64,000 bases of DNA, taken from Formosa sp. Hel3_A1_48. Lineage in GTDB: Bacteria; Bacteroidota; Bacteroidia; Flavobacteriales; Flavobacteriaceae. Below the pieces are notes generated by a model that worked only from the letters and a program-made list of their open reading frames with translations, made no database searches and was not told the origin of the DNA. The stretch lies in assembly GCF_001735715.1 (NCBI RefSeq), contig NZ_CP017259.1, positions 1,051,501-1,115,500 of the forward strand, read 5' to 3'. The first letter of the stretch is position 1; each line of letters starts with the position of its first letter. The position numbers and the translations under genes were made by a program. Positions 1 through 64,000 of the stretch are shown piece by piece.

Positions 1-1214
1 AAGCGAATGATATATGTATTTTGTCTGTAATTCAAAACTGGCTCTCCTCCTCCTGTTGTTACATCACTTGTTAATGGCATAAACTTTTTCAAATAGTAGC
101 CTGTGTGTTGGTAGCTTTGTTCAAATTCCACTTCTCCAGCATCGGCATACGCTTGCAAATCTTCAATGGTTGAATCAAATCTTGGGTCGCCAACCATTAC
201 ATCATATAAATTTTGAGTAATGATATTGAAACCCCAACCAGATGCATAACTTGGTGCATTAGGGCTTAACCTAACATATCCTCGAGGTCCACTCATCACA
301 TTTAGACTATTTCCTTCGTCTGAATCTGAGCCCCAATTACCCCATCCTGAGTTACTAAGGTTTGAATGAGACACTTCGATGATTGCTTCAGGATTGAAAT
401 CAATATCCGCACCCCATAAATCTGAGAAATCATTCAATAAGGCATAACCGTAAGGACTAGTCGCACCAGGTGTACCATTCACTTCTGAAAGTATACTGGC
501 TGCTTCTGAGTTTTTATTTCGATATAAATAAACTTTACCCAAAAGTGCTTTTACTGCCCCTTGACTAAGTCTTCCTGCCTCGCTGGCCATATCCAATTCT
601 GCAAGGGTTGCAGGAAGGGCTGGGATAGCTTGAGTCAAATCAGTTTCTATTTGATTATATACGTCATTTGGGTCCGCTTGTGTGATAGTATAATAATCAT
701 CAATACTGATTGGACCCGTTATTAATGGAATGTTTCCAAATAAACGTACCAATTCAAAGTAATATAAAGCTCTGAGTGACTTTGCTTCAGCTGCAAATCT
801 TGCTTTGGTATTCTCTGGCATATTTATTTGCGGTAACTTCGACAATAAAACATTGGCTCTGAAAATACCTTGATAATAATCATTCCAATAGCTTGGCGCA
901 ATGGTTGATTCGCTTATAGTGTAATTAGAAAATACCTGCAGTTGGCTTCCATCTGATGAACTTCCACCACCTGTATAATGATCGTCCGAACCAGAATTTA
1001 GTAATGAAATCATATTTTCAAAACCTCCTGATTGTTTTCTTAAGATATCGTAAACTGCAACTAATCCAGAATATGCTTCACTTTCATTGTTGTAGTAATT
1101 ATCTTCAAGAAAAGTTCCTTTAGGATCTACTTCCAAGTATTCTTTGTCACATGCCATTGTGATTAATACTACAGGGATGTACATCAATACTTTTTTAAAT
1201 GTTTTTAACTTCAT
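1..1214 (-). CDS. SusD/RagB-family nutrient-binding lipoprotein (partial, C-terminus beyond left edge)
   Basis: Reading the minus strand from the ATG at 1212-1214 gives an open frame that runs off the left edge with about 404 residues visible. The N-terminus is a lipoprotein signal ending in a Cys at residue 22 followed by acidic residues (CDKEYLEVD), which fits surface export of Bacteroidota lipoproteins. The segments AEAKSLRALYYFELVRLFG and GAVKALLGKVYLYR are the TPR-like helices typical of SusD proteins. SusD lipoproteins bind glycans or other oligomers at the cell surface and form a lid on the SusC channel. It starts 10 bp after the SusC stop codon, so the two are co-transcribed. The substrate cannot be told because the rest of the locus lies outside the window. 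Confidence 0.93.
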   Translation of the reverse strand, partial: MKLKTFKKVLMYIPVVLITMACDKEYLEVDPKGTFLEDNYYNNESEAYSGLVAVYDILRKQSGGFENMISLLNSGSDDHYTGGGSSSDGSQLQVFSNYTISESTIAPSYWNDYYQGIFRANVLLSKLPQINMPENTKARFAAEAKSLRALYYFELVRLFGNIPLITGPISIDDYYTITQADPNDVYNQIETDLTQAIPALPATLAELDMASEAGRLSQGAVKALLGKVYLYRNKNSEAASILSEVNGTPGATSPYGYALLNDFSDLWGADIDFNPEAIIEVSHSNLSNSGWGNWGSDSDEGNSLNVMSGPRGYVRLSPNAPSYASGWGFNIITQNLYDVMVGDPRFDSTIEDLQAYADAGEVEFEQSYQHTGYYLKKFMPLTSDVTTGGGEPVLNYRQNTYIIR

Positions 1215-1224
1215 AATATTATTT

Positions 1225-4200
1225 TTAAAACTGTAAATTAATTCCAAGTTGATTGGTAACAGCTTGTGGATAATACCCACGATCGATACCAAAAATTCCA
1301 CCTCCAATTTCAGGGTCATATCCGCTGTATTTAGTGAAAGTTAAGAGGTTTTCTGCGGTGTAATAAACCCTCAATTTATCAATTCCTAATTTGTCCAAAA
1401 CACTTTCTGGTAGACTATAACCAATTTGAATAGTTTTTAGTCGCAAGTAATCACCATCTTCCAAATAGAAATCTGATGGATTAGAAAAGTTGTTGTTTGT
1501 GTCATTGGTTGTCAGTCTTGGATGAGTATTTGAGGTTCCCTCACCTACCCATCTCCCCAAGGCTGCTGTTTGGTAATTTGCATTAACAATGTCTAATCGT
1601 CTTAACCCTTGAAAAATCTTGTTCCCTGAGGCACCTTGACAAAACATGAAAAAATCGAAGTTTTTGTAGTCTAAATTCAGTGAAAAACCAAAAGTGAATT
1701 TTGGTAGCGAACTTCCTAAGAATCCTCTATCATCAGAGTCAATATCCCCATCATCGTCCATATCAACCCACTTGAAATCTCCTGGTTGCGCATTTGGTTG
1801 AATAATGGTTCCATTTGAACTAACATAATTGTCAATTTCTGCTTGGTTCTGAAAAATTCCATTGGTTTTGAACCCATAAAAGGAATTCACGGGCTGGCCA
1901 ACTTGAGTTCTTGTTATTGGAAAGTTCGTCGATTGAATAGATGCTCCTCCAGAAAGAAAATCTACTCCATTTCCTAAATGAGTAACCTCATTTTCTACAT
2001 AAGAAACGTTTCCATTAAAGGAAAGATCGAATTCTCCAAAACTTTTGTTGTAGCCCAACTCGATGTCATAACCAATGTTGTCCATATCAGCGATATTGCC
2101 AACAGGATCTCCTATAGCACCAACATAACCTGGAATTGCTATATTTTGCAATATTCCTGTAGTAGTTTTTTTGTACCAATCGAATGATAATGAAATGTCA
2201 TTGAACAAACGCGTGTCAAATCCAATATTTAACTGGCTTGTTTCCTCCCATTTTAAATCTGGATTAGATGGTGCATTAGGGCTATTCCCAATAACTATTG
2301 AACCAGGGTTGCCAATGGTGTAGTTTCGTCCTCCACCAATTGTCGACAAGTATTGAAAATCTCCAATATTATCACTTCCTGTTACACCAAAACCACCTCT
2401 TATTTTAAGTTGATTTACGACATCATTATCGTTCCAAAATTCTTCTCTAGATGGAACCCATCCAGCAGAGAATGATGGGAAAAATCCAAATTTATTATTT
2501 GAACCGAATCGAGAAGAACCATCTCTTCTAAAAATTGCTGTAAGCAAATATTTTTCATCAAAATCATACGTTAATCTCGAAAACAATGAGGTTACTCTGT
2601 GTTCTACACCTTCATATGAAGAAGCATTAATTTGTTCTTGAGGGACTGAAAAATTGAATGATGCATCGGAATAGTTATCTACTGGAATATCATAATAAGT
2701 TACACTCTCTCCAAAAGTAATATTATCAGCATATACACCTTGCCCTAAAAGAACAGTAAAATTGTGGTCTTTGATTTTTTTAGAATACGAAATTGTGTTT
2801 TCTAAATTCCACCCCAATCCTCTGTTCGTTCCACGCGATATATTGTTTTGATTTACAATTGTAGCAGCATTCAAATAAGAAACAGGAGTAAAACTTTTGT
2901 ATCCCCAGTAGGCAAGTTTTGCCCCAACCGTACTTCTTAATTTAAGCCCCTCAATTGGTTCATACTCTACAAAAGTATTCCCCACAAAATTATCAGACCA
3001 ACCATAGTTGCCTAAACGGGTCTTTTGATAGGCCAATGGATTTGACATTTCCTGTGCAACAAAATTAGAAATACCATAAGGGTTCCCGTTATTATCTCTC
3101 CAAATTCCTTCATTGGTGTATGGAGCTTGGCCTGCAAATACAGGATCTGTTTCTACAATTGGAGTTGTTGGGTCCAAATTGATGGCAGAAGATAATGGGC
3201 CACCAAACTCACTGTTTGTGTTTCCAATACCAACATTTTTCTCATTAGAATATCCTAAAGTTTGTCCAAAACGTAATTTATCTGAAATTTCGTGTGTTGA
3301 ATTTAATCGAACATTTTTTCTAGTATAATTAGAAATATCGCTCATAACGATCCCCTCTTGTTTGTTATATCCAAAAGATGCATAAAACTTGGACACATCG
3401 TTACCCCCACTAAGACTCAACTCGTGCTGAGAACGCATGGCACTATTGTTAAAAATTACGGATTGCCAGTCTGTACCTTCTCCGAGAGATGATGGATCTG
3501 TAATTTGAATAGTTCCTCCTCCATTAACATATTTTTCATTTAATAGAGTAGCATATTCTCTGGCATTTAAAAGGTCTAATTGTCGAGATGCAGATGATAC
3601 ACCTGTATAGCTGTTTACATTTACACTTAGCTTTCCAGATTTACCTTTTTTGGTAGTAATAAGGATTACACCTGCAGCGGCTCGAGCACCGTATATTGCT
3701 TGGGATGCAGCATCCTTAAGTACTTCAACAGATTCAATATCAGATTGATTTAAAAAGCCAATACCACCTGAATCTACAACAACTCCGTCTACAACCCATA
3801 GCGGTTCGTTAAATCCTAATGTAGTGATTCCTCTAACTCTGACTGTAGAATTAGAACCAGGTTGTCCAGAAGTTGCAGCAATTGTAACTCCAGAAACACG
3901 CCCTTGTAGTGTTTGCTCGACTCTGGTGATTGGTAAATCTTCTAATTCTGTTTGTTTTACCCCAGAAATCGCACCTGTAATAACACTTTTCTTCTGTGTG
4001 CCATATCCAACGACAACAACTTCGTCTAGTAGGCTTGTATCTTCCTCCATTAGAACATTTATAACGGATTTACCGTCGACAATAATTTCTTGAGTTTTGA
4101 AGCCAATATAGCTAAACACCAATACTTTAGAATCTGAAAGCTCAGTGTTTAAACTGTAGTTTCCATCAAAATCAGTAATAGTTCCTACGGTAGTTCCTTT

Positions 4201-4335
4201 TATCACCACAGAGACACCTGGTAATGGCATGTTATTGTTGTCAATGACCTGACCAGTAAGACCATTCTGACCAAATGCTGTGTAACTTAACAACATCATA
4301 GAAATGGTAAAAAATAACTGTTTGGTTAGTTTCAT
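1225..4335 (-). CDS. SusC/RagA-family TonB-linked outer-membrane transporter
   Basis: A 1036-residue TonB-dependent receptor of the SusC subfamily, which imports ligands across the outer membrane with its SusD partner. I chose the ATG at 4335 (MKLTKQLFF...) because it gives a clean signal peptide ending near AFGQ at residue 23; an in-frame ATG 39 bp further upstream would spoil it. Residues 25-100 form the carboxypeptidase-regulatory-like domain, followed by the SusC signature DEVVVVGYG at 104-112, the plug (residues ~115-230) and the 22-strand barrel, which ends in an aromatic residue (LGINLQF). Length is normal for the family. susD follows in the same operon, and a DUF6377 regulator gene lies upstream on the same strand. 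Confidence 0.95.
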   Translation of the reverse strand: MKLTKQLFFTISMMLLSYTAFGQNGLTGQVIDNNNMPLPGVSVVIKGTTVGTITDFDGNYSLNTELSDSKVLVFSYIGFKTQEIIVDGKSVINVLMEEDTSLLDEVVVVGYGTQKKSVITGAISGVKQTELEDLPITRVEQTLQGRVSGVTIAATSGQPGSNSTVRVRGITTLGFNEPLWVVDGVVVDSGGIGFLNQSDIESVEVLKDAASQAIYGARAAAGVILITTKKGKSGKLSVNVNSYTGVSSASRQLDLLNAREYATLLNEKYVNGGGTIQITDPSSLGEGTDWQSVIFNNSAMRSQHELSLSGGNDVSKFYASFGYNKQEGIVMSDISNYTRKNVRLNSTHEISDKLRFGQTLGYSNEKNVGIGNTNSEFGGPLSSAINLDPTTPIVETDPVFAGQAPYTNEGIWRDNNGNPYGISNFVAQEMSNPLAYQKTRLGNYGWSDNFVGNTFVEYEPIEGLKLRSTVGAKLAYWGYKSFTPVSYLNAATIVNQNNISRGTNRGLGWNLENTISYSKKIKDHNFTVLLGQGVYADNITFGESVTYYDIPVDNYSDASFNFSVPQEQINASSYEGVEHRVTSLFSRLTYDFDEKYLLTAIFRRDGSSRFGSNNKFGFFPSFSAGWVPSREEFWNDNDVVNQLKIRGGFGVTGSDNIGDFQYLSTIGGGRNYTIGNPGSIVIGNSPNAPSNPDLKWEETSQLNIGFDTRLFNDISLSFDWYKKTTTGILQNIAIPGYVGAIGDPVGNIADMDNIGYDIELGYNKSFGEFDLSFNGNVSYVENEVTHLGNGVDFLSGGASIQSTNFPITRTQVGQPVNSFYGFKTNGIFQNQAEIDNYVSSNGTIIQPNAQPGDFKWVDMDDDGDIDSDDRGFLGSSLPKFTFGFSLNLDYKNFDFFMFCQGASGNKIFQGLRRLDIVNANYQTAALGRWVGEGTSNTHPRLTTNDTNNNFSNPSDFYLEDGDYLRLKTIQIGYSLPESVLDKLGIDKLRVYYTAENLLTFTKYSGYDPEIGGGIFGIDRGYYPQAVTNQLGINLQF

Positions 4336-4370
4336 ATTAAAATATTTAAGATTACTATTTCGTTTGCGTT

Positions 4371-4401
4371 GCAATATAGTTTGGTATTTATCTTAAATCA
4401 A
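4371..4401 (-). promoter_or_regulatory. Candidate Bacteroidota promoter for susC
   Basis: On the minus strand a TTG (4399-4401) is followed after 20 nt by TATATTGC (4371-4378), close to the Bacteroidota pattern TTG-N19-21-TAnnTTTG. The box lies about 36 nt before the susC ATG. The rest of 4402-4636 is AT-rich; I see no other clear signal there. Confidence 0.45.
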
Positions 4402-4636
4402 TGGCGTATAAATAAAAAGTGGATTTTGAATTTGTAAAAAAATACCTAAAATACTGTTAATCAGTAATTTAAAATTTTAATTGGATAAATTAAAAGTGGA
4501 TTAATGTCACGGAAATCGGTAAAAAATTAAGAAAATTTTAAGAAATTGAGCTATAAATAAATGTCAAAATCGAAAATTGTCAAAACCTTAACTGTATTTT
4601 TAGTAAAATGAAAATAAACTAAAGTCAATGATTAGG

Positions 4637-6223
4637 TTATATATATTTTAAAGAATCCTCGAATGTGTCTTTATCCAAAGCACGATTATTTATCGCAGCT
4701 CGATAATTATAAATTGTATTTACCGAAAACCTTAATATTTTGGCAATATTTGAACTTCGTGTAATTCCTAATTTTATTAGAGCCAAAATCCGCAGTTCTG
4801 TATTGAGTTTAGATGAGTTATGTATGGATAATTGATTTTCGGGTTTAAGCAATTTATTTACTGACTCAATAAAATTTGGATGGATATGCAGAAAAGATCC
4901 GTCAAAATTTTTATTAAAAATCTCTAACTCCTCATCAATCAACTGTTTAGATTTTGATAATTTTAGTAAGGCATTCATTTGATTGCTGTTTACATACTTA
5001 CTGACCAATTTTCTATAAGAATCTAGTTTAGATATATATTCAGAATATAAATTTAAAAAAGAACCTATATAATGTTCTTTAATTTTATCTACTTTTGATA
5101 GCTTATCGTATAAACTTTTTAAATCCTCATTAAGAATTTTTAATTCATTTCTAGCTTTTGAAACTTTGACAACCTGTTTGTATAAAGAGAAAATTGCAAA
5201 AATTAAAAAAATTGAAAGCAAACCAATTGATATGACCAATACTTGAAGTTGCTTTTTTTGTTTTGCGCTTTTATCTTCATACGCTTTAGTAATTAATGGC
5301 ATCGTATTGGCAATATTTACAAATCTTAAATTGGAGTTGAAAAACTCGGCATCGTCATAAGAAAAATTTATATAACGGTATGCTCGGTCAATGTCACCTT
5401 CGTTGAAAAGAATCTTCGCAAGAGTTCCAAGAGAAGCATTGTCTTTTACCGAAGCCTGAATGTCAGAGATTGCGGAGAGAATTAAATATTCTTTTTGTTT
5501 TATTTGATTTCCAGTCATCTCATAGAGCAGAGATCTTTCAAATGTAATTAATGAAAATAAACGAGTCCCTAAGCTAACTTTTTCAAGTCTGTTGTTATTG
5601 ATTTTAAAAGCCATGTCAATATTACGGCTGTCTCTAGATTCTTTTTCTTTAAGTCTCAGTGCTTCATCTGAATTCGGTTTTAACTCTAAAAAAAGAGAGT
5701 CCTTGTATATGTTATAAAGATGATTATATTTTAATTGCCTGGATTTTACAGAAGTACTATAAGCCAATCCTGAGTAACCTTCTTTTAATGCATAAAAATA
5801 ATTTTCGAATAATGGTTTTTGAAGTGAGTTTCGGTCTATTTCGCTCAAAGCATCAATTGATTCTTTGTAGCGCCCTGTATTTACTAAAACCATACTCATT
5901 TTTAATATAGCATCATTAATCAAAATCTTATTGTTTAGCTGATTAGCAAGTTCAATATTCTTTTCAATATATTTTAATGAGTTATCAAAATTGTAATATT
6001 GATACAGCTTAAAAAGTTCATCATTGACTCTAATTTTTTCTTCAAGAACATTGGTTTTAAAATAGTCATCTAACAATCTTTTTATTTGATTCTCTTTTGC
6101 CTTGTCAAATACTTTTTGCTTTTCCATTTTATGCTCAAGAACACTAATTAATGAGTCGATATTTTGACAAAAAACTAGTTCTTGAAATAGAAAAAAAGAT
6201 GTTATAAGGAATAAGAGTTTCAA
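4637..6223 (-). CDS. DUF6377-type membrane regulator with TPR-like sensor part and C-terminal HTH
   Basis: A 528-residue protein with a signal peptide (LLFLITSFFLFQELVFCQ), a helical repeat region of TPR type (residues ~30-315), a single membrane segment (about 327-347, LQVLVISIGLLSIFLIFAIF), a coiled-coil-like linker, and a C-terminal part with a LuxR-like helix-turn-helix (GITRSSNIAKILRFSVNTIYNYR). This order matches the DUF6377 family, which contains SusR-like regulators next to susCD loci. The inferred role is sensing a periplasmic ligand and activating the susC promoter from the membrane. It is on the same strand as susC, about 300 bp upstream. Confidence 0.8.
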   Translation of the reverse strand: MKLLFLITSFFLFQELVFCQNIDSLISVLEHKMEKQKVFDKAKENQIKRLLDDYFKTNVLEEKIRVNDELFKLYQYYNFDNSLKYIEKNIELANQLNNKILINDAILKMSMVLVNTGRYKESIDALSEIDRNSLQKPLFENYFYALKEGYSGLAYSTSVKSRQLKYNHLYNIYKDSLFLELKPNSDEALRLKEKESRDSRNIDMAFKINNNRLEKVSLGTRLFSLITFERSLLYEMTGNQIKQKEYLILSAISDIQASVKDNASLGTLAKILFNEGDIDRAYRYINFSYDDAEFFNSNLRFVNIANTMPLITKAYEDKSAKQKKQLQVLVISIGLLSIFLIFAIFSLYKQVVKVSKARNELKILNEDLKSLYDKLSKVDKIKEHYIGSFLNLYSEYISKLDSYRKLVSKYVNSNQMNALLKLSKSKQLIDEELEIFNKNFDGSFLHIHPNFIESVNKLLKPENQLSIHNSSKLNTELRILALIKLGITRSSNIAKILRFSVNTIYNYRAAINNRALDKDTFEDSLKYI

Positions 6224-6290
6224 ATTGGTAGTATTTAAGGTTAATATTACTAAAGATTTTAATAAATAAAAAATTTAAAGAATCTTACAT

Positions 6291-6325
6291 AACAAAAAAA
6301 CCCGCAACGACTGTTGCGGGTTTTG
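6291..6325 (-). terminator. Rho-independent terminator of the tRNA-Gly/tRNA-Leu unit
   Basis: Inverted repeat CCCGCAAC...GTTGCGGG with a short loop; on the minus strand the stem is followed by a run of T. It starts directly after the 3' end of tRNA-Leu. Confidence 0.85.
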
Positions 6326-6409
6326 TACTGAAGACGGGACTTGAACCCGTACGGCCTAATGGCCATTGGATTTTAAGTCCAACGTGTCTACCAATTCCAC
6401 CACTTCAGC
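6326..6409 (-). tRNA. tRNA-Leu (anticodon TAA)
   Basis: The minus strand folds as an 84-nt class II tRNA with a long variable arm (GGCCATTAGGCC region), a T-loop GGTTCAAGTCC and the anticodon loop CTTAAAA, giving anticodon TAA (UAA). The acceptor stem GCTGAAG/CTTCAGT carries a G-U pair at the end, and CCA is not encoded. It lies downstream of tRNA-Gly in one transcript. Confidence 0.95.
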
Positions 6410-6429
6410 ATTAAGACTTAAAAATTCTG

Positions 6430-6501
6430 AGCGAAAGACGGGATTTGAACCCGCGACCCCCACCTTGGCAAGGTGATGCTCTACCCCTGAGCTACTTTCG
6501 C
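6430..6501 (-). tRNA. tRNA-Gly (anticodon GCC)
   Basis: A 72-nt cloverleaf on the minus strand: acceptor GCGAAAG/CTTTCGC, D-arm AGCTCAGGGGTAGAGC, anticodon loop TTGCCAA (GCC) and T-loop GGTTCAAATCC. It lies 20 bp upstream of tRNA-Leu and shares its terminator. CCA is not encoded. Confidence 0.95.
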
Positions 6502-6589
6502 AATTTATAAGAACGTCCCTTTGATATACAAAGGGGTTGCAAATTTAACACATTTCTGATAATACCAAAGTTTTTTTTGGTTTTTGTCA

Positions 6590-9190
6590 TCACTTCTTTG
6601 TGAGCATTCGCTTAATTTCATTAAGCTTCATCAAAGCCTCAACGGGCGTCAGGCGATCGATATCTGTATCCAAAATATCGGTTTTTAATTCCTCCAACAA
6701 TGGGTCGTCCAAATTGAAAAAACTCAATTGCATGTCAGAATTTAAATCTTTGACTTTAGCCGTAAGTTCATCACCAGAATGTGATTTTTCGAGTTGTTTC
6801 AATATTTTTTTTGAGCGTTGTAGTACCGCCTGTGGCATTCCAGCCATTTTTGCGACATGAATTCCAAAACTGTGCTGACTACCTCCAGCAACTAAGGTTC
6901 TTAAAAACAATACATTGTCTTTCAATTCTTTAACCGCAACATTATAATTTTTGATGCGCGAAAACGATTCTGTCATTTCATTTAATTCATGATAATGGGT
7001 TGCAAAAAGTGTTTTAGCGCGCGAAGGATGTTCATGTAAATATTCACTAATTGCCCAAGCTATAGAGATCCCATCATAGGTGCTTGTTCCTCGTCCAATT
7101 TCGTCTAACAACACTAAACTTCGCTCTGAAATATTATTCAAAATTGAAGCGGTTTCATTCATTTCTACCATAAAGGTGGATTCACCCATAGAAATATTAT
7201 CACTTGCGCCCACTCGCGTAAAAAGTTTATCAACCACGCCAACCCTTGCCTTTTCAGCAGGAACAAAACTACCTATTTGTGCCAATAAAACAATCAAAGC
7301 GGTTTGACGTAAAATTGCAGATTTACCCGACATATTAGGCCCTGTAATCATTATGATTTGCTGGGTTTCACGATCTAAAAAGACATCATTGGCTACATAA
7401 GTTTCACCCAAAGGAAGTTGCCGTTCTATGACAGGGTGACGGCCCTTTTTGATGTCTAAATCAAAAGTGTCATCAAGTTCTGGTTGGGTATATTGATGCT
7501 GTTTGGCCAAATGTGCAAAAGCACTTAAGCAGTCCAATTGGGCAATCAATTGAGCATTTTGTTGTACGTCTTTGATATAGTCGTGCATCCAAACAATTAA
7601 TTCTGAAAAAAGGCGCTGCTCAATAGCTAAAATTTGATCTTCAGCTCCTAATATTTTTTGTTCATATTCCTTTAGTTCCTCAGTAATATAGCGTTCAGCA
7701 TTAACCAAGGTTTGTTTCCTTACCCAATGCTCAGGCACCTTGTCTTTATGGGTGTTACGCACCTCAATATAGTAGCCATAAACATTATTTGAAGCAATCT
7801 TCAGTGAAGGAATACCCGTAGCTTCACTTTCACGGGCCAACATTTGATCAAGATAGTCCTTCCCCGAAAAAGCAATAGCACGCAAAGACGCTAATTCTTC
7901 AGATGCAGAAGAAGTAATACTATTCCCCTTTAAAATATTTACGGGCGCATCTTCATTAAGAGTACTTTCAATTTTTGTAATAAGAGCATCACAATCCTGA
8001 ATCTGCTCCCCTAAACTTTTCAAAGTTGAATGACCACTCTCCAAGGCAAGTGTTTTAATTGGTAGGATTTGCTCTAAAGAATTTTTAAGTTGCACCACTT
8101 CACGGGGGTTAACTTTACCCGTGGCAACCTTAGAAACCAAACGCTCCAAATCACCAATTCCTTTGATGCTCGATTGCAATGCCGACAATGCAGATTCACT
8201 TTGATAAAAATAGTCAACCACATCGTGACGGGCTTTAATTTTTTCAACAGTTTTTAATGGAAGTGCAAGCCAGCGCTTAAGTAGCCTTCCGCCCATTGGA
8301 GATAAAGTTTTGTCTATAATTTGTATTAAAGTAACGGCATTGTCGTTGCTGGAATGATACAACTCTAAATTGCGAATCGTAAATTTGTCCATCCAAACAA
8401 ATTCGTCTTCTAAAATACGCTCAATAGAAGTAATATGTTGCAATTTATGGTGCTGAGTCTCACCCAAATAATGAAGTATAGCACCTGCAGAAACCAAGCC
8501 ATATGGCAAGCCCTCAACGCCAAATCCTTTTAAGGTTTTGGTTTGAAAATGAGTACATAAAGACTCATAAGCATAATCCTCTTGAAACACCCAGTCTTCT
8601 AAATAAAACACATTAAAATCATCCCCAAAAGTTTGACTGAACTTTGTGCGCTTTTGTTTCTCAATTAAGACTTCACTTGGGGTGAAATTTTGAAGCAATT
8701 TAGCCACATAAGCTTCCGTTCCTTGTGCTGTCAAAAACTCCCCAGTAGAAACATCCAAAAGAGATATCCCAATCGATTTTCCAAAATAAACAGCTGCTAA
8801 AAAATTATTGGTTTTAGAGCTTAAAACCTCATCATTCAGCGAAACACCAGGTGTTATGAGCTCTGTGACCCCGCGCTTGACAATCGTTTTTGTTTTTTTA
8901 GGATCTTCTAGCTGGTCACAAATCGCTACACGGGCTCCTGCTTTTACTAATTTTGGTAAATAGGTGTTTAGGGAATGGTGTGGAAATCCTGCAAGCTCTG
9001 TTTCACTCTGACTTCCAGCACCGCGTTTGGTCAAGATAATATCTAATATTTTTGCGGCCTTTACAGCGTCGCTGCCAAAAGTCTCATAAAAATCGCCCAC
9101 ACGAAATAACAAGAGAGCATCGGGGTACTTTGCCTTAATGGCATTGTACTGTTTCATGAGCGGTGTTTCTTTTTTTAGTTTTTTGGCCAA
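6590..9190 (-). CDS. mutS: DNA mismatch repair protein MutS
   Basis: An 866-residue MutS1-type protein that recognises mispaired bases and starts mismatch repair. The mismatch-reading Phe-x-Glu motif is at F34-E36 (GDFYETF). The Walker A loop GPNMSGKS is near residue 615, followed by the ABC-type signature region (STFMVEM), Walker B ([16 protein letters not shown]) and the conserved [10 protein letters not shown] switch. Length is normal for bacterial MutS. It is transcribed toward the two tRNA genes and divergently from the SpoU methyltransferase gene. Confidence 0.98.
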
Positions 9191-9290
9191 CGATTCTTCC
9201 TTTTAAAAAGTGTACTTTTGTGGGTATATAAAGATGCTAATGTAACTAATTTTAGCGTGTTTTAAAACCTAACAACAGACAAATAAACTC

Positions 9291-9824
9291 ATGCGAAAAT
9301 TAAAAAATAGCGAATTGAATCGGCTGAGTATTGAAGACTTTAAAACAATAGAAAAAACTCCTCTGATTGTCATTTTAGATAACGTAAGAAGTTTAAATAA
9401 TATTGGCAGTGTTTTTAGAAGTTCGGATGCTTTTCGCATTGCGCATATTTACCTTTGTGGCATAACGGCCACTCCTCCTCATAAAGACATTCAAAAAACA
9501 GCTTTAGGCAGTACAGAATCTGTGTCTTGGTCCTACGCCGAAAATACTTTATCTGTTGTACAAGACCTTCAACAAAAAAAGGTAACCGTCCTCGCTGTGG
9601 AGCAGGCCGAAAACGCAGTTCTATTGCAGAATTTTGTTCCTCAAAAAAAGACAAGCTACGCAGTTGTTTTTGGGCATGAGGTTAAAGGCGTTTCTCAAGA
9701 AGTTGTAAATCAATCGGATGGTGTGCTAGAAATCCCTCAATTTGGAACCAAGCATTCCTTAAATATTGCCGTAAGTTGCGGGGTTGTATTATGGGATTTA
9801 TTTTCAAAAATAAATCAATCTTGA
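9291..9824 (+). CDS. SpoU/TrmH-family RNA 2'-O-methyltransferase
   Basis: A 177-residue SPOUT-fold methyltransferase. Visible motifs are the family motif 1 (LDNVRSLNNIGSVFRSSDAF), motif 2 (VFGHEVKGVS) and motif 3 (LEIPQFGTKHSLNIAVSCGVVLWD), which form the trefoil knot that binds S-adenosylmethionine. It methylates a ribose in tRNA or rRNA; the target cannot be read from the sequence. It is short, without the N-terminal L30e-like substrate domain of RlmB. Its last 10 bp overlap convergently with the folK fusion gene. Confidence 0.9.
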   Translation: MRKLKNSELNRLSIEDFKTIEKTPLIVILDNVRSLNNIGSVFRSSDAFRIAHIYLCGITATPPHKDIQKTALGSTESVSWSYAENTLSVVQDLQQKKVTVLAVEQAENAVLLQNFVPQKKTSYAVVFGHEVKGVSQEVVNQSDGVLEIPQFGTKHSLNIAVSCGVVLWDLFSKINQS

Positions 9825-10942
9825 ATTTGTTTAAGCAGCCATAGATAGTCGTGACGATTTTCAATAAAATCGCGCTCCGAAATGTCTATTATTTTCACTT
9901 CAGACTGTGGGTTATTTTTCATAAATTCTAGGTAGCCAAGATGAATTTTATCTAAATAAGCAGATGCTAAATTACGCTCATAGTCGCGCCCTCGTTTTTT
10001 AATATTCTGCTGTAGTTTGTCTGTGTTCTGATGCAAATAAACATACAAATCGGGGCGTTTTATATCTTTATAAACTTGATAAAATAATTTTCGATACAGT
10101 AAAAACTCATCAGCAGATAAAGTAATTTTCGAAAATATTAGTGATTTAAAAACATCATAATCCGCAATGATAAAGTCTTTAAACAAATCCAATTGGGCTA
10201 AATCATCCGAAATCTGTTGGTAGCGGTCAGCTAAAAAAGACATTTCTAAAGTAAATGCATACCGTTCGGCATCTTCATAAAATTTGGGCAAAAAGGGATT
10301 ATCTGCAAAACGCTCAAAAATAGATTTTGCATTAAAATCCTGGGCCATCATATGAGTTAAACTCGTCTTGCCTGCGCCAATATTACCCTCGATCGCAATA
10401 AAATTGTAGGCTGTAAAATCAAAGTCCTGTAGTGGGTTTTTGAGCTGAATGTCGTGTTTTGTAATCGGACTGTTGTCTGTACAAACATCTAAAATTTTTG
10501 ACACTGTTTTGTTTTGTTGAGGGTGGAACAAGTCTGCTGCAATTTCAACCAAAGGTTTGAGCACAAAAAGACGTTGATCTAATCGCGGGTGTGGAACTGT
10601 TAAAATATTGTTTTCAATAATTTGATCATCGAAAAACAATATATCCAAATCTATGGTTCGAGCGCGGTATTGGCCATCATCAAAGCGCTTACGCCCGTGA
10701 CGTTCTTCTATTTGAAGAAGTTTTGAGAGTACTATTTCAGCAGATAAACAAGTCCTAACTTGAAGACAAGCATTTAAAAAAGCATCGCCTTCAAACCCCA
10801 TTGCAGGTGTTTCATAACAACTGGATAAACGCAACACACTCCCTACCTCGTAATGAATGGCCTCAACCGCCAATTGAAGATGAGAAAAACGATCCCCAAC
10901 ATTACTGCCAATTCCTATAAAAATACTTTTTTGTTCTGTCAT
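9815..10942 (-). CDS. folK: Fusion of FolK (HPPK) and deoxynucleoside kinase
   Basis: A two-domain protein of 375 residues. Residues 1 to ~160 are 6-hydroxymethyl-7,8-dihydropterin pyrophosphokinase (IGIGSNVGDR, then RYRARTIDLDILFFDD and VPHPRLDQRLFVLKPL), the step before dihydropteroate synthase in folate synthesis. Residues from ~180 are a deoxynucleoside kinase of the dGK/dAK type with P-loop EGNIGAGKTSL and a DRYQQ segment, used for purine deoxynucleoside salvage. I chose the ATG at 10942 (MTEQKSIFIG); a start 75 bp upstream would add a hydrophobic stretch not expected in a cytosolic enzyme. To my knowledge this fusion is common in Bacteroidota. It is divergent from the transporter gene that follows. 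Confidence 0.92.
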   Translation of the reverse strand: MTEQKSIFIGIGSNVGDRFSHLQLAVEAIHYEVGSVLRLSSCYETPAMGFEGDAFLNACLQVRTCLSAEIVLSKLLQIEERHGRKRFDDGQYRARTIDLDILFFDDQIIENNILTVPHPRLDQRLFVLKPLVEIAADLFHPQQNKTVSKILDVCTDNSPITKHDIQLKNPLQDFDFTAYNFIAIEGNIGAGKTSLTHMMAQDFNAKSIFERFADNPFLPKFYEDAERYAFTLEMSFLADRYQQISDDLAQLDLFKDFIIADYDVFKSLIFSKITLSADEFLLYRKLFYQVYKDIKRPDLYVYLHQNTDKLQQNIKKRGRDYERNLASAYLDKIHLGYLEFMKNNPQSEVKIIDISERDFIENRHDYLWLLKQIQD

Positions 10943-11010
10943 AAGAAGCAGCAATTTAAGTAAAAGAAAAATTAATATTATATCTTTACTAAAGAAATTA
11001 TTGACAACGA

Positions 11011-11715
11011 ATGACACTGAAAGACAAAGTCTTAGCGCAACGCCTTTATTTGATTTTAGGGATACTGTTCATCACATCTCTTGTTGTTTCTAACCTTATA
11101 TTTAAAAAATTCTTTTATTATTACCCTTTTGATATTTCTCTTTTCGGAGTCAATTTATTTGAAATTTCTGTAGGCATCTTGCCGTACCCTATTACCTTTT
11201 TGATAACTGATTTGATCAGTGAAATTTACGGCAAGAAAAAAGCAAACGAAGTGGTTGTAGGAGGAATTTTTGCTTCATTTTTTGCCATGGGAATTATTTA
11301 TGTAGCCAATGCGGTACCAGCAACTGATTGGTCGCCTGTTTCAGACGATTTATTCTCAACAGTGTTTGGGAGTACAGCCATTGCTGTTTTGGCAAGCATG
11401 ATGGCCTATCTTTTTGCTCAATTTATCGACATACAGATTTATCATTATTGGAAACGCCTGACTGCGGGTAAACATCTATGGTTACGCAACAATTGCTCTA
11501 CGTTTTTATCACAATTTATTGATACTGCTACGGTACTTTTACTACTGTGTGCATTTGGAGAAATCAGCTGGAATTTGTTTGGTGGATTACTGCTTGCTGG
11601 ATTTCTATTCAAAATTATCATCGCCGCACTTGATACTCCATTTTTATACCTTGGTGTATATATGTTTAGAAAACGCTTTAAACTTGATATCAACGAAGAA
11701 ATTGAATTGGATTAA
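11011..11715 (+). CDS. Queuosine precursor transporter (YhhQ/DUF165 family)
   Basis: A 234-residue membrane protein with about six predicted membrane spans. The family motif GILPYPITFLITDLISEIYG (residues ~52-71) and the later FLSQFIDTATVLLLL are typical of the YhhQ family, which imports queuine or preQ0/preQ1 for tRNA queuosine modification. It has its own divergent promoter region (10943-11010). Its stop overlaps by 4 bp with the convergent DUF2797 gene. A QueD-like gene at 61 kb belongs to the same pathway but is not linked. Confidence 0.9.
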   Translation: MTLKDKVLAQRLYLILGILFITSLVVSNLIFKKFFYYYPFDISLFGVNLFEISVGILPYPITFLITDLISEIYGKKKANEVVVGGIFASFFAMGIIYVANAVPATDWSPVSDDLFSTVFGSTAIAVLASMMAYLFAQFIDIQIYHYWKRLTAGKHLWLRNNCSTFLSQFIDTATVLLLLCAFGEISWNLFGGLLLAGFLFKIIIAALDTPFLYLGVYMFRKRFKLDINEEIELD

Positions 11716-12509
11716 GCTTGTACATCAAGACCAATAACAAGACCTTCATTGCTGCGTACATTAAAAACTGTTTCATCATCAAAAATGAGGTATTGCCCTT
11801 TAATACCTACTAAAATTCCTTCGTATTCTGGTGTTTTAGTAAGGTTCAAGCTTTTCGGTTTTTCAGGGTATTTATGAACTGGGAATTGCAAGTTTAGCGG
11901 CTCATTATTAATTAGAAAATACGGCTTGACTTCTTCTGGAAGAAAGGACGAGAGTTGATGCCGCCAAACAGACAAATCTTCTTGTGTTGCGTTGCCTTTT
12001 AACATTTCTCGCCAATTGGTTTTATCGCTAATATGTTTTTTTAAAGCGACCTCAGCCACACCTGCTAAGTACCGATTAGGTACTTCTAAAATTTCAAGAG
12101 CAGTTTGTGCCCCTTGATCGATCCAACGCGTTGGGACTTGTGTTTTTCTCGTTACACCTACCTTAACATTACTCGAATTGGCCAAATACACAATATGGGG
12201 TTGTAACTGAACTTTTTTTTCAAATTCTAAATCGCGTTCTTCAATATCCAAATGCGCCTTACTTTTCTCAGGATGCATAATCCAATCGGCAGTTTGTGGT
12301 AGTTCAAAAAAACAAGACTTACAAAAGCCTTGACGAAAGGTAACTTCCCTGCTTCCGCAACTTAAACATTCAAATCCAATAAATTTTAATTTTAGCTTTT
12401 TATGAATCAATTGATGTGCTTGAATAAGCGCGCCTCCAAGAGACAAATAATAATTTATGGGCGCCGCTAGCTCCGTTTGCATTTTTGTAAGCACACCTTG
12501 ATAAAGCAT
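11712..12509 (-). CDS. DUF2797 family protein (zinc-binding, function unknown)
   Basis: A 265-residue cytosolic protein matching the DUF2797 family. A four-Cys zinc-binding cluster (CLSCG near residue 50, CKSC about 17 residues later) is followed by the segment VYLANSSNVKVGVTRKTQVPTRWIDQGA, which resembles a GIY-YIG-like fold as noted for this family. No enzymatic role is established to my knowledge. The start ATG at 12509 gives MLYQGVLTKM, as in relatives. It is convergent with the queuosine transporter gene and divergent from the GH3 gene. Confidence 0.85.
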   Translation of the reverse strand: MLYQGVLTKMQTELAAPINYYLSLGGALIQAHQLIHKKLKLKFIGFECLSCGSREVTFRQGFCKSCFFELPQTADWIMHPEKSKAHLDIEERDLEFEKKVQLQPHIVYLANSSNVKVGVTRKTQVPTRWIDQGAQTALEILEVPNRYLAGVAEVALKKHISDKTNWREMLKGNATQEDLSVWRHQLSSFLPEEVKPYFLINNEPLNLQFPVHKYPEKPKSLNLTKTPEYEGILVGIKGQYLIFDDETVFNVRSNEGLVIGLDVQA

Positions 12510-12554
12510 AAATAAATTTTGTTACTTTTAACATTGTAAATATAGCTATTTTTT

Positions 12555-14066
12555 ATGCCAATTCCATTAGTCAATTCCGTTGCGTCCTGGTTTTTAAAGA
12601 AGCGTTTTCATCAAATTGATTTGTTTCTTAAATACCCCTACGAAGTTCAGAATGAGTTACTTACTCAACTGCTGGAATTGTCAAAAAACACTGAAATTGG
12701 AAAGAAATACAATTTTGAATCCATTGGGTCATACAGAGAATTTGCTGAGCGAGTTCCTGTTTCTACTTATGAAACTTCACATGAATTGATCGAGCGCTCG
12801 CGCCGAGGAGAGCAAAATATTTTTTGGGCTAAGCCTATTAAATGGTTTGCAAAATCAAGCGGGACTACAAATTCCAAAAGTAAATTTATCCCCGTCAGTA
12901 ACGCCTCTTTGGAGGACTGTCATTATGCAGCAGGGAAAGATTTGTTGTGTATGTATTTGAATAACAACCCTGATTCTGAGCTTTTTAATGGTAAAAATTT
13001 ACGCCTTGGGGGGAGCAAAGAACTTTACGAAGAAAATGGGACTATTTTTGGGGATCTTTCAGCTATTTTAATTGATAATATGCCGTTTTGGGCAGAATTC
13101 AGCAGTACGCCAAGCAATAAAGTCTCGCTAATGAGCAACTGGGAAACAAAAATGCAAGCGATTGTGGATGAAACTATCAAAGAAAATGTAACGAGCTTAG
13201 CTGGTGTTCCTTCTTGGATGCTGGTGTTGTTAAATAATGTTCTTGAGACTACAGCTCACTCTAATTTATTGGAGATATGGCCCAATTTGGAAGTTTACTT
13301 TCACGGAGGAGTTAGTTTCATGCCCTATGCCGATCAGTACAAAAAAATAATCCCGTCCTCTTCATTCAAATACTATGAAACCTACAATGCTTCAGAAGGA
13401 TTTTTTGCCATTCAAGATCAAAACGACTCAAACGATTTATTATTGATGTTGGATTATGGCATTTTTTATGAGTTCATCCCTATGGATGTATATGGTACTA
13501 AAAACGAAAAAGTAATTCCATTGTATGCGGTCGAAAAAGGCAAAAATTATGCTGTGATCATCACGACCAATGCTGGGCTTTGGCGCTATCAAATTGGCGA
13601 TACGGTTCGTTTTACTTGTATTGACCCCTACCGCATTAAGGTAACAGGGCGTACGAAGCATTTTATTAATGTGTTTGGGGAGGAATTAATAATAGAGAAC
13701 AGCGAGCGCGCCTTAAAAAATGTATCAGAAAAAGTGGGTTGTGAAATTAGCGAATACACAGTTGCACCAATTTTCATGCAGGGTAATAACAAAGGGGCGC
13801 ATGAATGGCTCATTGAATTCAAAACACCACCGAAAGATCTGAACTATTTTTCAGAACTTCTAGATAATGCACTAAAAGCATTGAATTCCGATTATGAAGC
13901 CAAACGCTACAACAACATGACTCTAAATCCTCCAAAAATTATTCTTGCACGCAATGGACAATTTCACGATTGGCTGAAAAGTAAAAACAAATTAGGCGGA
14001 CAACATAAAATTCCTCGGCTCTCAAATTCAAGAATATTATTAGAAGAGTTAATGGCACTAGCCTAG
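12555..14066 (+). CDS. GH3-family acyl-adenylating enzyme
   Basis: A 503-residue protein of the GH3 (auxin-responsive promoter) family, members of the ANL adenylate-forming superfamily that activate a carboxylic acid with ATP and join it to an amine. The phosphate-binding motif WFAKSSGTTNSKSKFIP is at about residue 95, an ETYNASEGFF motif (A5-like) is present, and WRYQIGDTVRF with TGRTKHFINVFGEE marks the hinge and start of the C-terminal domain. The natural substrate in Bacteroidota is unknown. It stands alone, with the convergent clpX downstream. Confidence 0.88.
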   Translation: MPIPLVNSVASWFLKKRFHQIDLFLKYPYEVQNELLTQLLELSKNTEIGKKYNFESIGSYREFAERVPVSTYETSHELIERSRRGEQNIFWAKPIKWFAKSSGTTNSKSKFIPVSNASLEDCHYAAGKDLLCMYLNNNPDSELFNGKNLRLGGSKELYEENGTIFGDLSAILIDNMPFWAEFSSTPSNKVSLMSNWETKMQAIVDETIKENVTSLAGVPSWMLVLLNNVLETTAHSNLLEIWPNLEVYFHGGVSFMPYADQYKKIIPSSSFKYYETYNASEGFFAIQDQNDSNDLLLMLDYGIFYEFIPMDVYGTKNEKVIPLYAVEKGKNYAVIITTNAGLWRYQIGDTVRFTCIDPYRIKVTGRTKHFINVFGEELIIENSERALKNVSEKVGCEISEYTVAPIFMQGNNKGAHEWLIEFKTPPKDLNYFSELLDNALKALNSDYEAKRYNNMTLNPPKIILARNGQFHDWLKSKNKLGGQHKIPRLSNSRILLEELMALA

Positions 14067-14124
14067 ATTGTAGCCCTTGCTTATGCAACAGCATATTACT
14101 TTTAAAAGAATTGTAAACAGAAAG

Positions 14125-15354
14125 CTATGAGACCGCCTTAAGTTGATTTAAGCGGGTTCTACTCAGGTGCTTTTTAACATAGGCTTTATCCACAACCAGA
14201 GACGTTTCTTCGCTTCCAGGAAGCGAAAACATAGCATCGGTTAGAACTTCCTCACATAAAGAACGCAATCCACGGGCTCCTAGCTTATACTCTACTGCTT
14301 TTTGTACGATAAAATCCAAGGCTTCGTCTTTAAAGCTTAGCTTGATGTTATCCATTTCAAAGAGTTTAATATATTGCTTGGTTAGTGCATTTTTAGGCTC
14401 TGTAAGAATCGCTCTCAAGGTTGCTTCATCCAATGGGTTCATGTGTGTAAGAACGGGAAGTCGTCCAATAATTTCAGGGATAAGGCCAAAATCTTTCAGG
14501 TCCTTCGGAGTAATATATTGCAAGAGATTTTGGGTGTCTATTTGTTCGCCTTCTTGAACAGATTTGTAGCCAATAGCTGCCATATTGAGGCGTTTCGAGA
14601 TATGACGCTCAATACCATCAAAGGCTCCACCGGCGATGAATAAGATATTTTCAGTATTAACTTCAACGAATTTTTGATCAGGGTGTTTTCTTCCTCCTTT
14701 TGGGGGAACATTAACTACAGTCCCTTCCAACAATTTAAGCAATGCTTGCTGTACTCCTTCACCCGATACATCTCTTGTAATCGAAGGGTTATCACTTTTT
14801 CGTGCAATTTTATCAATCTCATCAATAAAAACAATTCCACGTTCGGCTTTTTCTTGATCATAATCAGCCGCTTGTAAAAGACGTGTCAACATACTTTCTA
14901 CGTCTTCCCCGACATAACCCGCCTCTGTCATGACTGTTGCATCTACAATAGCCAAAGGGACGTTGAGCATTTTAGCAATGGTTTTGGCCATTAGTGTTTT
15001 GCCTGTTCCTGTTTGGCCAACCATGACGATGTTACTTTTCTGTATTTCAATATCCTCATCAGTAGTGGTCTGCAATAAGCGTTTGTAATGGTTATAAACA
15101 GCCACAGCCATCACTTTTTTTGTTTGATCTTGGCCAATAACATAAGCATCCAAAAAAGCTTTTATTTCTTTCGGCTTCTTGAGCATCAGTTCAGAAGAGA
15201 GTTCTTTGTCTTGATGCTTTGACTCTTCGGCAACAATTCCATGGGCTTGTTCTATACAACGATCGCAAATATGCGCATCAAGGCCTGCAATAAGTAGATT
15301 TGTATCTGCTTTTTGTTTACCGCAAAATGAACATTCTAATTCTTCTTTAGCCAT
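14125..15354 (-). CDS. clpX: ATP-dependent Clp protease ATP-binding subunit ClpX
   Basis: A 409-residue AAA+ unfoldase that feeds proteins to ClpP. The N-terminal zinc-binding domain has C8, C11, C30 and C33. The AAA+ module shows Walker A GQTGTGKT, the pore loop GYVGED, Walker [11 protein letters not shown] and the sensor-2 region GARGLRS. It lies 27 bp after clpP and, with clpP and tig upstream, forms the classical tig-clpP-clpX order on the minus strand. Length is normal. Confidence 0.98.
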
Positions 15355-15381
15355 AAGAGATTGAGGTTTTGTGTGGTGGCA

Positions 15382-16059
15382 CTATGCCTTTCTTGACAAT
15401 ATTTCATCAATCATTCCGTACTCAAGGGCTTTATCCGCTTTCATCCAGTAATCTCGATCACTGTCTGCATATACCTTATCATAGTCTTGTCCAGAATGCT
15501 TGGAAATAATATTGTAGAGTTCTTCTTTTAATGTTAAAATTTCCCGTGCAGTAATTTCAATATCGCTTGCTTGCCCTTGAGCGCCACCCAAAGGTTGATG
15601 AATCATGACACGAGAATGCGTCAGCCCACTGCGCTTTCCTTTTGCACCAGCACACAACAGCACAGCACCCATAGAAGCTGCCATTCCTGTACAAATGGTA
15701 GCAACATCTGGTTTGATCAGCTGCATGGTGTCATAAATACCTAGACCAGCATAAACACTTCCACCTGGGGAATTAATGTAAATCTGAATGTCTTTAGCAG
15801 CATCTGTACTTTCCAAAAACAATAATTGAGCCTGAATAATATTGGCCACTTGGTCATTGATTCCCGTACCAAGAAAAATAATTCGATCCATCATAAGACG
15901 TGAGAAAACATCAAAAATTGCAATGTTCATTTGGCGTTCCTCAATAATATTTGGGGTAAGCCCCGTTGGCATCATACTGCTAACAATCTTGTCGTAGTAG
16001 GTGCTGCTGATGCCTTGATCTTTGGTCGCAAATTTTTTAAATTCCTTTCCGTAATCCAT
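15382..16059 (-). CDS. clpP: ATP-dependent Clp protease proteolytic subunit ClpP
   Basis: A 225-residue serine protease that forms the tetradecameric chamber used with ClpX. The catalytic triad is visible as S129 (GMAASMGA), H154 (VMIHQPLGG) and D203 (SDRDYWM). I chose the ATG at 16059 (MDYGKEFKK). An upstream in-frame ATG at 16128 would start inside the tig terminator and add a lysine-rich tail without family precedent. It is preceded by the tig gene and followed by clpX. Confidence 0.97.
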   Translation of the reverse strand: MDYGKEFKKFATKDQGISSTYYDKIVSSMMPTGLTPNIIEERQMNIAIFDVFSRLMMDRIIFLGTGINDQVANIIQAQLLFLESTDAAKDIQIYINSPGGSVYAGLGIYDTMQLIKPDVATICTGMAASMGAVLLCAGAKGKRSGLTHSRVMIHQPLGGAQGQASDIEITAREILTLKEELYNIISKHSGQDYDKVYADSDRDYWMKADKALEYGMIDEILSRKA

Positions 16060-16128
16060 ATATATGTTTGTTTTTGAGAATGTAAATATACTATTATTTT
16101 CGAAGGATAGTTTATTTTTTAAATACAA

Positions 16129-16152
16129 AAAAACACTTCCGAAGAAGTGTTT
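16129..16152 (-). terminator. Rho-independent terminator after tig
   Basis: Perfect 9-bp stem AAACACTTC/GAAGTGTTT. Read on the minus strand the loop is TTCG closed by C-G, an unusually stable tetraloop, followed by a T-run. It separates tig from clpP, so clpP probably has its own start of transcription in the ~70 bp before its ATG. Confidence 0.85.
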
Positions 16153-16175
16153 AAAATTTATTTTACAGCTAAAAA

Positions 16176-17501
16176 TTACTTTCCGTAAACTTCTTTAACA
16201 AAAGCCTCATAGCTCATTTCTTTAGCTTTAAGTTTTGCGTTGTCTTTGTAAAAACTTAACAATTTCTGGCTTGTCAATTGCTCTGACATTCGTTTTACTT
16301 CATCTTGATTTGACAACACACGCGCCACTATATCTTCTACTTCTTTTTCAGAAGGATTCAATTGTCCGAATTGTGCCATCTGACCTTTAATCATTTCACC
16401 AGCATAAGCTTTCAATTCCTCAAAATTCACCTGTAGATTATTGTCTACAATCAGTTTGCTCTCTATCAACTGATAACGCATACTTTTCTCAGACTTTTCA
16501 TACTCTTCTTTAGCCTGAGCTTCATTCATAGGCTCTTCACCTACTGTTTGAAGCCACTTTTGTAAAAATTCAGCTGGTAAATCAAACTTGGTATTTTCTA
16601 CTAAATATTCAGTGACATCATTTAATAATTTCTGATCTGATTGCTGAACAAATTGCTTTTCTGCATCTGCCTTAATTTTTTCTTTTAGTTCAGTAACCGT
16701 TTTTACAACGTCTTTACCAAATAATTTATCGAAAAGCTCTTGATCCAAATCGGCTAAGCCTCTTTCGTTTATTTCATTGACTGTAAATGTGAGCTGAACA
16801 TTCAAATCATTAGCCGTGTTTTGATCAATTTTTAGGTAGGTTGTCAAGTCATGTGCTTCCTTGAAAAGTCCTTTTGATTTTACAGTGATGATATCTCCGG
16901 ATTTTGCACCAATAAATTTCTTTAGATTGGATTTCCCCTTCAATTTGTCCAATGAAATGGTCGTGGTCGATTCAATACCCACTTCATCATTGAAAAACAC
17001 TCCAGTTAGTTCGTCACCTTCACTAGCTTCTGACTTAGAAATCAGTTGACCATATTGCTTTTGTATATTGGTGATTTGATCTTGAACCATTTTATCGTCC
17101 GCCACAATAGTATATTGTGTGATCGCTTTACGTCCTTTTAGCTTTATGTCAAACTCTGGACTTAATCCAATTTCAAATTCAAAAGAGAATGCGTCAGTAT
17201 CCCAATCAATATCATCTTGCGCTTTTGGCAACGGATTCCCCAAAACGTCTAACTTTTCATCATTTAGATATTTACCTAAAGATTCTTGAAGTAGTTTGTT
17301 GACTTCCTCAGCCAAAACGGCTTTACCGTATTGTTTTTTGACCAAGCCCATTGGAACTTGACCTTTTCTAAATCCTGGAATATTTGCAGACTTTCTGTAA
17401 TCGGTAAGAATTTTTTCTACTTTATCAGCATAATCTGACTTTTCAATGTCGATTTTTACAACCGCATTTAAAGCATCTTTATTTTCTCTTGTAATATTCA
17501 T
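16176..17501 (-). CDS. tig: Trigger factor, ribosome-associated chaperone
   Basis: A 441-residue trigger factor. The ribosome-binding N-domain includes the signature GFRKGQVPMGLVKKQYG (residues ~43-59), followed by a diverged PPIase-like (FKBP) middle domain and a long helical C-domain. The FKBP active-site residues look weakly conserved, as is usual in Bacteroidota, so prolyl isomerase activity is uncertain while the chaperone role is not. It is the first gene of tig-clpP-clpX and ends in a strong hairpin terminator. Confidence 0.93.
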   Translation of the reverse strand: MNITRENKDALNAVVKIDIEKSDYADKVEKILTDYRKSANIPGFRKGQVPMGLVKKQYGKAVLAEEVNKLLQESLGKYLNDEKLDVLGNPLPKAQDDIDWDTDAFSFEFEIGLSPEFDIKLKGRKAITQYTIVADDKMVQDQITNIQKQYGQLISKSEASEGDELTGVFFNDEVGIESTTTISLDKLKGKSNLKKFIGAKSGDIITVKSKGLFKEAHDLTTYLKIDQNTANDLNVQLTFTVNEINERGLADLDQELFDKLFGKDVVKTVTELKEKIKADAEKQFVQQSDQKLLNDVTEYLVENTKFDLPAEFLQKWLQTVGEEPMNEAQAKEEYEKSEKSMRYQLIESKLIVDNNLQVNFEELKAYAGEMIKGQMAQFGQLNPSEKEVEDIVARVLSNQDEVKRMSEQLTSQKLLSFYKDNAKLKAKEMSYEAFVKEVYGK

Positions 17502-17575
17502 TGTTATGAATTAAAAATTGGGTGGCAAAAGTACAACAATTTTAATGGAGTACAAATATTTTAATAATTTGAAAA

Positions 17576-18340
17576 TCAGGACAAAAAGTTTGAAACAGCT
17601 GCAAAAAATGCTTCAGGGTTTTCGGCATGAAGCCAATGGCCTGCTTTTGGGATGGTTTCAATTCTAACATTTGAAAATTGCACAGAAATTTGTTTTTCAT
17701 CATCTGGGCCGATGTATTCGGAGCGATCACCTTTAAGAAATAGTGTAGATCGCTCCACGCTCATTTGAGCTGGTAGAGCTTCACCTACCTCAGCAACATT
17801 CTTTTTTAATGCTTTCAAATTGATACGTAAAGCCAATTGTCCAGGCTGAATCCAATATAAGTTTTTTAATAAAAACTGTCTGATTCCGAGTTCAGAAATA
17901 TACTCGGACAGTTTTTCATCGGCTTGTTTTCTTGATTTTATTTGCGAAAAATCAAGCGAGTCAAGCCCTTCCAAAATAGCATCGTGATGCACCGGATAAA
18001 ACCGAGGGGCAATATCGGCTACAATGAGCCGATGAACTAAACTGGGGTAAAGAGCGGTAAAAAGCATTGCAGTTTTTCCACCCATTGAATGCCCCAAAAG
18101 AATGCATTTTTCAATGGCGTTTTGTGTGCAATACCTCAGCAAATCTTGCGTAAGAAGTTCATAATCAAATTTGTCGTCGTGAAAACTTCTGCCGTGGTTT
18201 CTTTGGTCAATAAGGTGAATTTGATACCCCAATTTTGAAAAGCGAAGAGCCATGGTCTTCCAATTGTCGCCCATCCCAAGAAATCCGTGTAGTATGATAA
18301 ATGGCTGCCCTACCCCAATTACTTTTGCATGCAGATTCAT
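17576..18340 (-). CDS. Alpha/beta hydrolase (YbfF-like esterase)
   Basis: A 254-residue single-domain alpha/beta hydrolase. The oxyanion segment ILHGFLGMGDNW, the nucleophile elbow GHSMGG (Ser near residue 99) and the C-terminal His in AGHWLHAENP fit the YbfF/esterase group. The DQRNHGRS segment is typical of the same group. The substrate is unknown, probably a short acyl ester or thioester. Its start overlaps the pdxJ stop by 4 bp (ATGA), so it is translationally coupled to pdxJ. Confidence 0.88.
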   Translation of the reverse strand: MNLHAKVIGVGQPFIILHGFLGMGDNWKTMALRFSKLGYQIHLIDQRNHGRSFHDDKFDYELLTQDLLRYCTQNAIEKCILLGHSMGGKTAMLFTALYPSLVHRLIVADIAPRFYPVHHDAILEGLDSLDFSQIKSRKQADEKLSEYISELGIRQFLLKNLYWIQPGQLALRINLKALKKNVAEVGEALPAQMSVERSTLFLKGDRSEYIGPDDEKQISVQFSNVRIETIPKAGHWLHAENPEAFFAAVSNFLS

Positions 18341-19053
18341 GACTCCAATCGATTCAAATACATATTGATGACATTTTCTACTCCTAAGTATAGGCTTTCA
18401 GAAATTAAGGCATGACCAATCGAAACCTCCAATAAGTTTGGAATATTTTGCTTGAAAAATTTAATGTTATTTAAAGATAAATCATGCCCTGCATTTATAC
18501 CCATCCCTAATTCATGAGCAAGAACAGCGCAGTCGGTGTAGGGTTTAATTGCAGCTGAATTACCAATGGCATAGTTGTGTGCAAAACTCTCTGTATACAA
18601 TTCAATGCGGTCTGTGCCCGTAGCCTTGGCAGCTTCTACTTGATGAAGGCTAGGGTCCAAAAATATTGAAGTTCTAATGCCTTGCTTTTGAAATTCATCA
18701 ATAGTTTCACGCAAAAATGAATGGTGTTTTACGCAATCCCATCCAGCATTGCTCGTGATGGCATCTTCAGCGTCAGGTACAAGGGTCACTTGATCTGGTT
18801 TAATGACTGAAACTAAATCTATAAATTTTGGAATCGGGTTTCCTTCTATATTATACTCTGTATAAACTTCGGTTTTAAGATCATGTGCGTCCTGATAGCG
18901 AACGTGGCGTTCGTCTGGTCGTGGATGAATTGTAATGCCTTGTGCGCCAAACTCCTGAGCGTCTTTTGCAAATTGTATCAGGTTGGGCGTGTCGCCACCT
19001 CTTGCATTTCTCAATGTTGCTATTTTGTTGATGTTCACGCTTAATTTTGTCAT
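18337..19053 (-). CDS. pdxJ: Pyridoxine 5'-phosphate synthase
   Basis: A 238-residue TIM-barrel enzyme that condenses 1-deoxyxylulose-5-phosphate with 3-amino-1-hydroxyacetone phosphate to pyridoxine 5'-phosphate. The family N-terminus LSVNINKIATLRNARGG, the ITIHPRPDERHV motif and the C-terminal GHDLSLNN and EVSIGHALI segments are clear. pdxA, the preceding pathway step, lies separately at 38.9 kb. It is coupled to the downstream hydrolase and divergent from the CBS gene. Confidence 0.97.
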   Translation of the reverse strand: MTKLSVNINKIATLRNARGGDTPNLIQFAKDAQEFGAQGITIHPRPDERHVRYQDAHDLKTEVYTEYNIEGNPIPKFIDLVSVIKPDQVTLVPDAEDAITSNAGWDCVKHHSFLRETIDEFQKQGIRTSIFLDPSLHQVEAAKATGTDRIELYTESFAHNYAIGNSAAIKPYTDCAVLAHELGMGINAGHDLSLNNIKFFKQNIPNLLEVSIGHALISESLYLGVENVINMYLNRLES

Positions 19054-19141
19054 AACCAGATTGATTTATCTGCAAAAATACAAAGTCCGTAGCTTTTAGT
19101 ATATTATTTTTGATTAATTTGCAGAGACTTATAAATAAGAT

Positions 19142-19798
19142 ATGCCACTGGATCAACACATCATCAACGATCTTAGACCTTTTGATGTAAGCGCCAAAAT
19201 CAAGGAGCTTCAAGAAGTGTTTAATCAACTGACTTATTCGCATGTGCCGATTCAAAAAGATGGAATTTATATCGGATGTCTTTCTGAAACTGATGTGTAT
19301 TGCTTTGATGGAAACGAAAAAGTGGAGGATGTCCTTTATGCTGTTGAGCATTTTTTTGTAGAGCAGTCTGCAATTTGGTTGGACGTCCTAGACACATTTG
19401 CACTCAACGATTCTAACCTGATGCCAGTTCTAGATTCAAACCACAATTATTTGGGGTATTATTTACTTATTGATATTATTTCATTGTTTAGAAACACTCC
19501 TTTTTTTGCAGAACCAGGTGGTACTATCATTATCGAAAAGGCATACAAAGACTACTCGTTAAGCGAAATATGTCAAATTGTTGAATCAAATAATGTAAAA
19601 ATGCTTGGCGTATTTGTTTCTAAAATAAAGAATGATATGGTACAAGTGATCATCAAAATTGAAAACTCTGGCTTGAGTGCCATATTTGAAAACTTTAGAA
19701 GGTATGGCTATACAATTATTTCTGGTCATGAAGACGATCGTTTTTTAAAAACACTTAAAGATCGTTCTGCATACTTGAATCGATATTTAAATTTGTAA
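19142..19798 (+). CDS. CBS-domain protein
   Basis: A 218-residue protein with two CBS-like halves (residues ~20-75 and ~78-135; e.g. YSHVPIQKDGIYIGCLSETD and LMPVLDSNHNYLGYYLL) and an ACT-like C-terminal part. CBS pairs bind adenosine nucleotides and usually regulate a partner. It stands directly upstream of nadK, a placement I know from other flavobacteria, so sensing of NAD(P)/AMP state is a reasonable but unproven idea. Confidence 0.8.
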   Translation: MPLDQHIINDLRPFDVSAKIKELQEVFNQLTYSHVPIQKDGIYIGCLSETDVYCFDGNEKVEDVLYAVEHFFVEQSAIWLDVLDTFALNDSNLMPVLDSNHNYLGYYLLIDIISLFRNTPFFAEPGGTIIIEKAYKDYSLSEICQIVESNNVKMLGVFVSKIKNDMVQVIIKIENSGLSAIFENFRRYGYTIISGHEDDRFLKTLKDRSAYLNRYLNL

Positions 19799-19803
19799 TT
19801 TTG
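19775..19803 (+). promoter_or_regulatory. Candidate promoter for nadK overlapping the upstream stop codon
   Basis: TTG (19775-19777), 18 nt, then TAATTTTG (19796-19803), an exact TAnnTTTG box whose TAA is also the stop codon of the CBS gene. The nadK ATG follows 5 nt later, so such a transcript would be nearly leaderless. Confidence 0.3.
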
Positions 19804-19808
19804 TCCCC

Positions 19809-20690
19809 ATGAAAATAGCAGTCTACGGTCCAGAATTCAATGAACGATCTCACTCGGCTATTGCTGCCCTCTTCGCTTATTTGGGAAGCAAATCTGCTGA
19901 AGTTTTTGTAGATGCTCATTTCTTTAATTCCATTCTCGAACACTCCAGCATAAATATTAAAGCCAACACCCTTGGAACCTTTACTGATTTGGATGACTCT
20001 TTTGATCTTATGATTAGCGTGGGCGGTGACGGAACAATTTTAAGAGCAATAACACATGTTAAAGATTTAGATATTCCTATTGTAGGTATTAATACAGGTC
20101 GACTTGGATTTTTAGCAACAATAAAAAGGGATGATATTATTGGCGCTCTAGACCAAATATTTGAAGGGAAATACCGCATATCGAAACGCAGTGTTTTATC
20201 GGTAACGACCAATCAAAAAGAATCGAATTTTGAACTAGACTTTGCATTAAATGAAGTTACGGTAAGCAGAAAAAATACAACCTCGATGATTAGTATTGAA
20301 ACCTGGCTAGATGATGAGTATTTAAACTCGTATTGGGCCGACGGCCTTATTATTTCTACGCCTACTGGATCAACAGGCTATTCCATGAGTTGCGGAGGAC
20401 CAGTCATTATGCCAGAATCCGATAGCTTGGTAATTACCCCCATTGCACCTCATAACCTCAATGCACGCCCTTTAGTTATTTCAGCAAAACACAAAATTAG
20501 ATTAAATGTTAGTGGTCGTGAACATGAGTATTTAGTTTCTTTAGACTCCCGAATTAACTCACTAGACAATTCGATTGGAATTACCATCAAAAAAGCAGCT
20601 TTTGACATTAAAATGATTGAACTTAAAGCAGGTACCTTTATTCAAACTTTGCGCAAAAAACTGCTCTGGGGTGCCGATCCCAGAAACTAA
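19809..20690 (+). CDS. nadK: NAD kinase
   Basis: A 293-residue ATP-NAD kinase that makes NADP. The nucleotide-binding GGDGT motif is at residues 72-76, followed by NTGRLGFLA, the NE motif (ALNEVTV) and the glycine-rich TPTGSTGYSMSCGGP. Length is normal. It follows the CBS gene by 10 bp and precedes the PorG-like/uppS/bamA group with its own promoter. Confidence 0.97.
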   Translation: MKIAVYGPEFNERSHSAIAALFAYLGSKSAEVFVDAHFFNSILEHSSINIKANTLGTFTDLDDSFDLMISVGGDGTILRAITHVKDLDIPIVGINTGRLGFLATIKRDDIIGALDQIFEGKYRISKRSVLSVTTNQKESNFELDFALNEVTVSRKNTTSMISIETWLDDEYLNSYWADGLIISTPTGSTGYSMSCGGPVIMPESDSLVITPIAPHNLNARPLVISAKHKIRLNVSGREHEYLVSLDSRINSLDNSIGITIKKAAFDIKMIELKAGTFIQTLRKKLLWGADPRN

Positions 20691-20739
20691 AGTAATAATC
20701 TCGTTATTTTTCCGTTTAACTTATTCAAAATGAATCTGT

Positions 20740-20769
20740 TTTGAAGCGATTTCAATTTTGTTATATTTG
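20740..20769 (+). promoter_or_regulatory. Promoter of the porG-uppS-bamA-skp operon
   Basis: TTTG (20740-20743), 18 nt, then TATATTTG (20762-20769), an exact match to the Bacteroidota -7 consensus TAnnTTTG. It lies 17 nt before the ATG of the first gene. Confidence 0.6.
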
Positions 20770-20786
20770 CACTCATTTTAAATTAC

Positions 20787-21473
20787 ATGAAAAAAATTTA
20801 TTGCATTTTACTTTTTGTTTCAATCATACAATTGGGGGGTGCTCAAATTTATGAAATTGGTGTTTTTGGCGGAGGATCAAATTTTATTGGTGATGTGGGT
20901 TCTACCAAATTCATAGCCCCAAAAAAATTAGCAATTGGAGGAATATTTCGCTGGAACAGAAGTGCAAGACACTCTTACAGAGTTAGTGTTATTTACACCA
21001 CTTTATTAGGAAATGACCGCAAGTCCTCTGATCCAAAAAGACAAGAAAGAGGGTATTTTTTTAAAGAAGAGGCTTTGGAGGTTTCTGCAGGTATTGAATT
21101 TACTTTTCTAGACTTCGATTTGCACCGCAATAGCTTTAACTTTAGCCCTTATATTTACACTGGTGTAAGCATGCTTAACCATCCAAACTTTTACTATAAC
21201 AACAATAAACTAATCTCTGAAAAAACAAAAAGCAATGCTTTTGGAATTCCCATTGCTTTGGGAATGAAAGTGACCCTTACCGAGGATTTAATTTTTGGTA
21301 TAGAAGTTGCAGCAAGATACACTTTCTCGGACGAATTGGACGGTAGCCTTCCTGATGCTGATGAGTTAAAAGAATTACAATTTGGAAACTTTAACAACAA
21401 TGACTGGTACGTGTTTAGTGGAATTACCTTAACTTACACTTTTGGACAAAACCCTTGTTTTTGCGACTATTAA
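20787..21473 (+). CDS. porG: PorG-like outer-membrane beta-barrel protein (DUF6089)
   Basis: A 228-residue secreted protein with a signal peptide (residues 1-19, ending LGGAQ) and the alternating pattern of a small eight-stranded barrel (GVFGGGSNFIGDVGS, then IYTGVSML and SGITLTYTFGQ at the end). It matches the DUF6089 family. In Porphyromonas gingivalis the homologous gene (omp17/porG) precedes uppS, omp85 and two ompH genes and is needed for type IX secretion; the same order is seen here. The stop codon abuts the ATG of uppS with no gap. The symbol is assigned from context and family. Confidence 0.8.
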   Translation: MKKIYCILLFVSIIQLGGAQIYEIGVFGGGSNFIGDVGSTKFIAPKKLAIGGIFRWNRSARHSYRVSVIYTTLLGNDRKSSDPKRQERGYFFKEEALEVSAGIEFTFLDFDLHRNSFNFSPYIYTGVSMLNHPNFYYNNNKLISEKTKSNAFGIPIALGMKVTLTEDLIFGIEVAARYTFSDELDGSLPDADELKELQFGNFNNNDWYVFSGITLTYTFGQNPCFCDY

Positions 21474-22214
21474 ATGAGCTCAAAAGACGACATACTCAAC
21501 CACCCTCTCCCCAAACATATTGCCATTATTATGGACGGCAACGGGCGATGGGCAAAATCTAAAGGAAAAATTCGTGCCTTTGGCCATGAAAATGGCACAA
21601 AATCAGTGCGAACCACAGTAGAAAGTTGTGCGCAATTGGGCATTGAACAACTTACGCTTTATGCTTTTTCAACTGAAAACTGGAAGCGCCCAAAACTGGA
21701 AGTAAAAACTCTTATGCGTTTATTAATTTCATCCTTAAAAAAAGAAATTAAAACCCTACAGGAAAATAATATCCGGTTGAACGCGATTGGAGATATTAAA
21801 ACACTTCCAACAAAAGTATACAACGAGCTGATTCATGTGGCCGATGCCACCAAATCGAACACTAAAATGACTTTAAATCTTGCTTTAAACTATGGTTCAA
21901 GAGATGAATTAACGCAAATGGTGCAAAAAATTGGAGAAAAAATCAAAAATAATATAATTTCTTCTGAAAAAATTGATGAATCGGTAATAAATCAGCATCT
22001 TTACACGCGAAATTTGCCAGACGTAGATTTACTGATAAGAACAAGCGGTGAACAACGACTAAGCAATTTTCTATTATGGCAAATTGCTTATGCTGAATTG
22101 TATTTTACAGAAGTGTTTTGGCCTGATTTCAGCGATGAAGATTTATATAAGGCTATTGCCAGTTACCAAAAAAGAGAACGAAGATTTGGAAAAACAAGTG
22201 AACAACTTAACTAA
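21474..22214 (+). CDS. uppS: Isoprenyl transferase (undecaprenyl diphosphate synthase)
   Basis: A 246-residue cis-prenyltransferase that makes the lipid carrier for peptidoglycan and surface glycans. The catalytic Asp is D21 in IIMDGNGRWAK. Further family motifs are AFSTENWKRP, NYGSRDEL and DLLIRTSGEQRLSNFLLWQIAYAE (abridged here in parts). It sits between the PorG-like gene and bamA, and its 3' end overlaps the probable GTG start of bamA by 17 bp. Confidence 0.97.
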   Translation: MSSKDDILNHPLPKHIAIIMDGNGRWAKSKGKIRAFGHENGTKSVRTTVESCAQLGIEQLTLYAFSTENWKRPKLEVKTLMRLLISSLKKEIKTLQENNIRLNAIGDIKTLPTKVYNELIHVADATKSNTKMTLNLALNYGSRDELTQMVQKIGEKIKNNIISSEKIDESVINQHLYTRNLPDVDLLIRTSGEQRLSNFLLWQIAYAELYFTEVFWPDFSDEDLYKAIASYQKRERRFGKTSEQLN

Positions 22215-24807
22215 ACACACCTACAGGTTTCTTAATATAATTTCTTGTCTCATGATTTTAATGTGCTACACAGCACATGGACAAACACTAGATATTTCCA
22301 AAAGAAAAGACTACACAATAGCAGATATCAGTGTTAAAGGGGAAACCGTTTATGGTGCTGAAACCATCATCACCTATTCTGGCCTTATCAAAGGGGAAAA
22401 GGTAACTATTCCGGGAGGAACAAAAATTAGTGATGGAATAAAAAAATTATGGGATTCGAATTTATTTTCAAATATTGATGTTTTTATATCAAAAATTGAA
22501 GGGAATCAAATTTACCTGGAAATTCAACTCGACGACCTCCCTGAGCTAAAAGAAGTGAAAATTACAGGGGTTAAGAAAGGAAAAATCAGTGGAATCGTAG
22601 ACGAAAACAAACTGACTCCCGGAATTAAAGTCACTGAAAACCTAATCACTACAACAAAATACTATTTAGAAAATAAATACAAAAAAGAAGGATACTTAAA
22701 CGCAAAAGCATTGATAAGTACCAGCAAAGTCATTGATTCTGTTGAGAAAACTCGTGTTGATATGCGTATTCGAATAGATAAAGGTCAAAAGGTTAAGATT
22801 AAAAAAATAGCATTCTATGGCAATAAAAAAATGAGCAGTAAGCGCCTGCGCAAAGCCATGAAAAATACAAAGCAAAAGAACCTTATTAGAGTCCATAAAC
22901 GTTCAAAATATATTGAAGCTGATTATGAGGAAGATCTAGTGAATGTTGTAAACAAGCTAAAGGAAAAAGGATTTCGGGACGCAAGAATAGTTTCGGACTC
23001 ATTGGTTGTGAATGATGACAAAACAGTCGACCTCAAGATTACCATTGAGGAGGGCGAAAAATACACTTACGGTACTATAAACTTTTTGGGGAACACCATC
23101 TACTCTGATGAACAGTTAAATCAAGTCCTAAAAATTAAAAAAGGGGATACCTACAATGGTGTAGAACTTGAGAAACGTATTGCTGATAACTCAGATCCAG
23201 ATGCATTTGATCTAACTAACTTATACCAAAACAACGGATATTTATTTTCTACAATAACACCTGTTGAAGTTAGTGCTGATGGCAACGTCATTGACATGGA
23301 AATTAGAGTAACTGAAGGTAAGCCTGCTTATTTCAAAAATATTTCTGTCAAGGGCAACAACAAAACCAACGATCATGTGGTGTATCGCGAATTGCGTACA
23401 CGCCCTGGGCAGCTTTACAGTAAAAGTAATGTCGTAAGAACTGTTCGTGAACTTGGGCAGTTAGGATTTTTTGATGCGCAAGAAATTGCTCCAGACTTTA
23501 AAAATGTAAACCCTAACGACGGCACACTTGATATGGAATTTAGTGTTGTAGAAAAAGGATCTAGTCAGATTGAACTTCAAGGCGGTTATGGTGGTGGTGG
23601 ATTTATTGGCACACTTGGGCTATCCTTCAACAATTTTGCCATAAAAGATTTGTTCAACAAAAAAGCCTATACTCCAGTCCCAATGGGCGACGGACAAAGT
23701 CTATCGTTGAGATTACAAGCCAGTCAATTTTTTCAAACCTATAGCTTTTCATTTTCAGAACCTTGGTTGGGTGGGGAAAAGCCTGTACAATTTTCAACTT
23801 CGATTTCACAAACAAAACAATTCCTTTACAATAGAGCTACGCGATCAGCTGATAAAGATAGAAGTTTCAATATAACTGGTATTAACTTTGGAATTGCAAA
23901 AAAATTAACTGTCCCAGATGATTATTTTGTGCTTTCACAGAACTTAGGTTATCAATATTACGATTTGAATAACTACAATACGGGACTTTTTACTTTTGGT
24001 GATGGTAGCGCAAATAATTTGGCATATACAATAGGCTTAAGCAGAAACAATACCTATAATGACCCAATTTACCCAGAAGGAGGGTCAAATTTTAGTTTAT
24101 CCGCAAAAGTAACATTTCCATACTCTGCAGTTAATGGCGTTGATTACACTGCGCTTAAAAATGAGCGGGACGAAAAAGCTGAGCGAATTCGTGAATTGAG
24201 TAATACTACTGATGATGATGAAATTGCTGAAAGAAATGCAGCGAATGAACGTATTAGCGAAATTGACCAAGAGCGATTCAAATGGTTAGAATTTTATAAA
24301 ATTAAGTTTTCGGGTGATTGGTACACAAGAATTAAAGGAAAGTTGATTTTGAGGCCGCGCTTTGAATTTGGGTTTTTGGGGGCATATAACAACGATCGTG
24401 GTGTAATTCCTTTTGAGCGCTTCTTTTTGGGTGGAGATGGAATGACTACCTACAGACTAGATGGCCGTGAAGCTATAGCGCTACGCGGTTATGCCAATCA
24501 ATCCTTATCGAGTCAAGATGGTGGAAGTATCTACAACAAATTCTCACTCGAACTTAGACACCCAATTACATTAAAAGGACAAACAAAAATATTTGCATTG
24601 GCATTTTTAGAAGGTGGAGCCTCGTACAACGACTTTAAGGATTTCAACCCTTTTAACATACAACGTTCTGCTGGGCTTGGAATTCGTCTGTTTATGCCGG
24701 CGTTTGGACTCCTAGGAATTGACTTTGGTCACGGATTTGATCCAATCCCTGGTAGTACTGTAAAAAATGGATGGGAAACACATTTCATTTTGGGTCAGCA
24801 GTTTTAA
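22198..24807 (+). CDS. bamA: Outer-membrane protein assembly factor BamA
   Basis: An Omp85 protein of about 869 residues with several N-terminal POTRA domains (to residue ~460) and a C-terminal 16-stranded barrel; it inserts beta-barrel proteins into the outer membrane. No ATG gives a full signal peptide outside uppS. The GTG at 22198 yields NLTKHTYRFLNIISCLMILM ending at AHGQ, so I prefer it; the ATG at 22252 would leave only a stub. A charged helical insert (residues ~687-725, NERDEKAERIRELSN and following) lies between barrel strands. The barrel shows the family motif RFFLGGDGMTTYRLDGRE and the protein ends in an aromatic residue (ILGQQF). Confidence 0.93.
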   Translation: MNNLTKHTYRFLNIISCLMILMCYTAHGQTLDISKRKDYTIADISVKGETVYGAETIITYSGLIKGEKVTIPGGTKISDGIKKLWDSNLFSNIDVFISKIEGNQIYLEIQLDDLPELKEVKITGVKKGKISGIVDENKLTPGIKVTENLITTTKYYLENKYKKEGYLNAKALISTSKVIDSVEKTRVDMRIRIDKGQKVKIKKIAFYGNKKMSSKRLRKAMKNTKQKNLIRVHKRSKYIEADYEEDLVNVVNKLKEKGFRDARIVSDSLVVNDDKTVDLKITIEEGEKYTYGTINFLGNTIYSDEQLNQVLKIKKGDTYNGVELEKRIADNSDPDAFDLTNLYQNNGYLFSTITPVEVSADGNVIDMEIRVTEGKPAYFKNISVKGNNKTNDHVVYRELRTRPGQLYSKSNVVRTVRELGQLGFFDAQEIAPDFKNVNPNDGTLDMEFSVVEKGSSQIELQGGYGGGGFIGTLGLSFNNFAIKDLFNKKAYTPVPMGDGQSLSLRLQASQFFQTYSFSFSEPWLGGEKPVQFSTSISQTKQFLYNRATRSADKDRSFNITGINFGIAKKLTVPDDYFVLSQNLGYQYYDLNNYNTGLFTFGDGSANNLAYTIGLSRNNTYNDPIYPEGGSNFSLSAKVTFPYSAVNGVDYTALKNERDEKAERIRELSNTTDDDEIAERNAANERISEIDQERFKWLEFYKIKFSGDWYTRIKGKLILRPRFEFGFLGAYNNDRGVIPFERFFLGGDGMTTYRLDGREAIALRGYANQSLSSQDGGSIYNKFSLELRHPITLKGQTKIFALAFLEGGASYNDFKDFNPFNIQRSAGLGIRLFMPAFGLLGIDFGHGFDPIPGSTVKNGWETHFILGQQF

Positions 24808-24948
24808 CTATTGGTAGCGCAAAACTGCTGAATGTTAATGAATTAAAATAAATTGAAATTAATTTCGTTAATTTGATAACTTAAGTCAGAACAACGAAAT
24901 TCATACAATATGAAGTATCTTAAAATAAACATATTCGCTTCAAACCAA

Positions 24949-26170
24949 ATGAGAACTTTAGCAGTTGTATTGTTTCTTACCTTGCCTTTTTGTTTTTCTT
25001 GTTCTGCGCGGAGTCCGGATTGGTTATATCGATACTGAGTATATCTTAGAAAATGTTAATGAATATCAAAATGCCCAAAATCAATTAGAAGCTAAGGTTC
25101 AGCAATGGAAAATAGAAGTTGAACAACGACTTGCAGAACTAGAAACTCAAAAAATACAACTCAATAACGAGCGCGTCTTACTTACCAATGAGCTCATCGT
25201 TGAGCGTGAAGAAGAACTCCAAATTATAGAAAATGAAATCATTGATTACCAACAAAAGCGATTTGGCCCAAATGGAGATTTGATGATTCAGAAAAAACAA
25301 TTGATTCAACCCATTCAAGACCAAATATTTGCAGCGGTTCAAGAAATTGCCACAAGCAAAAAATATGATTTTATTTTTGACAAATCTGCTGATGTCGTCA
25401 TGCTGTACTCTGCAGATCGTTATGATATTAGCGAGCAAGTACTGCGCACTATCAACAGGACTGCTAAACGCGAACAGATAAAAAGTAAAAAAGAACGTAA
25501 AGCTGCTGAAGAAGAAGACAATATTGTAGAGGTCGATTCTGATAAAGATGAGCGGCAAAGGTTAATTGACGAACGAAATGCTAAACGCGCTGAAACCCTA
25601 GCTAAACGAAAAGCAGAACTAGATGCAAAGCGCGAGGCGCGCAAAAAAGAAATTGAAGAAAAAAAGCGTATAGCTAAGGAAAAGAGAGAAAGTGCACGCA
25701 CTAAAAAGCAAAATAGAAATTCAAAACAAGAAAGTGAATCAAGTCAGGACAAAGAAAATAGCAATGACGTTGATTCTGCTGTAGATAAGCGCCAACAGTT
25801 ACTTGATGAACGCAACGCCAAGCGAGCTGAAGCTTTAGCCAAACGAAAAGCAGAACTTGAAGACAAACGCGAGGCACGCGAAAAAGAAATTGAAGAAAAA
25901 AAGCGCAAAGCCAAAGAAAAAAGAGAAAAAGCACGCGACAAAATAGAGCGTAAAAAGGCGGGGGAAGAAGACGCAACTACCAAAGATGAAACTACTAGTG
26001 ACGAAAAGAAAGACACTAAAAGCAATGAAAAAGCAAATAAAACCCTCAGCGATAGAGAAGCAAGAAAAAAAGCTTTAGAAGAAAAGAAAAAGCGTATTTT
26101 AGCCGAGCGCAAAGCAAAATTAGAAGCGCAAAAACGTAAACGCGACAGCATTAAAAACAATAAAAAGTAA
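24949..26170 (+). CDS. OmpH/Skp-family periplasmic chaperone with long charged tail; apparent frameshift near its N-terminus
   Basis: The mature Skp part (RGVRIGYIDTEYILENVNEY and a coiled coil to residue ~150) is open in frame from about 24965 to 26170. A convincing signal peptide, MRTLAVVLFLTLPFCFSCSA, starts at the ATG 24949 but in another frame, which closes at a TGA at 25036-25038. Joining the two needs one frame change near 25006-25012. Otherwise the protein would have to start at the TTG at 24965 with a poor leader. The C-terminal half is two near-identical Lys/Arg/Glu-rich helical repeats of about 55 residues, making this about 400 residues instead of the usual 170-350. Skp proteins carry unfolded outer-membrane proteins to BamA. 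Confidence 0.75.
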
Positions 26171-26192
26171 AATTAAATTATAACTAAAAACA

Positions 26193-26702
26193 ATGAAACA
26201 TTTAAAAAGTCTACTATTAGCAGCAACCCTTATCCTATCAGCTAGTCTTACTCTTCAAGCGCAATCTAAAGTTGCACATATCAATACACAAGAATTGGTA
26301 GAGTCTATGCCTGACATGAAAAGTGCAAAATCTGAACTTGAAAAATTAGCTAAGACCTACGAAACTGACATTCAAGCAATGGCTACTGAACTTCAAAATA
26401 AAATTACGCAGTACGACGCTGAATCTTCCACAAAAACAGATGAAGAGAACGGTAAGCGTTTACAAGAGGTCCAAAGCATGGAACAAAGTATTCGTCAGTA
26501 CCAAGCTCAAGCCCAACAAGACTTGCAAAAAAAGGAATTAGACCTTCTAAGGCCTATAACTGAAAAAGCAAAAAATGCTATTCTTAAAGTTGGTAATGCA
26601 CAAGGGTTTGACTATGTGCTAGATTCTTCACAAGGCCAGGGAGTTATTATGGCGAACGGAAAAGACTTGTTAACAGACGTACGAACTGAATTAGGGTTCT
26701 AA
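26193..26702 (+). CDS. OmpH/Skp-family periplasmic chaperone
   Basis: A 169-residue Skp-like protein of normal length: signal peptide MKHLKSLLLAATLILSASLTLQAQ (shown here by position 1-24), then the core KVAHINTQELVESMPDMKSA, a long helical hairpin and the C-terminal return segment FDYVLDSSQGQGVIMANG. It is the second of two tandem Skp genes after bamA, 22 bp behind the first, and is followed by a terminator. It should escort outer-membrane proteins through the periplasm. Confidence 0.93.
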   Translation: MKHLKSLLLAATLILSASLTLQAQSKVAHINTQELVESMPDMKSAKSELEKLAKTYETDIQAMATELQNKITQYDAESSTKTDEENGKRLQEVQSMEQSIRQYQAQAQQDLQKKELDLLRPITEKAKNAILKVGNAQGFDYVLDSSQGQGVIMANGKDLLTDVRTELGF

Positions 26703-26723
26703 TAAGTCTAAAAAATACTTCTA

Positions 26724-26755
26724 AAAAGCTGCTCCTATGTGAGCAGCTTTTTTAT
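26724..26755 (+). terminator. Rho-independent terminator after the bamA-skp operon
   Basis: 11-bp stem AAAAGCTGCTC/GAGCAGCTTTT with loop CTATGT, followed by T-rich sequence. It lies between the second skp gene and murI. Confidence 0.85.
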
Positions 26756-26767
26756 TTTTGTACATAT

Positions 26768-27547
26768 ATGAGTTCAAACCCTATAGGTCTTTTTGATTCT
26801 GGCGCTGGAGGGCTTTCTATTTGGAAAGAAATAACAACATTATTGCCTGATGAATCTACAGTTTACATCTCCGATGCAAAATATGCCCCCTATGGCACAA
26901 AAGGAGAAGGGGCAATTCTAATCCGCTCAAAAATTAACACAGAATTACTCCTAAAAAAAGGCGCAAAGGCTATTGTTGTTGCTTGTAATACAGCAACTAC
27001 TAATGCAATTTCACACTTGAGAGCACAGTATAAAGTCCCATTTATAGGAATAGAACCTGCCATAAAACCAGCTGCGTTTAAAACGAAGACAAATGCCATA
27101 GGAATCTTAGCCACAAAAGGGACCTTGAGCAGCACACTTTTTCACGAAACGTCTAAGCGATACACTTCAAACTTAAACGTCGTTGAGCAAGAAGGCAATG
27201 GTATTGTAGAGCTTATTGAAGCTGGTGCGCTATTTTCTGAGGAGATGGAGCAGTTACTCAAAGCCTATTTAAAGCCAATGCTAGAAGCCAAAATAGATAA
27301 TTTGGTATTGGGGTGTACACACTATCATTTTTTAATACCTGTCCTCAAAAAATTACTGCCTGAGGGCATTACGATAATAGAATCTGGCCCTGCAGTTGCA
27401 AAACAAACCAAAGCAATACTTGAAAAATATAATCTTTTGAATTCTAGTCAGCAGAGTGTGAATTATTCATTCTTCACAAATGGATCGACTGGCGTAATGG
27501 CTAATTTGATGAATTTGGAAAAAAGGACTATTAAAAAATTAGATTAA
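26768..27547 (+). CDS. murI: Glutamate racemase
   Basis: A 259-residue enzyme making D-glutamate for peptidoglycan. Both catalytic cysteines are present, C73 (VVACNTATTNA) and C183 (LGCTHYHFL), with the N-terminal GLFDSGAGG loop. A TATTTTTG box (26753-26760) directly before the ATG may be its own promoter, giving a very short leader. It is convergent with the SprF-like gene, 3 bp away. Confidence 0.97.
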   Translation: MSSNPIGLFDSGAGGLSIWKEITTLLPDESTVYISDAKYAPYGTKGEGAILIRSKINTELLLKKGAKAIVVACNTATTNAISHLRAQYKVPFIGIEPAIKPAAFKTKTNAIGILATKGTLSSTLFHETSKRYTSNLNVVEQEGNGIVELIEAGALFSEEMEQLLKAYLKPMLEAKIDNLVLGCTHYHFLIPVLKKLLPEGITIIESGPAVAKQTKAILEKYNLLNSSQQSVNYSFFTNGSTGVMANLMNLEKRTIKKLD

Positions 27548-27550
27548 AAT

Positions 27551-28555
27551 CTAATTCACACTTGGACAGTTACAGTCATACTTTTCTTTACGGCATCCAA
27601 AATTGAACCCTAGTGTCAACTGATGGTACCCTCCATTGTCAAGAACAATCGAATTGGCCTGATAAGAATAGGTGTAGGCAAACATAAAGTTGTTGTATTC
27701 AATACCAATAAGCGGTGTAAAGTATTGAAGCTTTTGACTGCTGACCGTGTTTCCGTTGATGTATTCTGCTCCATCAAAACTCCTTCTGTATGATACTCCC
27801 GCGTAGATAGAACCAAAATCAAAATCTCTGTAAGCTTTAAAATTTGCATCAAAAAATGATTCTTCAGTAGCGTCTTTGTACGAAAACAAAATAGATGGTT
27901 CAAAACTCCAATCACTTCCAAATTTTGAAAATACATTTCCTGCAGAAAAAAGGTATGTTGTCAGATTATCATAACTGACGCCTTGCTCGTTAATATTAAC
28001 ACCTTCATTTTTAAGAAGATTTTTGATCGTCGCGTGCGCATAAAAATTAATAAAATGGTATGAAAATCCAAAGTCCACATTAAAGTCTGTAGCGCTTTGT
28101 TCTATACCTCCAATAATGGGGTCAAACTCAATAAAAGCAGTCTCGTCTAACTTATACTGAATCATTCCAGCGCTGAGGCCAAACGAGAGCATATTTAAGT
28201 CGATTGTGTTTCTAGAAAACATTAAATGATGTGCATAAGTAAAATAGGCTCCTGTTTGAGAATGATATCCATTTTGATCATTAAAAACAATAGCACCAAC
28301 TCCAGATTGAGAATCCCCAATTCGCCCATTAATACTTAATGTTTGTAAACTTGGCGCGTTTTCCTGTCCAAACCATTGTTGTCTGGCGGTCAATCGAACT
28401 TTATTACAATTAGCTACCCCAGCCATCGATGGGTGAATCAAATAGTAATTATCAGTCAAGTAATCTGAATATATTGGTAATCCTTCTTGAGCTTGAAGTT
28501 CATGAATTGAAAAACACAAGACAAGCAGGAATGTAATTTTATTGGTTAATTTCAT
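27551..28555 (-). CDS. PorP/SprF-family type IX secretion membrane protein
   Basis: A 334-residue outer-membrane barrel protein with signal peptide (to ~residue 22, HELQAQ) and the family N-terminus YSDYLTDNYYLIHPSMAGVANC, followed by ARQQWFG. PorP/SprF proteins assist export or anchoring of type B C-terminal-domain cargo by the type IX secretion system. Its ATG is 7 bp after the stop codon of the giant type B protein gene, so the pair is an operon like sprB-sprF of Flavobacterium johnsoniae. Confidence 0.93.
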   Translation of the reverse strand: MKLTNKITFLLVLCFSIHELQAQEGLPIYSDYLTDNYYLIHPSMAGVANCNKVRLTARQQWFGQENAPSLQTLSINGRIGDSQSGVGAIVFNDQNGYHSQTGAYFTYAHHLMFSRNTIDLNMLSFGLSAGMIQYKLDETAFIEFDPIIGGIEQSATDFNVDFGFSYHFINFYAHATIKNLLKNEGVNINEQGVSYDNLTTYLFSAGNVFSKFGSDWSFEPSILFSYKDATEESFFDANFKAYRDFDFGSIYAGVSYRRSFDGAEYINGNTVSSQKLQYFTPLIGIEYNNFMFAYTYSYQANSIVLDNGGYHQLTLGFNFGCRKEKYDCNCPSVN

Positions 28556-28562
28556 TTTAATT

Positions 28563-31500
28563 TTATCTTTTCAAAGTAAAATGTGCTTTAAATTGCTTAA
28601 GGTCGTTTTGGCCTTCAGTATGGTATTCTAACGAAAACCAATAGTCTGAAGTTGGCATCTGCTGGCCATTGTATGTGCCGTCCCATCCTTCACCTGCAGG
28701 GGTGATTTGCTTAAGCAATTTTCCGTACCTGTCAAATATATAAATTTTTGCGTTAGCTTGATACCTTAAACTGCTAATATTCCACGTGTCGTGGTAGCCA
28801 TCGCCATTGGGTGTGAAATATTTTGGATAATCTACAATATAAATCATCGTTGCTGTTACACCACAACCATTCACATCCCGTACGTAAACCGTATGATCAC
28901 CGGGGTCTACCCCTATAAATGTTCCGCTGTCTAACCATGGACCCTGATCCAAACTAAACTCGTAAATCCCTGTCCCAACAGCTGTAGCGACAACCACATG
29001 TGTGTCTGCAAAAGCCTCAGTCACCACATCTACCGCTACTGCTGGGGCTCCACTCTCACTAACCGTGAAAATCTCTAAAGGTGCTGAGCAGCCTGCCGCT
29101 GTTGAAGCAAAACTGACCTCTAAGCTGTAAATACCACCCTGATCAACCGTGTAGGTTGAATCAGTACTGAGTACATCTCCAAGTTCGTCTCGCCATATAA
29201 AATTGTAAGTCGCTGGTGAAAGCCCTGGATCAACAACAACATAATCTAATCCGCCCCCTGTAGCATCAGAACAAATCACATAATTGCCCTCCAAATCGAT
29301 CTCAGGCAAAGGATCAACCACCAAATCTATGGTACTGGTCGCATAACAATTGGTAAGTGTGTTCTCCAATCGTATGTGGATCGTTTGCAGGTTTGGTGTC
29401 GTTGTGGTGATGTTATCCCCCAAGGCAGCTGTGTTGTTCTCTGCATCTGTTAGTGTAAGGTGGTAGCTCACCACCATATCCGTCTGCGCCCCTATCACCT
29501 GAGCAGCTACTCCACTCATATCAAAGGTCTGTAAACCATCGGTATCATCATCACATTTAGAGTCAATAAATGCTGGGGCTGGAACTGGTAAAGGATTGAC
29601 CGTGACAGTGACTGTAAAGGCTGCGCCTGTACAATTGTCCGATGATACTGGCGTAAAACTATAAACCACATCCAATGGTGTAGCTGTAGTGTTGGTCCAT
29701 ACATCCGATGCAATGGCATCTGAAGCTAAATTTGTGCCCAACACCGCGTTTGAAGCATCTGCTGCTAATCCTGCCTCTGGTGTAATTGACGTAAGATCAT
29801 AACTCACCACAGATGGTCCGTCTACATCATCAGCCAAAGTAAGACCTACAGTCGATGCGCTACAAACAGTGGCACTCTGGTCTGTGACCTCTGGATTAGG
29901 ATACACAGTAATATCAAATTGAGTAGTTTCATAACAATCAGGCAACCCATCCTCTTCAACTCGAACATAGATCGTTGTTGAAGTTATAGTCAATGGACTA
30001 ACAAGAGGACTATCCCCCGATTCTGCATCTGTAGGGTCAGAATGATAGGTTACTGTAAACGTTGATGGATCCTGAAGAGCCCCTAAAATAGTTGCCGTTT
30101 GTTGTTCTAAATCAAATGTGGCCTCCAATGCGCCTGTACCGCTAGAATCACATTCAAAAAAATCTTGTGGCGCTGCGGCAGTAGCTTTATTAGTTACAAT
30201 CAAATAAAACAAAGGATCAGGACTGACACTAAAACAATTTTCATCATCCACAGTATCAATTCTTACGTATATGGCTTGATCGGATACAGAGCTGTAAATA
30301 TTAGGTAAAGAGTTTTCAGATAAAGTTGCATCTTCATAAGTGGTATAGTAAGTTACATTATAATTGTCAGAATTTAAAGTGCCTAAAATATCTGTATTTT
30401 GTGCTTCTAGATTAAATTCTTCAATTCCATCATTGGTCACATCGTCACATAAAACTAAATCACCAACATCAGAAATTGGCGGACTATCTATAAGAATCAG
30501 ATTAAATGAACTTGTTATAAAACAGCTCCCCGTCAAAGCGTCTTCTATTCGGACGTATATCAATTCGAGATTAGAAATTGGCGTATAATTGGTGAATGTT
30601 AAAATGGGCGCAAGATCATTTTGAGCATCCTCAGGTGTGTTATGATAAGTAATATTGTAATCTAGTGGGTCTTGGGTGCCTAAAATAAGTGTATTGTTAT
30701 CAGAAAGATCGAATGTGGGGTTTGCCGAATTGCAGGCAGTCAAATCAGAAATAGCTTCAATACTTGGTGAAAGCTTATATTCAACGAGTACTGAGTCTGA
30801 GGCGACACAATCTGCACCAAAAGAAATATCAACAGAATAGGAGCCAGCAAGACTGACTTCAAGCGTTGATAAGTTTTCCCCTTCGATTTCGACTTCGTTA
30901 AGATACCATGTATGCTGAGCATCTGGAAATTGAGTGTCTAAAGTAAGAGAATCCCCTAAGCACAATGCTGTACCGCTTTCGATAGTGATATCGTCTCCAA
31001 GATCTCCCCCTAAATCAAAACTCCCTGCTTCCAAAAATACAGCAGCATCCCACGAGGTATCAATTGCATCTGCTATAACAAGCTTTATTGTATAACTTGT
31101 ATTGGGAGTTACTTGAGATTGTGCAGTCATACTAACGGAATGGCCAATAAAATCAATCGGACTATCAGTTGCAGGTAACCCTCCACCACCATAATAAGCA
31201 GCGAAAAACTCTTCATTAGAAGATTGGCAGTCTTGGTTATATGCCCCATTGCGAACACTAAGTACAGAAATTGGATCAGTAGTCTCTGGAACTAATGCTA
31301 GATTGGTTGTTTGACCAGTATCATTGTTCGTTAAGAGAAATGCAAAGGCATCTGTATATTCACACTGATATGTGCCATATTCTTCAGAGGCAAAAACAAA
31401 ATTGAAACTGATGGAATTAGCCAAAGGAACAAAATCAAATTTTATATAAGTTGCATTATTACTTGTGCCAGGGCTAAGGTCAGGAATAACATTTTCTAAG

Positions 31501-32483
31501 TCTGTATCACCGGGCCAATTAGATGATCCAGATGAAAGAGTGGTCGCTTCTGGTCCTTCAGCTTCAGAAGCATCTCCTGTCGTTAGCAAAATTCCCTCAG
31601 TAAAAGGAAATGATACGCCATTCCCAGAAAAATAACCAATTCCATTTGTTGATTCAAAATTAGTCCCTGTTGAAAATTCAATATTTGAAATTTCAGCACA
31701 AGCGCTGTTGACTAATATATCCTGAACTAACTCTTCAACTGTATACGTGGATTGGTCAACCAACAAATAAGGTCCAAGGACTTGAACCACAATAGTAGTC
31801 GAATCTGAGCATCCCGTTGGGTTAGTATCCGTTACATTAAGCGTGACCGTAAATGTTCCAATCGTGAAGAAATTGTGACTTACATTCTGTCCAGAATCAA
31901 CTGAACCATCTCCAAAATCCCAATCATAAGTTGCACCGGTTCCATCTAATGAAAAGGTAGCATCTCCTGTAAAATTTACTGAGTCTCCTTGATTAATTAC
32001 TAAGTTCCCTCCCAAACCTGTAGGTGGGTCTGTTGCGGCAATAATTGCTTCAATATCTTGACAAGGAGTTGCACAACTAATTGTTGCTGCAAAACCTCCT
32101 GCACCTATAGAGCCATTACTTTGAAAAGTTAGTGTGAGACAACCAGAAGTGTTTGTAGCAATGACTTGCCCTGGTGTGTTGGTGCCAGAATAGTTCCCTA
32201 AGATTGAGGCAGTATTGTCATCGCCATTATAGATAGTTAGAATATCCGCGCCATTTTGAGTATCAAAAAAAGTAAAATCTAATTGAACTGCATCACCAGG
32301 ATTTTCAGCGCAGATAGTCAGCGTTATGTCCTCACTGTTTGCGTAATTAGCACTAACCCCGCCAGAATCATAAAGAGTCCCGGTACATTGATTTATAGCA
32401 CCATCTTGCATGTTAATTTCCTGAGCGAGGACAGAAAAACTGCATACTAAAGTCAATAAAAAAATGGGGGTAAATACCTTCAC
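28563..32483 (-). CDS. Giant secreted adhesin-like protein with type B T9SS sorting domain
   Basis: A 1306-residue protein. Order: signal peptide (ends VLAQ, residue ~21); a CUB-like domain (~25-135, ISCATPC); a PKD domain (~150-235, TYDWDFGDGS); a choice-of-anchor L domain (~265-490, NFVFASEEYG and DAFAFLL); several degenerate repeats of about 100 residues with the pattern 'YVRIED...CF'; a final Ig-like part; and the type B sorting domain (~1215-1306, YFTPNGDGYHDTWNI, KIYIFDRYGKLL, WDGTYNGQQMPTSDYWF). It is exported by the type IX system to the surface or medium, possibly for adhesion. The SprF-like gene follows. Confidence 0.93.
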   Translation of the reverse strand: MKVFTPIFLLTLVCSFSVLAQEINMQDGAINQCTGTLYDSGGVSANYANSEDITLTICAENPGDAVQLDFTFFDTQNGADILTIYNGDDNTASILGNYSGTNTPGQVIATNTSGCLTLTFQSNGSIGAGGFAATISCATPCQDIEAIIAATDPPTGLGGNLVINQGDSVNFTGDATFSLDGTGATYDWDFGDGSVDSGQNVSHNFFTIGTFTVTLNVTDTNPTGCSDSTTIVVQVLGPYLLVDQSTYTVEELVQDILVNSACAEISNIEFSTGTNFESTNGIGYFSGNGVSFPFTEGILLTTGDASEAEGPEATTLSSGSSNWPGDTDLENVIPDLSPGTSNNATYIKFDFVPLANSISFNFVFASEEYGTYQCEYTDAFAFLLTNNDTGQTTNLALVPETTDPISVLSVRNGAYNQDCQSSNEEFFAAYYGGGGLPATDSPIDFIGHSVSMTAQSQVTPNTSYTIKLVIADAIDTSWDAAVFLEAGSFDLGGDLGDDITIESGTALCLGDSLTLDTQFPDAQHTWYLNEVEIEGENLSTLEVSLAGSYSVDISFGADCVASDSVLVEYKLSPSIEAISDLTACNSANPTFDLSDNNTLILGTQDPLDYNITYHNTPEDAQNDLAPILTFTNYTPISNLELIYVRIEDALTGSCFITSSFNLILIDSPPISDVGDLVLCDDVTNDGIEEFNLEAQNTDILGTLNSDNYNVTYYTTYEDATLSENSLPNIYSSVSDQAIYVRIDTVDDENCFSVSPDPLFYLIVTNKATAAAPQDFFECDSSGTGALEATFDLEQQTATILGALQDPSTFTVTYHSDPTDAESGDSPLVSPLTITSTTIYVRVEEDGLPDCYETTQFDITVYPNPEVTDQSATVCSASTVGLTLADDVDGPSVVSYDLTSITPEAGLAADASNAVLGTNLASDAIASDVWTNTTATPLDVVYSFTPVSSDNCTGAAFTVTVTVNPLPVPAPAFIDSKCDDDTDGLQTFDMSGVAAQVIGAQTDMVVSYHLTLTDAENNTAALGDNITTTTPNLQTIHIRLENTLTNCYATSTIDLVVDPLPEIDLEGNYVICSDATGGGLDYVVVDPGLSPATYNFIWRDELGDVLSTDSTYTVDQGGIYSLEVSFASTAAGCSAPLEIFTVSESGAPAVAVDVVTEAFADTHVVVATAVGTGIYEFSLDQGPWLDSGTFIGVDPGDHTVYVRDVNGCGVTATMIYIVDYPKYFTPNGDGYHDTWNISSLRYQANAKIYIFDRYGKLLKQITPAGEGWDGTYNGQQMPTSDYWFSLEYHTEGQNDLKQFKAHFTLKR

Positions 32484-32598
32484 AATAATTTACGTATTAT
32501 CCAAATATATTAATTTGTTTTTAATATTGAATTCCAAATGACTACACTATGTGTTGTTATGATAAGTTAAATTACAGAACCGCAATAGAATTCTTTAG

Positions 32599-32606
32599 TA
32601 TCTTTG
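32599..32606 (+). promoter_or_regulatory. Candidate -7 box upstream of the Nfu gene
   Basis: TATCTTTG, an exact TAnnTTTG match 13 nt before the ATG at 32620. I see no good TTG at the expected -33 distance, so this is a partial match. Confidence 0.4.
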
Positions 32607-32619
32607 CAAAAAAAATGCC

Positions 32620-33519
32620 ATGAATGCCATTGACATTACGCCTCAAGAAACGAGCAATCCAAAAATATTAAAATTCGAAGCTAACACATTCCTTGTTCAA
32701 TACGATAGCTTTGAATATGCCAATATAGATGAAGCCAAAAACTCCCCCTTAGCACAACAATTGTTTTATCTGCCTTTTGTCAAAAAAGTTTACATATCGG
32801 GTAATTTTGTTGCTATAGAACGCTATGACATCGTAGCCTGGAGTGATGTACAGAACGAGGTGGCAACGCAAATACAAGATTACCTCAACAATGATGGTAT
32901 TGTAGTAATTGAAGAAAAATCAAAAAAGAGTCCAGTTACCATCTATGCTGAAAGCACACCAAATCCAGCGGTATTGAAATTTGTAGCTAATAAAAATTTA
33001 GTCAATTCGTCATTTGAATTTGGTTCAATTGAAGAGGCAAAGCACTCACCATTTGCAACCGCTTTATTTCAGTTTCCATTTGTAAAGTCTGTCTTTTTAG
33101 AAAAAAACTTTGTGTCAATAACAAAATTTGATGTAATAGAATGGGAGGACATCACTCTTGAGCTTCGGACTTTTATTAAAACTTATATTGAGCAAGGAAA
33201 ACAAATGATTCTCAGCTCAGCAACAGAAGAACTTGAAAAAACAACTGAACAACTGGACAAAGCCTACGAAAAATTAGATGATATCTCCAAAGAAATAATA
33301 AACATCCTTGAGCAGCATGTGAAACCCGCAGTCGCAAGCGATGGGGGAAATATTATGTTTGATTCCTATGCTGCAGACAGTAAAACAGTACGAGTGGTTC
33401 TACAAGGAGCATGTAGCGGGTGCCCTTCTTCGACATTTACGTTGAAAAATGGCATTGAAGCAATTCTTAAAGAAATGATGGGTGATAAAATCAGTTCGGT
33501 TATCGCTTTGAACGGATAG
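32620..33519 (+). CDS. NifU-like (Nfu) iron-sulfur carrier with duplicated N-domain
   Basis: A 299-residue protein that carries and delivers Fe-S clusters. The C-terminal NifU domain has the cluster-binding pair C265/C268 (GACSGCPSS). Two Nfu_N-like domains precede it in tandem (residues ~10-95, starting NPKILKFEANTFL, and ~105-190, starting NPAVLKFVANKNL), which are clearly related to one another. It lies just upstream of a dodecin gene. Confidence 0.93.
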   Translation: MNAIDITPQETSNPKILKFEANTFLVQYDSFEYANIDEAKNSPLAQQLFYLPFVKKVYISGNFVAIERYDIVAWSDVQNEVATQIQDYLNNDGIVVIEEKSKKSPVTIYAESTPNPAVLKFVANKNLVNSSFEFGSIEEAKHSPFATALFQFPFVKSVFLEKNFVSITKFDVIEWEDITLELRTFIKTYIEQGKQMILSSATEELEKTTEQLDKAYEKLDDISKEIINILEQHVKPAVASDGGNIMFDSYAADSKTVRVVLQGACSGCPSSTFTLKNGIEAILKEMMGDKISSVIALNG

Positions 33520-33579
33520 ATTCTGAAATATTTTTTTATATTTATATTCTGAATCATTCTTAACCTAAAATCTATTATT

Positions 33580-33780
33580 ATGGGAATTCTTAAAGTTATC
33601 GAAGTATTATCTAATTCCAACAAGAGTTGGGAAGACGCCACAAAAAAAGCAATTCAACACGCTTCAAAAACTGTTAAAAACATACGGTCTGTCTATGTAC
33701 AAGATCAAAGTGCCACCGTCAATAACGGCGATGTTGACGAATTTAGGGTCAATTTAAAAATAACTTTTGAAGTGAATTAA
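33580..33780 (+). CDS. Dodecin family protein
   Basis: A 66-residue protein matching dodecin over its full length: VIEVLSNSNKSWEDATKKAI, then the helix and the strand pair ending FRVNLKITFEV. Dodecins form hollow dodecamers that store or buffer flavins. It is followed by a strong hairpin. The FAD-dependent oxidoreductase is convergent downstream, but I see no evidence that this reflects a functional link. Confidence 0.93.
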   Translation: MGILKVIEVLSNSNKSWEDATKKAIQHASKTVKNIRSVYVQDQSATVNNGDVDEFRVNLKITFEVN

Positions 33781-33796
33781 CTTTTTTTAAAAGTAC

Positions 33797-33829
33797 AAGA
33801 AAAGCTGCTTTTAAAGAGCGGCTTTTCTT
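33797..33829. terminator. Bidirectional terminator between dodecin and the FAD oxidoreductase
   Basis: Inverted repeat AAGAAAAGC...GCTTTTCTT extended by four inner pairs (one G-T). It has A-rich and T-rich flanks and serves both converging genes; it overlaps the stop codon of the minus-strand gene. Confidence 0.75.
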
Positions 33830-34943
33830 ATGGAACTAAATTAGCTATTGCTTTAGCAACTGCAGCCCCAAGGGCAATGCCCATACCACCCATACGCACC
33901 CCTATAAAAACCCGGTTAGAGTATTGACGGACGATGGGTGTTTTATGATGTCCTATCCCCATTATGCCCGACCACTTCTGCTCAATTTCTATCTTTGTAT
34001 TTGGTAAAATAATAGTTTTTAAGATCGTCTCCAGGTCAGATTGAATTAAAGACGTTGTTGCCATAGCCGTTGTCGTCTCATTAGCAAAATCCAAATTTCG
34101 ACCACCCCCAAAAAGAATTCTATTATTGATGTTTCTAAAGTAATAATAGCCTCGATCGAAGTGGAAAGTCCCTTTTATATGAAGTGCGTCAATGGGCTTT
34201 GTAACCAATACCTGTGCGCGGGCAGGCTTTAAATCTAGCTCGAGTAGTTTGTTTGAAAATCCATTAGTTGCAATCACCATTTGAGAAGACTCAAATTCAA
34301 ATTGATTGGTTTTTATGTGAACTGTATTATTTGCCTCCTGAAACGAATCGACGTTTACTCCATTTAAAATCAAAACCCCTAAACTTTGTGCTTTAAGAAG
34401 CAAAGACTGCATCATTTTACCGGTATCAATTTGGCCTTCAAATTTATTATATAGGTAATTTGGAAGAACCCCATTGAAGTTAAATTTGTTAGTATAAAGT
34501 AAAAAAACGTTCTCCTTGAAAACAGGTGTCAACATCGAATTAATAGCGTTCATTTGATCAATGCAAGAATTATAAAGCTCTAAATCTTTTTTTAGAAATA
34601 GTTCATAGCCTCCATGTGCTTGATACCCGATTTGATCGTCCCCTAACAATTGTCTAAGCAACTTAAGCCCTTCAACTCGCTTCTTCAATAATTCAAGCAC
34701 CTCATCTGTCGAATGTGCTTCCATATCATCAATAAGCTCACTCAAGCTTCCGAAGCATGCGAAGCCTGCATTTTTTGTACTTGCTCCTTGAGGAAGAATT
34801 CCTCGTTCCAAAACTACTATTTTTGAGTTTGGAAAACGCTGTTTCAGAAATACCGCTGTGCACAAACCCACAATACCACTCCCTACAATTGTAAAGTCAA
34901 TGTTACTTAACCATTCTTTTTGTTCCCAATAGGATAAATTCAT
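33828..34943 (-). CDS. FAD-dependent oxidoreductase of the DAO (glycine/D-amino-acid oxidase) type
   Basis: A 371-residue flavoprotein. The N-terminal Rossmann motif VGSGIVGLCTAVFLKQR binds FAD, an ERG follows the second strand, and STKNAGFACFGS is typical of the DAO fold. The C-terminal GIMGIGHHKTPIVRQYSNRV and GVRMGGMGIALG complete the FAD site. The substrate (an amine or amino acid) cannot be read from the sequence. It lies alone, just after the accC terminator. Confidence 0.88.
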   Translation of the reverse strand: MNLSYWEQKEWLSNIDFTIVGSGIVGLCTAVFLKQRFPNSKIVVLERGILPQGASTKNAGFACFGSLSELIDDMEAHSTDEVLELLKKRVEGLKLLRQLLGDDQIGYQAHGGYELFLKKDLELYNSCIDQMNAINSMLTPVFKENVFLLYTNKFNFNGVLPNYLYNKFEGQIDTGKMMQSLLLKAQSLGVLILNGVNVDSFQEANNTVHIKTNQFEFESSQMVIATNGFSNKLLELDLKPARAQVLVTKPIDALHIKGTFHFDRGYYYFRNINNRILFGGGRNLDFANETTTAMATTSLIQSDLETILKTIILPNTKIEIEQKWSGIMGIGHHKTPIVRQYSNRVFIGVRMGGMGIALGAAVAKAIANLVP

Positions 34944-34965
34944 GGTCTAAAGTTAGTGGTTTTCA

Positions 34966-34994
34966 TAAAAAAACTCCGAAAATATTCGGAGTTT
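34966..34994 (-). terminator. Terminator of the fabH-accB-accC operon
   Basis: 10-bp stem AAACTCCGAA/TTCGGAGTTT with loop AATA, followed on the minus strand by a T-run. It lies just downstream of accC. Confidence 0.8.
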
Positions 34995-35004
34995 ATAAAA
35001 GGAG

Positions 35005-36351
35005 TTAGTTAGGTGATTCGATGACAAAATCTTCCATGAATTTTGTAGTATAATTACCCGCAATATAATCTGGATGATCCATCAGTTGTCTGTGGAAAGG
35101 AATTGTTGTTTTTATGCCTTCAATCACAAATTCGTCTAAAGCTCTTTTCATTTTGAATATGGCTTCCTCACGAGTTTGAGCCGTGGTGATGAGTTTAGCA
35201 ATCATTGAATCGTAATTCGGGGGGATAATATAACCCGCATATACGTGGGTATCCAGACGAACACCATGGCCTCCTGGAGAATGTAATGTGGTGATTTTTC
35301 CAGGTGAGGGTCTAAAGTCATTAAATGGATCTTCGGCATTGATTCGGCATTCGATTGAATGTAAATTGGGGAAATAATCTTTACCTGAAATAGCTACTCC
35401 AGAAGCAACCAAAATTTGCTCTCTAATAAGGTCAAAATCAATAACCTGCTCAGTAATAGGGTGCTCTACTTGAATTCTAGTATTCATCTCCATAAAGTAG
35501 AAGTTTCTGTGTTTGTCCACCAAAAACTCTACTGTACCCGCACCTTCATACTTAATGAATTCAGCAGCTTTTACAGCAGCCTCACCCATTTTTTTTCTCA
35601 AAGCATCCGTCATAAATGGAGAAGGAACTTCCTCTGTCAGTTTCTGATGACGTCTTTGAATAGAGCAATCTCTTTCTGATAAATGACAAGCTTTTCCGTT
35701 TGAATCTCCAATAATTTGGATTTCAATATGTCTTGGTTCTTCAATGAGTTTTTCCATATACATGTCATCATTTCCAAAAGCAGCTTTTGATTCTTGTCGT
35801 GCAGAATCCCAAGCATCTTTTAGATCTTCTTCTTTCCAAACTGCTCGCATTCCTTTTCCGCCACCTCCAGCAGAAGCTTTAAGCATCACTGGATAGCCCG
35901 TTTTCTTAGCTGTTTTTTTACATTCACTGAACGTCTCTATTACACCTTCACTCCCGGGGACACATGGTACACCTGCAGCTTTCATAGTGGCTTTTGCATT
36001 GGCTTTGTCACCCATGCGGTCAATCATTTCGGGCGATGCACCAATAAATTTTATACCGTGCTCTTCACATATTTTAGAAAAACGTGCATTTTCTGATAAG
36101 AAGCCATATCCAGGATGGATTGCATCTGCATTTGTGATTTCTGCTGCAGCGATGATATTAGCTACCTTTAAATATGATTCACTACTTAAGGCAGGACCAA
36201 TACAAACAGCTTCGTCTGCAAATTTGACGTGTAAACTTTCTGCATCTGCTGTAGAATAAACTGCTACAGTTTGGATGCCCATTTCTTTACAAGTTCTGAT
36301 GACCCTTAGCGCAATTTCTCCTCGGTTTGCGACTAATATTTTTTTAAACAT
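35005..36351 (-). CDS. accC: Biotin carboxylase subunit of acetyl-CoA carboxylase
   Basis: A 448-residue biotin carboxylase that carboxylates biotin on AccB with ATP and bicarbonate. Seen motifs: N-terminal [29 protein letters not shown], the ATP-grasp glycine loop [19 protein letters not shown] and the catalytic-site [14 protein letters not shown]. Length is normal. It is the last gene of fabH-accB-accC. Confidence 0.97.
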
Positions 36352-36418
36352 ATCTTGTTGATTTTAAAACGTTAATTTCTTCTTTTAAAGTAAATTCTCA
36401 TTACTTTTAGAATTCAAA

Positions 36419-36901
36419 TTAAGAAGGGTCTACCAAAAATAAAGGCTGATCAAATTCCACAGGTGAAGCGTCGTCGACAAGTATTTTGACAATTTTACCT
36501 GATATTTCAGATTCAATTTCATTGAAGAGCTTCATCGCTTCAATAATACATAACACATCGCCTTCAGCAATAGATTGACCAACTTCTGCGAAAATAGGTT
36601 TGTCTGGTGAAGGTCTTCTGTAGAATGTACCAATGATTGGAGATTTAATAGTGATGTACTTTTCATCTTCAGCAGCAGTTTCAGCTTTCGGAGTTTCAGC
36701 AGTGGCCGGAGCAGCTACTGGTGCTTGCGCAACTGGTGCTGTCGGCATTTGAACAGGAACAGTCACTTGCTGAACTTGTTTTGTGTCTGACTCTTTGCCT
36801 GTACGGATTGTGATTTTTACATCATCCATTTCAAGCTTTACCTCGCTTGCTCCAGACTTAGCAACAAATTTGATTAAATTTTGAATTTCTTTTAAATCCA
36901 T
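36419..36901 (-). CDS. accB: Biotin carboxyl carrier protein
   Basis: A 160-residue carrier. The biotinylated lysine is K124 in the EAMKL motif, within the C-terminal biotinyl domain (residues ~82-160). A Pro/Ala-rich flexible linker (~48-78) joins it to the N-terminal segment. It lies between fabH (17 bp upstream) and accC (67 bp downstream). Confidence 0.97.
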   Translation of the reverse strand: MDLKEIQNLIKFVAKSGASEVKLEMDDVKITIRTGKESDTKQVQQVTVPVQMPTAPVAQAPVAAPATAETPKAETAAEDEKYITIKSPIIGTFYRRPSPDKPIFAEVGQSIAEGDVLCIIEAMKLFNEIESEISGKIVKILVDDASPVEFDQPLFLVDPS

Positions 36902-36918
36902 AATTATAGTATTTAGTA

Positions 36919-37926
36919 TTAGTTAGTTTTTGTTTTTGTGTAGGCCCATTTAAGATAAATGGCGCCCCAACTGAATCCGCCTCCAAAAGCAGCAAATATT
37001 ATGTTATCCCCTTTTTTCAGTTGATCTTCATAGTCATTAATAAGTAATGGAAGTGTTGCTGAGGTTGTGTTTCCATATTTTTCAATATTGAGCATTACTT
37101 TATCATCCTCCAATCCCATTCTGTTTGCAGTAGCATCGATGATGCGTTTGTTGGCTTGGTGAGCTGCCAACCACTGCACATGATCTTTCGTAAGCTTATT
37201 GCGTTCCAATATTTTAACTGCTGCGCCGGCCATGTTGGAAACAGCATTTTTAAAAACTGTTCTCCCTTCTTGAAAAGCATAGTGTCCTCCATTGTCTAAA
37301 ACATCATGAGTTATTGGATGAGAAGACCCGCCATATGTGGCTTGGAGAAACGATCGGCCTGAGCCGTCTGTCCTAAGATATTCGTCCTGCAAACCTAGAT
37401 TTTCTTCATTTGGCTCGAACAAAACTGCACCAGCACCATCGCCAAAAATGATACAAGTCGCACGGTCTTTGTAGTTAACAATTGAAGACATTTTATCTGC
37501 TCCGATAAGGAGTATTTTTTTATAGCGCCCCGACTCTATGTAACTCGCTGCAGTTGACATTCCAAAAAGAAAACTAGAACATGCAGAATCCATATCATAA
37601 GAAAAAGCGTTTGTTGCGCCAATTTGTGTAGAAGTATAAGAGGCCGTGGAGGCCGCCTTCATGTCTGGTGTTGCCGTAGCTACGATAACCAAATCAATTG
37701 TGGCGGGGTCTAGACTGGCTTTCTGAATCAAATTCTGAGCAGCTTTAATAGCTAAAAAAGATGTCCCCTTGCCCTCAGCTTTGAGTATTCTTCGTTCTTT
37801 AATTCCTGTTCTTGTGGTAATCCACTCGTCGTTTGTCTCTACCATATTTTCTAACATAGCATTGGTGAGTACAAATTCAGGAACGTAGGCACCTACAGCT
37901 GTAATTGCTGCTGAGATTTTGCTCAT
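36919..37926 (-). CDS. fabH: Beta-ketoacyl-ACP synthase III
   Basis: A 335-residue thiolase-fold enzyme that starts fatty-acid elongation by condensing an acyl-CoA with malonyl-ACP. The catalytic triad is C116 (DSACSSF), H256 (AAHQAN) and N286 (KYGNTTSA). The TRTGIKERR segment is typical. It begins the fabH-accB-accC operon and lies downstream of rpmF, an order usual in many bacteria, with a terminator between. Confidence 0.97.
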   Translation of the reverse strand: MSKISAAITAVGAYVPEFVLTNAMLENMVETNDEWITTRTGIKERRILKAEGKGTSFLAIKAAQNLIQKASLDPATIDLVIVATATPDMKAASTASYTSTQIGATNAFSYDMDSACSSFLFGMSTAASYIESGRYKKILLIGADKMSSIVNYKDRATCIIFGDGAGAVLFEPNEENLGLQDEYLRTDGSGRSFLQATYGGSSHPITHDVLDNGGHYAFQEGRTVFKNAVSNMAGAAVKILERNKLTKDHVQWLAAHQANKRIIDATANRMGLEDDKVMLNIEKYGNTTSATLPLLINDYEDQLKKGDNIIFAAFGGGFSWGAIYLKWAYTKTKTN

Positions 37927-38043
37927 ATGTGTTTTATTAAATTCATAGGTTTTGACGAAAAAGTGCTCAAAAACATTAAAAAACGCTTCAAAAATACTGC
38001 TTTTTGTTCAAAATGAAGCAAAAATTGTAAATTTTTAAAATTA

Positions 38044-38072
38044 AAAAAAAACGCTCAATGAGCGTTTTTTTT
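38044..38072 (-). terminator. Terminator between rpmF and fabH
   Basis: Stem AACGCTC/GAGCGTT, loop AAT, extended by A-runs and T-runs on either side. On the minus strand it ends the yceD-rpmF transcript; some read-through into fabH is possible. Confidence 0.8.
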
Positions 38073-38091
38073 ATTAGAATACGTTTGTGCT

Positions 38092-38295
38092 TTATGCCAC
38101 ATTTTCTTCACCAGCGGTGTTATCGATAAGGACTTGTCCTCTATAATATAACTTCCCCTCGTGCCAATGTGCTCTGTGGTATAAGTGTGCTTCACCAGTT
38201 GTTGGGCATGTCGCTATCTGTGGCGTAGATGCCTTGTAATGGGTACGCCTTTTATCTCTTCTTGTTTTGGAGATTTTTCTTTTAGGATGTGCCAT
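38092..38295 (-). CDS. rpmF: 50S ribosomal protein bL32
   Basis: A 67-residue basic ribosomal protein with the family N-terminus [20 protein letters not shown]. Only one Cys remains (ATCPTTGE), so the zinc ribbon of other bL32 proteins is not complete; this looks like the form without zinc. It starts 8 bp after the DUF177 gene, the usual partner. Confidence 0.97.
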
Positions 38296-38303
38296 TTTTT
38301 ATA

Positions 38304-38843
38304 TTATTTATCCGTTAATAATTTTTTTAATGAATCCCAACGCGGATCAGTGTCTTTGTCAGAATTTTTATTTTCTAAGCTTTTTGGGCTTAAGTCTTCT
38401 AGTGCTTCAAGTATGTCAGAGTTAAGTGTTCCATCTTCGATGCCTGGGTGAAGCCGTTTTTGTGGAACAGACAACACAATAAGTTCGTAAATATAGTGTG
38501 CAACGTTGATTTTAAATTCTCCATGAGGAACAATTAATATCTCTTCGTTATCATCGTTATATTCTGAACCAAATTTGACAATCAAACTAAAATTAGATTT
38601 GATTGGCAGGTCAAAGGCTTCGTTAGTGAGGTCGCAATTTACATTGACTGTACCTTCAACTTCAAAATCCAACTCCAAGAGAGTTGTCTTTTTTTGAAAC
38701 TTAAGCGTTGTTTTTAATTGGACATCGTTAAACTCGTCGTACTCAAAATGTTCAAAGAACGTATGCTCTATATCGTACTCGAAAATATGCGCGCCAAGCT
38801 TAAGTCCTACAAATTGTACATCAAATGCTTTTAATGGCTTCAT
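38304..38843 (-). CDS. DUF177/YceD family protein
   Basis: A 179-residue protein of the YceD family, linked in other bacteria to 23S rRNA accumulation and almost always found before rpmF, as here. The segment TVNVNCDLTNEAFDLPI is the family's conserved part, with one Cys. I chose the ATG at 38843 (MKPLKAFDVQF); a start 24 bp upstream is possible but less likely. The N-terminal half is probably a beta-rich domain. Confidence 0.88.
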   Translation of the reverse strand: MKPLKAFDVQFVGLKLGAHIFEYDIEHTFFEHFEYDEFNDVQLKTTLKFQKKTTLLELDFEVEGTVNVNCDLTNEAFDLPIKSNFSLIVKFGSEYNDDNEEILIVPHGEFKINVAHYIYELIVLSVPQKRLHPGIEDGTLNSDILEALEDLSPKSLENKNSDKDTDPRWDSLKKLLTDK

Positions 38844-38909
38844 TATTCTGCATATTCGAGCGTGCAAATATATACATTTTTTTTAGGTTTTGCCTCAACT
38901 CCGCTTTTT

Positions 38910-39962
38910 TTATTTTCTCTTTTTGGGTTGCTTTTGAAGTGGGTTTTCATTCAAAACAGCAGCCATATTTCTATTTTTAAAAATTTCAAGACCCGTAAAA
39001 ATTGCCTCTTTGAATGAGTCAATATTGGCAATCCCTTGTCCAGCTATATCGTAGGCTGTGCCGTGGTCAGGTGAGGTTCTAACTTTGTTGAGGCCAGCTG
39101 TATAGTTTACGCCATTTCCAAATGTTAAGGTCTTGAAGGGGATTAGTCCTTGATCGTGGTAGGTTGCCACAATTGCATCAAAATTTTGATAATTGTTGGA
39201 CCCAAAAAAACTATCAGCTGCATAAGGGCCATAAATAAGCTTTCCTGATTCTTTGATTTTTCTCAGAGCTGGGCGTAAAACTGTGTCATCTTCAGAACCA
39301 ATAACGCCATTATCTCCAGTATGTGGATTGATTCCCAATACAGCAATTTTAGGAGTTCCTATGGCAAAATCGGACTTTAAAGACTTATAAATGAGGTCTA
39401 TTTTGCTGGAAACAAGTGCTTCATTAATATGCTCTGGGACTTCGCCTACAGGCACATGATCTGTAAGTAACCCTACTCTCAACGAATCGGAGACCATAAA
39501 CATCAAGCTGTTGCCTTCCAATTCTTGGTTTAAAAAATCGGTGTGGCCTGGAAACTGAAATGCATCAGATTGAATGTTGTGTTTGTTAATCGGCGCAGTC
39601 ACCAAGACTTGAATTTGATCTGTTTTAAGGTCTTCTACAGCTGCTTTTAGAGAGCGAAGAGCATACTGCCCTGCCTCAGCAGTTTCTTTGCCAAATACAA
39701 TAGCCACTTGTTCTTCCCAAACATTCAAAATATTGAGTTTGCCATCTATAGCTTTATTGGTATTTGGAATCTCATTGAATAATATAGAACTTTGAAAATG
39801 CTGCTTTAAAAAAGACATTGATTTCATTGAAGCATAAACTACAGGAGTGAAAAAATCAAGTACCCTTTTATCTTCAAATGTTTTGATTATGAGCTCGCCT
39901 CCAACGCCATTTAAATCGCCTATAGTAAACCCAATTTTTATTTTTTTCTCTTTTCTCATCAA
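38910..39962 (-). CDS. pdxA: 4-hydroxythreonine-4-phosphate dehydrogenase
   Basis: A 350-residue NAD-dependent enzyme of vitamin B6 synthesis whose product feeds PdxJ. Motifs: GFTIGDLNGVGGE at the N-terminus, TAPINKHNI, the metal ligands in PGHTDFL, GINPHTGDNG and ATYHDQGLIPFK. Two Met codons open the frame (MMRKEKK), so the start may be one codon later. It is divergent from ribE, whose chosen start lies about 50 bp away. Confidence 0.96.
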   Translation of the reverse strand: MMRKEKKIKIGFTIGDLNGVGGELIIKTFEDKRVLDFFTPVVYASMKSMSFLKQHFQSSILFNEIPNTNKAIDGKLNILNVWEEQVAIVFGKETAEAGQYALRSLKAAVEDLKTDQIQVLVTAPINKHNIQSDAFQFPGHTDFLNQELEGNSLMFMVSDSLRVGLLTDHVPVGEVPEHINEALVSSKIDLIYKSLKSDFAIGTPKIAVLGINPHTGDNGVIGSEDDTVLRPALRKIKESGKLIYGPYAADSFFGSNNYQNFDAIVATYHDQGLIPFKTLTFGNGVNYTAGLNKVRTSPDHGTAYDIAGQGIANIDSFKEAIFTGLEIFKNRNMAAVLNENPLQKQPKKRK

Positions 39963-40015
39963 AAATGATGTCTAATGTTCGTAATTTTGACATTGCAAAT
40001 TTAATGATTAAAAAC

Positions 40016-40612
40016 ATGTTTACTGGCATTATTGAAGATTTAGGGGTAATTGAAGCACTCAATCAAGAGGATACAAACTTACATTTAACGATAAAGAGTA
40101 AGTTAGCTTCAGAGCTTAAAATAGATCAAAGTGTTTCACATAATGGGGTTTGTCTCACAGTCATTGATCTAAGTCCGACGACCTACACCGTTACTGCAAT
40201 AAAAGAAACACTAGATAAAACCACCCTCAACAGCCTAAAATTAGGCGCTATAGTAAACTTGGAGCGTGGTCTTAAGCTTGGGGCTCGATTGGATGGACAT
40301 ATGGTACAAGGGCATGTGGATCAGGTTGGGCAGTGCGTTGGGGTTGAAGAACAAAATGGGAGTTGGATATTCCGTTTTGAATATGACTCAAGCTTGGGCA
40401 ATGTTACTATTGAAAAAGGTTCTGTGACTGTAAATGGCGTGAGCTTGACTGTAGTTGACTCTAAAGACAATGGGTTCAGTGTTGCTATAATTCCATACAC
40501 CTACGCGCATACCAATTTTCACACCTTCAAAAAAGGCTCAATTGTCAATTTGGAATTTGATGTAATTGGAAAATATGTTTCAAGGCTTTATGCAAAAACC
40601 TCTATTTCTTAA
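40016..40612 (+). CDS. ribE: Riboflavin synthase (alpha chain)
   Basis: A 198-residue enzyme that converts two lumazines to riboflavin. It has two related barrel domains, beginning MFTGIIEDLG and, after the middle, DGHMVQGHVDQVG. Each has a conserved substrate site (SHNGVCLTV and TVNGVSLTVV). I chose the ATG at 40016 because family members begin with MFTGIIE; an ATG at 39965 would add 17 residues. Its end overlaps mscL by 11 bp convergently. Confidence 0.95.
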   Translation: MFTGIIEDLGVIEALNQEDTNLHLTIKSKLASELKIDQSVSHNGVCLTVIDLSPTTYTVTAIKETLDKTTLNSLKLGAIVNLERGLKLGARLDGHMVQGHVDQVGQCVGVEEQNGSWIFRFEYDSSLGNVTIEKGSVTVNGVSLTVVDSKDNGFSVAIIPYTYAHTNFHTFKKGSIVNLEFDVIGKYVSRLYAKTSIS

Positions 40613-41024
40613 TCAGAGCCTCGTTCTGCGCTTCTAGTAAATCTTTAATTTTTGAGAGCAATTCAATATCAACTGGTGTAGGTACTGATTGGTCCTCTAA
40701 ATCGTTGGCCTGATTTTTAAGCTTATTTATAAATTTTACAACAATAAAAATAGTAAAGCCAACAATGAGGAAATCCAGAACCGTTTCAATCAATAAGCCG
40801 TAATCAATCGACACTTGTGCAGCAGTGCTACTAGCCTCTCTCAATACAATCTTCTTTTCTCCAAAACTAATGCCGTCAGAGAGCAATGATAAAGGAGGGA
40901 GAATAATGTTTTTGACCAAAACATTAACAATCGCATTGAAGGAAGCACCAATAATGATTCCAACAGCCATATCTATCATATTTCCTTTTACAGCAAAATC
41001 TTTAAAATCTTTTAATAGTTTCAT
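40602..41024 (-). CDS. mscL: Large-conductance mechanosensitive channel MscL
   Basis: A 140-residue protein with two membrane segments (TM1 DMAVGIIIGASFNAIVNVLV, residues ~17-36, and TM2 ETVLDFLIVGFTIFIVV at ~80-96) and a C-terminal helix. MscL opens under membrane tension to release solutes after osmotic downshock. The N-terminus KDFKDFAVKGNMIDMAVG is typical. It is convergent with ribE. Confidence 0.96.
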   Translation of the reverse strand: MKLLKDFKDFAVKGNMIDMAVGIIIGASFNAIVNVLVKNIILPPLSLLSDGISFGEKKIVLREASSTAAQVSIDYGLLIETVLDFLIVGFTIFIVVKFINKLKNQANDLEDQSVPTPVDIELLSKIKDLLEAQNEALIKK

Positions 41025-41047
41025 TGGTTTTCGTTTTTGTCAAAAAT

Positions 41048-41080
41048 AAAAAAAGCCTCAACAATGTTGAGGCTTTTTTT
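41048..41080 (-). terminator. Terminator of the 41.1-41.9 kb gene
   Basis: 8-bp GC-rich stem GCCTCAAC/GTTGAGGC, loop AAT, extended by A-runs and T-runs. Confidence 0.85.
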
Positions 41081-41095
41081 AAAATTAAAGAGTTA

Positions 41096-41884
41096 TTATT
41101 TGGCAAGGCCAAATTTCTTTGTTTCAGGATCATGGCCTCCAATAAGCACCAATATTTCATCATCATGACCTTCAATAGCAGACCAGAATTTTTTTCCTGA
41201 ATCGTCCATTTGTACTCCAATATTTGCTTCTTCAAAAGCAGCAAAATCTGCCCAAGTATCAAAGAATTGATAGGTGTGCCAATCAGCTCCAGAGCCATAA
41301 AGATGTCTACTAGCATAAGCTGCAACAGCATGCCCACTTTCTTTCAAGTTTTTTAAACTTCCATTTACAATACCTTCAAAGAAATCTCTATTTTTACCCC
41401 ACTTTACTTCGTATTTACTCACTACAACGACTTTTTTTGTAGACCAATCCAATGATTGAGCTTCGTATGTTAAATCTTCTAACCCTTCGCTCATCCGAAC
41501 TTGATCGGAGTGGTTGTCGGCATACATGCGCGTGTAAGTTCTATAGTCAGACGTCATTTGATTTTGACCTTCTTCATCTAAATTCATTGCTTTTATATTC
41601 GCTTGAAGAGCCTTATTTGCAAAATCTGCGTCTTTTACTAAATCTTCTGCAGAGGCATAAAAATCGTAAATCGCAAAACTGTAATCCCCAGCAAAAGCAT
41701 GTGCAAATAACCCACCGCCTTGAAGGGTTCTTTCTTCAGAAATTGAAAGATTTGAAAATTTCTCATGAAGATCCAAAAATTGATCTGCTTCCTCTCTTGG
41801 AACTGTTACATAAGTGATGTTTACAACTTGAGCAAAAAGTGAACCCCCAACGAAGAGACAAAGTATAATAATTAAGTTTTTCAT
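41096..41884 (-). CDS. Secreted protein of two ABM-like halves, function unknown
   Basis: A 262-residue protein with a signal peptide (LIIILCLFVGGSLFAQ, cleavage near residue 19). I do not recognise a named family. The two halves (YVTVPREEADQFLDLHEKF and following; VVVSKYEVKWGKNRDFFEGI and following) each look like a ferredoxin-like alpha/beta unit of the antibiotic-biosynthesis-monooxygenase (ABM) fold, with a 'YQFFDTWADFAAFEE' pattern near residue 205. The 125-residue protein at 44.3 kb is similar in style. It is followed by a strong terminator. Confidence 0.7.
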   Translation of the reverse strand: MKNLIIILCLFVGGSLFAQVVNITYVTVPREEADQFLDLHEKFSNLSISEERTLQGGGLFAHAFAGDYSFAIYDFYASAEDLVKDADFANKALQANIKAMNLDEEGQNQMTSDYRTYTRMYADNHSDQVRMSEGLEDLTYEAQSLDWSTKKVVVVSKYEVKWGKNRDFFEGIVNGSLKNLKESGHAVAAYASRHLYGSGADWHTYQFFDTWADFAAFEEANIGVQMDDSGKKFWSAIEGHDDEILVLIGGHDPETKKFGLAK

Positions 41885-41990
41885 AGTAAAATTGTTTAAA
41901 GTTTTTAGTTTTTAAGCATTGACTTAAATAAATCTAAGTAAAATTAATTTCCGTAAAACATGGTGCTCATGGTATTATGATATAAATTTA

Positions 41991-42857
41991 TTAGTAAATC
42001 CAGCCACCAATATTACCTCTAAATTCTGCAGGATAATTCTTTACGCGCTCTTTTAGTTGTTGAGAAACATTGCCTGCAACCACTAGAGATTTGAAGGCAA
42101 ACATCTTCATAAAAGTTTCAATGTTTGGCCCATTTTCAAATTTATCAGCATGGAAAATGAAATCCTCTGAGGATCTGAATTTTTCAATCAAAGTTACTCT
42201 TTTCCCGTCTTCAGATATAAAATAACTGTAGTCGTATGTGTTTGGCTCGTTGTCTCTTATGAATTGATTTAGATTCTTTGTAAATGCTTTTACATCCTCT
42301 TTTGAATACCCTGAATTTACAGCCATATCAATGGTAATTACCACCTTTGGTGAAGTATTATTTGCGGCTGCCTTCGCATTCATTTCTTTCTGAAAAACAG
42401 AGGTGTCAAAAAACTGCACCTCTTTGATGATTTTATCACCAGCCCATTGATAAGACAAATGAAACGGAAAGGATACATTTTGACCAGTATACTTGCCTTT
42501 TGCTGAAAATGTATTCCAGATGTTGGTCCATACAATACCATTGGAATAGGTTACGGTTTCAACTTCAGATCCAAGAGCATCACCATTCATTTCCAGTACT
42601 GAAATATCATCGAACATATCGTATAAATTTTCAACAGCAGAAATAAATCCTGATTTATTTAATTTATTTCCAGCAGGATCTACAAATTCCATGCTATCTG
42701 AAAAGATTTCTTTAAGGTAATCGATGTTTTCCTCGCCAACTTTTTCGAAAAGAGTTTTGATGGTTTCTGATTTTTTATCATTAGTCGTAACCTCAGCATA
42801 GGGTTGTTGGCATGCGCACATCAATAGGGCAACAGAGTATATAAATAATTTTTTCAT
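41991..42857 (-). CDS. Lipoprotein with an NTF2/SnoaL-like and an ABM-like domain
   Basis: A 288-residue protein with a lipoprotein signal (MKKLFIYSVALLMCAC; lipid Cys at residue 16). Residues ~25-145 look like an NTF2/SnoaL-like domain (DYLKEIFSDSMEFVDPAGNKL...). The rest (VVITIDMAVNSGYSKEDVKAF and SEDGKRVTLIEKFRSSEDFIFH) resembles an ABM-type ferredoxin fold. The start ATG at 42857 was preferred over one 48 bp upstream, because it opens directly on the signal. Both assignments rest on pattern only. Confidence 0.65.
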   Translation of the reverse strand: MKKLFIYSVALLMCACQQPYAEVTTNDKKSETIKTLFEKVGEENIDYLKEIFSDSMEFVDPAGNKLNKSGFISAVENLYDMFDDISVLEMNGDALGSEVETVTYSNGIVWTNIWNTFSAKGKYTGQNVSFPFHLSYQWAGDKIIKEVQFFDTSVFQKEMNAKAAANNTSPKVVITIDMAVNSGYSKEDVKAFTKNLNQFIRDNEPNTYDYSYFISEDGKRVTLIEKFRSSEDFIFHADKFENGPNIETFMKMFAFKSLVVAGNVSQQLKERVKNYPAEFRGNIGGWIY

Positions 42858-42980
42858 TAAAAGTTTTATTGGTTTGGAGACTAAAATAAAAAAAATTACT
42901 TGCAAAAAAAAATTAAAATAAAAATTAAACTCCTGACTTTTGAAAATTTTGTTGTATTTAAAATTTATTAACTTTAGAAC

Positions 42981-44030
42981 ATGAAAGATTTGAAATATTT
43001 ATTTGCTTATACCGTGCCAATTTCGGCTTATATCTCATTCGAATTTGGAGGTGTTTTATCTTATACCGCTGTTTTTTATGCCTTTGTTGTGCTTCCCTTT
43101 TTGGACATCATTACTGGACAAAACAAGGGGAATCTATCAAATGAAGAGCTAATGAGCAAAAAAAAGAAATGGGTCTTTGATGCTATGCTTTACCTAAATA
43201 TTCCCCTTGTTTTTGGACTTTTGCTTATGGTATTTACAAAAATCCAAACAGAGGTTTTAGCTACATACGAACTCATTGGCTTAAGCCTTTCGGCTGGTAT
43301 TTTATTGGCTACAAATGCCATAAACGTAGCACATGAACTTGGACATAGAGGGCCTTACATTGAGCGGTTTATGAGTAAATGTTTGTACATGCCCTGCTTG
43401 TACATGCATTTTTATATCGAGCATAATTTTGGGCATCACCTCAACGTAGCTACACCTGAAGATGGTGCTACTGCCAGATACAACCAAACGGTATATTCTT
43501 TCTGGTGGACTTCAGTTTCAAAGCAATACTTAAGTGCTTGGAAACTTCAACTCGAGCTTTTAAAACGCCAAAATACTGGATTCTTTTCTTTGAAAAATGA
43601 TGTCTTTTGGTACCATTTGATTCAAGCTGCCTACCTAATGGGTGTTTTTAGCTTTTTTGGGGTACAGGTTATGTTGTTTGCCGTTGTTATTGGTGTAATT
43701 TCTTTTCTTTTTCTAGAAAGCATCAATTACATAGAGCATTATGGATTAAAACGTTTTAAAACGCCTTCAGGACGTTACGAACGAGTAAGGCCACAACATT
43801 CTTGGAATTCAAATTTCAATATAGGGCGTATTGTTTTGTATGAACTCACCCGACACAGTGATCACCACTACAAATCTTCAAAAAAATATCAGCTTTTAAA
43901 TAGCTATGAAGAAAGCCCAACCCTTCCATTGGGTTATCCGGCTTCAATATTACTTAGTTACATACCTTTTCTGTGGTTCAAAGTCATGAACCCACTTGTT
44001 CCAAAACAAATGAAAACGAATTTACTTTGA
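42981..44030 (+). CDS. AlkB-like membrane hydroxylase (alkane 1-monooxygenase family)
   Basis: A 349-residue integral membrane di-iron enzyme. The three histidine clusters are visible: HELGH (118-122), EHNFGHH (147-153) and LTRHSDHH (about residue 290), as in alkane hydroxylases and related fatty-acid desaturases. Hydrophobic spans fill residues ~8-110 and ~215-245. The expected reaction is terminal hydroxylation of an alkane or alkyl chain with O2 and electrons from a rubredoxin, but no rubredoxin gene is nearby. The substrate is unknown. Confidence 0.88.
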   Translation: MKDLKYLFAYTVPISAYISFEFGGVLSYTAVFYAFVVLPFLDIITGQNKGNLSNEELMSKKKKWVFDAMLYLNIPLVFGLLLMVFTKIQTEVLATYELIGLSLSAGILLATNAINVAHELGHRGPYIERFMSKCLYMPCLYMHFYIEHNFGHHLNVATPEDGATARYNQTVYSFWWTSVSKQYLSAWKLQLELLKRQNTGFFSLKNDVFWYHLIQAAYLMGVFSFFGVQVMLFAVVIGVISFLFLESINYIEHYGLKRFKTPSGRYERVRPQHSWNSNFNIGRIVLYELTRHSDHHYKSSKKYQLLNSYEESPTLPLGYPASILLSYIPFLWFKVMNPLVPKQMKTNLL

Positions 44031-44045
44031 TAATAGAATAGTTGC

Positions 44046-44210
44046 TTATCCTTTTTCTAGAAATAGCCAAAAGACAAGATAGACCATACCCAAACCTGCA
44101 AAAATGGCTAATATGCGCCATATAATAGGATCTGTTTTGGTATAAACAGCAAAGCCATAACATACCCCTCCTAAGTAGCCTTTGTTGGGGTATCGATATA
44201 ATTTATTCAT
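44046..44210 (-). CDS. Small PspC-domain membrane protein
   Basis: Minus-strand ATG at 44210 to TAA at 44046-44048 gives 54 residues: an N-terminal RYPNKGYLGGVCYGFAVY, then KTDPIIWRILAIF and a hydrophobic helix to the end. This is the core of the PspC domain (phage-shock-protein C family), which normally sits in the inner membrane. There are no other psp genes around it. It is only the domain itself, shorter than classical PspC. Confidence 0.75.
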   Translation of the reverse strand: MNKLYRYPNKGYLGGVCYGFAVYTKTDPIIWRILAIFAGLGMVYLVFWLFLEKG

Positions 44211-44283
44211 GACAGAAGATTTGATATTTCAAAGATACTAAATAATCTTATGCTTGATTAGCTTTAAGAAATGAACTCATTTT

Positions 44284-44661
44284 TTATTCTACAGCAAAGA
44301 ATTTTCTGTAGACGTGTTCGTCTAACATTTGCTTATATTTTGGTGTAAAATAATTATCCCAAAAATCAGTGATTTCATCGGAGTGGGAATTTTCATATTC
44401 TGTATCACTTTGCCAAGTACTAAGCCACATATAGCGGTGCTGTTCAGCAAGATCATCTGACTTGACCTCATAAACTTTGTAACGCGCTTTACCAAAACCG
44501 TTTTTTTTATAAATGGCATTAGCAACGCCCAAGTCTTTTTTGAATTCTTCAATAGTAACACCAGCTGGCAAATCGAAAAGATGAAGACTAATACGTTCTT
44601 TGGACTGGCCAAATGAAAAAGCAGAAATTAAAAAGGCAAAAAGATAAACTAGTTGTTTCAT
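44284..44661 (-). CDS. Small secreted protein, possible ABM-like fold
   Basis: A 125-residue protein with signal peptide (MKQLVYLFAFLISAFSFGQ) and a body ISLHLFDLPAGVTIEEFKKD..., FGKARYKVYEVKS, YMWLSTWQSDTEYENSH that fits a single ferredoxin-like unit. It is similar in pattern to the protein encoded at 41.1-41.9 kb, but I do not recognise a named family. It follows the PspC and AlkB-like genes. Confidence 0.65.
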   Translation of the reverse strand: MKQLVYLFAFLISAFSFGQSKERISLHLFDLPAGVTIEEFKKDLGVANAIYKKNGFGKARYKVYEVKSDDLAEQHRYMWLSTWQSDTEYENSHSDEITDFWDNYFTPKYKQMLDEHVYRKFFAVE

Positions 44662-44787
44662 TGTTTTGATTTTGATTAACTCTACTAAATTAAAAAAATT
44701 AGTTGCAAAATAAAATTTAATTATTGAAATTGCAGAAACTAAACATTAGATTTTTTAATTCAATTATTACCATTAAATAAAACAAAC

Positions 44788-45312
44788 ATGAAAAATATTA
44801 AAAATTTAGCTCAAGGAATGCTGTTTTTATTTGTAATTCTGAACTTGTCAAGCTGTAATACTGTTTCTGAAAAACATGCGCAATTAGAGGCAGATGAAAT
44901 ACAACTGAATGCAGATATTAAGCTGTATACTGCGGTTTGGGACAAAATAATTAATGATCGACAAATTGATTTAATTAACGAAGACGCTTTTGATGTAAAT
45001 GTCACTGCTGTTGCCACTTCAAATGGTGACGTTGTTGGCTTAGAAAATTTTAAAAAATATTACGCCAATTATATAGTAGGGTTCTCGGATGCAGAATTTA
45101 CTTTTATTGATGTCTTTGGGCAGGGCGATAAAATTGTAAAGCATTGGAATTTTAAAGGAACACACGATGGCGACTTTTTTGGTGTGCCTGCTACAGGTAA
45201 AAAAGTAGATGTTTCTGGTGTAACATTAGTACAAATGAAGGATGGTAAGATTGCTGCGGAACAAGACTACATGGACTTTCTTGCCTTTTACAAACAACTT
45301 GGATTGTTGTAA
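44788..45312 (+). CDS. SnoaL-like lipoprotein (ester cyclase family type)
   Basis: A 174-residue lipoprotein: signal MKNIKNLAQGMLFLFVILNL, then SSCN with lipid Cys near residue 23. The body matches the SnoaL/ester-cyclase group of the NTF2 fold (GLENFKKYYANYIVGFSDAEF, FIDVFGQGDKIVKHWNFKGTH, HDGDFFGVPATGKKV, ISGVTLVQMKDGKI-like end). Such proteins bind or convert small molecules; the role is unknown. It is on the plus strand between two minus-strand genes. Confidence 0.78.
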   Translation: MKNIKNLAQGMLFLFVILNLSSCNTVSEKHAQLEADEIQLNADIKLYTAVWDKIINDRQIDLINEDAFDVNVTAVATSNGDVVGLENFKKYYANYIVGFSDAEFTFIDVFGQGDKIVKHWNFKGTHDGDFFGVPATGKKVDVSGVTLVQMKDGKIAAEQDYMDFLAFYKQLGLL

Positions 45313-45437
45313 GAAAAAATAATGGAGCTGGATTTTTCAACTTAATAACAGCAATCATTAAAATGATGGAGTGTACAGGATGATTTTTTTATTCATAAAA
45401 AATTGCTCAAAATTTTAGCTGTAGTTGCGGCTCATAA

Positions 45438-45466
45438 AAAAAGCCTCCTAAAAAGGAGGCTTTAAT
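45438..45466 (-). terminator. Terminator of the 45.5-45.9 kb gene
   Basis: 9-bp stem AAAGCCTCC/GGAGGCTTT, loop TAAAAA, followed on the minus strand by a T-run. Confidence 0.85.
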
Positions 45467-45489
45467 GTCTAATAAATTCTAATCCTTAA

Positions 45490-45921
45490 CTATTCCTTGA
45501 CGGGCGATACGGAGAAATTGACTTTTCGGTTTACCAGGTCCCAGGATCCAGTAACTAAATTAATCAGGCCACCAACCTTGTCATTGTCCATGGCAATTGA
45601 CTTGAATTTTCCGTCTTCTTTTTTCCAAACTCCATTGGTGGTGCCTCTAAAAAGCTTGTCTTGAACTTGAGTGAAAAAATACCCAAAATACTCCCCCTGA
45701 GTTTCATCGGTTGAAAAATTTGAGAATGTAATTGATCCATAGGCCATACCGTAAGGCCCTGCTTGACCAGAAATTGCCATTTGCCAATCTTCTCCATCGA
45801 CAGTTGAGGCACTATCAATATCAAATACGACATCAAACGATTTTGAGGAATCCCATTCTAAATCCTGAGCTAAAGAAAGAGTTGAAAATAAGACCGCTGT
45901 AATTAAAAATAGTTTTTTCAT
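45490..45921 (-). CDS. Secreted protein, unknown function
   Basis: A 143-residue protein with signal peptide (MKKLFLITAVLFSTLSLAQ). The mature part is beta-rich and unremarkable (DVVFDIDSASTVDGEDWQMA, YGSITFSNFSTDETQGEYFGYF...). I do not recognise a family. It has its own promoter-like box upstream and a strong terminator downstream, so it is a single-gene unit. Confidence 0.7.
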   Translation of the reverse strand: MKKLFLITAVLFSTLSLAQDLEWDSSKSFDVVFDIDSASTVDGEDWQMAISGQAGPYGMAYGSITFSNFSTDETQGEYFGYFFTQVQDKLFRGTTNGVWKKEDGKFKSIAMDNDKVGGLINLVTGSWDLVNRKVNFSVSPVKE

Positions 45922-45953
45922 TTTTTATGTAAAATTGGTTAATATTAGTAATT

Positions 45954-45985
45954 CAAATATACTAAATATTCATTTTAAAATACAA
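45954..45985 (-). promoter_or_regulatory. Candidate promoter of the 45.5-45.9 kb gene
   Basis: On the minus strand TTG (45983-45985), 21 nt, then TATATTTG (45954-45961), an exact TAnnTTTG box, about 32 nt before the ATG. I see nothing else in the rest of the 264-bp gap up to 46185. Confidence 0.5.
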
Positions 45986-46185
45986 GTTACTTTAGCCCCC
46001 AAGTTACTAATGAGTTGAAAAACAGCGCTCTACTAACTCAAATCAACAGCCCATAATTAGTTGTGCCTAATTTTAATTTACTATACACCTGCGAGCAAAT
46101 TCAATGAGTGCAACAAGGGATAATGACTATAGCTTAGGATTTGATTCATATTTGTCATCTCCAGCCCTGCTTTTTTTTTAAGGAC

Positions 46186-46554
46186 CTAGATCCAAATGTC
46201 GTTTTCTGCTGTGTTTTCACTTTCGATTTGATCGCCAGTATTCTTTACACCAACCGGCTCAATCATCATTAAATGAACCTCGTTCTTTGCATAAGGCTTA
46301 TGCTCCATCCCTTTGGGTACAACAAAAAGTTCCCCCTCGCTAATAGTGACTGCTCCATCTCTAAAGTCAATTCTTAATTCCCCACTAATGACTATAAAGG
46401 CTTCATCAGTATCAGAATGAGCGTGCCAAATAAAGTCTCCTTCCAGTTTGGCAATTTTAAATTGATAATCATTCAATTCTGCAATGACTTTTGGTTTCCA
46501 TTTGTCCTGGAAAAGTGAAAATTTGTTCTTAAAATTTATTGATTTATAATTCAT
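46186..46554 (-). CDS. Cupin-domain protein
   Basis: A 122-residue single-cupin protein. Motif 1 is FIWHAHSDTDEAFIVISGEL with the metal-ligand His residues and Glu; motif 2 is FVVPKGMEHKPYA with its His. No signal peptide, so it is cytosolic. The function is unknown; such proteins can be isomerases, dioxygenases or binding proteins. Confidence 0.85.
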   Translation of the reverse strand: MNYKSINFKNKFSLFQDKWKPKVIAELNDYQFKIAKLEGDFIWHAHSDTDEAFIVISGELRIDFRDGAVTISEGELFVVPKGMEHKPYAKNEVHLMMIEPVGVKNTGDQIESENTAENDIWI

Positions 46555-46630
46555 GAACAGGATATAATAAATTGAAGTTTAACCTATGAAAAAGTACAGA
46601 AACAGCTGATCCAAAAAAAGAAGGATATGC

Positions 46631-47101
46631 CTAGGGTTTAGCTTGGTCTGCATCTAAATTAGTTGCATTGGTCTTGATCGCTTCTGAAAAATAGAATTTA
46701 AACTTCAGTTTACCATCTACCTTAAGGGCGTAAGTGCTTTCAAGCCACTCAAATTCAAGTTTAGTTTTACCCTCTGGAGTATTGACAATAAACTCACCAA
46801 ATTGTTTGAGAGAAATATGAGCAGAATTATAGTCAGTATCAATTGTAATATTTTCAAATTTTCGCTTACTGCTTATAATGTCGAAACTTTTTACAAAGGC
46901 AATAAATTCATCTTTTGAATAGCGTCTGCTATTTTCAAATATAAAAAAGTCGTCTGTAACTAAAGAATCAAAACTGTCTAAGTCGTTATCTAAAACCTCA
47001 AAAAAGGTCTCAAATGTTTCCATGACTTCTTTTTCAGAAATTTTTATTGGTTTTTGACAAGCGAAGATGAATAAAGTGGAAAGTAAGATTAGTTTTTTCA
47101 T
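46631..47101 (-). CDS. NTF2-like lipoprotein
   Basis: A 156-residue lipoprotein: MKKLILLSTLFIFACQKPIK with lipid Cys at residue 15. The body (VMETFETFFEVLDNDLDSFDSLVTDDFFIFENS..., YSKDEFIAFVKSF, then ITIDTDYNSAHISLKQFGEF) fits the SnoaL/DUF4440-like NTF2 fold with its N-terminal helices and curved sheet. The role is unknown. Its leader DNA is very similar to that of the lipoprotein at 47.4-47.8 kb. Confidence 0.72.
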   Translation of the reverse strand: MKKLILLSTLFIFACQKPIKISEKEVMETFETFFEVLDNDLDSFDSLVTDDFFIFENSRRYSKDEFIAFVKSFDIISSKRKFENITIDTDYNSAHISLKQFGEFIVNTPEGKTKLEFEWLESTYALKVDGKLKFKFYFSEAIKTNATNLDADQAKP

Positions 47102-47234
47102 TTGTAATAATTTAGAGGAATCGAATTCTGATGTATTTTTTTTGGCTAATTTTCAAATCAAAATACAATCCATAGAAATTTAATGCATAGCATTTATAAA
47201 GAAATTTGTTCCAAATTGCTCGCACAATATAAAT

Positions 47235-47324
47235 TTAACAGCCCAATAGGTTGCATATCCAGCCAACACAACTAAAAAGTGACACGGCTAATACAGCCAA
47301 TAATGTAATTTCGATTTTCTTCAT
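47235..47324 (-). CDS. Possible 29-residue lipoprotein
   Basis: Minus-strand ATG at 47324 to TAA at 47235-47237 encodes MKKIEITLLAVLAVSLFSC followed by VGWICNLLGC. The lipobox LFSC (Cys at 19) after a proper signal core suggests a tiny lipoprotein. Only its signal-like composition supports it. The rest of the 320-bp gap (47102-47421) shows no other gene. Confidence 0.35.
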   Translation of the reverse strand: MKKIEITLLAVLAVSLFSCVGWICNLLGC

Positions 47325-47421
47325 TCTAAAAAATATTTTTTAAATATAAGAAATTTACGTTTAACTTATTTAATAGGACTAGAACTAGCTAGATTAAAAG
47401 AAGAGAGGATAAGCCTGTGTT

Positions 47422-47832
47422 TTAATCACAACCAGAGCTTAACCTAACCAAACTATATCCAGGTGTTTCAAAATATGCTTCTCCACCATTACATTCAAAT
47501 ATAATTGGAGTAAGTAATTCACTTCCAAAATGTAAATCAATAGTAAGGACATTGTCTTCAAATGTGTAAGGATTGGTGGTCGGTAAATGATTTTCATCGT
47601 TTGCTTCAAAAGATTCATACAGAGATTCACAGTCGTCAGAAAGCTCAGAAGTACAGTAATAAGTATACCTTATTCCGTTTTCAAATAGGTACATTGTGTT
47701 TGAAATGCCTTGCTCCCCTATTCCAGGGGTATCTGAGGGGAACACCCATTTACCCTCCATCGTATAAGCTGATTGTGTATCATCACTACAAGCGAAGATT
47801 AAAAAAGCGGAGATTAAGAGTAGTTTTTTCAT
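47422..47832 (-). CDS. Lipoprotein, unknown function
   Basis: A 136-residue lipoprotein: MKKLLLISAFLIFACSDD with lipid Cys at residue 15 and acidic residues behind it. The body opens MEGKWVFPSDTPGIGEQG and has several Cys (CTSELSDDCES, FECNG, SSGCD), possibly disulphide bonded. It looks like a small lipocalin-type or similar barrel ('G-W...' start), but I do not recognise a family. Confidence 0.65.
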   Translation of the reverse strand: MKKLLLISAFLIFACSDDTQSAYTMEGKWVFPSDTPGIGEQGISNTMYLFENGIRYTYYCTSELSDDCESLYESFEANDENHLPTTNPYTFEDNVLTIDLHFGSELLTPIIFECNGGEAYFETPGYSLVRLSSGCD

Positions 47833-47855
47833 TTTAATTAAATTGGTTTATACTT

Positions 47856-47863
47856 CAAATATA
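47856..47863 (-). promoter_or_regulatory. Candidate -7 box for the 47.4-47.8 kb lipoprotein gene
   Basis: Minus-strand TATATTTG, an exact TAnnTTTG match about 23 nt before the ATG. No clear -33 TTG at the right distance. Confidence 0.4.
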
Positions 47864-47943
47864 TGAACTTTAAGTTAAACTTGTTTAAGAGGTTTAGAAA
47901 TAGCAGAACTGAAAGTAGAAGATAGCCTTTGGTTTAGTTGTTA

Positions 47944-48159
47944 CTAAACCTTTGATTTATTTTTCTTTAAATTTTTTACTGCCAAATAGGTAATGAAAAG
48001 AAACCAATAAAATAATGGAGTTTCCAAAATTGGTGGAACAAATTCAAAATCAGTAAACTCATTACAATAAATATCAAAAAGAACTATCGCAAGAGAGCCA
48101 AAATATAATATTGAAGGGAGATATTTTTTTGAGTGTATAAATTTTTCAAGTTTATTCAT
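47944..48159 (-). CDS. Small membrane protein with two spans
   Basis: A 71-residue protein: short charged N-terminus, membrane span LPSILYFGSLAIVLFDIYC (~14-32), loop FTDFEFVPPILETP, second span LFYWFLFITYLAV (~48-61) and a Lys-rich tail KNLKKNKSKV. No family recognised. Confidence 0.55.
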   Translation of the reverse strand: MNKLEKFIHSKKYLPSILYFGSLAIVLFDIYCNEFTDFEFVPPILETPLFYWFLFITYLAVKNLKKNKSKV

Positions 48160-48205
48160 AAGGAAATATTATAATTGCTAAACTACGAGAAGTTATGCCT
48201 ATAGT

Positions 48206-48349
48206 TTAGTCTCCCAAAATTAATGAGGCTACAATCATAGAAATGATAATAAAGCCTGCAACAATAAGAAAAATTTTAGTTTTCTTTTTATTTTTTTCAC
48301 TGCCAGCATCATTAAGGTCTGGAAGCCTGCCTCCTAAATAAATATTCAT
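48206..48349 (-). CDS. Small single-span membrane protein
   Basis: Minus-strand ATG at 48349 to TAA at 48206-48208 encodes 47 residues: a polar N-terminus (MNIYLGGRLPDLNDAGSEKN), a Lys patch KKKTK and one membrane helix IFLIVAGFIIISMIVASLIL near the end. It has an upstream TATATTTG box. No family recognised. Confidence 0.5.
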   Translation of the reverse strand: MNIYLGGRLPDLNDAGSEKNKKKTKIFLIVAGFIIISMIVASLILGD

Positions 48350-48373
48350 TAACTGCTAAATTGAATTATACTT

Positions 48374-48381
48374 CAAATATA
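48374..48381 (-). promoter_or_regulatory. Candidate -7 box for the small gene at 48206-48349
   Basis: Minus-strand TATATTTG followed by AAGTATAA, about 25 nt before the ATG. The surrounding sequence (TATATTTGAAGTATA) recurs upstream of the lipoprotein gene at 47.8 kb. Confidence 0.4.
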
Positions 48382-48453
48382 ATGAATGTATCCCTAACAT
48401 ATTTACGTGGTTTAAAAATAGTAGAATTATGAGTTGAAATTCCGATTAGACTA

Positions 48454-49047
48454 CTACTCCTTTAAGACCATATCAATACATATGACAGCGGCAAAAATTA
48501 GACGCCTTAAGGGGTTTGCTTTTTCAACACTATCACTTATATCAAGGACATAATTATCAGCGCTTGTAAGCAGCTCTTTCCCAATCCCAGCCCATTTTTT
48601 TGTGACAGTAGCAATTGTGTTTTTGTCCTTTAAGAATTTAAAATTCCAAGCAATTAGGCTGCCGTCTAATTTGGAGGCAAAATTCCCTTTATCGTCAAAC
48701 ATCTCAAAATTATTTCCTAATGGGAATAATCTCTGTTTAAGAACGCCAATAAGCTTATCATTTTCATCAAATACTTCAGTTTTAGATAAGACTAATGAAA
48801 TTCCTTTTTTTACCTTCATAACTTTTTTTCCATCGATCCCACTAACCTCAATTTCAAATGGGGTCATAGATTTAAAGTCTGATAAAAGCAGTCTAATTAT
48901 TTTGTAAAAAGGGTTTAAATTTTTCTCTCTACAATGTAAAATGATTTCATTCGTTTGTGGGTCATAAACATCATAATTATTAGACGCTTTAAACAGATTT
49001 ACGTGCTCTTTAAAAAGAAATGTATTTTTTTGTAAACTATTTATCAT
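48454..49047 (-). CDS. Phospholipid scramblase/LURP-one-like protein
   Basis: A 197-residue protein whose pattern fits the scramblase/LURP-one (Tubby-like) fold: NTFLFKEHVNLFKASNNYDVYDP, then ILHCREKNLNPFYKIIRLL, a VFDENDKLIGVLKQR strand pair, MFDDKGNFASKLDGS and a final hydrophobic helix (LRRLIFAAVICIDMVL). No signal peptide. The molecular role of the bacterial members is unknown. Confidence 0.65.
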   Translation of the reverse strand: MINSLQKNTFLFKEHVNLFKASNNYDVYDPQTNEIILHCREKNLNPFYKIIRLLLSDFKSMTPFEIEVSGIDGKKVMKVKKGISLVLSKTEVFDENDKLIGVLKQRLFPLGNNFEMFDDKGNFASKLDGSLIAWNFKFLKDKNTIATVTKKWAGIGKELLTSADNYVLDISDSVEKANPLRRLIFAAVICIDMVLKE

Positions 49048-49079
49048 TTAGTTTGTGAATTAAACTTGCTATCACTGCT

Positions 49080-49126
49080 TTAAGCGAAGATTAATAAAAC
49101 GGAGCGTACGAGTAGTTTTTTCATTT
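49080..49126 (-). pseudogene. Remnant of a duplicated lipoprotein leader
   Basis: The minus strand from 49124 reads MKKLLVRSVLLIFA followed by a stop. The DNA is close to the leaders at 47788-47834 (MKKLLLISAFLIFAC) and 47058-47104. It looks like the 5' end of a duplicated lipoprotein gene whose body has been lost. It overlaps the end of the small gene at 49121-49285. Confidence 0.4.
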
Positions 49127-49285
49127 GTTTGTCTTTTTAGTTTTTCTGTAAATAAGCTCGAAAAGACCACCAATAACAATAAATGCAACAATGCGCTCAA
49201 GAAGACTTAAGCCAATATATCGTCCGCCTAAAACTACAATTCCTCCAATTGTAAAAGTTAAGATGTTGTAAGTCTTTTTGTTCAT
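49121..49285 (-). CDS. Small membrane protein with two spans
   Basis: Minus-strand ATG at 49285 to TGA at 49121-49123 encodes 54 residues: MNKKTYNILTFTIGGIVVLG with a first span, RYIGLSLLERIVAF with a second span IVIGGLFELIY and a basic tail. No family recognised. It is the last host gene before the integrated element. Confidence 0.5.
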   Translation of the reverse strand: MNKKTYNILTFTIGGIVVLGGRYIGLSLLERIVAFIVIGGLFELIYRKTKKTNK

Positions 49286-49491
49286 AGTTTTGAATTATTC
49301 TACAATGTACAAAATAAATTCACATCGTTTAAGTCCAAGTATAGTACTTGTTAGCGCAGTAGCTTTGGAACAAAGCGTGTTGAGAAAACAACTAAAAGCC
49401 AATGTCTGTCAAATGTCTGTCAGTTTTTAGTAAGTTTAAACTGTTTTTTGAGATGTTTAAATGAAAGACGTGAAGGGCGCTATTTAAGAAG

Positions 49492-49514
49492 AAACCCACC
49501 TGTTGGTGGGCTTT
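49492..49514 (-). terminator. Stranded terminator of the original tRNA-Ala gene
   Basis: Stem CCCACC/GGTGGG (49495-49500/49505-49510), loop TGTT, followed on the minus strand by TTTCTTCTT. It lies about 33 bp beyond the tRNA 3' fragment, where the terminator of the uninterrupted tRNA-Ala gene would be. Confidence 0.6.
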
Positions 49515-49546
49515 GATTATACTTATGTAGTGTAGCGGTGACACTT

Positions 49547-49592
49547 GTGGAGAAGATCGGATTCGAACCGACGACCTCTTGACTGCCAGTCA
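49547..49592. repeat. Left attachment-site repeat: 3' fragment of tRNA-Ala
   Basis: 46 bp identical to 57611-57656. It contains the acceptor 3' strand, T-arm, variable loop and most of the anticodon stem-loop of tRNA-Ala, and stops there; the 5' half of the tRNA is absent. Identity ends exactly after the palindrome TGACTGCCAGTCA. This is the left boundary of the integrated element. Confidence 0.93.
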
Positions 49593-49709
49593 TTAAATCC
49601 CCAAAAAACTACAATAACTTGCCGCTTTTGTTAAAAACTTCCCCTATTTTTTTAAGATGTAAATATATAATTTAGTCCCGAATACCGCAAAACATTAACT
49701 CATGTTTTG

Positions 49710-49728
49710 GGGACCAAATTAGGGACCA
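49710..49728. repeat. Left paired GGGACCA repeats (probable integrase arm sites)
   Basis: GGGACCA at 49710-49716 and 49722-49728, starts 12 bp apart, same orientation; the second ends just before the integrase ATG. The same pair with the same spacing occurs at the right end. Confidence 0.65.
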
Positions 49729-49729
49729 T

Positions 49730-51118
49730 ATGGCATTATTGATTGGAATTAGAAACGAAACTAATAAAGATGGATCTGTATTATTACATGTACGCTTTAA
49801 AAATAAATATTTTGACAAGAAAGTTTACACTCAAATCAAGGTTTTAAAAAAGTATTGGGATAAAAAAAACAAGACGGTAAAACCCAATCATCCTTGTTTC
49901 GAACAAAAGAGCAAACAAATAAAAAAATTAAAGGATATTATTCATGACCTCAACATGCAAAATATCGTCTCATCACTGTCATATAAAGAGGTGCGTTATA
50001 AACTAACCAATGGCTCCTATGTAAATACTATTGACTCATATTTAGATCAATATCTTAAGAGTCAAATTAAAGAAACTACATTTAAAGACTACAAATCAAA
50101 AATACAGTCTATTGGTAAAAACATGGATATTGATAGCCTCAAATTCGAAGATATATGTGACAAAAATAATTGGATAAAATTGAAAGAGAAACTTAAAGAG
50201 AAAGACAGAAGTCCAGCAACCTTCAATTCCTATTATAAGGCCGCAAAATCAATTCACACTCATGCATCAAAAGACGAGATTACATTTTCTGTCTTTCCTT
50301 ATGTTAGATATAATTCTGAAAATAATTATACCAAAAAATGGTTAAAACCTGATGAATTAATTGATATCATTAATAATCTCAGTTCTGATAAAGAAGGATT
50401 TAAAAATGATGCAACTTCGATTTTAATTTACTTAATGATGTTCTCAATGAGGGGAATGTACAGAAGAGATATTGATAAACTTTCAATGGAAGAATTTGTT
50501 GACTCGACGTATAATAATTGTACAAATTTTTCATTTGGAGAAAAAAACATGGTTTATAGACACTTTAGATCAAAAACTAATAAAATGGGGCTGATTTATC
50601 TTGGGCTATATCCAGTTCGCGAGATTATACTGTCATTAAATCATTTAATTAATCCAACTAGCAATTATCTTTTCCCTGTTTTTGGGGGTAATCTGCATCC
50701 AAATTTTTGGAGTTTACAATCAAAAAGGTTTAAAAAACTAACAAGTCATAATTTTAAGTCTGCAAGAAAAGCCTTCAATACAATCGCATCAATAAATAAC
50801 ATTCCTGACTACGACATAAGGGAACTTATGTTTCAGCAAGACAATACTATTTCGAAACACTATAAGGACACTCAAGCGCAAGAAATGTTAGTCAAGTATT
50901 CAACATATCATTTTGAGATTTTAATTAAATACAGAGTTCATGAGATGTTTGAAATGATAATTCATAAATTGATTGAAAACGGACAAACCAAACTTAAAAA
51001 ATTACTAAAGTTAGAAGATATTATTAAAAAAATAAATAACCCTAAAGTTAATTCTACAGGTCAAAGAGTCATTAAAAAAGTCCGACATAAAAATGACAAT
51101 CAAATTTTATCAGCATAA
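49730..51118 (+). CDS. Tyrosine-type site-specific integrase
   Basis: A 462-residue phage-integrase-family recombinase of the Bacteroidota type: an N-terminal arm-binding domain (residues 1-90, IGIRNETNKDGSVLLHVRFK), a SAM-like core-binding domain (~95-195) and the catalytic domain (~205-410). Probable catalytic residues are R241 (FSMRGMYRRDI), K282 or K285, H340 and R346 (HNFKSAR) and the nucleophile Y378 (ISKHYKDT). It should catalyse insertion into and excision from the tRNA-Ala anticodon region. The ATG lies 1 bp after the left GGGACCA pair, so integrase binding there could repress its own transcription. Confidence 0.93.
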   Translation: MALLIGIRNETNKDGSVLLHVRFKNKYFDKKVYTQIKVLKKYWDKKNKTVKPNHPCFEQKSKQIKKLKDIIHDLNMQNIVSSLSYKEVRYKLTNGSYVNTIDSYLDQYLKSQIKETTFKDYKSKIQSIGKNMDIDSLKFEDICDKNNWIKLKEKLKEKDRSPATFNSYYKAAKSIHTHASKDEITFSVFPYVRYNSENNYTKKWLKPDELIDIINNLSSDKEGFKNDATSILIYLMMFSMRGMYRRDIDKLSMEEFVDSTYNNCTNFSFGEKNMVYRHFRSKTNKMGLIYLGLYPVREIILSLNHLINPTSNYLFPVFGGNLHPNFWSLQSKRFKKLTSHNFKSARKAFNTIASINNIPDYDIRELMFQQDNTISKHYKDTQAQEMLVKYSTYHFEILIKYRVHEMFEMIIHKLIENGQTKLKKLLKLEDIIKKINNPKVNSTGQRVIKKVRHKNDNQILSA

Positions 51119-51191
51119 ATGTCAAACATTTTTATTATTGCGCTACAGATAGAAAGTCTATCGAAAGCGTGAGAATCGCTTAATCTATGTT

Positions 51192-51575
51192 ATGTCTAAT
51201 AATCATGTTATGGAAATAAACAAACAATACGCATCTTGGTTAAATACCTACAAATGGAATTACTTTATTACACTACGTTCAAATTATAAATACAACTACA
51301 TGACAGTTCGAACTTGGATGAAAAACCTATTTAATAAACAAACTTCCGTTACGCGTGTTTTCTTTGCTACTGAAAGAGATAAAGGGGACTGGAAAAGCAA
51401 TCACACTCATGTGCTCATATCATCAAAAAAAACTATAACGTATTCCGAATTAAAGAAAACATTTAGTTGCTCTGTGGGAGACTATCAAATCATCAACGAT
51501 AACGAAGGTGTTACAAAGTATGTTACAAAGTTTATGGGTAAAAACATTGATTATGGCTTTAAGGGAGATTTTTAA
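51192..51575 (+). CDS. Small HUH-type replication/nicking protein (candidate)
   Basis: A 127-residue protein. YKWNYFITLRSNY (residues 20-32) looks like motif 1 of rolling-circle Rep proteins, H71-T-H73 followed by VLI is an HUH-like metal motif (NHTHVLISS), and Y110-V-T-K113 is the Yxx-K active-site tyrosine pattern of Rep_1/microvirus-type initiators. Size is at the low end for a complete Rep. If correct it would nick element DNA, for replication of an excised circle or for mobilisation. It follows the integrase by 73 bp. The call rests on motifs only. Confidence 0.6.
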   Translation: MSNNHVMEINKQYASWLNTYKWNYFITLRSNYKYNYMTVRTWMKNLFNKQTSVTRVFFATERDKGDWKSNHTHVLISSKKTITYSELKKTFSCSVGDYQIINDNEGVTKYVTKFMGKNIDYGFKGDF

Positions 51576-51683
51576 AAATTAAAAATCTCTACCTACCCTA
51601 TTTTACTTTTTGATTTCCCTTTTTACAGTTTCGGGCGATTTATTGTATGTTGGATCATTACCACAATTAAACAGTTTGAATGC

Positions 51684-52616
51684 TTACGATTTAATTAAGT
51701 TGTTTATAAAATCATATTTTTTATTTGACAGCCTATTAATTAATCTAAAATAATCATCCTCCCAAAACTCAGTATTGTAATAATACTTCATTTTTACTTT
51801 TTCATTTTCCACAACACTGGAATATTTTGAAATTAAATTTTTATATTTTTTTCGGATATCCTTATAAATTCGAAATGCGGATTCTTTTTTCATAATTTCA
51901 TAGTACAGTTCTGGGTAATATATTTTGGAATGCAATATGTACTCCTTGATCCAAAAATCAAACTCATGATATGCAGTCATTTTACTTTGCAGATCCATTA
52001 CCCATTCCATTAGATAATCATTAGGGTATATTTCCTTATATATCGGTAGCATATCAAAAGAGAACTTAGATGAATGATAGTATGCATTAAACTCGTCTAA
52101 TAAACCAATAATTCCATCAACTTGAGTGGATGAATCTCCTTTAATGTAAGTTTCATATCTTGAAGTAATTAATGCTTCAGGGATAATCTTCGCTAATTCT
52201 GATGAGGGGAACACTATACCTTTAAAAATACTTATATAGTTATTTTTATCTGATATATAAAAATAAGATCTTATATCTTTAAAATCGTGAGGCAGATAAT
52301 TAGATTTCATTTCTTTAAAAAAGTATAAACTTGTAAGGCCATGACATATCTCGTGAATATTAACAGACATAGATTTAAGTATACTTTCTTTTGACGATAG
52401 GTCTAAATATGAGTAGGTACCTGAACTCTTTTTTGTGCTAATTTCTGTACCATCATGTGTTGTGTAGGATAATTCATTTGGTAAATCATTGTATAATTTT
52501 AAAATATTATACGATTCAATTGAATTATTCATCATTTGAGCCAATATCCAATCTAAATTATCTTCCTGTCCAAACCCTAGTGCAGTTGTAAATAATAATA
52601 GAAATAAATTTCTCAT
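51684..52616 (-). CDS. Secreted protein with HExxH metalloprotease-like motif
   Basis: A 310-residue protein with signal peptide (MRNLFLLLFTTALGFGQ). An HEICH motif at residues 88-92, followed by GLTS, fits the zinc-binding HExxH of metallopeptidases. No third ligand can be fixed, although Glu residues occur around 195-240. No named family recognised. Its ATG overlaps the stop of the membrane protein gene upstream (TAATG), so both are co-translated. It is cargo of the integrated element and reads toward the HUH gene. Confidence 0.6.
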   Translation of the reverse strand: MRNLFLLLFTTALGFGQEDNLDWILAQMMNNSIESYNILKLYNDLPNELSYTTHDGTEISTKKSSGTYSYLDLSSKESILKSMSVNIHEICHGLTSLYFFKEMKSNYLPHDFKDIRSYFYISDKNNYISIFKGIVFPSSELAKIIPEALITSRYETYIKGDSSTQVDGIIGLLDEFNAYYHSSKFSFDMLPIYKEIYPNDYLMEWVMDLQSKMTAYHEFDFWIKEYILHSKIYYPELYYEIMKKESAFRIYKDIRKKYKNLISKYSSVVENEKVKMKYYYNTEFWEDDYFRLINRLSNKKYDFINNLIKS

Positions 52617-52993
52617 TAAAGTAACTTAAGATATTCACACATTTTACTGTCTGCAATTATTATATATATGCCGCCTAGTGTAAAACCAATTGGGATTACT
52701 AAGTTTAAAAAATTAAAAATGAAACTTAAATCTCCTCTTTTTGATCTAATTAATTTATAATTTTTAGCGGTACCAATTTGAAAAAATGAACATATTAGTC
52801 CAATCCACAAGTATATGAAAGCATCTTCGTGATCTATTCCACCCAGAGTACATAATAAAGAGTCTCTGAAAAAATATAATGCAATGGAAATTAACACAAC
52901 TGTTAACCAAATAATAAGAAAAATAAAACGTTTTTTCTTATGCTGCTCAGAGTCACTTTTGCTGCCAAACCAACTATCAATAAATTTTCTCAT
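52616..52993 (-). CDS. Membrane protein with three spans, coupled to the HExxH gene
   Basis: A 125-residue protein: a basic, Ser/Lys-rich N-terminus, then spans FIFLIIWLTVVLISIALYFF (~24-43), FIYLWIGLICSFFQIG (~59-74) and FNLVIPIGFTLGGIYIIIA-like (~93-113). No family recognised. Its stop codon shares one base with the ATG of the downstream secreted protein, so the products are probably made together. Confidence 0.6.
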   Translation of the reverse strand: MRKFIDSWFGSKSDSEQHKKKRFIFLIIWLTVVLISIALYFFRDSLLCTLGGIDHEDAFIYLWIGLICSFFQIGTAKNYKLIRSKRGDLSFIFNFLNLVIPIGFTLGGIYIIIADSKMCEYLKLL

Positions 52994-53023
52994 AAAACTA
53001 AGTTAAGGGTTTTTGACTATAAA

Positions 53024-53242
53024 TTAATCTTCATCTCTATTTCCATATCTATCTCTCATCATTTCAGCGAATAACTCTAAAGAATTAATATCTATTGAAT
53101 CCATTAGCCTGCCACAGTCGTCTTTAGGTTTGAATGTTTTAATCTGAATTTTCTTTAGATTTTTCGAATCTTCTCTTCTTGTGTCTGTAGTGTTTCTTTG
53201 TGCGTGTTTTGCCATTTCTTTTAAAAAAGTCTTCTGGTCCAT
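53024..53242 (-). CDS. Small polar protein, unknown function
   Basis: A 72-residue charged protein (MDQKTFLKEMAKHAQRNTTD, then a Lys-rich stretch and an acidic C-terminus NRDED). No membrane segments. It lies 30 bp upstream of the membrane protein gene on the same strand and may be the first gene of that operon. No family recognised. Confidence 0.5.
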   Translation of the reverse strand: MDQKTFLKEMAKHAQRNTTDTRREDSKNLKKIQIKTFKPKDDCGRLMDSIDINSLELFAEMMRDRYGNRDED

Positions 53243-53401
53243 TGTGTCTGTTTTAATAATTAATTATTTAATATATTGCAACAAGGAGAGGATATGGTAT
53301 ACTCGATTATTTTGGAGAGTTCCCGCATTCTAAACCACCGTGCATCGATTTTGTCGGTTGGTACGCATTAGCGTTCTTGATGCTTAACAAATATAGACAA
53401 A

Positions 53402-53668
53402 ATGAAAAAACAAACAATTGTATTTATTATGATACTTTCTTTTCTTGTATCGTCTAGGATAATTTATAAGGAAAGATATTATCGAACACGATCAATTCAT
53501 AAAATAGAGATAACTCAAAATGAATATAGTCGATATGAAAATTCCAATAGTAGAGGAGGTAAGCATGCACTCTTCATAGAAAAAGAGTACGATTATTTAA
53601 TCGGTGGTATTATATCTTTCAGTTTAGGGCTTCTACTAATTGGATACAATCATTTTAAAAAAAAATAA
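53402..53668 (+). CDS. Small membrane protein with two spans
   Basis: An 88-residue protein with a first hydrophobic segment TIVFIMILSFLVSSRII (~4-20), a polar middle (EITQNEYSRYENSNSRGGKH) and a second span YLIGGIISFSLGLLLIGY (~65-82) with a Lys tail. No family recognised. It starts on the plus strand, opposite to the previous genes, and precedes the nuclease operon by 48 bp. Confidence 0.5.
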   Translation: MKKQTIVFIMILSFLVSSRIIYKERYYRTRSIHKIEITQNEYSRYENSNSRGGKHALFIEKEYDYLIGGIISFSLGLLLIGYNHFKKK

Positions 53669-53716
53669 TCCTACAGAGGTAATTGTGAATAATTTAAATA
53701 ACAGTTTGTGTTAATT

Positions 53717-54916
53717 ATGAATTTAAATTTGGTAAAAAAACAATACAATAATCTACTCAACGATATAGAATTTGACGAGTTGGATTTAGGGTTAAAGAAG
53801 CCTAATATATTTCAAATCTTAAGTATAACAAGAGCGGAAATTAGGCATTCAAACTTTTTAGCCTGGTTGCTTGACCCGAATGAGTCACACAAATTAGGGG
53901 GATTATTTTTAAAAAGGTTTTTAAGAGAAGTCTTCTCTTCTAACCGTTTTGAAGATATTGATCAAGTTGCTGTCGAGGGATTAGATCTTTCATCCACAAA
54001 AGTCTTAAGAGAGTGGAGTAATATTGACATTCTTATAAATGTGGATGGTATAATCATATGTATAGAAAATAAAGTTGGATCAAAGGAACATTCAAATCAA
54101 TTAGAACGCTATAAAAAAATTGTTGAAAACCAGTTTCCAGAGCATAAAAAAACATTTGTTTATCTTAACCCTGATGGATTAGATTCCGAAACACAAACAG
54201 ACTACTATCACCCTATTGGGTATAACTTTGTAGTTGAGTCTTTAGAAAGAATTTTGGATATTTATGACCATTCATTAAACGAAAGAGTAAAAAATTATAT
54301 ATCAGATTACATTATAACAATTAAGAGAGAAATTATGGGGAGTGACAAACTAATCAAGACCGCACAAAATATTTATGAAAACCATAGAGAACTTTTTGAT
54401 TTTGTAATCGAACACAAACCTCAGCCTGTTGATAGATTAATTCCAATTTTAAGTCAAGAAATTGAAAAAAAGGGATGGATCTTAGGATCTTGTAGCGGAA
54501 AGTATTTAAGATTCTACACTCCAGAAATAAAAGACTTAATATATTTTAATAAGATTAAGAAAAATGGATGGAAAAATCGAGAATCATTTTTAATGGAATT
54601 TATAGTTTACCCTCCAAACAAAAAACTAGTATTTAAGCCTGTAATTGCTCCTTCTGATGACAATTATGATGTTAAAAAACTAGACTCAATGCTAAGAGAG
54701 ATTGAAGGTTTTAAAGAACCTAAGGGTAAACAATGGTTAGTGAATTATCAGCAGAATATTAAGTTTGATTTTGACCAAATTCCCGAACTAACTGATGACG
54801 AAATCAAAACAAAAGTAAACTTGTTTATAGAAAAAATATCCCCTGCAGTAAATAAGATTACAAATAAATTTTTAGAAAACTCTCAGGTGCTTTTGAAAAT
54901 GAAGGAAAATAAATAA
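53717..54916 (+). CDS. PD-(D/E)XK nuclease family protein
   Basis: A 399-residue protein of the PD-(D/E)XK_4 type. The N-terminus has the family's helical part with EIRHSNFLAWLLDPNESH. The nuclease core is NIDILINVDGIIICIENKVG: Asp 104, Glu 117 and Lys 119 from the ATG at 53717. A GTG 9 bp upstream is also possible. SKEHSNQLERYKK and TFVYLNPDG complete the fold. The C-terminal 200 residues are less conserved. Such proteins occur in defence loci and on mobile elements. It is the first gene of a three-gene operon, 12 bp before the zinc-ribbon gene. Confidence 0.85.
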   Translation: MNLNLVKKQYNNLLNDIEFDELDLGLKKPNIFQILSITRAEIRHSNFLAWLLDPNESHKLGGLFLKRFLREVFSSNRFEDIDQVAVEGLDLSSTKVLREWSNIDILINVDGIIICIENKVGSKEHSNQLERYKKIVENQFPEHKKTFVYLNPDGLDSETQTDYYHPIGYNFVVESLERILDIYDHSLNERVKNYISDYIITIKREIMGSDKLIKTAQNIYENHRELFDFVIEHKPQPVDRLIPILSQEIEKKGWILGSCSGKYLRFYTPEIKDLIYFNKIKKNGWKNRESFLMEFIVYPPNKKLVFKPVIAPSDDNYDVKKLDSMLREIEGFKEPKGKQWLVNYQQNIKFDFDQIPELTDDEIKTKVNLFIEKISPAVNKITNKFLENSQVLLKMKENK

Positions 54917-54928
54917 CCTTGCCAAAAG

Positions 54929-56467
54929 ATGCCGTCAAAAAATAAAAAATCACTTGCTGAAACTCACCCTGAAGTTGCCAAACAATGGCATCCCACAAAG
55001 AATAGTGGTTTTTCTTTTGACGATGAAAACCTAAAAAAATATATAAAATATTGGTGGAAATGTGACGTAGCAGATGACCACGAATGGCAATCGAATATTT
55101 ACAACCGATTAGATGGGAAAGGATGTCCTGTTTGTATTGGACAAAAAGTTGTTAAATCGAATTGTTTAGCAACAATAAATCCTGAATTAGCAAGACAATG
55201 GCATCCAACAAAGAATGGGGGTTTATCACCTTATAATGTTAGTCCAAAAAGTAATAAAAAGGTATGGTGGAAATGTGATATAGGAGATGACCACGAATGG
55301 GAATCTAAAATTAGCAATAGAGCAAATGGCAAAAACTGCCCAATTTGTTCAGGTCAAAAAGTTGTATTATCAAATTGTCTCGCCACAACAAATCCTGAAT
55401 TAGTAAGACAATGGCATCCAATAAAGAATGGAAATTTAACCCCTCACGCTGTTACTTATGGATCAAACAAGAATGTATGGTGGAAATGTGATAAAGGAGA
55501 TGACCACGAGTGGGAAGCATCCATTGTGAATAGAACTAAAAGGAACAGTGGTTGTCCTGTGTGTGGAAATGATAAAATAGTATTATCAAATTGTCTCGCC
55601 ACAACAAATCCTGAATTAGCAAGAGAATGGCATCCTACTAAAAATATTAAACTTACTCCTTTCGGAGTTACTGAAAAAAGTACAAATAAAGTATGGTGGA
55701 AATGTGATAAAGGAGACGATCACGAGTGGAGAGCAAGTCCTCTAATGAGAAAGAAGACTTCTTGCCCTGTTTGTGTAAATCTAAAGATTGTTAATTCCAA
55801 CTGTTTAGCAACAACCCACCCAAAAATCGCCAAACAATGGCATCCAACAAAAAACGGAAACTTAACCCCATTAGATATTAGCGTTGGAAGCGCAAAAAAG
55901 GTATGGTGGAAATGTAATAAAGGAGATGACCACGAATGGAAAACAAGTTCTGCTAAAAGGTTATATGGAAGAAATTGTCCTTTCTGTACCCTCACTCCCC
56001 AATCAAAACAGGAACTTACAATAACTTTTGAGTTAATGAAACTGTTTAAAAATATTGACCCAAAAGGGTTAAAAACTCGTTTAGAAGGACGATTAAGGGC
56101 AATCGATATATTTATTCCAAAACTTAATTTATGTATAGAATTTGACGGTTCTTATTGGCATAAAGATAAGCGAGACATAGACAAAATCAAATCTGAAATG
56201 CTATTTGAAGAAGGGTTTAAGTTAATACGAGTAAGAGAAGAACCACTTAAAAAGATATACGATACAGATGTTATAAGTAAGAAACCCTACGACGGCAAAC
56301 AAGTGACTAACGACATACTATCAATGATTTTATCTATATTTGAGTTAGACTATAAATTAGTGTCTAAAATTAAAGCGTATCAATCCAAAGATGGTTTACA
56401 AAACGAAAAAGGATTAGATAAATACATTGATAAAATACTAACTGAAAAAGCAGAAAAAAGTGGATAA
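54929..56467 (+). CDS. Five tandem zinc ribbons fused to a Vsr-like endonuclease domain
   Basis: A 512-residue protein. Residues ~8-350 are five copies of a zinc-ribbon unit of ~68-72 residues (DUF4379 type): 'NPELARQWHPTKNG', a WWKC, then DDHEW, then CPxC, giving one C-H-C-C site per unit. Residues ~355-460 are a PD-(D/E)XK-type nuclease of the Vsr/DUF559 group: AIDIFI near residue 391, IEFDGSYWH near 404-411 and FKLIRVREEPL. The zinc ribbons probably bind DNA and the C-terminus cuts it. It ends in a helical tail. It overlaps the next gene by 8 bp and follows the PD-(D/E)XK_4 gene by 12 bp. Confidence 0.85.
   Translation: MPSKNKKSLAETHPEVAKQWHPTKNSGFSFDDENLKKYIKYWWKCDVADDHEWQSNIYNRLDGKGCPVCIGQKVVKSNCLATINPELARQWHPTKNGGLSPYNVSPKSNKKVWWKCDIGDDHEWESKISNRANGKNCPICSGQKVVLSNCLATTNPELVRQWHPIKNGNLTPHAVTYGSNKNVWWKCDKGDDHEWEASIVNRTKRNSGCPVCGNDKIVLSNCLATTNPELAREWHPTKNIKLTPFGVTEKSTNKVWWKCDKGDDHEWRASPLMRKKTSCPVCVNLKIVNSNCLATTHPKIAKQWHPTKNGNLTPLDISVGSAKKVWWKCNKGDDHEWKTSSAKRLYGRNCPFCTLTPQSKQELTITFELMKLFKNIDPKGLKTRLEGRLRAIDIFIPKLNLCIEFDGSYWHKDKRDIDKIKSEMLFEEGFKLIRVREEPLKKIYDTDVISKKPYDGKQVTNDILSMILSIFELDYKLVSKIKAYQSKDGLQNEKGLDKYIDKILTEKAEKSG
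54955..56005 (+). repeat. In-gene tandem repeats coding for zinc ribbons
   Basis: Five direct repeats of about 205 bp. The boundary between units is most alike at 55367-55402 and 55574-55609, which share most of a 36-bp stretch (around ATTGTCTCGCCACAACAAAT). The high DNA identity suggests recent unit duplication or conversion. Confidence 0.8.
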
Positions 56468-57083
56468 AATAAAGAACTTCTTTCTAAATAATTTCATAAT
56501 AATAATTCTTATAACTCTCTGTTATTTGATTTATAATGAATACTATAATATTCTTTTGTACTTGTTTTTGATATGGATAATTTCTGTAGCCGGAATATGG
56601 ATTTATGCCGCTTTTCGTGCGTATCAGTTAAAGGACCTAAAAATAATTTTAACGCGTTCGTTATTACTTAAACTTTTTTATTTATTAATAATTATTGGTT
56701 TTGTTGTTAAATCAATTCCTTCAGTATTAGATTCGTTAACCTTTTTATATTATGACGAAAACAAAGAAAAAATAATAAATGCGCTTGTAGCAAGTAATTC
56801 AAAAACAAGTGTAAGATCCGATGGATCAACTTTTACAAGCATAAATGATAATAACGATGGAGTTAAATATATTTTTACCCTTCCATATTATTCATCCACT
56901 GAAAGTGATTCATTACCAACCTCAACAACAAAAGAGGAAACAATTAATTACTTGAAAGAAATACTTAAAGATGAGGATATAAGACGATTTAAAAATTATG
57001 ATATCTACTTTAAATTTATGTATTACAACCAGAATAATTATTTAGTTAGGGAAATTAAAATAGACCCAAATAAAGATTTTTAG
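56460..57083 (+). CDS. Membrane protein, third gene of the nuclease operon
   Basis: A 207-residue protein starting with GTG at 56460, inside the end of the zinc-ribbon gene (8-bp overlap). Three hydrophobic segments occur at ~10-25, ~29-52 (LLYLFLIWIISVAGIWIYAA) and ~68-87 (LLKLFYLLIIIGFVVKSI). After them comes a soluble domain of about 115 residues (SVRSDGSTFTSINDNNDGVK, then KEETINYLKEILKDEDIRRF). No family recognised. The overlap implies it is made together with the nucleases. Confidence 0.7.
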   Translation: MDKIKNFFLNNFIIIILITLCYLIYNEYYNILLYLFLIWIISVAGIWIYAAFRAYQLKDLKIILTRSLLLKLFYLLIIIGFVVKSIPSVLDSLTFLYYDENKEKIINALVASNSKTSVRSDGSTFTSINDNNDGVKYIFTLPYYSSTESDSLPTSTTKEETINYLKEILKDEDIRRFKNYDIYFKFMYYNQNNYLVREIKIDPNKDF

Positions 57084-57336
57084 TTTAAAAATAAACGTGA
57101 TTTTTCTTTAACCCCAATCCAATGGTTCATTAATCGTATGCAATATGTTTCTATTGTTAGATAGGAGAATTATCAATACAATAGCACCATTTAGACATAA
57201 ACAATTTCAATTCAATTTTGAAGATTAAAAAATTGCTGTAAATCAACAAGTTAAGATTAAGTTTAAAGTGTCAATAGAAAAGAAAATCTATTTTCATTAT
57301 TAAGTGAAATAATGCACCAAATATAAATGTCATATT

Positions 57337-57546
57337 ATGAGAGCCTACTTTGAAAAGCACCAAAAGCGTAATAGAACTTCCATAAGACTTCCGGATTGGA
57401 TGGAACACCAATGCAAAAGAATAGGATTATTTGAGTCTAAATCAACTTCAAAAGTGATTAGAGAAGCCATTAATGAGTATTTAGAGGGCAAAGAAATGGG
57501 ATATGGAAGTTATCTTCAAGTGCAGGGTAAATTTATCAACAAGTAA
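57337..57546 (+). CDS. Ribbon-helix-helix DNA-binding protein
   Basis: A 69-residue protein with the CopG/Arc-type pattern: strand TSIRLPDWMEHQ (~14-25), then helices with SKSTSKVIREAINEYLEG (~34-51). It is the last gene of the element, 250 bp after the nuclease operon, and its stop is 5 bp before the right GGGACCA pair. A role as excisionase or as repressor at the element end is plausible but inferred from position. Confidence 0.75.
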   Translation: MRAYFEKHQKRNRTSIRLPDWMEHQCKRIGLFESKSTSKVIREAINEYLEGKEMGYGSYLQVQGKFINK

Positions 57547-57551
57547 ATTTA

Positions 57552-57570
57552 GGGACCAAAACAGGGACCA
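57552..57570. repeat. Right paired GGGACCA repeats (probable integrase arm sites)
   Basis: GGGACCA at 57552-57558 and 57564-57570, starts 12 bp apart, the same orientation and spacing as the pair at the left end (49710-49728). They lie 41 bp from the attachment repeat. Confidence 0.65.
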
Positions 57571-57605
57571 AAAAAAGAGACAGTTCACTTTGAAAAGTCT
57601 CTTTT
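57571..57605 (-). terminator. Element-borne terminator for the restored tRNA-Ala
   Basis: Stem AAAAGAGAC (57573-57581)/GTCTCTTTT (57597-57605) with a 15-nt loop and, on the minus strand, a T-run. It lies directly beyond the tRNA-Ala 3' end and belongs to the element, so it replaces the host terminator left at 49492-49514. Confidence 0.65.
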
Positions 57606-57610
57606 AAGAA

Positions 57611-57656
57611 GTGGAGAAGATCGGATTCGAACCGACGACCTCTTGACTGCCAGTCA
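57611..57656. repeat. Right attachment-site repeat within tRNA-Ala
   Basis: 46 bp identical to 49547-49592; here the sequence continues into the full 5' half of the tRNA. It includes the anticodon-arm palindrome TGACTGCCAGTCA at its inner edge. Confidence 0.93.
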
Positions 57657-57685
57657 AGCGCTCTAGCCAACTGAGCTACATCCCC
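57612..57685 (-). tRNA. tRNA-Ala (anticodon GGC), integration target
   Basis: A 74-nt cloverleaf on the minus strand: acceptor GGGGATG/CTTCTCC, D-arm GCTC/GAGC, anticodon stem CTTGA/TCAAG with loop CTGGCAG (GGC), and T-loop GGTTCGAATCC. The G3-U70 pair that alanyl-tRNA synthetase reads is present. There is one U-U mismatch at 6-67. CCA is not encoded. Its 3' half is the repeat shared with 49547-49592. Confidence 0.93.
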
Positions 57686-57866
57686 TTTCTTTTGGTTCTA
57701 TGAACAAAAATTTTTGCAAATTTAATTCTATAGAACAGGCCAAATTTAGTAAAAACATAAAGACAAATTACAGTCATTCTCATTCTTTTCTGTTTATTTT
57801 TCAATCCCATTATTTTCTTGGCCTGTGGTTTTAATGACTATATTTGAACTTAAGCTATTTAAACTC

Positions 57867-58346
57867 ATGAAAAAAATCATATCCGTATTATGCTTTTCAA
57901 TTTTTCTCTCGAAAATTTGTTCCGCACAGCAATTTTCTAAAGCAGTAACCAAAGAGTCGTTTACGGAATGGAATTTTGGTGTAGCTTTCATAGAAAGTGT
58001 GGCTCCCTTCCCTGGCGCTTCATTTCTTTGGGGTAAAACACACACATATGAAAATAATCTAATATTTGAGTACGAAGGTGGATTTGCTTTTCCTACACTT
58101 GTGACAGGAAAAGTAGGAATAGGTAAAAAATTCGAAAACACTAAAGCTGTCATCGGAATTAGGCCATTCCCATTTAATATCTATGGACAAATGAGTATTG
58201 CTGAAAAAGAAAACGGTTATTGGATTGCTTCAATTGAATACAACCCGCTGAACCCTAAAATACGCACATCAGTGGCCGTAATAAATTTTGGATACAGACG
58301 GAATTTTGAGCTTAAAAAAAAGAAAAGTATACCCCCGAGCTTATAA
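57867..58346 (+). CDS. Secreted/outer-membrane protein, unknown function
   Basis: A 159-residue protein from the ATG at 57867: signal peptide (IISVLCFSIFLSKICSAQQ), then alternating strands (WNFGVAFIESVAPFPGASFLWG, NLIFEYEGGFAFPTLVTGKVG, ASIEYNPLNPKIRTSVAVINFGYRR, here abridged) typical of a small outer-membrane barrel. An in-frame ATG 42 bp upstream is less likely. No family recognised. It is the first host gene after the integrated element. Confidence 0.65.
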   Translation: MKKIISVLCFSIFLSKICSAQQFSKAVTKESFTEWNFGVAFIESVAPFPGASFLWGKTHTYENNLIFEYEGGFAFPTLVTGKVGIGKKFENTKAVIGIRPFPFNIYGQMSIAEKENGYWIASIEYNPLNPKIRTSVAVINFGYRRNFELKKKKSIPPSL

Positions 58347-58430
58347 GCTAAAAAAGCGCATAAAATTTCAACGCTCATACACAATAGTTATTTGTATTAA
58401 AATTCTATATCTTTGGTTAATTCACAACTC

Positions 58431-59630
58431 ATGAGAACACTTTTATACCTTTTTTCTGTTTTTTTGTTTTTTTCTTGCGCTAATAATGATGCTGTTGTTT
58501 CATGTGTGTTTTCTCCGGATCTAGAAACTTTTGAAGTTACTTATATATCATCCAGCTCAGCTATACTAACGGGAAGGATATCCTTTAATGCTGAAAACTG
58601 CAACATCCCCCCTGGGGCCCAACAGGGGTTTGTATATAGCACCTCATCTCTACCTTCAATTGAAGACAATTTAATTGCTGTTTACGGGACCGATGTTGGT
58701 GTCAATTTAGATAATTTAGAACCCAATACAACATACTATGTGCGGACATTTATCGCTAATTCATTAGGTGAGTACTACGGTAATGAAGTGCTTTTTGTGA
58801 CCTCAAATGCTATTAATTATGGCATTAGTACCTATGAGACTAGTTTCCAAGGATTGGACAGAGATTATATTGTTTATATCCCTGAAAACTACACCCCAGA
58901 ACACCCTTCCCCCCTGTTGTTTGTATACCATGGTTTTGGGGGTAACAACAACCTTACGATGAACTACACTGGCTTTAATGAAATTGCAAATCAAAACAAT
59001 TTTATAGTGGTATATCCACAAGGGAGCAACTTTATAGGCGTCCCTCACTGGAATGTAGGTGGATGGACTCTGGGAAGTACAACAGATGACATTGCATTTA
59101 CGGAGTACCTGATCAATACTATTTCCGATCAATACAGTATTAATAACGATAGAGTATATGCCACTGGAATGTCCAACGGAGGGTTTATGAGTTTTTTATT
59201 GGCCTGCCAAATGAGTGATACTTTTGCCGCTGTAGCCTCGGTTACTGGTTCGATGACCACAGAAACATATGAACAATGTACTCCTTTGCGCGAGTTGCCT
59301 GTTTTACAGATTCATGGTACAATCGACCCAATTGTACCCTACGCTGGTGTTCAAGCTTGGAATACGCCTATAGATGAAGTGTTGACTTATTGGGCAACTA
59401 ATAACGAATGTAATTTAACCCCGCAAATTATTAGCTTAGAAGATATTGACCCTGACAACAATATTAGAGTTGATGAAATTACATATGACGGCGGGACTAA
59501 CGCTAGCGTTGTAAAACACTACAAAGTCTATGGGGGGGGTCATGACTGGTTTGATAACGCTGAGATTAGCGCCAGTGAATTGGTATGGGAATTTTTCTCT
59601 AACTACGACCTCAATGGGTTAATCAATTGA
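58431..59630 (+). CDS. Lipoprotein esterase of the CE1/PHB-depolymerase type with an FN3-like domain
   Basis: A 399-residue lipoprotein (signal MRTLLYLFSVFLFFSC, lipid Cys 16). Residues ~25-120 form an FN3-like domain (SSSAILTGRISF, LEPNTTYYVRTFIANSLGEYYG). The rest is an alpha/beta hydrolase of the LpqC/polyhydroxybutyrate-depolymerase group: oxyanion region VYHGFGGNNN, nucleophile in ATGMSNGGFMS (Ser near 247), acid in IHGTIDPIVPY (~298) and His in GGGHDWF (~370). It may cleave feruloyl/acetyl esters or polyesters at the cell surface. A TATCTTTG box lies at 58408-58415. Confidence 0.88.
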   Translation: MRTLLYLFSVFLFFSCANNDAVVSCVFSPDLETFEVTYISSSSAILTGRISFNAENCNIPPGAQQGFVYSTSSLPSIEDNLIAVYGTDVGVNLDNLEPNTTYYVRTFIANSLGEYYGNEVLFVTSNAINYGISTYETSFQGLDRDYIVYIPENYTPEHPSPLLFVYHGFGGNNNLTMNYTGFNEIANQNNFIVVYPQGSNFIGVPHWNVGGWTLGSTTDDIAFTEYLINTISDQYSINNDRVYATGMSNGGFMSFLLACQMSDTFAAVASVTGSMTTETYEQCTPLRELPVLQIHGTIDPIVPYAGVQAWNTPIDEVLTYWATNNECNLTPQIISLEDIDPDNNIRVDEITYDGGTNASVVKHYKVYGGGHDWFDNAEISASELVWEFFSNYDLNGLIN

Positions 59631-59687
59631 CTAAAGAACTAACCCCGTTCAAATTGATTTTGTATTTTTGAATTCAATTTCAAGTCC

Positions 59688-61022
59688 TTGAATACAGCCA
59701 TTAGCAATAATCAAATAAACAGACTCGCTGTTCCCGCGATCATCGCTGGAATTTCAGAGCCCATTTTATCATTAACTGATGCAGCCATTGTAGGCCACAT
59801 CTCAATCAATGCTACAGAATCACTAGCTGCAGTTGGTATTGTTTCGTCTTTTCTCTCCATGCTAATATGGGTTTTAGGACAATCCCGTTCGGCCATATCC
59901 GCAATTATTTCTCAATATTTAGGGGCAAATAAGTTGAATGAAGTCAAGCAGCTCCCTGCACAAGCTATGGCTATAATTATAACTTTAAGCATTGGCGTTT
60001 GTGCGCTGACTATGCCGTTTTCTGAAGCAATTTTTAAGTTTTATAATGCCAAAGATCTTTTGCTTAGCTACAGTGTAGAATACTTCAATATTCGGATTAT
60101 AGGATTCCCATTTACATTATATACCTTTGCAATATTTGGTATTTTTAGAGGCTTACAAAACACATATTACCCAATGGTAATTGCCCTTATAGGGGCAGCA
60201 GTGAATGTTCTTCTTGATTATGTTTTAGTATACGGATTAGATGGGGTTGTCCCAGCACTAAATCTAAAAGGTGCAGCCATCGCAAGCGCTTGTTCCCAAT
60301 TTCTGATGGCACTTTTATCTACTGTTTTGTTATTGAAAAAAACACCCATCAATTTAAAATTGGCGCTGCCGCTCAATAAAGAGTTGCCAAAATTCTTACA
60401 AATGATTGGTAATCTCATCATTAGGACTTTAGCCTTAAATTTGGCCTTATATTTTGCAGCAAGCTTCGCAACTGCCTACGGCACCAATTACATTGCTGCC
60501 TACACAATAGCAATAAACTTATGGTTTTTTGCAGCCTTTGCTGTAGATGGTTATGCCAGTGCGGGAAATATAATGTCAGGCAAACTTTATGGTGCAAACC
60601 AAATCAAACTACTAGTCGAACTGAGCAATCGCCTACTAAAAAGAGCGTTAATTGTTGGTTTCTTAATGGCGGGGCTAGGAGCTCTTTTTTACAGCGCTTT
60701 GGGAACAATATTTACCAACGAAAAAGCTGTGCTTTCTGAATTTTATAAAGTTTTTTGGATCGTTCTTCTCATGCAGCCATTTTGTGCCTTAGCTTTTGTC
60801 TTCGATGGTATTTTTAAAGGGCTTGGGCAAATGAAAACATTAAGGAATGTACTAGTGTTGTCTACAATTTTAGTGTTTATTCCTGCACTTTTTGTTGGAC
60901 ACTACAATAACATGAAACTTCATGGAATACTTCTTGCGTTTACCCTATGGATGATTGCACGTGGCGCCCCATTAGTTGTAAAATTTAGAAAACAATTTTT
61001 ACCCCAAATTCAAAACCATTAA
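59688..61022 (+). CDS. MATE-family multidrug/Na+ antiporter
   Basis: A 444-residue transporter with 12 predicted spans in two related halves (LAVPAIIAGISEPILSLTDAAIVG at the start; FLQMIGNLIIRTLALNLALYF opening the second half, here partly quoted). It is close to the DinF branch of MATE exporters. The frame has no ATG before the first membrane span, and a TTG at 59688 gives NTAISNNQINRLAVPAII, as in relatives, so I use it. A TATTTTTG box is at 59663-59670. Confidence 0.9.
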   Translation: MNTAISNNQINRLAVPAIIAGISEPILSLTDAAIVGHISINATESLAAVGIVSSFLSMLIWVLGQSRSAISAIISQYLGANKLNEVKQLPAQAMAIIITLSIGVCALTMPFSEAIFKFYNAKDLLLSYSVEYFNIRIIGFPFTLYTFAIFGIFRGLQNTYYPMVIALIGAAVNVLLDYVLVYGLDGVVPALNLKGAAIASACSQFLMALLSTVLLLKKTPINLKLALPLNKELPKFLQMIGNLIIRTLALNLALYFAASFATAYGTNYIAAYTIAINLWFFAAFAVDGYASAGNIMSGKLYGANQIKLLVELSNRLLKRALIVGFLMAGLGALFYSALGTIFTNEKAVLSEFYKVFWIVLLMQPFCALAFVFDGIFKGLGQMKTLRNVLVLSTILVFIPALFVGHYNNMKLHGILLAFTLWMIARGAPLVVKFRKQFLPQIQNH

Positions 61023-61060
61023 CTTTGTTTAAAATTAACAAATAATCACAACATCAATCT

Positions 61061-61513
61061 ATGCAGAAAATAAGAATAACAAAGCAGTTTTCGTTTGAGA
61101 CAGGGCATGCATTACACGGCTACGATGGAAAATGTAAAAACATTCACGGGCATAGTTATCGGTTGGATGTTACTGTAATAGGAAAGCCTGTAGCAGACGA
61201 ATCGAATCCAAAGTGCGGCATGGTGATTGATTTTTCAGATTTAAAAAAAATTGCTAAAGATGAGATTGTGGACGTTTTCGACCATGCTACAGTTTTCAAT
61301 AAAAACACCCCTCATTTAGAATTAGCAATGCTACTGAAGTCTAAAGGACACAATGTTCTGTTAGTTGATTATCAACCAACTACCGAAATGATGGTGATCG
61401 ATTTTGCTGAAAAAATTAAAAAACGACTACCCAATAACATTAAATTACACGCTCTAAAACTTCAAGAAACAGCTACTAGCTTTGCTGAATGGTTTGCGAA
61501 CGATAACGAATAA
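61061..61513 (+). CDS. 6-carboxytetrahydropterin synthase / PTPS family (QueD-like)
   Basis: A 150-residue enzyme of the 6-pyruvoyl-tetrahydropterin synthase family. Zn ligands are visible in ETGHALHG (His) and KNIHGHSY (two His), and the CKNIHGH Cys is the catalytic one. MVIDFSDLKKI, DHATVFN and the KLQETATSFAEW end are typical. QueD makes 6-carboxytetrahydropterin for 7-deazaguanine (queuosine) synthesis. No other que genes are adjacent, so a different pterin role is possible. Its stop shares one base with the ATG of the next gene (TAATG). Confidence 0.88.
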   Translation: MQKIRITKQFSFETGHALHGYDGKCKNIHGHSYRLDVTVIGKPVADESNPKCGMVIDFSDLKKIAKDEIVDVFDHATVFNKNTPHLELAMLLKSKGHNVLLVDYQPTTEMMVIDFAEKIKKRLPNNIKLHALKLQETATSFAEWFANDNE

Positions 61514-62286
61514 TGCGTATGAACACCATCAACGTTCCAAAAGGGAAGAATGTATATTTCACATCAGATCATCATTTTGGTGCCCCTACAAAAGCGGCTT
61601 CAAAACCTAGAGAGGAAAGGTTTATTTCCTGGTTAGACCACATAAAACAGGATGCTGATGTGCTTTTTATCTTAGGGGACTTATTTGATTTTTGGTTTGA
61701 GTACAAGTACGTTATCCCAAAGGGCTTTACAAGAGTTTTAGGAAAATTAGCTGAATTGAGCGACCAAGGCATAGAAATACACTTTTTTGTGGGGAATCAC
61801 GACCTTTGGATGCGGGGGTATTTTGAAGAAGAGTTAAATATTAAAGTTTATCATAACACAGAAGAATTTAAAATCAACGATATGGTATTCTTTATCGGCC
61901 ATGGCGATGGTCTTGGGCCACATGATAAAGGGTACAAAAGATTAAAGAAAGTGTTTAAAAATTCATTTTTCAATTGGCTTTATCGTTGGCTTCATCCCGA
62001 TATTGGCGTACGTTTTGCCCAATACCTTTCGCTTAAAAATAAACTTATTTCTGGCGATGAGGACGCAAAGTTTTTAGGAAACGATGACGAGTGGCTGGTG
62101 CAATATGCACAGCGAAAATTAAAGGATAAGCACTTTGATTATTTTGTTTTTGGCCACCGCCATTTACCGTTGGAAATACAATTAAATCCCAAATCCAAAT
62201 ATGTCAATCTTGGTGATTGGATCACACACTTTACCTACGGTGTTTTTAATGGTGAAAAACTTGTTCTTAAAAAGGCTAAATCTTAA
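61513..62286 (+). CDS. lpxH: LpxH-like UDP-2,3-diacylglucosamine diphosphatase
   Basis: A 257-residue calcineurin-like metallophosphoesterase that fits the LpxH/LpxH2 step of lipid A synthesis. The metal-binding motifs are in order: FTSDHHFG, LGDLFDFWF, FVGNHDLWM, IGHGDGLG and FGHRHLP. Length is normal. It is translationally coupled to the QueD-like gene (1-bp overlap); the real start may be the second Met (61519). Confidence 0.9.
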   Translation: MRMNTINVPKGKNVYFTSDHHFGAPTKAASKPREERFISWLDHIKQDADVLFILGDLFDFWFEYKYVIPKGFTRVLGKLAELSDQGIEIHFFVGNHDLWMRGYFEEELNIKVYHNTEEFKINDMVFFIGHGDGLGPHDKGYKRLKKVFKNSFFNWLYRWLHPDIGVRFAQYLSLKNKLISGDEDAKFLGNDDEWLVQYAQRKLKDKHFDYFVFGHRHLPLEIQLNPKSKYVNLGDWITHFTYGVFNGEKLVLKKAKS

Positions 62287-62361
62287 ATTATCTCTATTTT
62301 AAACCAGTAATTATTTTTTGAGAATCTCCACTGCATATTCAAAAAAGTTCTGCTGAAAACA

Positions 62362-63186
62362 TTACAATTCAATTTTAAAAAAACGAGCGTAACCATCACC
62401 TTTTTCATCCTCAGATGTAAGCCAAAACCTATTAGGGCTTAAAATTTTTATTGCCTCTACTTGACAGACTCCAATTGGAATTTCATACATGTTTATATTA
62501 TAATCTGACTTTCGAGTTAAAGTGAAGTTTTTTAGAGTAAGTAAATAATAAATGTTAAAGTCAATCGTCGCAGACATCACAAGTGTTTTGGTTGCTTCGT
62601 GATAATCTGCCCCTGTAATAATAGACTGGGTGTTTAACTCTCCTATTTTTTCAGCTTCATAATTGCCTGGAGTTTTTGGCAATTTATAAATTTGAGTGGT
62701 TTTGGTTGCTCTATTCTTTGTAAAAATAAGTAGATTTTCTCCAATAGATATAATAGCCTCAGCATCAAATCTTGACTTTAATTTATAATTAAAATCTTTT
62801 TGTTCAGGATACGTGAATTGTATCAATTGTATTTGCTCTGAACTCTCTGGGTCTATTGGGATTTTAATGATATTTAAATTTTTTCGAGTGTCATAATTAT
62901 TTCCAGTATCAGCTATGTATAAATATGTTTGATCTCTTGTTATATCCTCCCAATCATTATTTACTTGGTCTTTTAGTAAGCGTTTCTGGATAATTTCCCC
63001 CTTTTTATTTAGATAATATAATACTGGGGCACCCCCTGAATCATTATGAGTTACAAAATGATTCCCAATAATTTCTAATCCAGATGTTTCATTTAAAAGC
63101 GATGAGAGGTCGTATAGCCTAGTGACTTTCTGTGAAAAGGATTGATAAGAGATTATACATACAAAAAATAAAATGTTTTTAATCAT
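62362..63186 (-). CDS. Secreted beta-propeller-like protein, partner of the phytase
   Basis: A 274-residue protein from the ATG at 63186 with signal peptide (NILFFVCIISYQSFSQ). Repeated strand patterns (NHFVTHNDSGGAPVLYYLN, TYLYIADTGNNYDTR, ISIGENLLIFTKNRATKTTQIY, VEAIKILSPNRFWLTSED) fit a beta-propeller. No named family recognised. Its ATG overlaps the stop of the phytase gene (ATGA), so it is co-translated with it. Confidence 0.75.
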   Translation of the reverse strand: MIKNILFFVCIISYQSFSQKVTRLYDLSSLLNETSGLEIIGNHFVTHNDSGGAPVLYYLNKKGEIIQKRLLKDQVNNDWEDITRDQTYLYIADTGNNYDTRKNLNIIKIPIDPESSEQIQLIQFTYPEQKDFNYKLKSRFDAEAIISIGENLLIFTKNRATKTTQIYKLPKTPGNYEAEKIGELNTQSIITGADYHEATKTLVMSATIDFNIYYLLTLKNFTLTRKSDYNINMYEIPIGVCQVEAIKILSPNRFWLTSEDEKGDGYARFFKIEL

Positions 63187-64000
63187 TTCATTATCTTTTG
63201 CCAATCCACAATTTTAAAATTTTGATTTAAACCATCATTGTCATCATCTTGAGCAATAAAAAACCCTTTAGGGAACAAACTTGTTGAAATAGTCGAAACA
63301 TCAATTCCGTCTGTTTCTGTAGTCCCATCTATAGATTTATTAGCAATTATTCTAAAAAATTGAATTGGCGACAAAGTTTCTCGGTCTATAATTAAGTATC
63401 CATTAGAGCCTTGTATTGAAGCAATTAACTGACCTTTACCATTTGGCTCTTCTCTTAAAGCTAAACCCTCAAAATCCGGCTTCAAATGCTTATTTTTTTT
63501 ATAAATTAGCTTGCGTTCTGGTGATATTGATGGATTAGCATTCACTTCCCAAATCCCTTTACGTTCTTGTGCAATATAGACTTTCTCTTTATATTCGTCT
63601 GTAACAATTCCCTCAACTATGGATGAAAATTTAAGCGTTCTGATTTTCTTAATTTTAGGTAAGGCCTGATTGTTATTATAAACCCATTGTTCAACGCGTC
63701 CTTTCTTATCGCTAATAAATATATATGTATTGACTGGACCATTGTAAAATGTAATTCCATACACATCTTTAAGTGAATTTAAGGGCTGCCTTATAAGCTG
63801 TTGCTTTAGATTACCCTGAATATCAAACAAATACAAGTCAAGAGCATTATAAGTTCTATTTGTACCACAAACAATAAATTGATTCGTATTGTTTTTTGAT
63901 GGTATGATATCAACATTATTAATTCGGCCTAATTCATAATCATGAATTTTATTCCCTTTTAGATCATAAACAATTATTCCATATTTCTTATCAGATGAAA
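63183..64000 (-). CDS. Beta-propeller phytase (3-phytase), N-terminus beyond right edge
   Basis: The minus-strand frame is open to the window edge; about 271 residues are visible. From the edge inward it shows YGIIVYDLKGNKIHDYELGR, INNVDIIPS, VCGTNRTYNALDLYLFDIQG, VYGITFYNG, SIVEGIVTDEYKEKVYIAQE (Ca2+/phosphate ligands), PDFEGLALRE, ASIQGSNGYLII, TDGIDVST and GFFIAQDDDNDGLNQNFKIVDW. This order is the blade pattern of alkaline beta-propeller phytases, which release phosphate from phytate using calcium. The signal peptide and first blade are outside the window. It is coupled to the gene that follows. Confidence 0.9.
   Translation of the reverse strand, partial: SSDKKYGIIVYDLKGNKIHDYELGRINNVDIIPSKNNTNQFIVCGTNRTYNALDLYLFDIQGNLKQQLIRQPLNSLKDVYGITFYNGPVNTYIFISDKKGRVEQWVYNNNQALPKIKKIRTLKFSSIVEGIVTDEYKEKVYIAQERKGIWEVNANPSISPERKLIYKKNKHLKPDFEGLALREEPNGKGQLIASIQGSNGYLIIDRETLSPIQFFRIIANKSIDGTTETDGIDVSTISTSLFPKGFFIAQDDDNDGLNQNFKIVDWQKIMK

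What the first reader, a model, noticed from the sequence alone, without database searches (positions are those of the whole stretch)
53717..57083. Three-gene operon of PD-(D/E)XK nuclease, zinc-ribbon/Vsr-like nuclease and membrane protein: candidate undescribed defence system
Seen: spacing of 12 bp, then an 8-bp overlap with a GTG start, so the three are made together. Two carry intact nuclease motifs (Asp104/Glu117/Lys119; AIDIF plus EFDGSYWH) and the third is a membrane protein with a soluble domain. They are cargo of a mobile island. Inferred: a DNA-targeting pair with a membrane component fits an anti-phage or anti-plasmid role. I do not recognise this set as a named system.
Basis: partly seen in the sequence, partly recalled or inferred. 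Interest (0 to 1): 0.78.

Follow-up and report, generated by a model that had tools for sequence, protein, structure and literature searches.

The report
Mobile-island nuclease operon, not a system
A small mobile DNA island in a bacterium carries three tightly packed genes, two of them for DNA-cutting enzymes, but their relatives were not found together elsewhere, so this looks like a one-off assembly of known gene kinds rather than a new immune system.

Summary
The anatomy is as described: gene 1 (53717-54916), a 12-bp gap, gene 2 (54929-56467), an 8-bp overlap, gene 3 (56460-57083, GTG start). They are cargo of an 8,064-bp integrative island bounded by a 46-bp repeat of the tRNA-Ala 3' end; in 6 of 10 sister genomes the left flank joins the tRNA directly.

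The three-gene-system reading is not supported. Gene 1 is a PD-(D/E)XK nuclease of PADLOC's existing candidate family PDC-S26. Gene 2 has five DUF4379 treble-clef repeats and a Vsr-type nuclease whose best solved sequence relative is the mobile-intron protein 3r3p, the architecture of a homing-endonuclease outgroup described in 2025 (PMC12350094, passages). Gene 3 has a membrane part and a C-terminal domain shared with single-helix and lipoprotein-like proteins. In the loci held, outside this genome none of 41 gene-1-like, 44 gene-2-like and 11 gene-3-like proteins has another of the three beside it.

Best reading: a cargo operon of three independent gene kinds. Gene 1 alone is a credible defence candidate; gene 2 is homing-endonuclease-like; gene 3 is unknown.

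The parts
49547..49592 (.). left attachment repeat: 46-bp copy of the tRNA-Ala 3' end
   Evidence: perfect 46-bp direct repeat with 57611-57656
49730..51118 (+). integrase, 462 aa (tyrosine-recombinase type, inferred from the families matched)
   Evidence: Pfam Arm-DNA-bind_5 1.5e-6; PHROG integrase 4.3e-8
51192..51575 (+). small Rep/117-like protein, 127 aa
   Evidence: Pfam 117-like_vir 8.8e-4, below the curated cut-off; phrog_7769, unknown function, 5.9e-6
51684..52616 (-). 310-aa secreted-looking protein with an HExxH motif seen by eye
   Evidence: ORF; no Pfam, PADLOC, NCBIfam or PHROG match
52616..52993 (-). 125-aa membrane-protein-like ORF
   Evidence: ORF; only weak matches, none at a curated cut-off
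53402..53668 (+). 88-aa small membrane-protein-like ORF, possible first gene of the operon
   Evidence: 48 bp upstream of gene 1, same strand; no family match
53717..54916 (+). gene 1: PD-(D/E)XK nuclease, PDC-S26 family
   Evidence: Pfam PDDEXK_4 9.9e-32; PADLOC PDC-S26 4.5e-124 over residues 4-390 of 399; catalytic D/E/K conserved
54929..56467 (+). gene 2: five DUF4379 treble-clef repeats plus C-terminal EDxHD/Vsr-type nuclease
   Evidence: DUF4379 4.7e-92, 5 stretches; nuclease profile to 3r3p 3.8e-7; Vsr entries 1vsr and 1cw0 are Foldseek matches 1 and 3, probability 0.97, E 0.028 and 0.040
56460..57083 (+). gene 3: membrane protein with a C-terminal alpha/beta domain
   Evidence: model helices 2-25, 29-56, 60-111 then strands and helices (mean pLDDT 61); C-terminal domain shared with 11 other proteins
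57611..57656 (.). right attachment repeat, inside tRNA-Ala
57611..57685 (-). tRNA-Ala(GGC), integration site
   Evidence: left flank joined directly to the tRNA in 6 of 10 sister genomes

Best explanation
The three genes are the cargo operon of an 8.06-kb tRNA-Ala integrative island, not a co-evolved three-part defence system. Shown: families, motifs, island borders, uninterrupted junctions in relatives, and no co-location in the loci examined. Inferred: gene 1 works alone as a PDC-S26-type auxiliary nuclease that cuts invading DNA, as suggested by relatives beside R-M and other defence genes; gene 2 binds a DNA site through its five zinc-binding modules and cuts it with its Vsr-type domain, as a free-standing homing-endonuclease-like gene that favours its own or the island's spread over rival DNA; gene 3 is an inner-membrane protein whose C-terminal domain faces the periplasm, so a direct part in cytoplasmic DNA cleavage is unlikely.
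For: Co-location: profiles of each family over the 192 loci held meet only in loci cut from this genome; outside it 41 gene-1, 44 gene-2 and 11 gene-3 distinct proteins, none paired. In two searches of 395 phylum genomes each, taken to be the same sample, PDC-S26 is in 34 and DUF4379 in 9; independence predicts 0.8 genomes with both, and 2 have both (this one, adjacent; G249, different contigs, DUF4379 below cut-off). None of the 23 plasmid records with a gene-1 relative is among the 60 of 81 gene-2 plasmid records listed (by eye). Gene 1: PDC-S26; homologue neighbours include type I R-M subunits, Wadjet JetA, a type II methyltransferase and an IetA-like ATPase. Gene 2: best solved sequence relative 3r3p 'Mobile intron protein' 3.8e-7, Vsr entries 0.17-0.22; a relative annotated as homing endonuclease lies inside the three-piece RNA-polymerase gene of phage AR9; architecture as in PMC12350094. 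Gene 3 domain relatives have one membrane segment or a lipoprotein-like start and no gene-1 or gene-2 relative beside them. Island.
Against: The packing argues for co-expression, and third-position GC of genes 1-3 (0.258, 0.244, 0.217) is alike and below the host mean of 0.310 (29 genes), so they may share a long history. No intron, intein or empty allele for gene 2 was shown, so homing is by analogy; 3r3p is not among the 50 Foldseek rows listed for the nuclease model, and no row there is below E 0.001. 7 of 14 tested gene-1 neighbourhoods gave no defence-family match. PDC families are described as mostly unvalidated (PMC12988326, passages). In G199 both families occur, on different contigs, one of them short, so linkage there is not excluded. 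Most phage and plasmid places were not opened for neighbours (4 plasmid and 2 phage places read).
Confidence: 0.7

Rival explanations
1. A rare, lineage-restricted three-gene defence system: gene 2 finds the foreign site, gene 1 degrades the DNA and gene 3 anchors them or acts at the membrane.
For: Tight packing with overlap and similar third-position GC; gene 1 belongs to a defence-candidate family; mobile-island cargo.
Against: No second example in the loci held; gene 3's domain occurs in single-segment or lipoprotein-like proteins, and charge pattern puts it outside the cytoplasm (topology inferred); gene 2 relatives are widespread on plasmids and phages.
Confidence: 0.1
2. A two-nuclease inter-element competition module: the island uses gene 2 as a site-specific nuclease against rival elements at tRNA-Ala sites, with gene 1 as a general nuclease; gene 3 is unrelated.
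For: Sister genome G633 has a truncated tRNA-Ala copy with the right flank next to another ORF, and elsewhere an 89% attachment-like copy beside an integrase relative and a restriction-type gene, so such sites may be contested; homing nucleases promote their own carrier (PMC12350094).
Against: No target site identified; no linkage of genes 1 and 2 in the other loci held.
Confidence: 0.12
3. Gene 1 is not defensive but a general DNA-repair or accessory nuclease.
For: 7 of 14 tested neighbourhoods gave no defence-family match in the neighbours scanned.
Against: Patchy occurrence (34 of 395 genomes, 0 of 14 control genomes), and R-M, Wadjet and methyltransferase neighbours.
Confidence: 0.06

Closest known systems
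PDC-S26 (PADLOC-DB 2.0.0 candidate defence family; Pfam PDDEXK_4)
   Same: Gene 1 matches over 387 of 399 residues (4.5e-124); catalytic residues kept
   Different: Here it is followed by genes 2 and 3, which none of the other homologues held has beside it
EDxHD/Vsr homing-endonuclease outgroup with CapR/DUF4379-like repeats (PMC12350094, passages)
   Same: Same order of parts: five repeats spaced 70-72 residues (three to five ~60-aa domains in the paper), then a Vsr-type nuclease
   Different: Free-standing inside an island operon; no intron, intein or target shown
PDB 3r3p, 'Mobile intron protein' (the name I-Bth0305I is recalled)
   Same: Closest solved sequence relative of the nuclease domain (3.8e-7)
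   Different: Remote similarity; not among the 50 structural matches listed
Vsr mismatch endonuclease (PDB 1vsr, 1cw0)
   Same: First and third structural matches of the nuclease model, probability 0.97
   Different: E 0.03-0.04 in structure and 0.18-0.22 in sequence; no methyltransferase among the eight island proteins scanned

Membership tests
PDC-S26 | Full-length match to the PADLOC profile | tested here: met
   4.5e-124, profile positions 5-390 of 397
PDC-S26 | Embedded in or beside a known defence system (how PDCs were found; not part of the profile) | tested here: inconclusive
   No PADLOC match better than 0.08 in the six other island proteins scanned; integrase and the rest of the window not scanned. 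Among homologues, 7 of 14 loci tested
PDC-S26 | Anti-phage activity | not testable with these tools
   No assay; validation pending for most PDCs (PMC12988326, passage)
PD-(D/E)XK nuclease superfamily | Catalytic D...ExK | tested here: met
   D104 21, E117 22, K119 22 of 22 aligned sequences
EDxHD/Vsr homing-endonuclease outgroup | Three to five DUF4379/CapR-like repeats then a Vsr-like domain | tested here: met
EDxHD/Vsr homing-endonuclease outgroup | In an intron or intein, or a mobile intergenic gene with an empty allele | tested here: inconclusive
   Free-standing in an operon; no gene-2-less copy of this island was found, its integrase having only a 31%-identity relative and a fragment in 10 sister genomes
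EDxHD/Vsr homing-endonuclease outgroup | Site-specific cleavage of the empty allele | not testable with these tools
   No assay
A conserved three-gene defence system | The genes recur together in independent genomes | tested here: not met
   No co-location in loci from outside this genome (395-genome searches)
Integrative island at a tRNA gene | Integrase, attachment repeats, uninterrupted site in relatives | tested here: met

The most novel reading that the evidence does not exclude
Gene 2 is a natural modular site-reading nuclease: zinc modules with a fixed scaffold (three invariant Cys, near-invariant Trp and Asn, His in 128 of 152) and several highly variable positions (20, 24, 27, 43, 45, 49, 51 of the 56-column module), in arrays of up to nine detected copies, which the island uses against rival DNA together with gene 1. 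The module statistics allow this but do not single it out: most variable columns differ almost as much within a protein as between proteins.
Probability: 0.08. Interest if true: 0.75.

Novelty: new member of a known kind. Interest (0 to 1): 0.3.

Why it matters
It shows that close gene packing on an island is weak evidence for a shared function: each of the three can be traced to its own family with its own contexts. The useful leads are that a DUF4379-Vsr nuclease, a kind described as homing endonucleases in phage introns, also travels as island cargo beside a candidate defence nuclease, and that its repeat modules could be tested for modular DNA reading.

Tried and rejected
Named-system match: PADLOC gave PDC-S26 for gene 1, one weak Csx19 hit (0.084) for gene 2 and nothing for gene 3. 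Gene 2 as a recent arrival from another genome: not supported, its third-position GC (0.244) is like that of most island genes (0.18-0.26; the Rep-like ORF 0.33). Gene 3 match in G154: rejected, the ORF looks like a methyltransferase (by eye). Gene 3 match in G112: a CNNM/CBS protein. Four other weak gene 3 matches (G789, G641, G715, G828; 3.9e-4 to 0.009) were not followed. Promoter and terminator scans: no more than chance. Gene 3 structure: pLDDT 61; its top Foldseek match was a type II secretion pilotin (E 0.011), not relied on. Gene 2 matches in G125 and G042 (nuclease part only, 1.7e-4 and 2.2e-4) and a fragment at a contig end in G137 were left out of the argument. Papers on PDC-S26 by name: none in the library; DUF4379: three, of which passages of two were read.

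Scans that found nothing: genome contigs with genes 3 and 1 (both scans used), viral contigs with genes 3 and 1 and the gene 2 nuclease domain, plasmids with gene 3. The contig scans with a single protein find only close relatives, so they say little about distant ones.
Full report
Observation. The three ORFs are as reported: 53717-54916, 54929-56467 and 56460-57083, with a 12-bp gap and an 8-bp overlap. Each scores best in its own frame against the codon usage of 29 host genes. An 88-aa membrane-like ORF lies 48 bp upstream on the same strand and may belong to the same transcript.

Island. A perfect 46-bp repeat lies at 49547-49592 and 57611-57656; the second copy is the 3' part of tRNA-Ala(GGC). 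Between them lie an integrase, a small Rep/117-like protein, two minus-strand genes and the operon. In 6 of 10 sister genomes of the genus (G046, G631, G633, G634, G636, G637) the left flank abuts the tRNA to within one or two bases. G634 and G637 hold a single copy of the 46-bp sequence in the stretch read and have right-flank genes on the other side. G633 is not simply empty: its right flank follows a truncated tRNA copy on another contig, next to an ORF that looks like an integrase by eye. G629 has the tRNA but no abutting left flank was reported; for G630, G632 and G635 no near-identical tRNA copy was reported. The window's integrase has a 31%-identity relative in G633 (residues 11-308 and 330-408 of 462) and a fragment in G629, and no match in the other 8.

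Gene 1. Pfam PDDEXK_4 (9.9e-32) and PADLOC PDC-S26 (4.5e-124). D104, E117 and K119 are D in 21, E in 22 and K in 22 of 22 aligned sequences. The nearest homologue found (L055, 47% identity over 399 aa) lies at a contig end, on a contig with an integrase-like ORF (by eye), a Rep-like fragment (2e-4) and a tRNA-Arg. PADLOC scans of 19 neighbouring proteins from 14 of the 24 gene-1 loci fetched gave defence-family matches in 7 loci: type I specificity or methyltransferase subunits (L066, L071, L082), JetA one gene further on (L080), a type II methyltransferase (L057), an IetA-like ATPase (L059) and a LmuB/AriA-like ATPase on the opposite strand (L056). The other 7 loci gave none. Relatives occur in 23 plasmid records and 2 phage records. 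PDC families were found by 'guilt-by-embedding' and are mostly unvalidated (PMC12988326, passages). The term PDC-S26 is in no paper of the library searched.

Gene 2. Five DUF4379 repeats (4.7e-92) spaced 70-72 residues, then a nuclease domain. A profile of that domain with four viral-contig relatives finds 3r3p 'Mobile intron protein' at 3.8e-7; next come a putative prophage capsid protein (0.013, probably chance), an endonuclease-like protein (0.017) and three Vsr-type entries (0.17-0.22). Its model (mean pLDDT 80) has Vsr as first and third Foldseek matches (probability 0.97, E 0.028 and 0.040) and AbaSI as second; no match is below 0.001, and 3r3p is not among the 50 rows listed. PMC12350094 (passages) describes phage-intron homing endonucleases with three to five ~60-aa domains distantly related to CapR, DUF4379 and DUF723, followed by a domain distantly related to EDxHD/Vsr nucleases, and calls them part of a large unrecognized outgroup. 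A gene-2 relative in phage AR9 (24% identity, 1e-7) is annotated as a homing endonuclease and lies within the three-piece RNA-polymerase gene. Relatives occur in 74 phage records, 81 plasmid records and 29 viral-contig loci. DUF4379 is in 9 of 395 phylum genomes and in 2 of 14 control genomes; in the three strong non-own cases (G277, G360, G534) the neighbours look like ordinary genes by eye.

Gene 3. No family above a curated cut-off in Pfam or NCBIfam, no PADLOC match and only weak PHROG matches. Its single-sequence model has three long N-terminal helices and a C-terminal alpha/beta part, mean pLDDT 61. Residues 113-204 match 137-aa proteins with a lipoprotein-like start (by eye) in three genomes of another family (best 4.7e-6). 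A profile from these finds 8 further genomes among 169 of the family; the eight proteins read have one predicted membrane segment and no gene-1 or gene-2 relative in the stretch held around them, up to about 1.5 kb on each side. From the charge distribution I infer that the C-terminal domain is periplasmic.

Do they travel together? Profiles of the three families were run over the 192 loci held. Two or more families meet only in loci from this genome. Outside it there are 41 distinct gene-1-like, 44 gene-2-like and 11 gene-3-like proteins; at least 500 bp on both sides were held for 40 of 41, 38 of 44 and 10 of 11, so immediate neighbours were visible for most but not all. In the two 395-genome phylum searches, which I take to be the same sample, PDC-S26 is in 34 and DUF4379 in 9; both occur in this genome and in G249 (different contigs, DUF4379 below cut-off), against 0.8 expected by chance. 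G199, from the family searches, also has both, on different contigs; its gene-2 contig is only 6,768 bp, so linkage there cannot be excluded. None of the 23 plasmid records with a gene-1 relative is among the 60 of 81 gene-2 plasmid records listed (compared by eye; 21 not listed). Most phage and plasmid places were not opened for neighbours.

Conclusion. The gene cluster is real, is island cargo, and holds one credible defence candidate; as a three-gene system it is not supported.

Noticed in passing
L133 (G633:C105) 89-135 and 265-3134: A sister genome has an 89% copy of the attachment sequence followed by an integrase relative (31% identity) and a contig-end ORF matching a type IIG restriction-methyltransferase model (PADLOC 6.1e-189), suggesting that tRNA-Ala-type sites in this genus take up elements with defence cargo.
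   Followed up: partly
L126 (G633:C68) 3-900: A truncated tRNA-Ala copy plus the right flank follows a different ORF that looks like an integrase by eye: probably another element at the same site.
   Followed up: partly
window 51684-52616: A 310-aa secreted-looking island protein with an HEICH motif (zinc-protease-like, by eye) and no family match.
   Followed up: no
window 53402-53668: An 88-aa membrane-like ORF directly upstream of gene 1, possibly the operon's first gene.
   Followed up: no
window 54929-56000, DUF4379 repeats: Over 152 repeats of 37 proteins the three Cys columns show no other residue and several positions are highly variable, within proteins almost as much as between them.
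   Followed up: partly
L187 1498-2049: A relative of gene 3's domain carries two CxxC pairs in front of its membrane segment (by eye); two other domain relatives scanned have no Pfam family above cut-off, hinting at an undescribed envelope domain.
   Followed up: no
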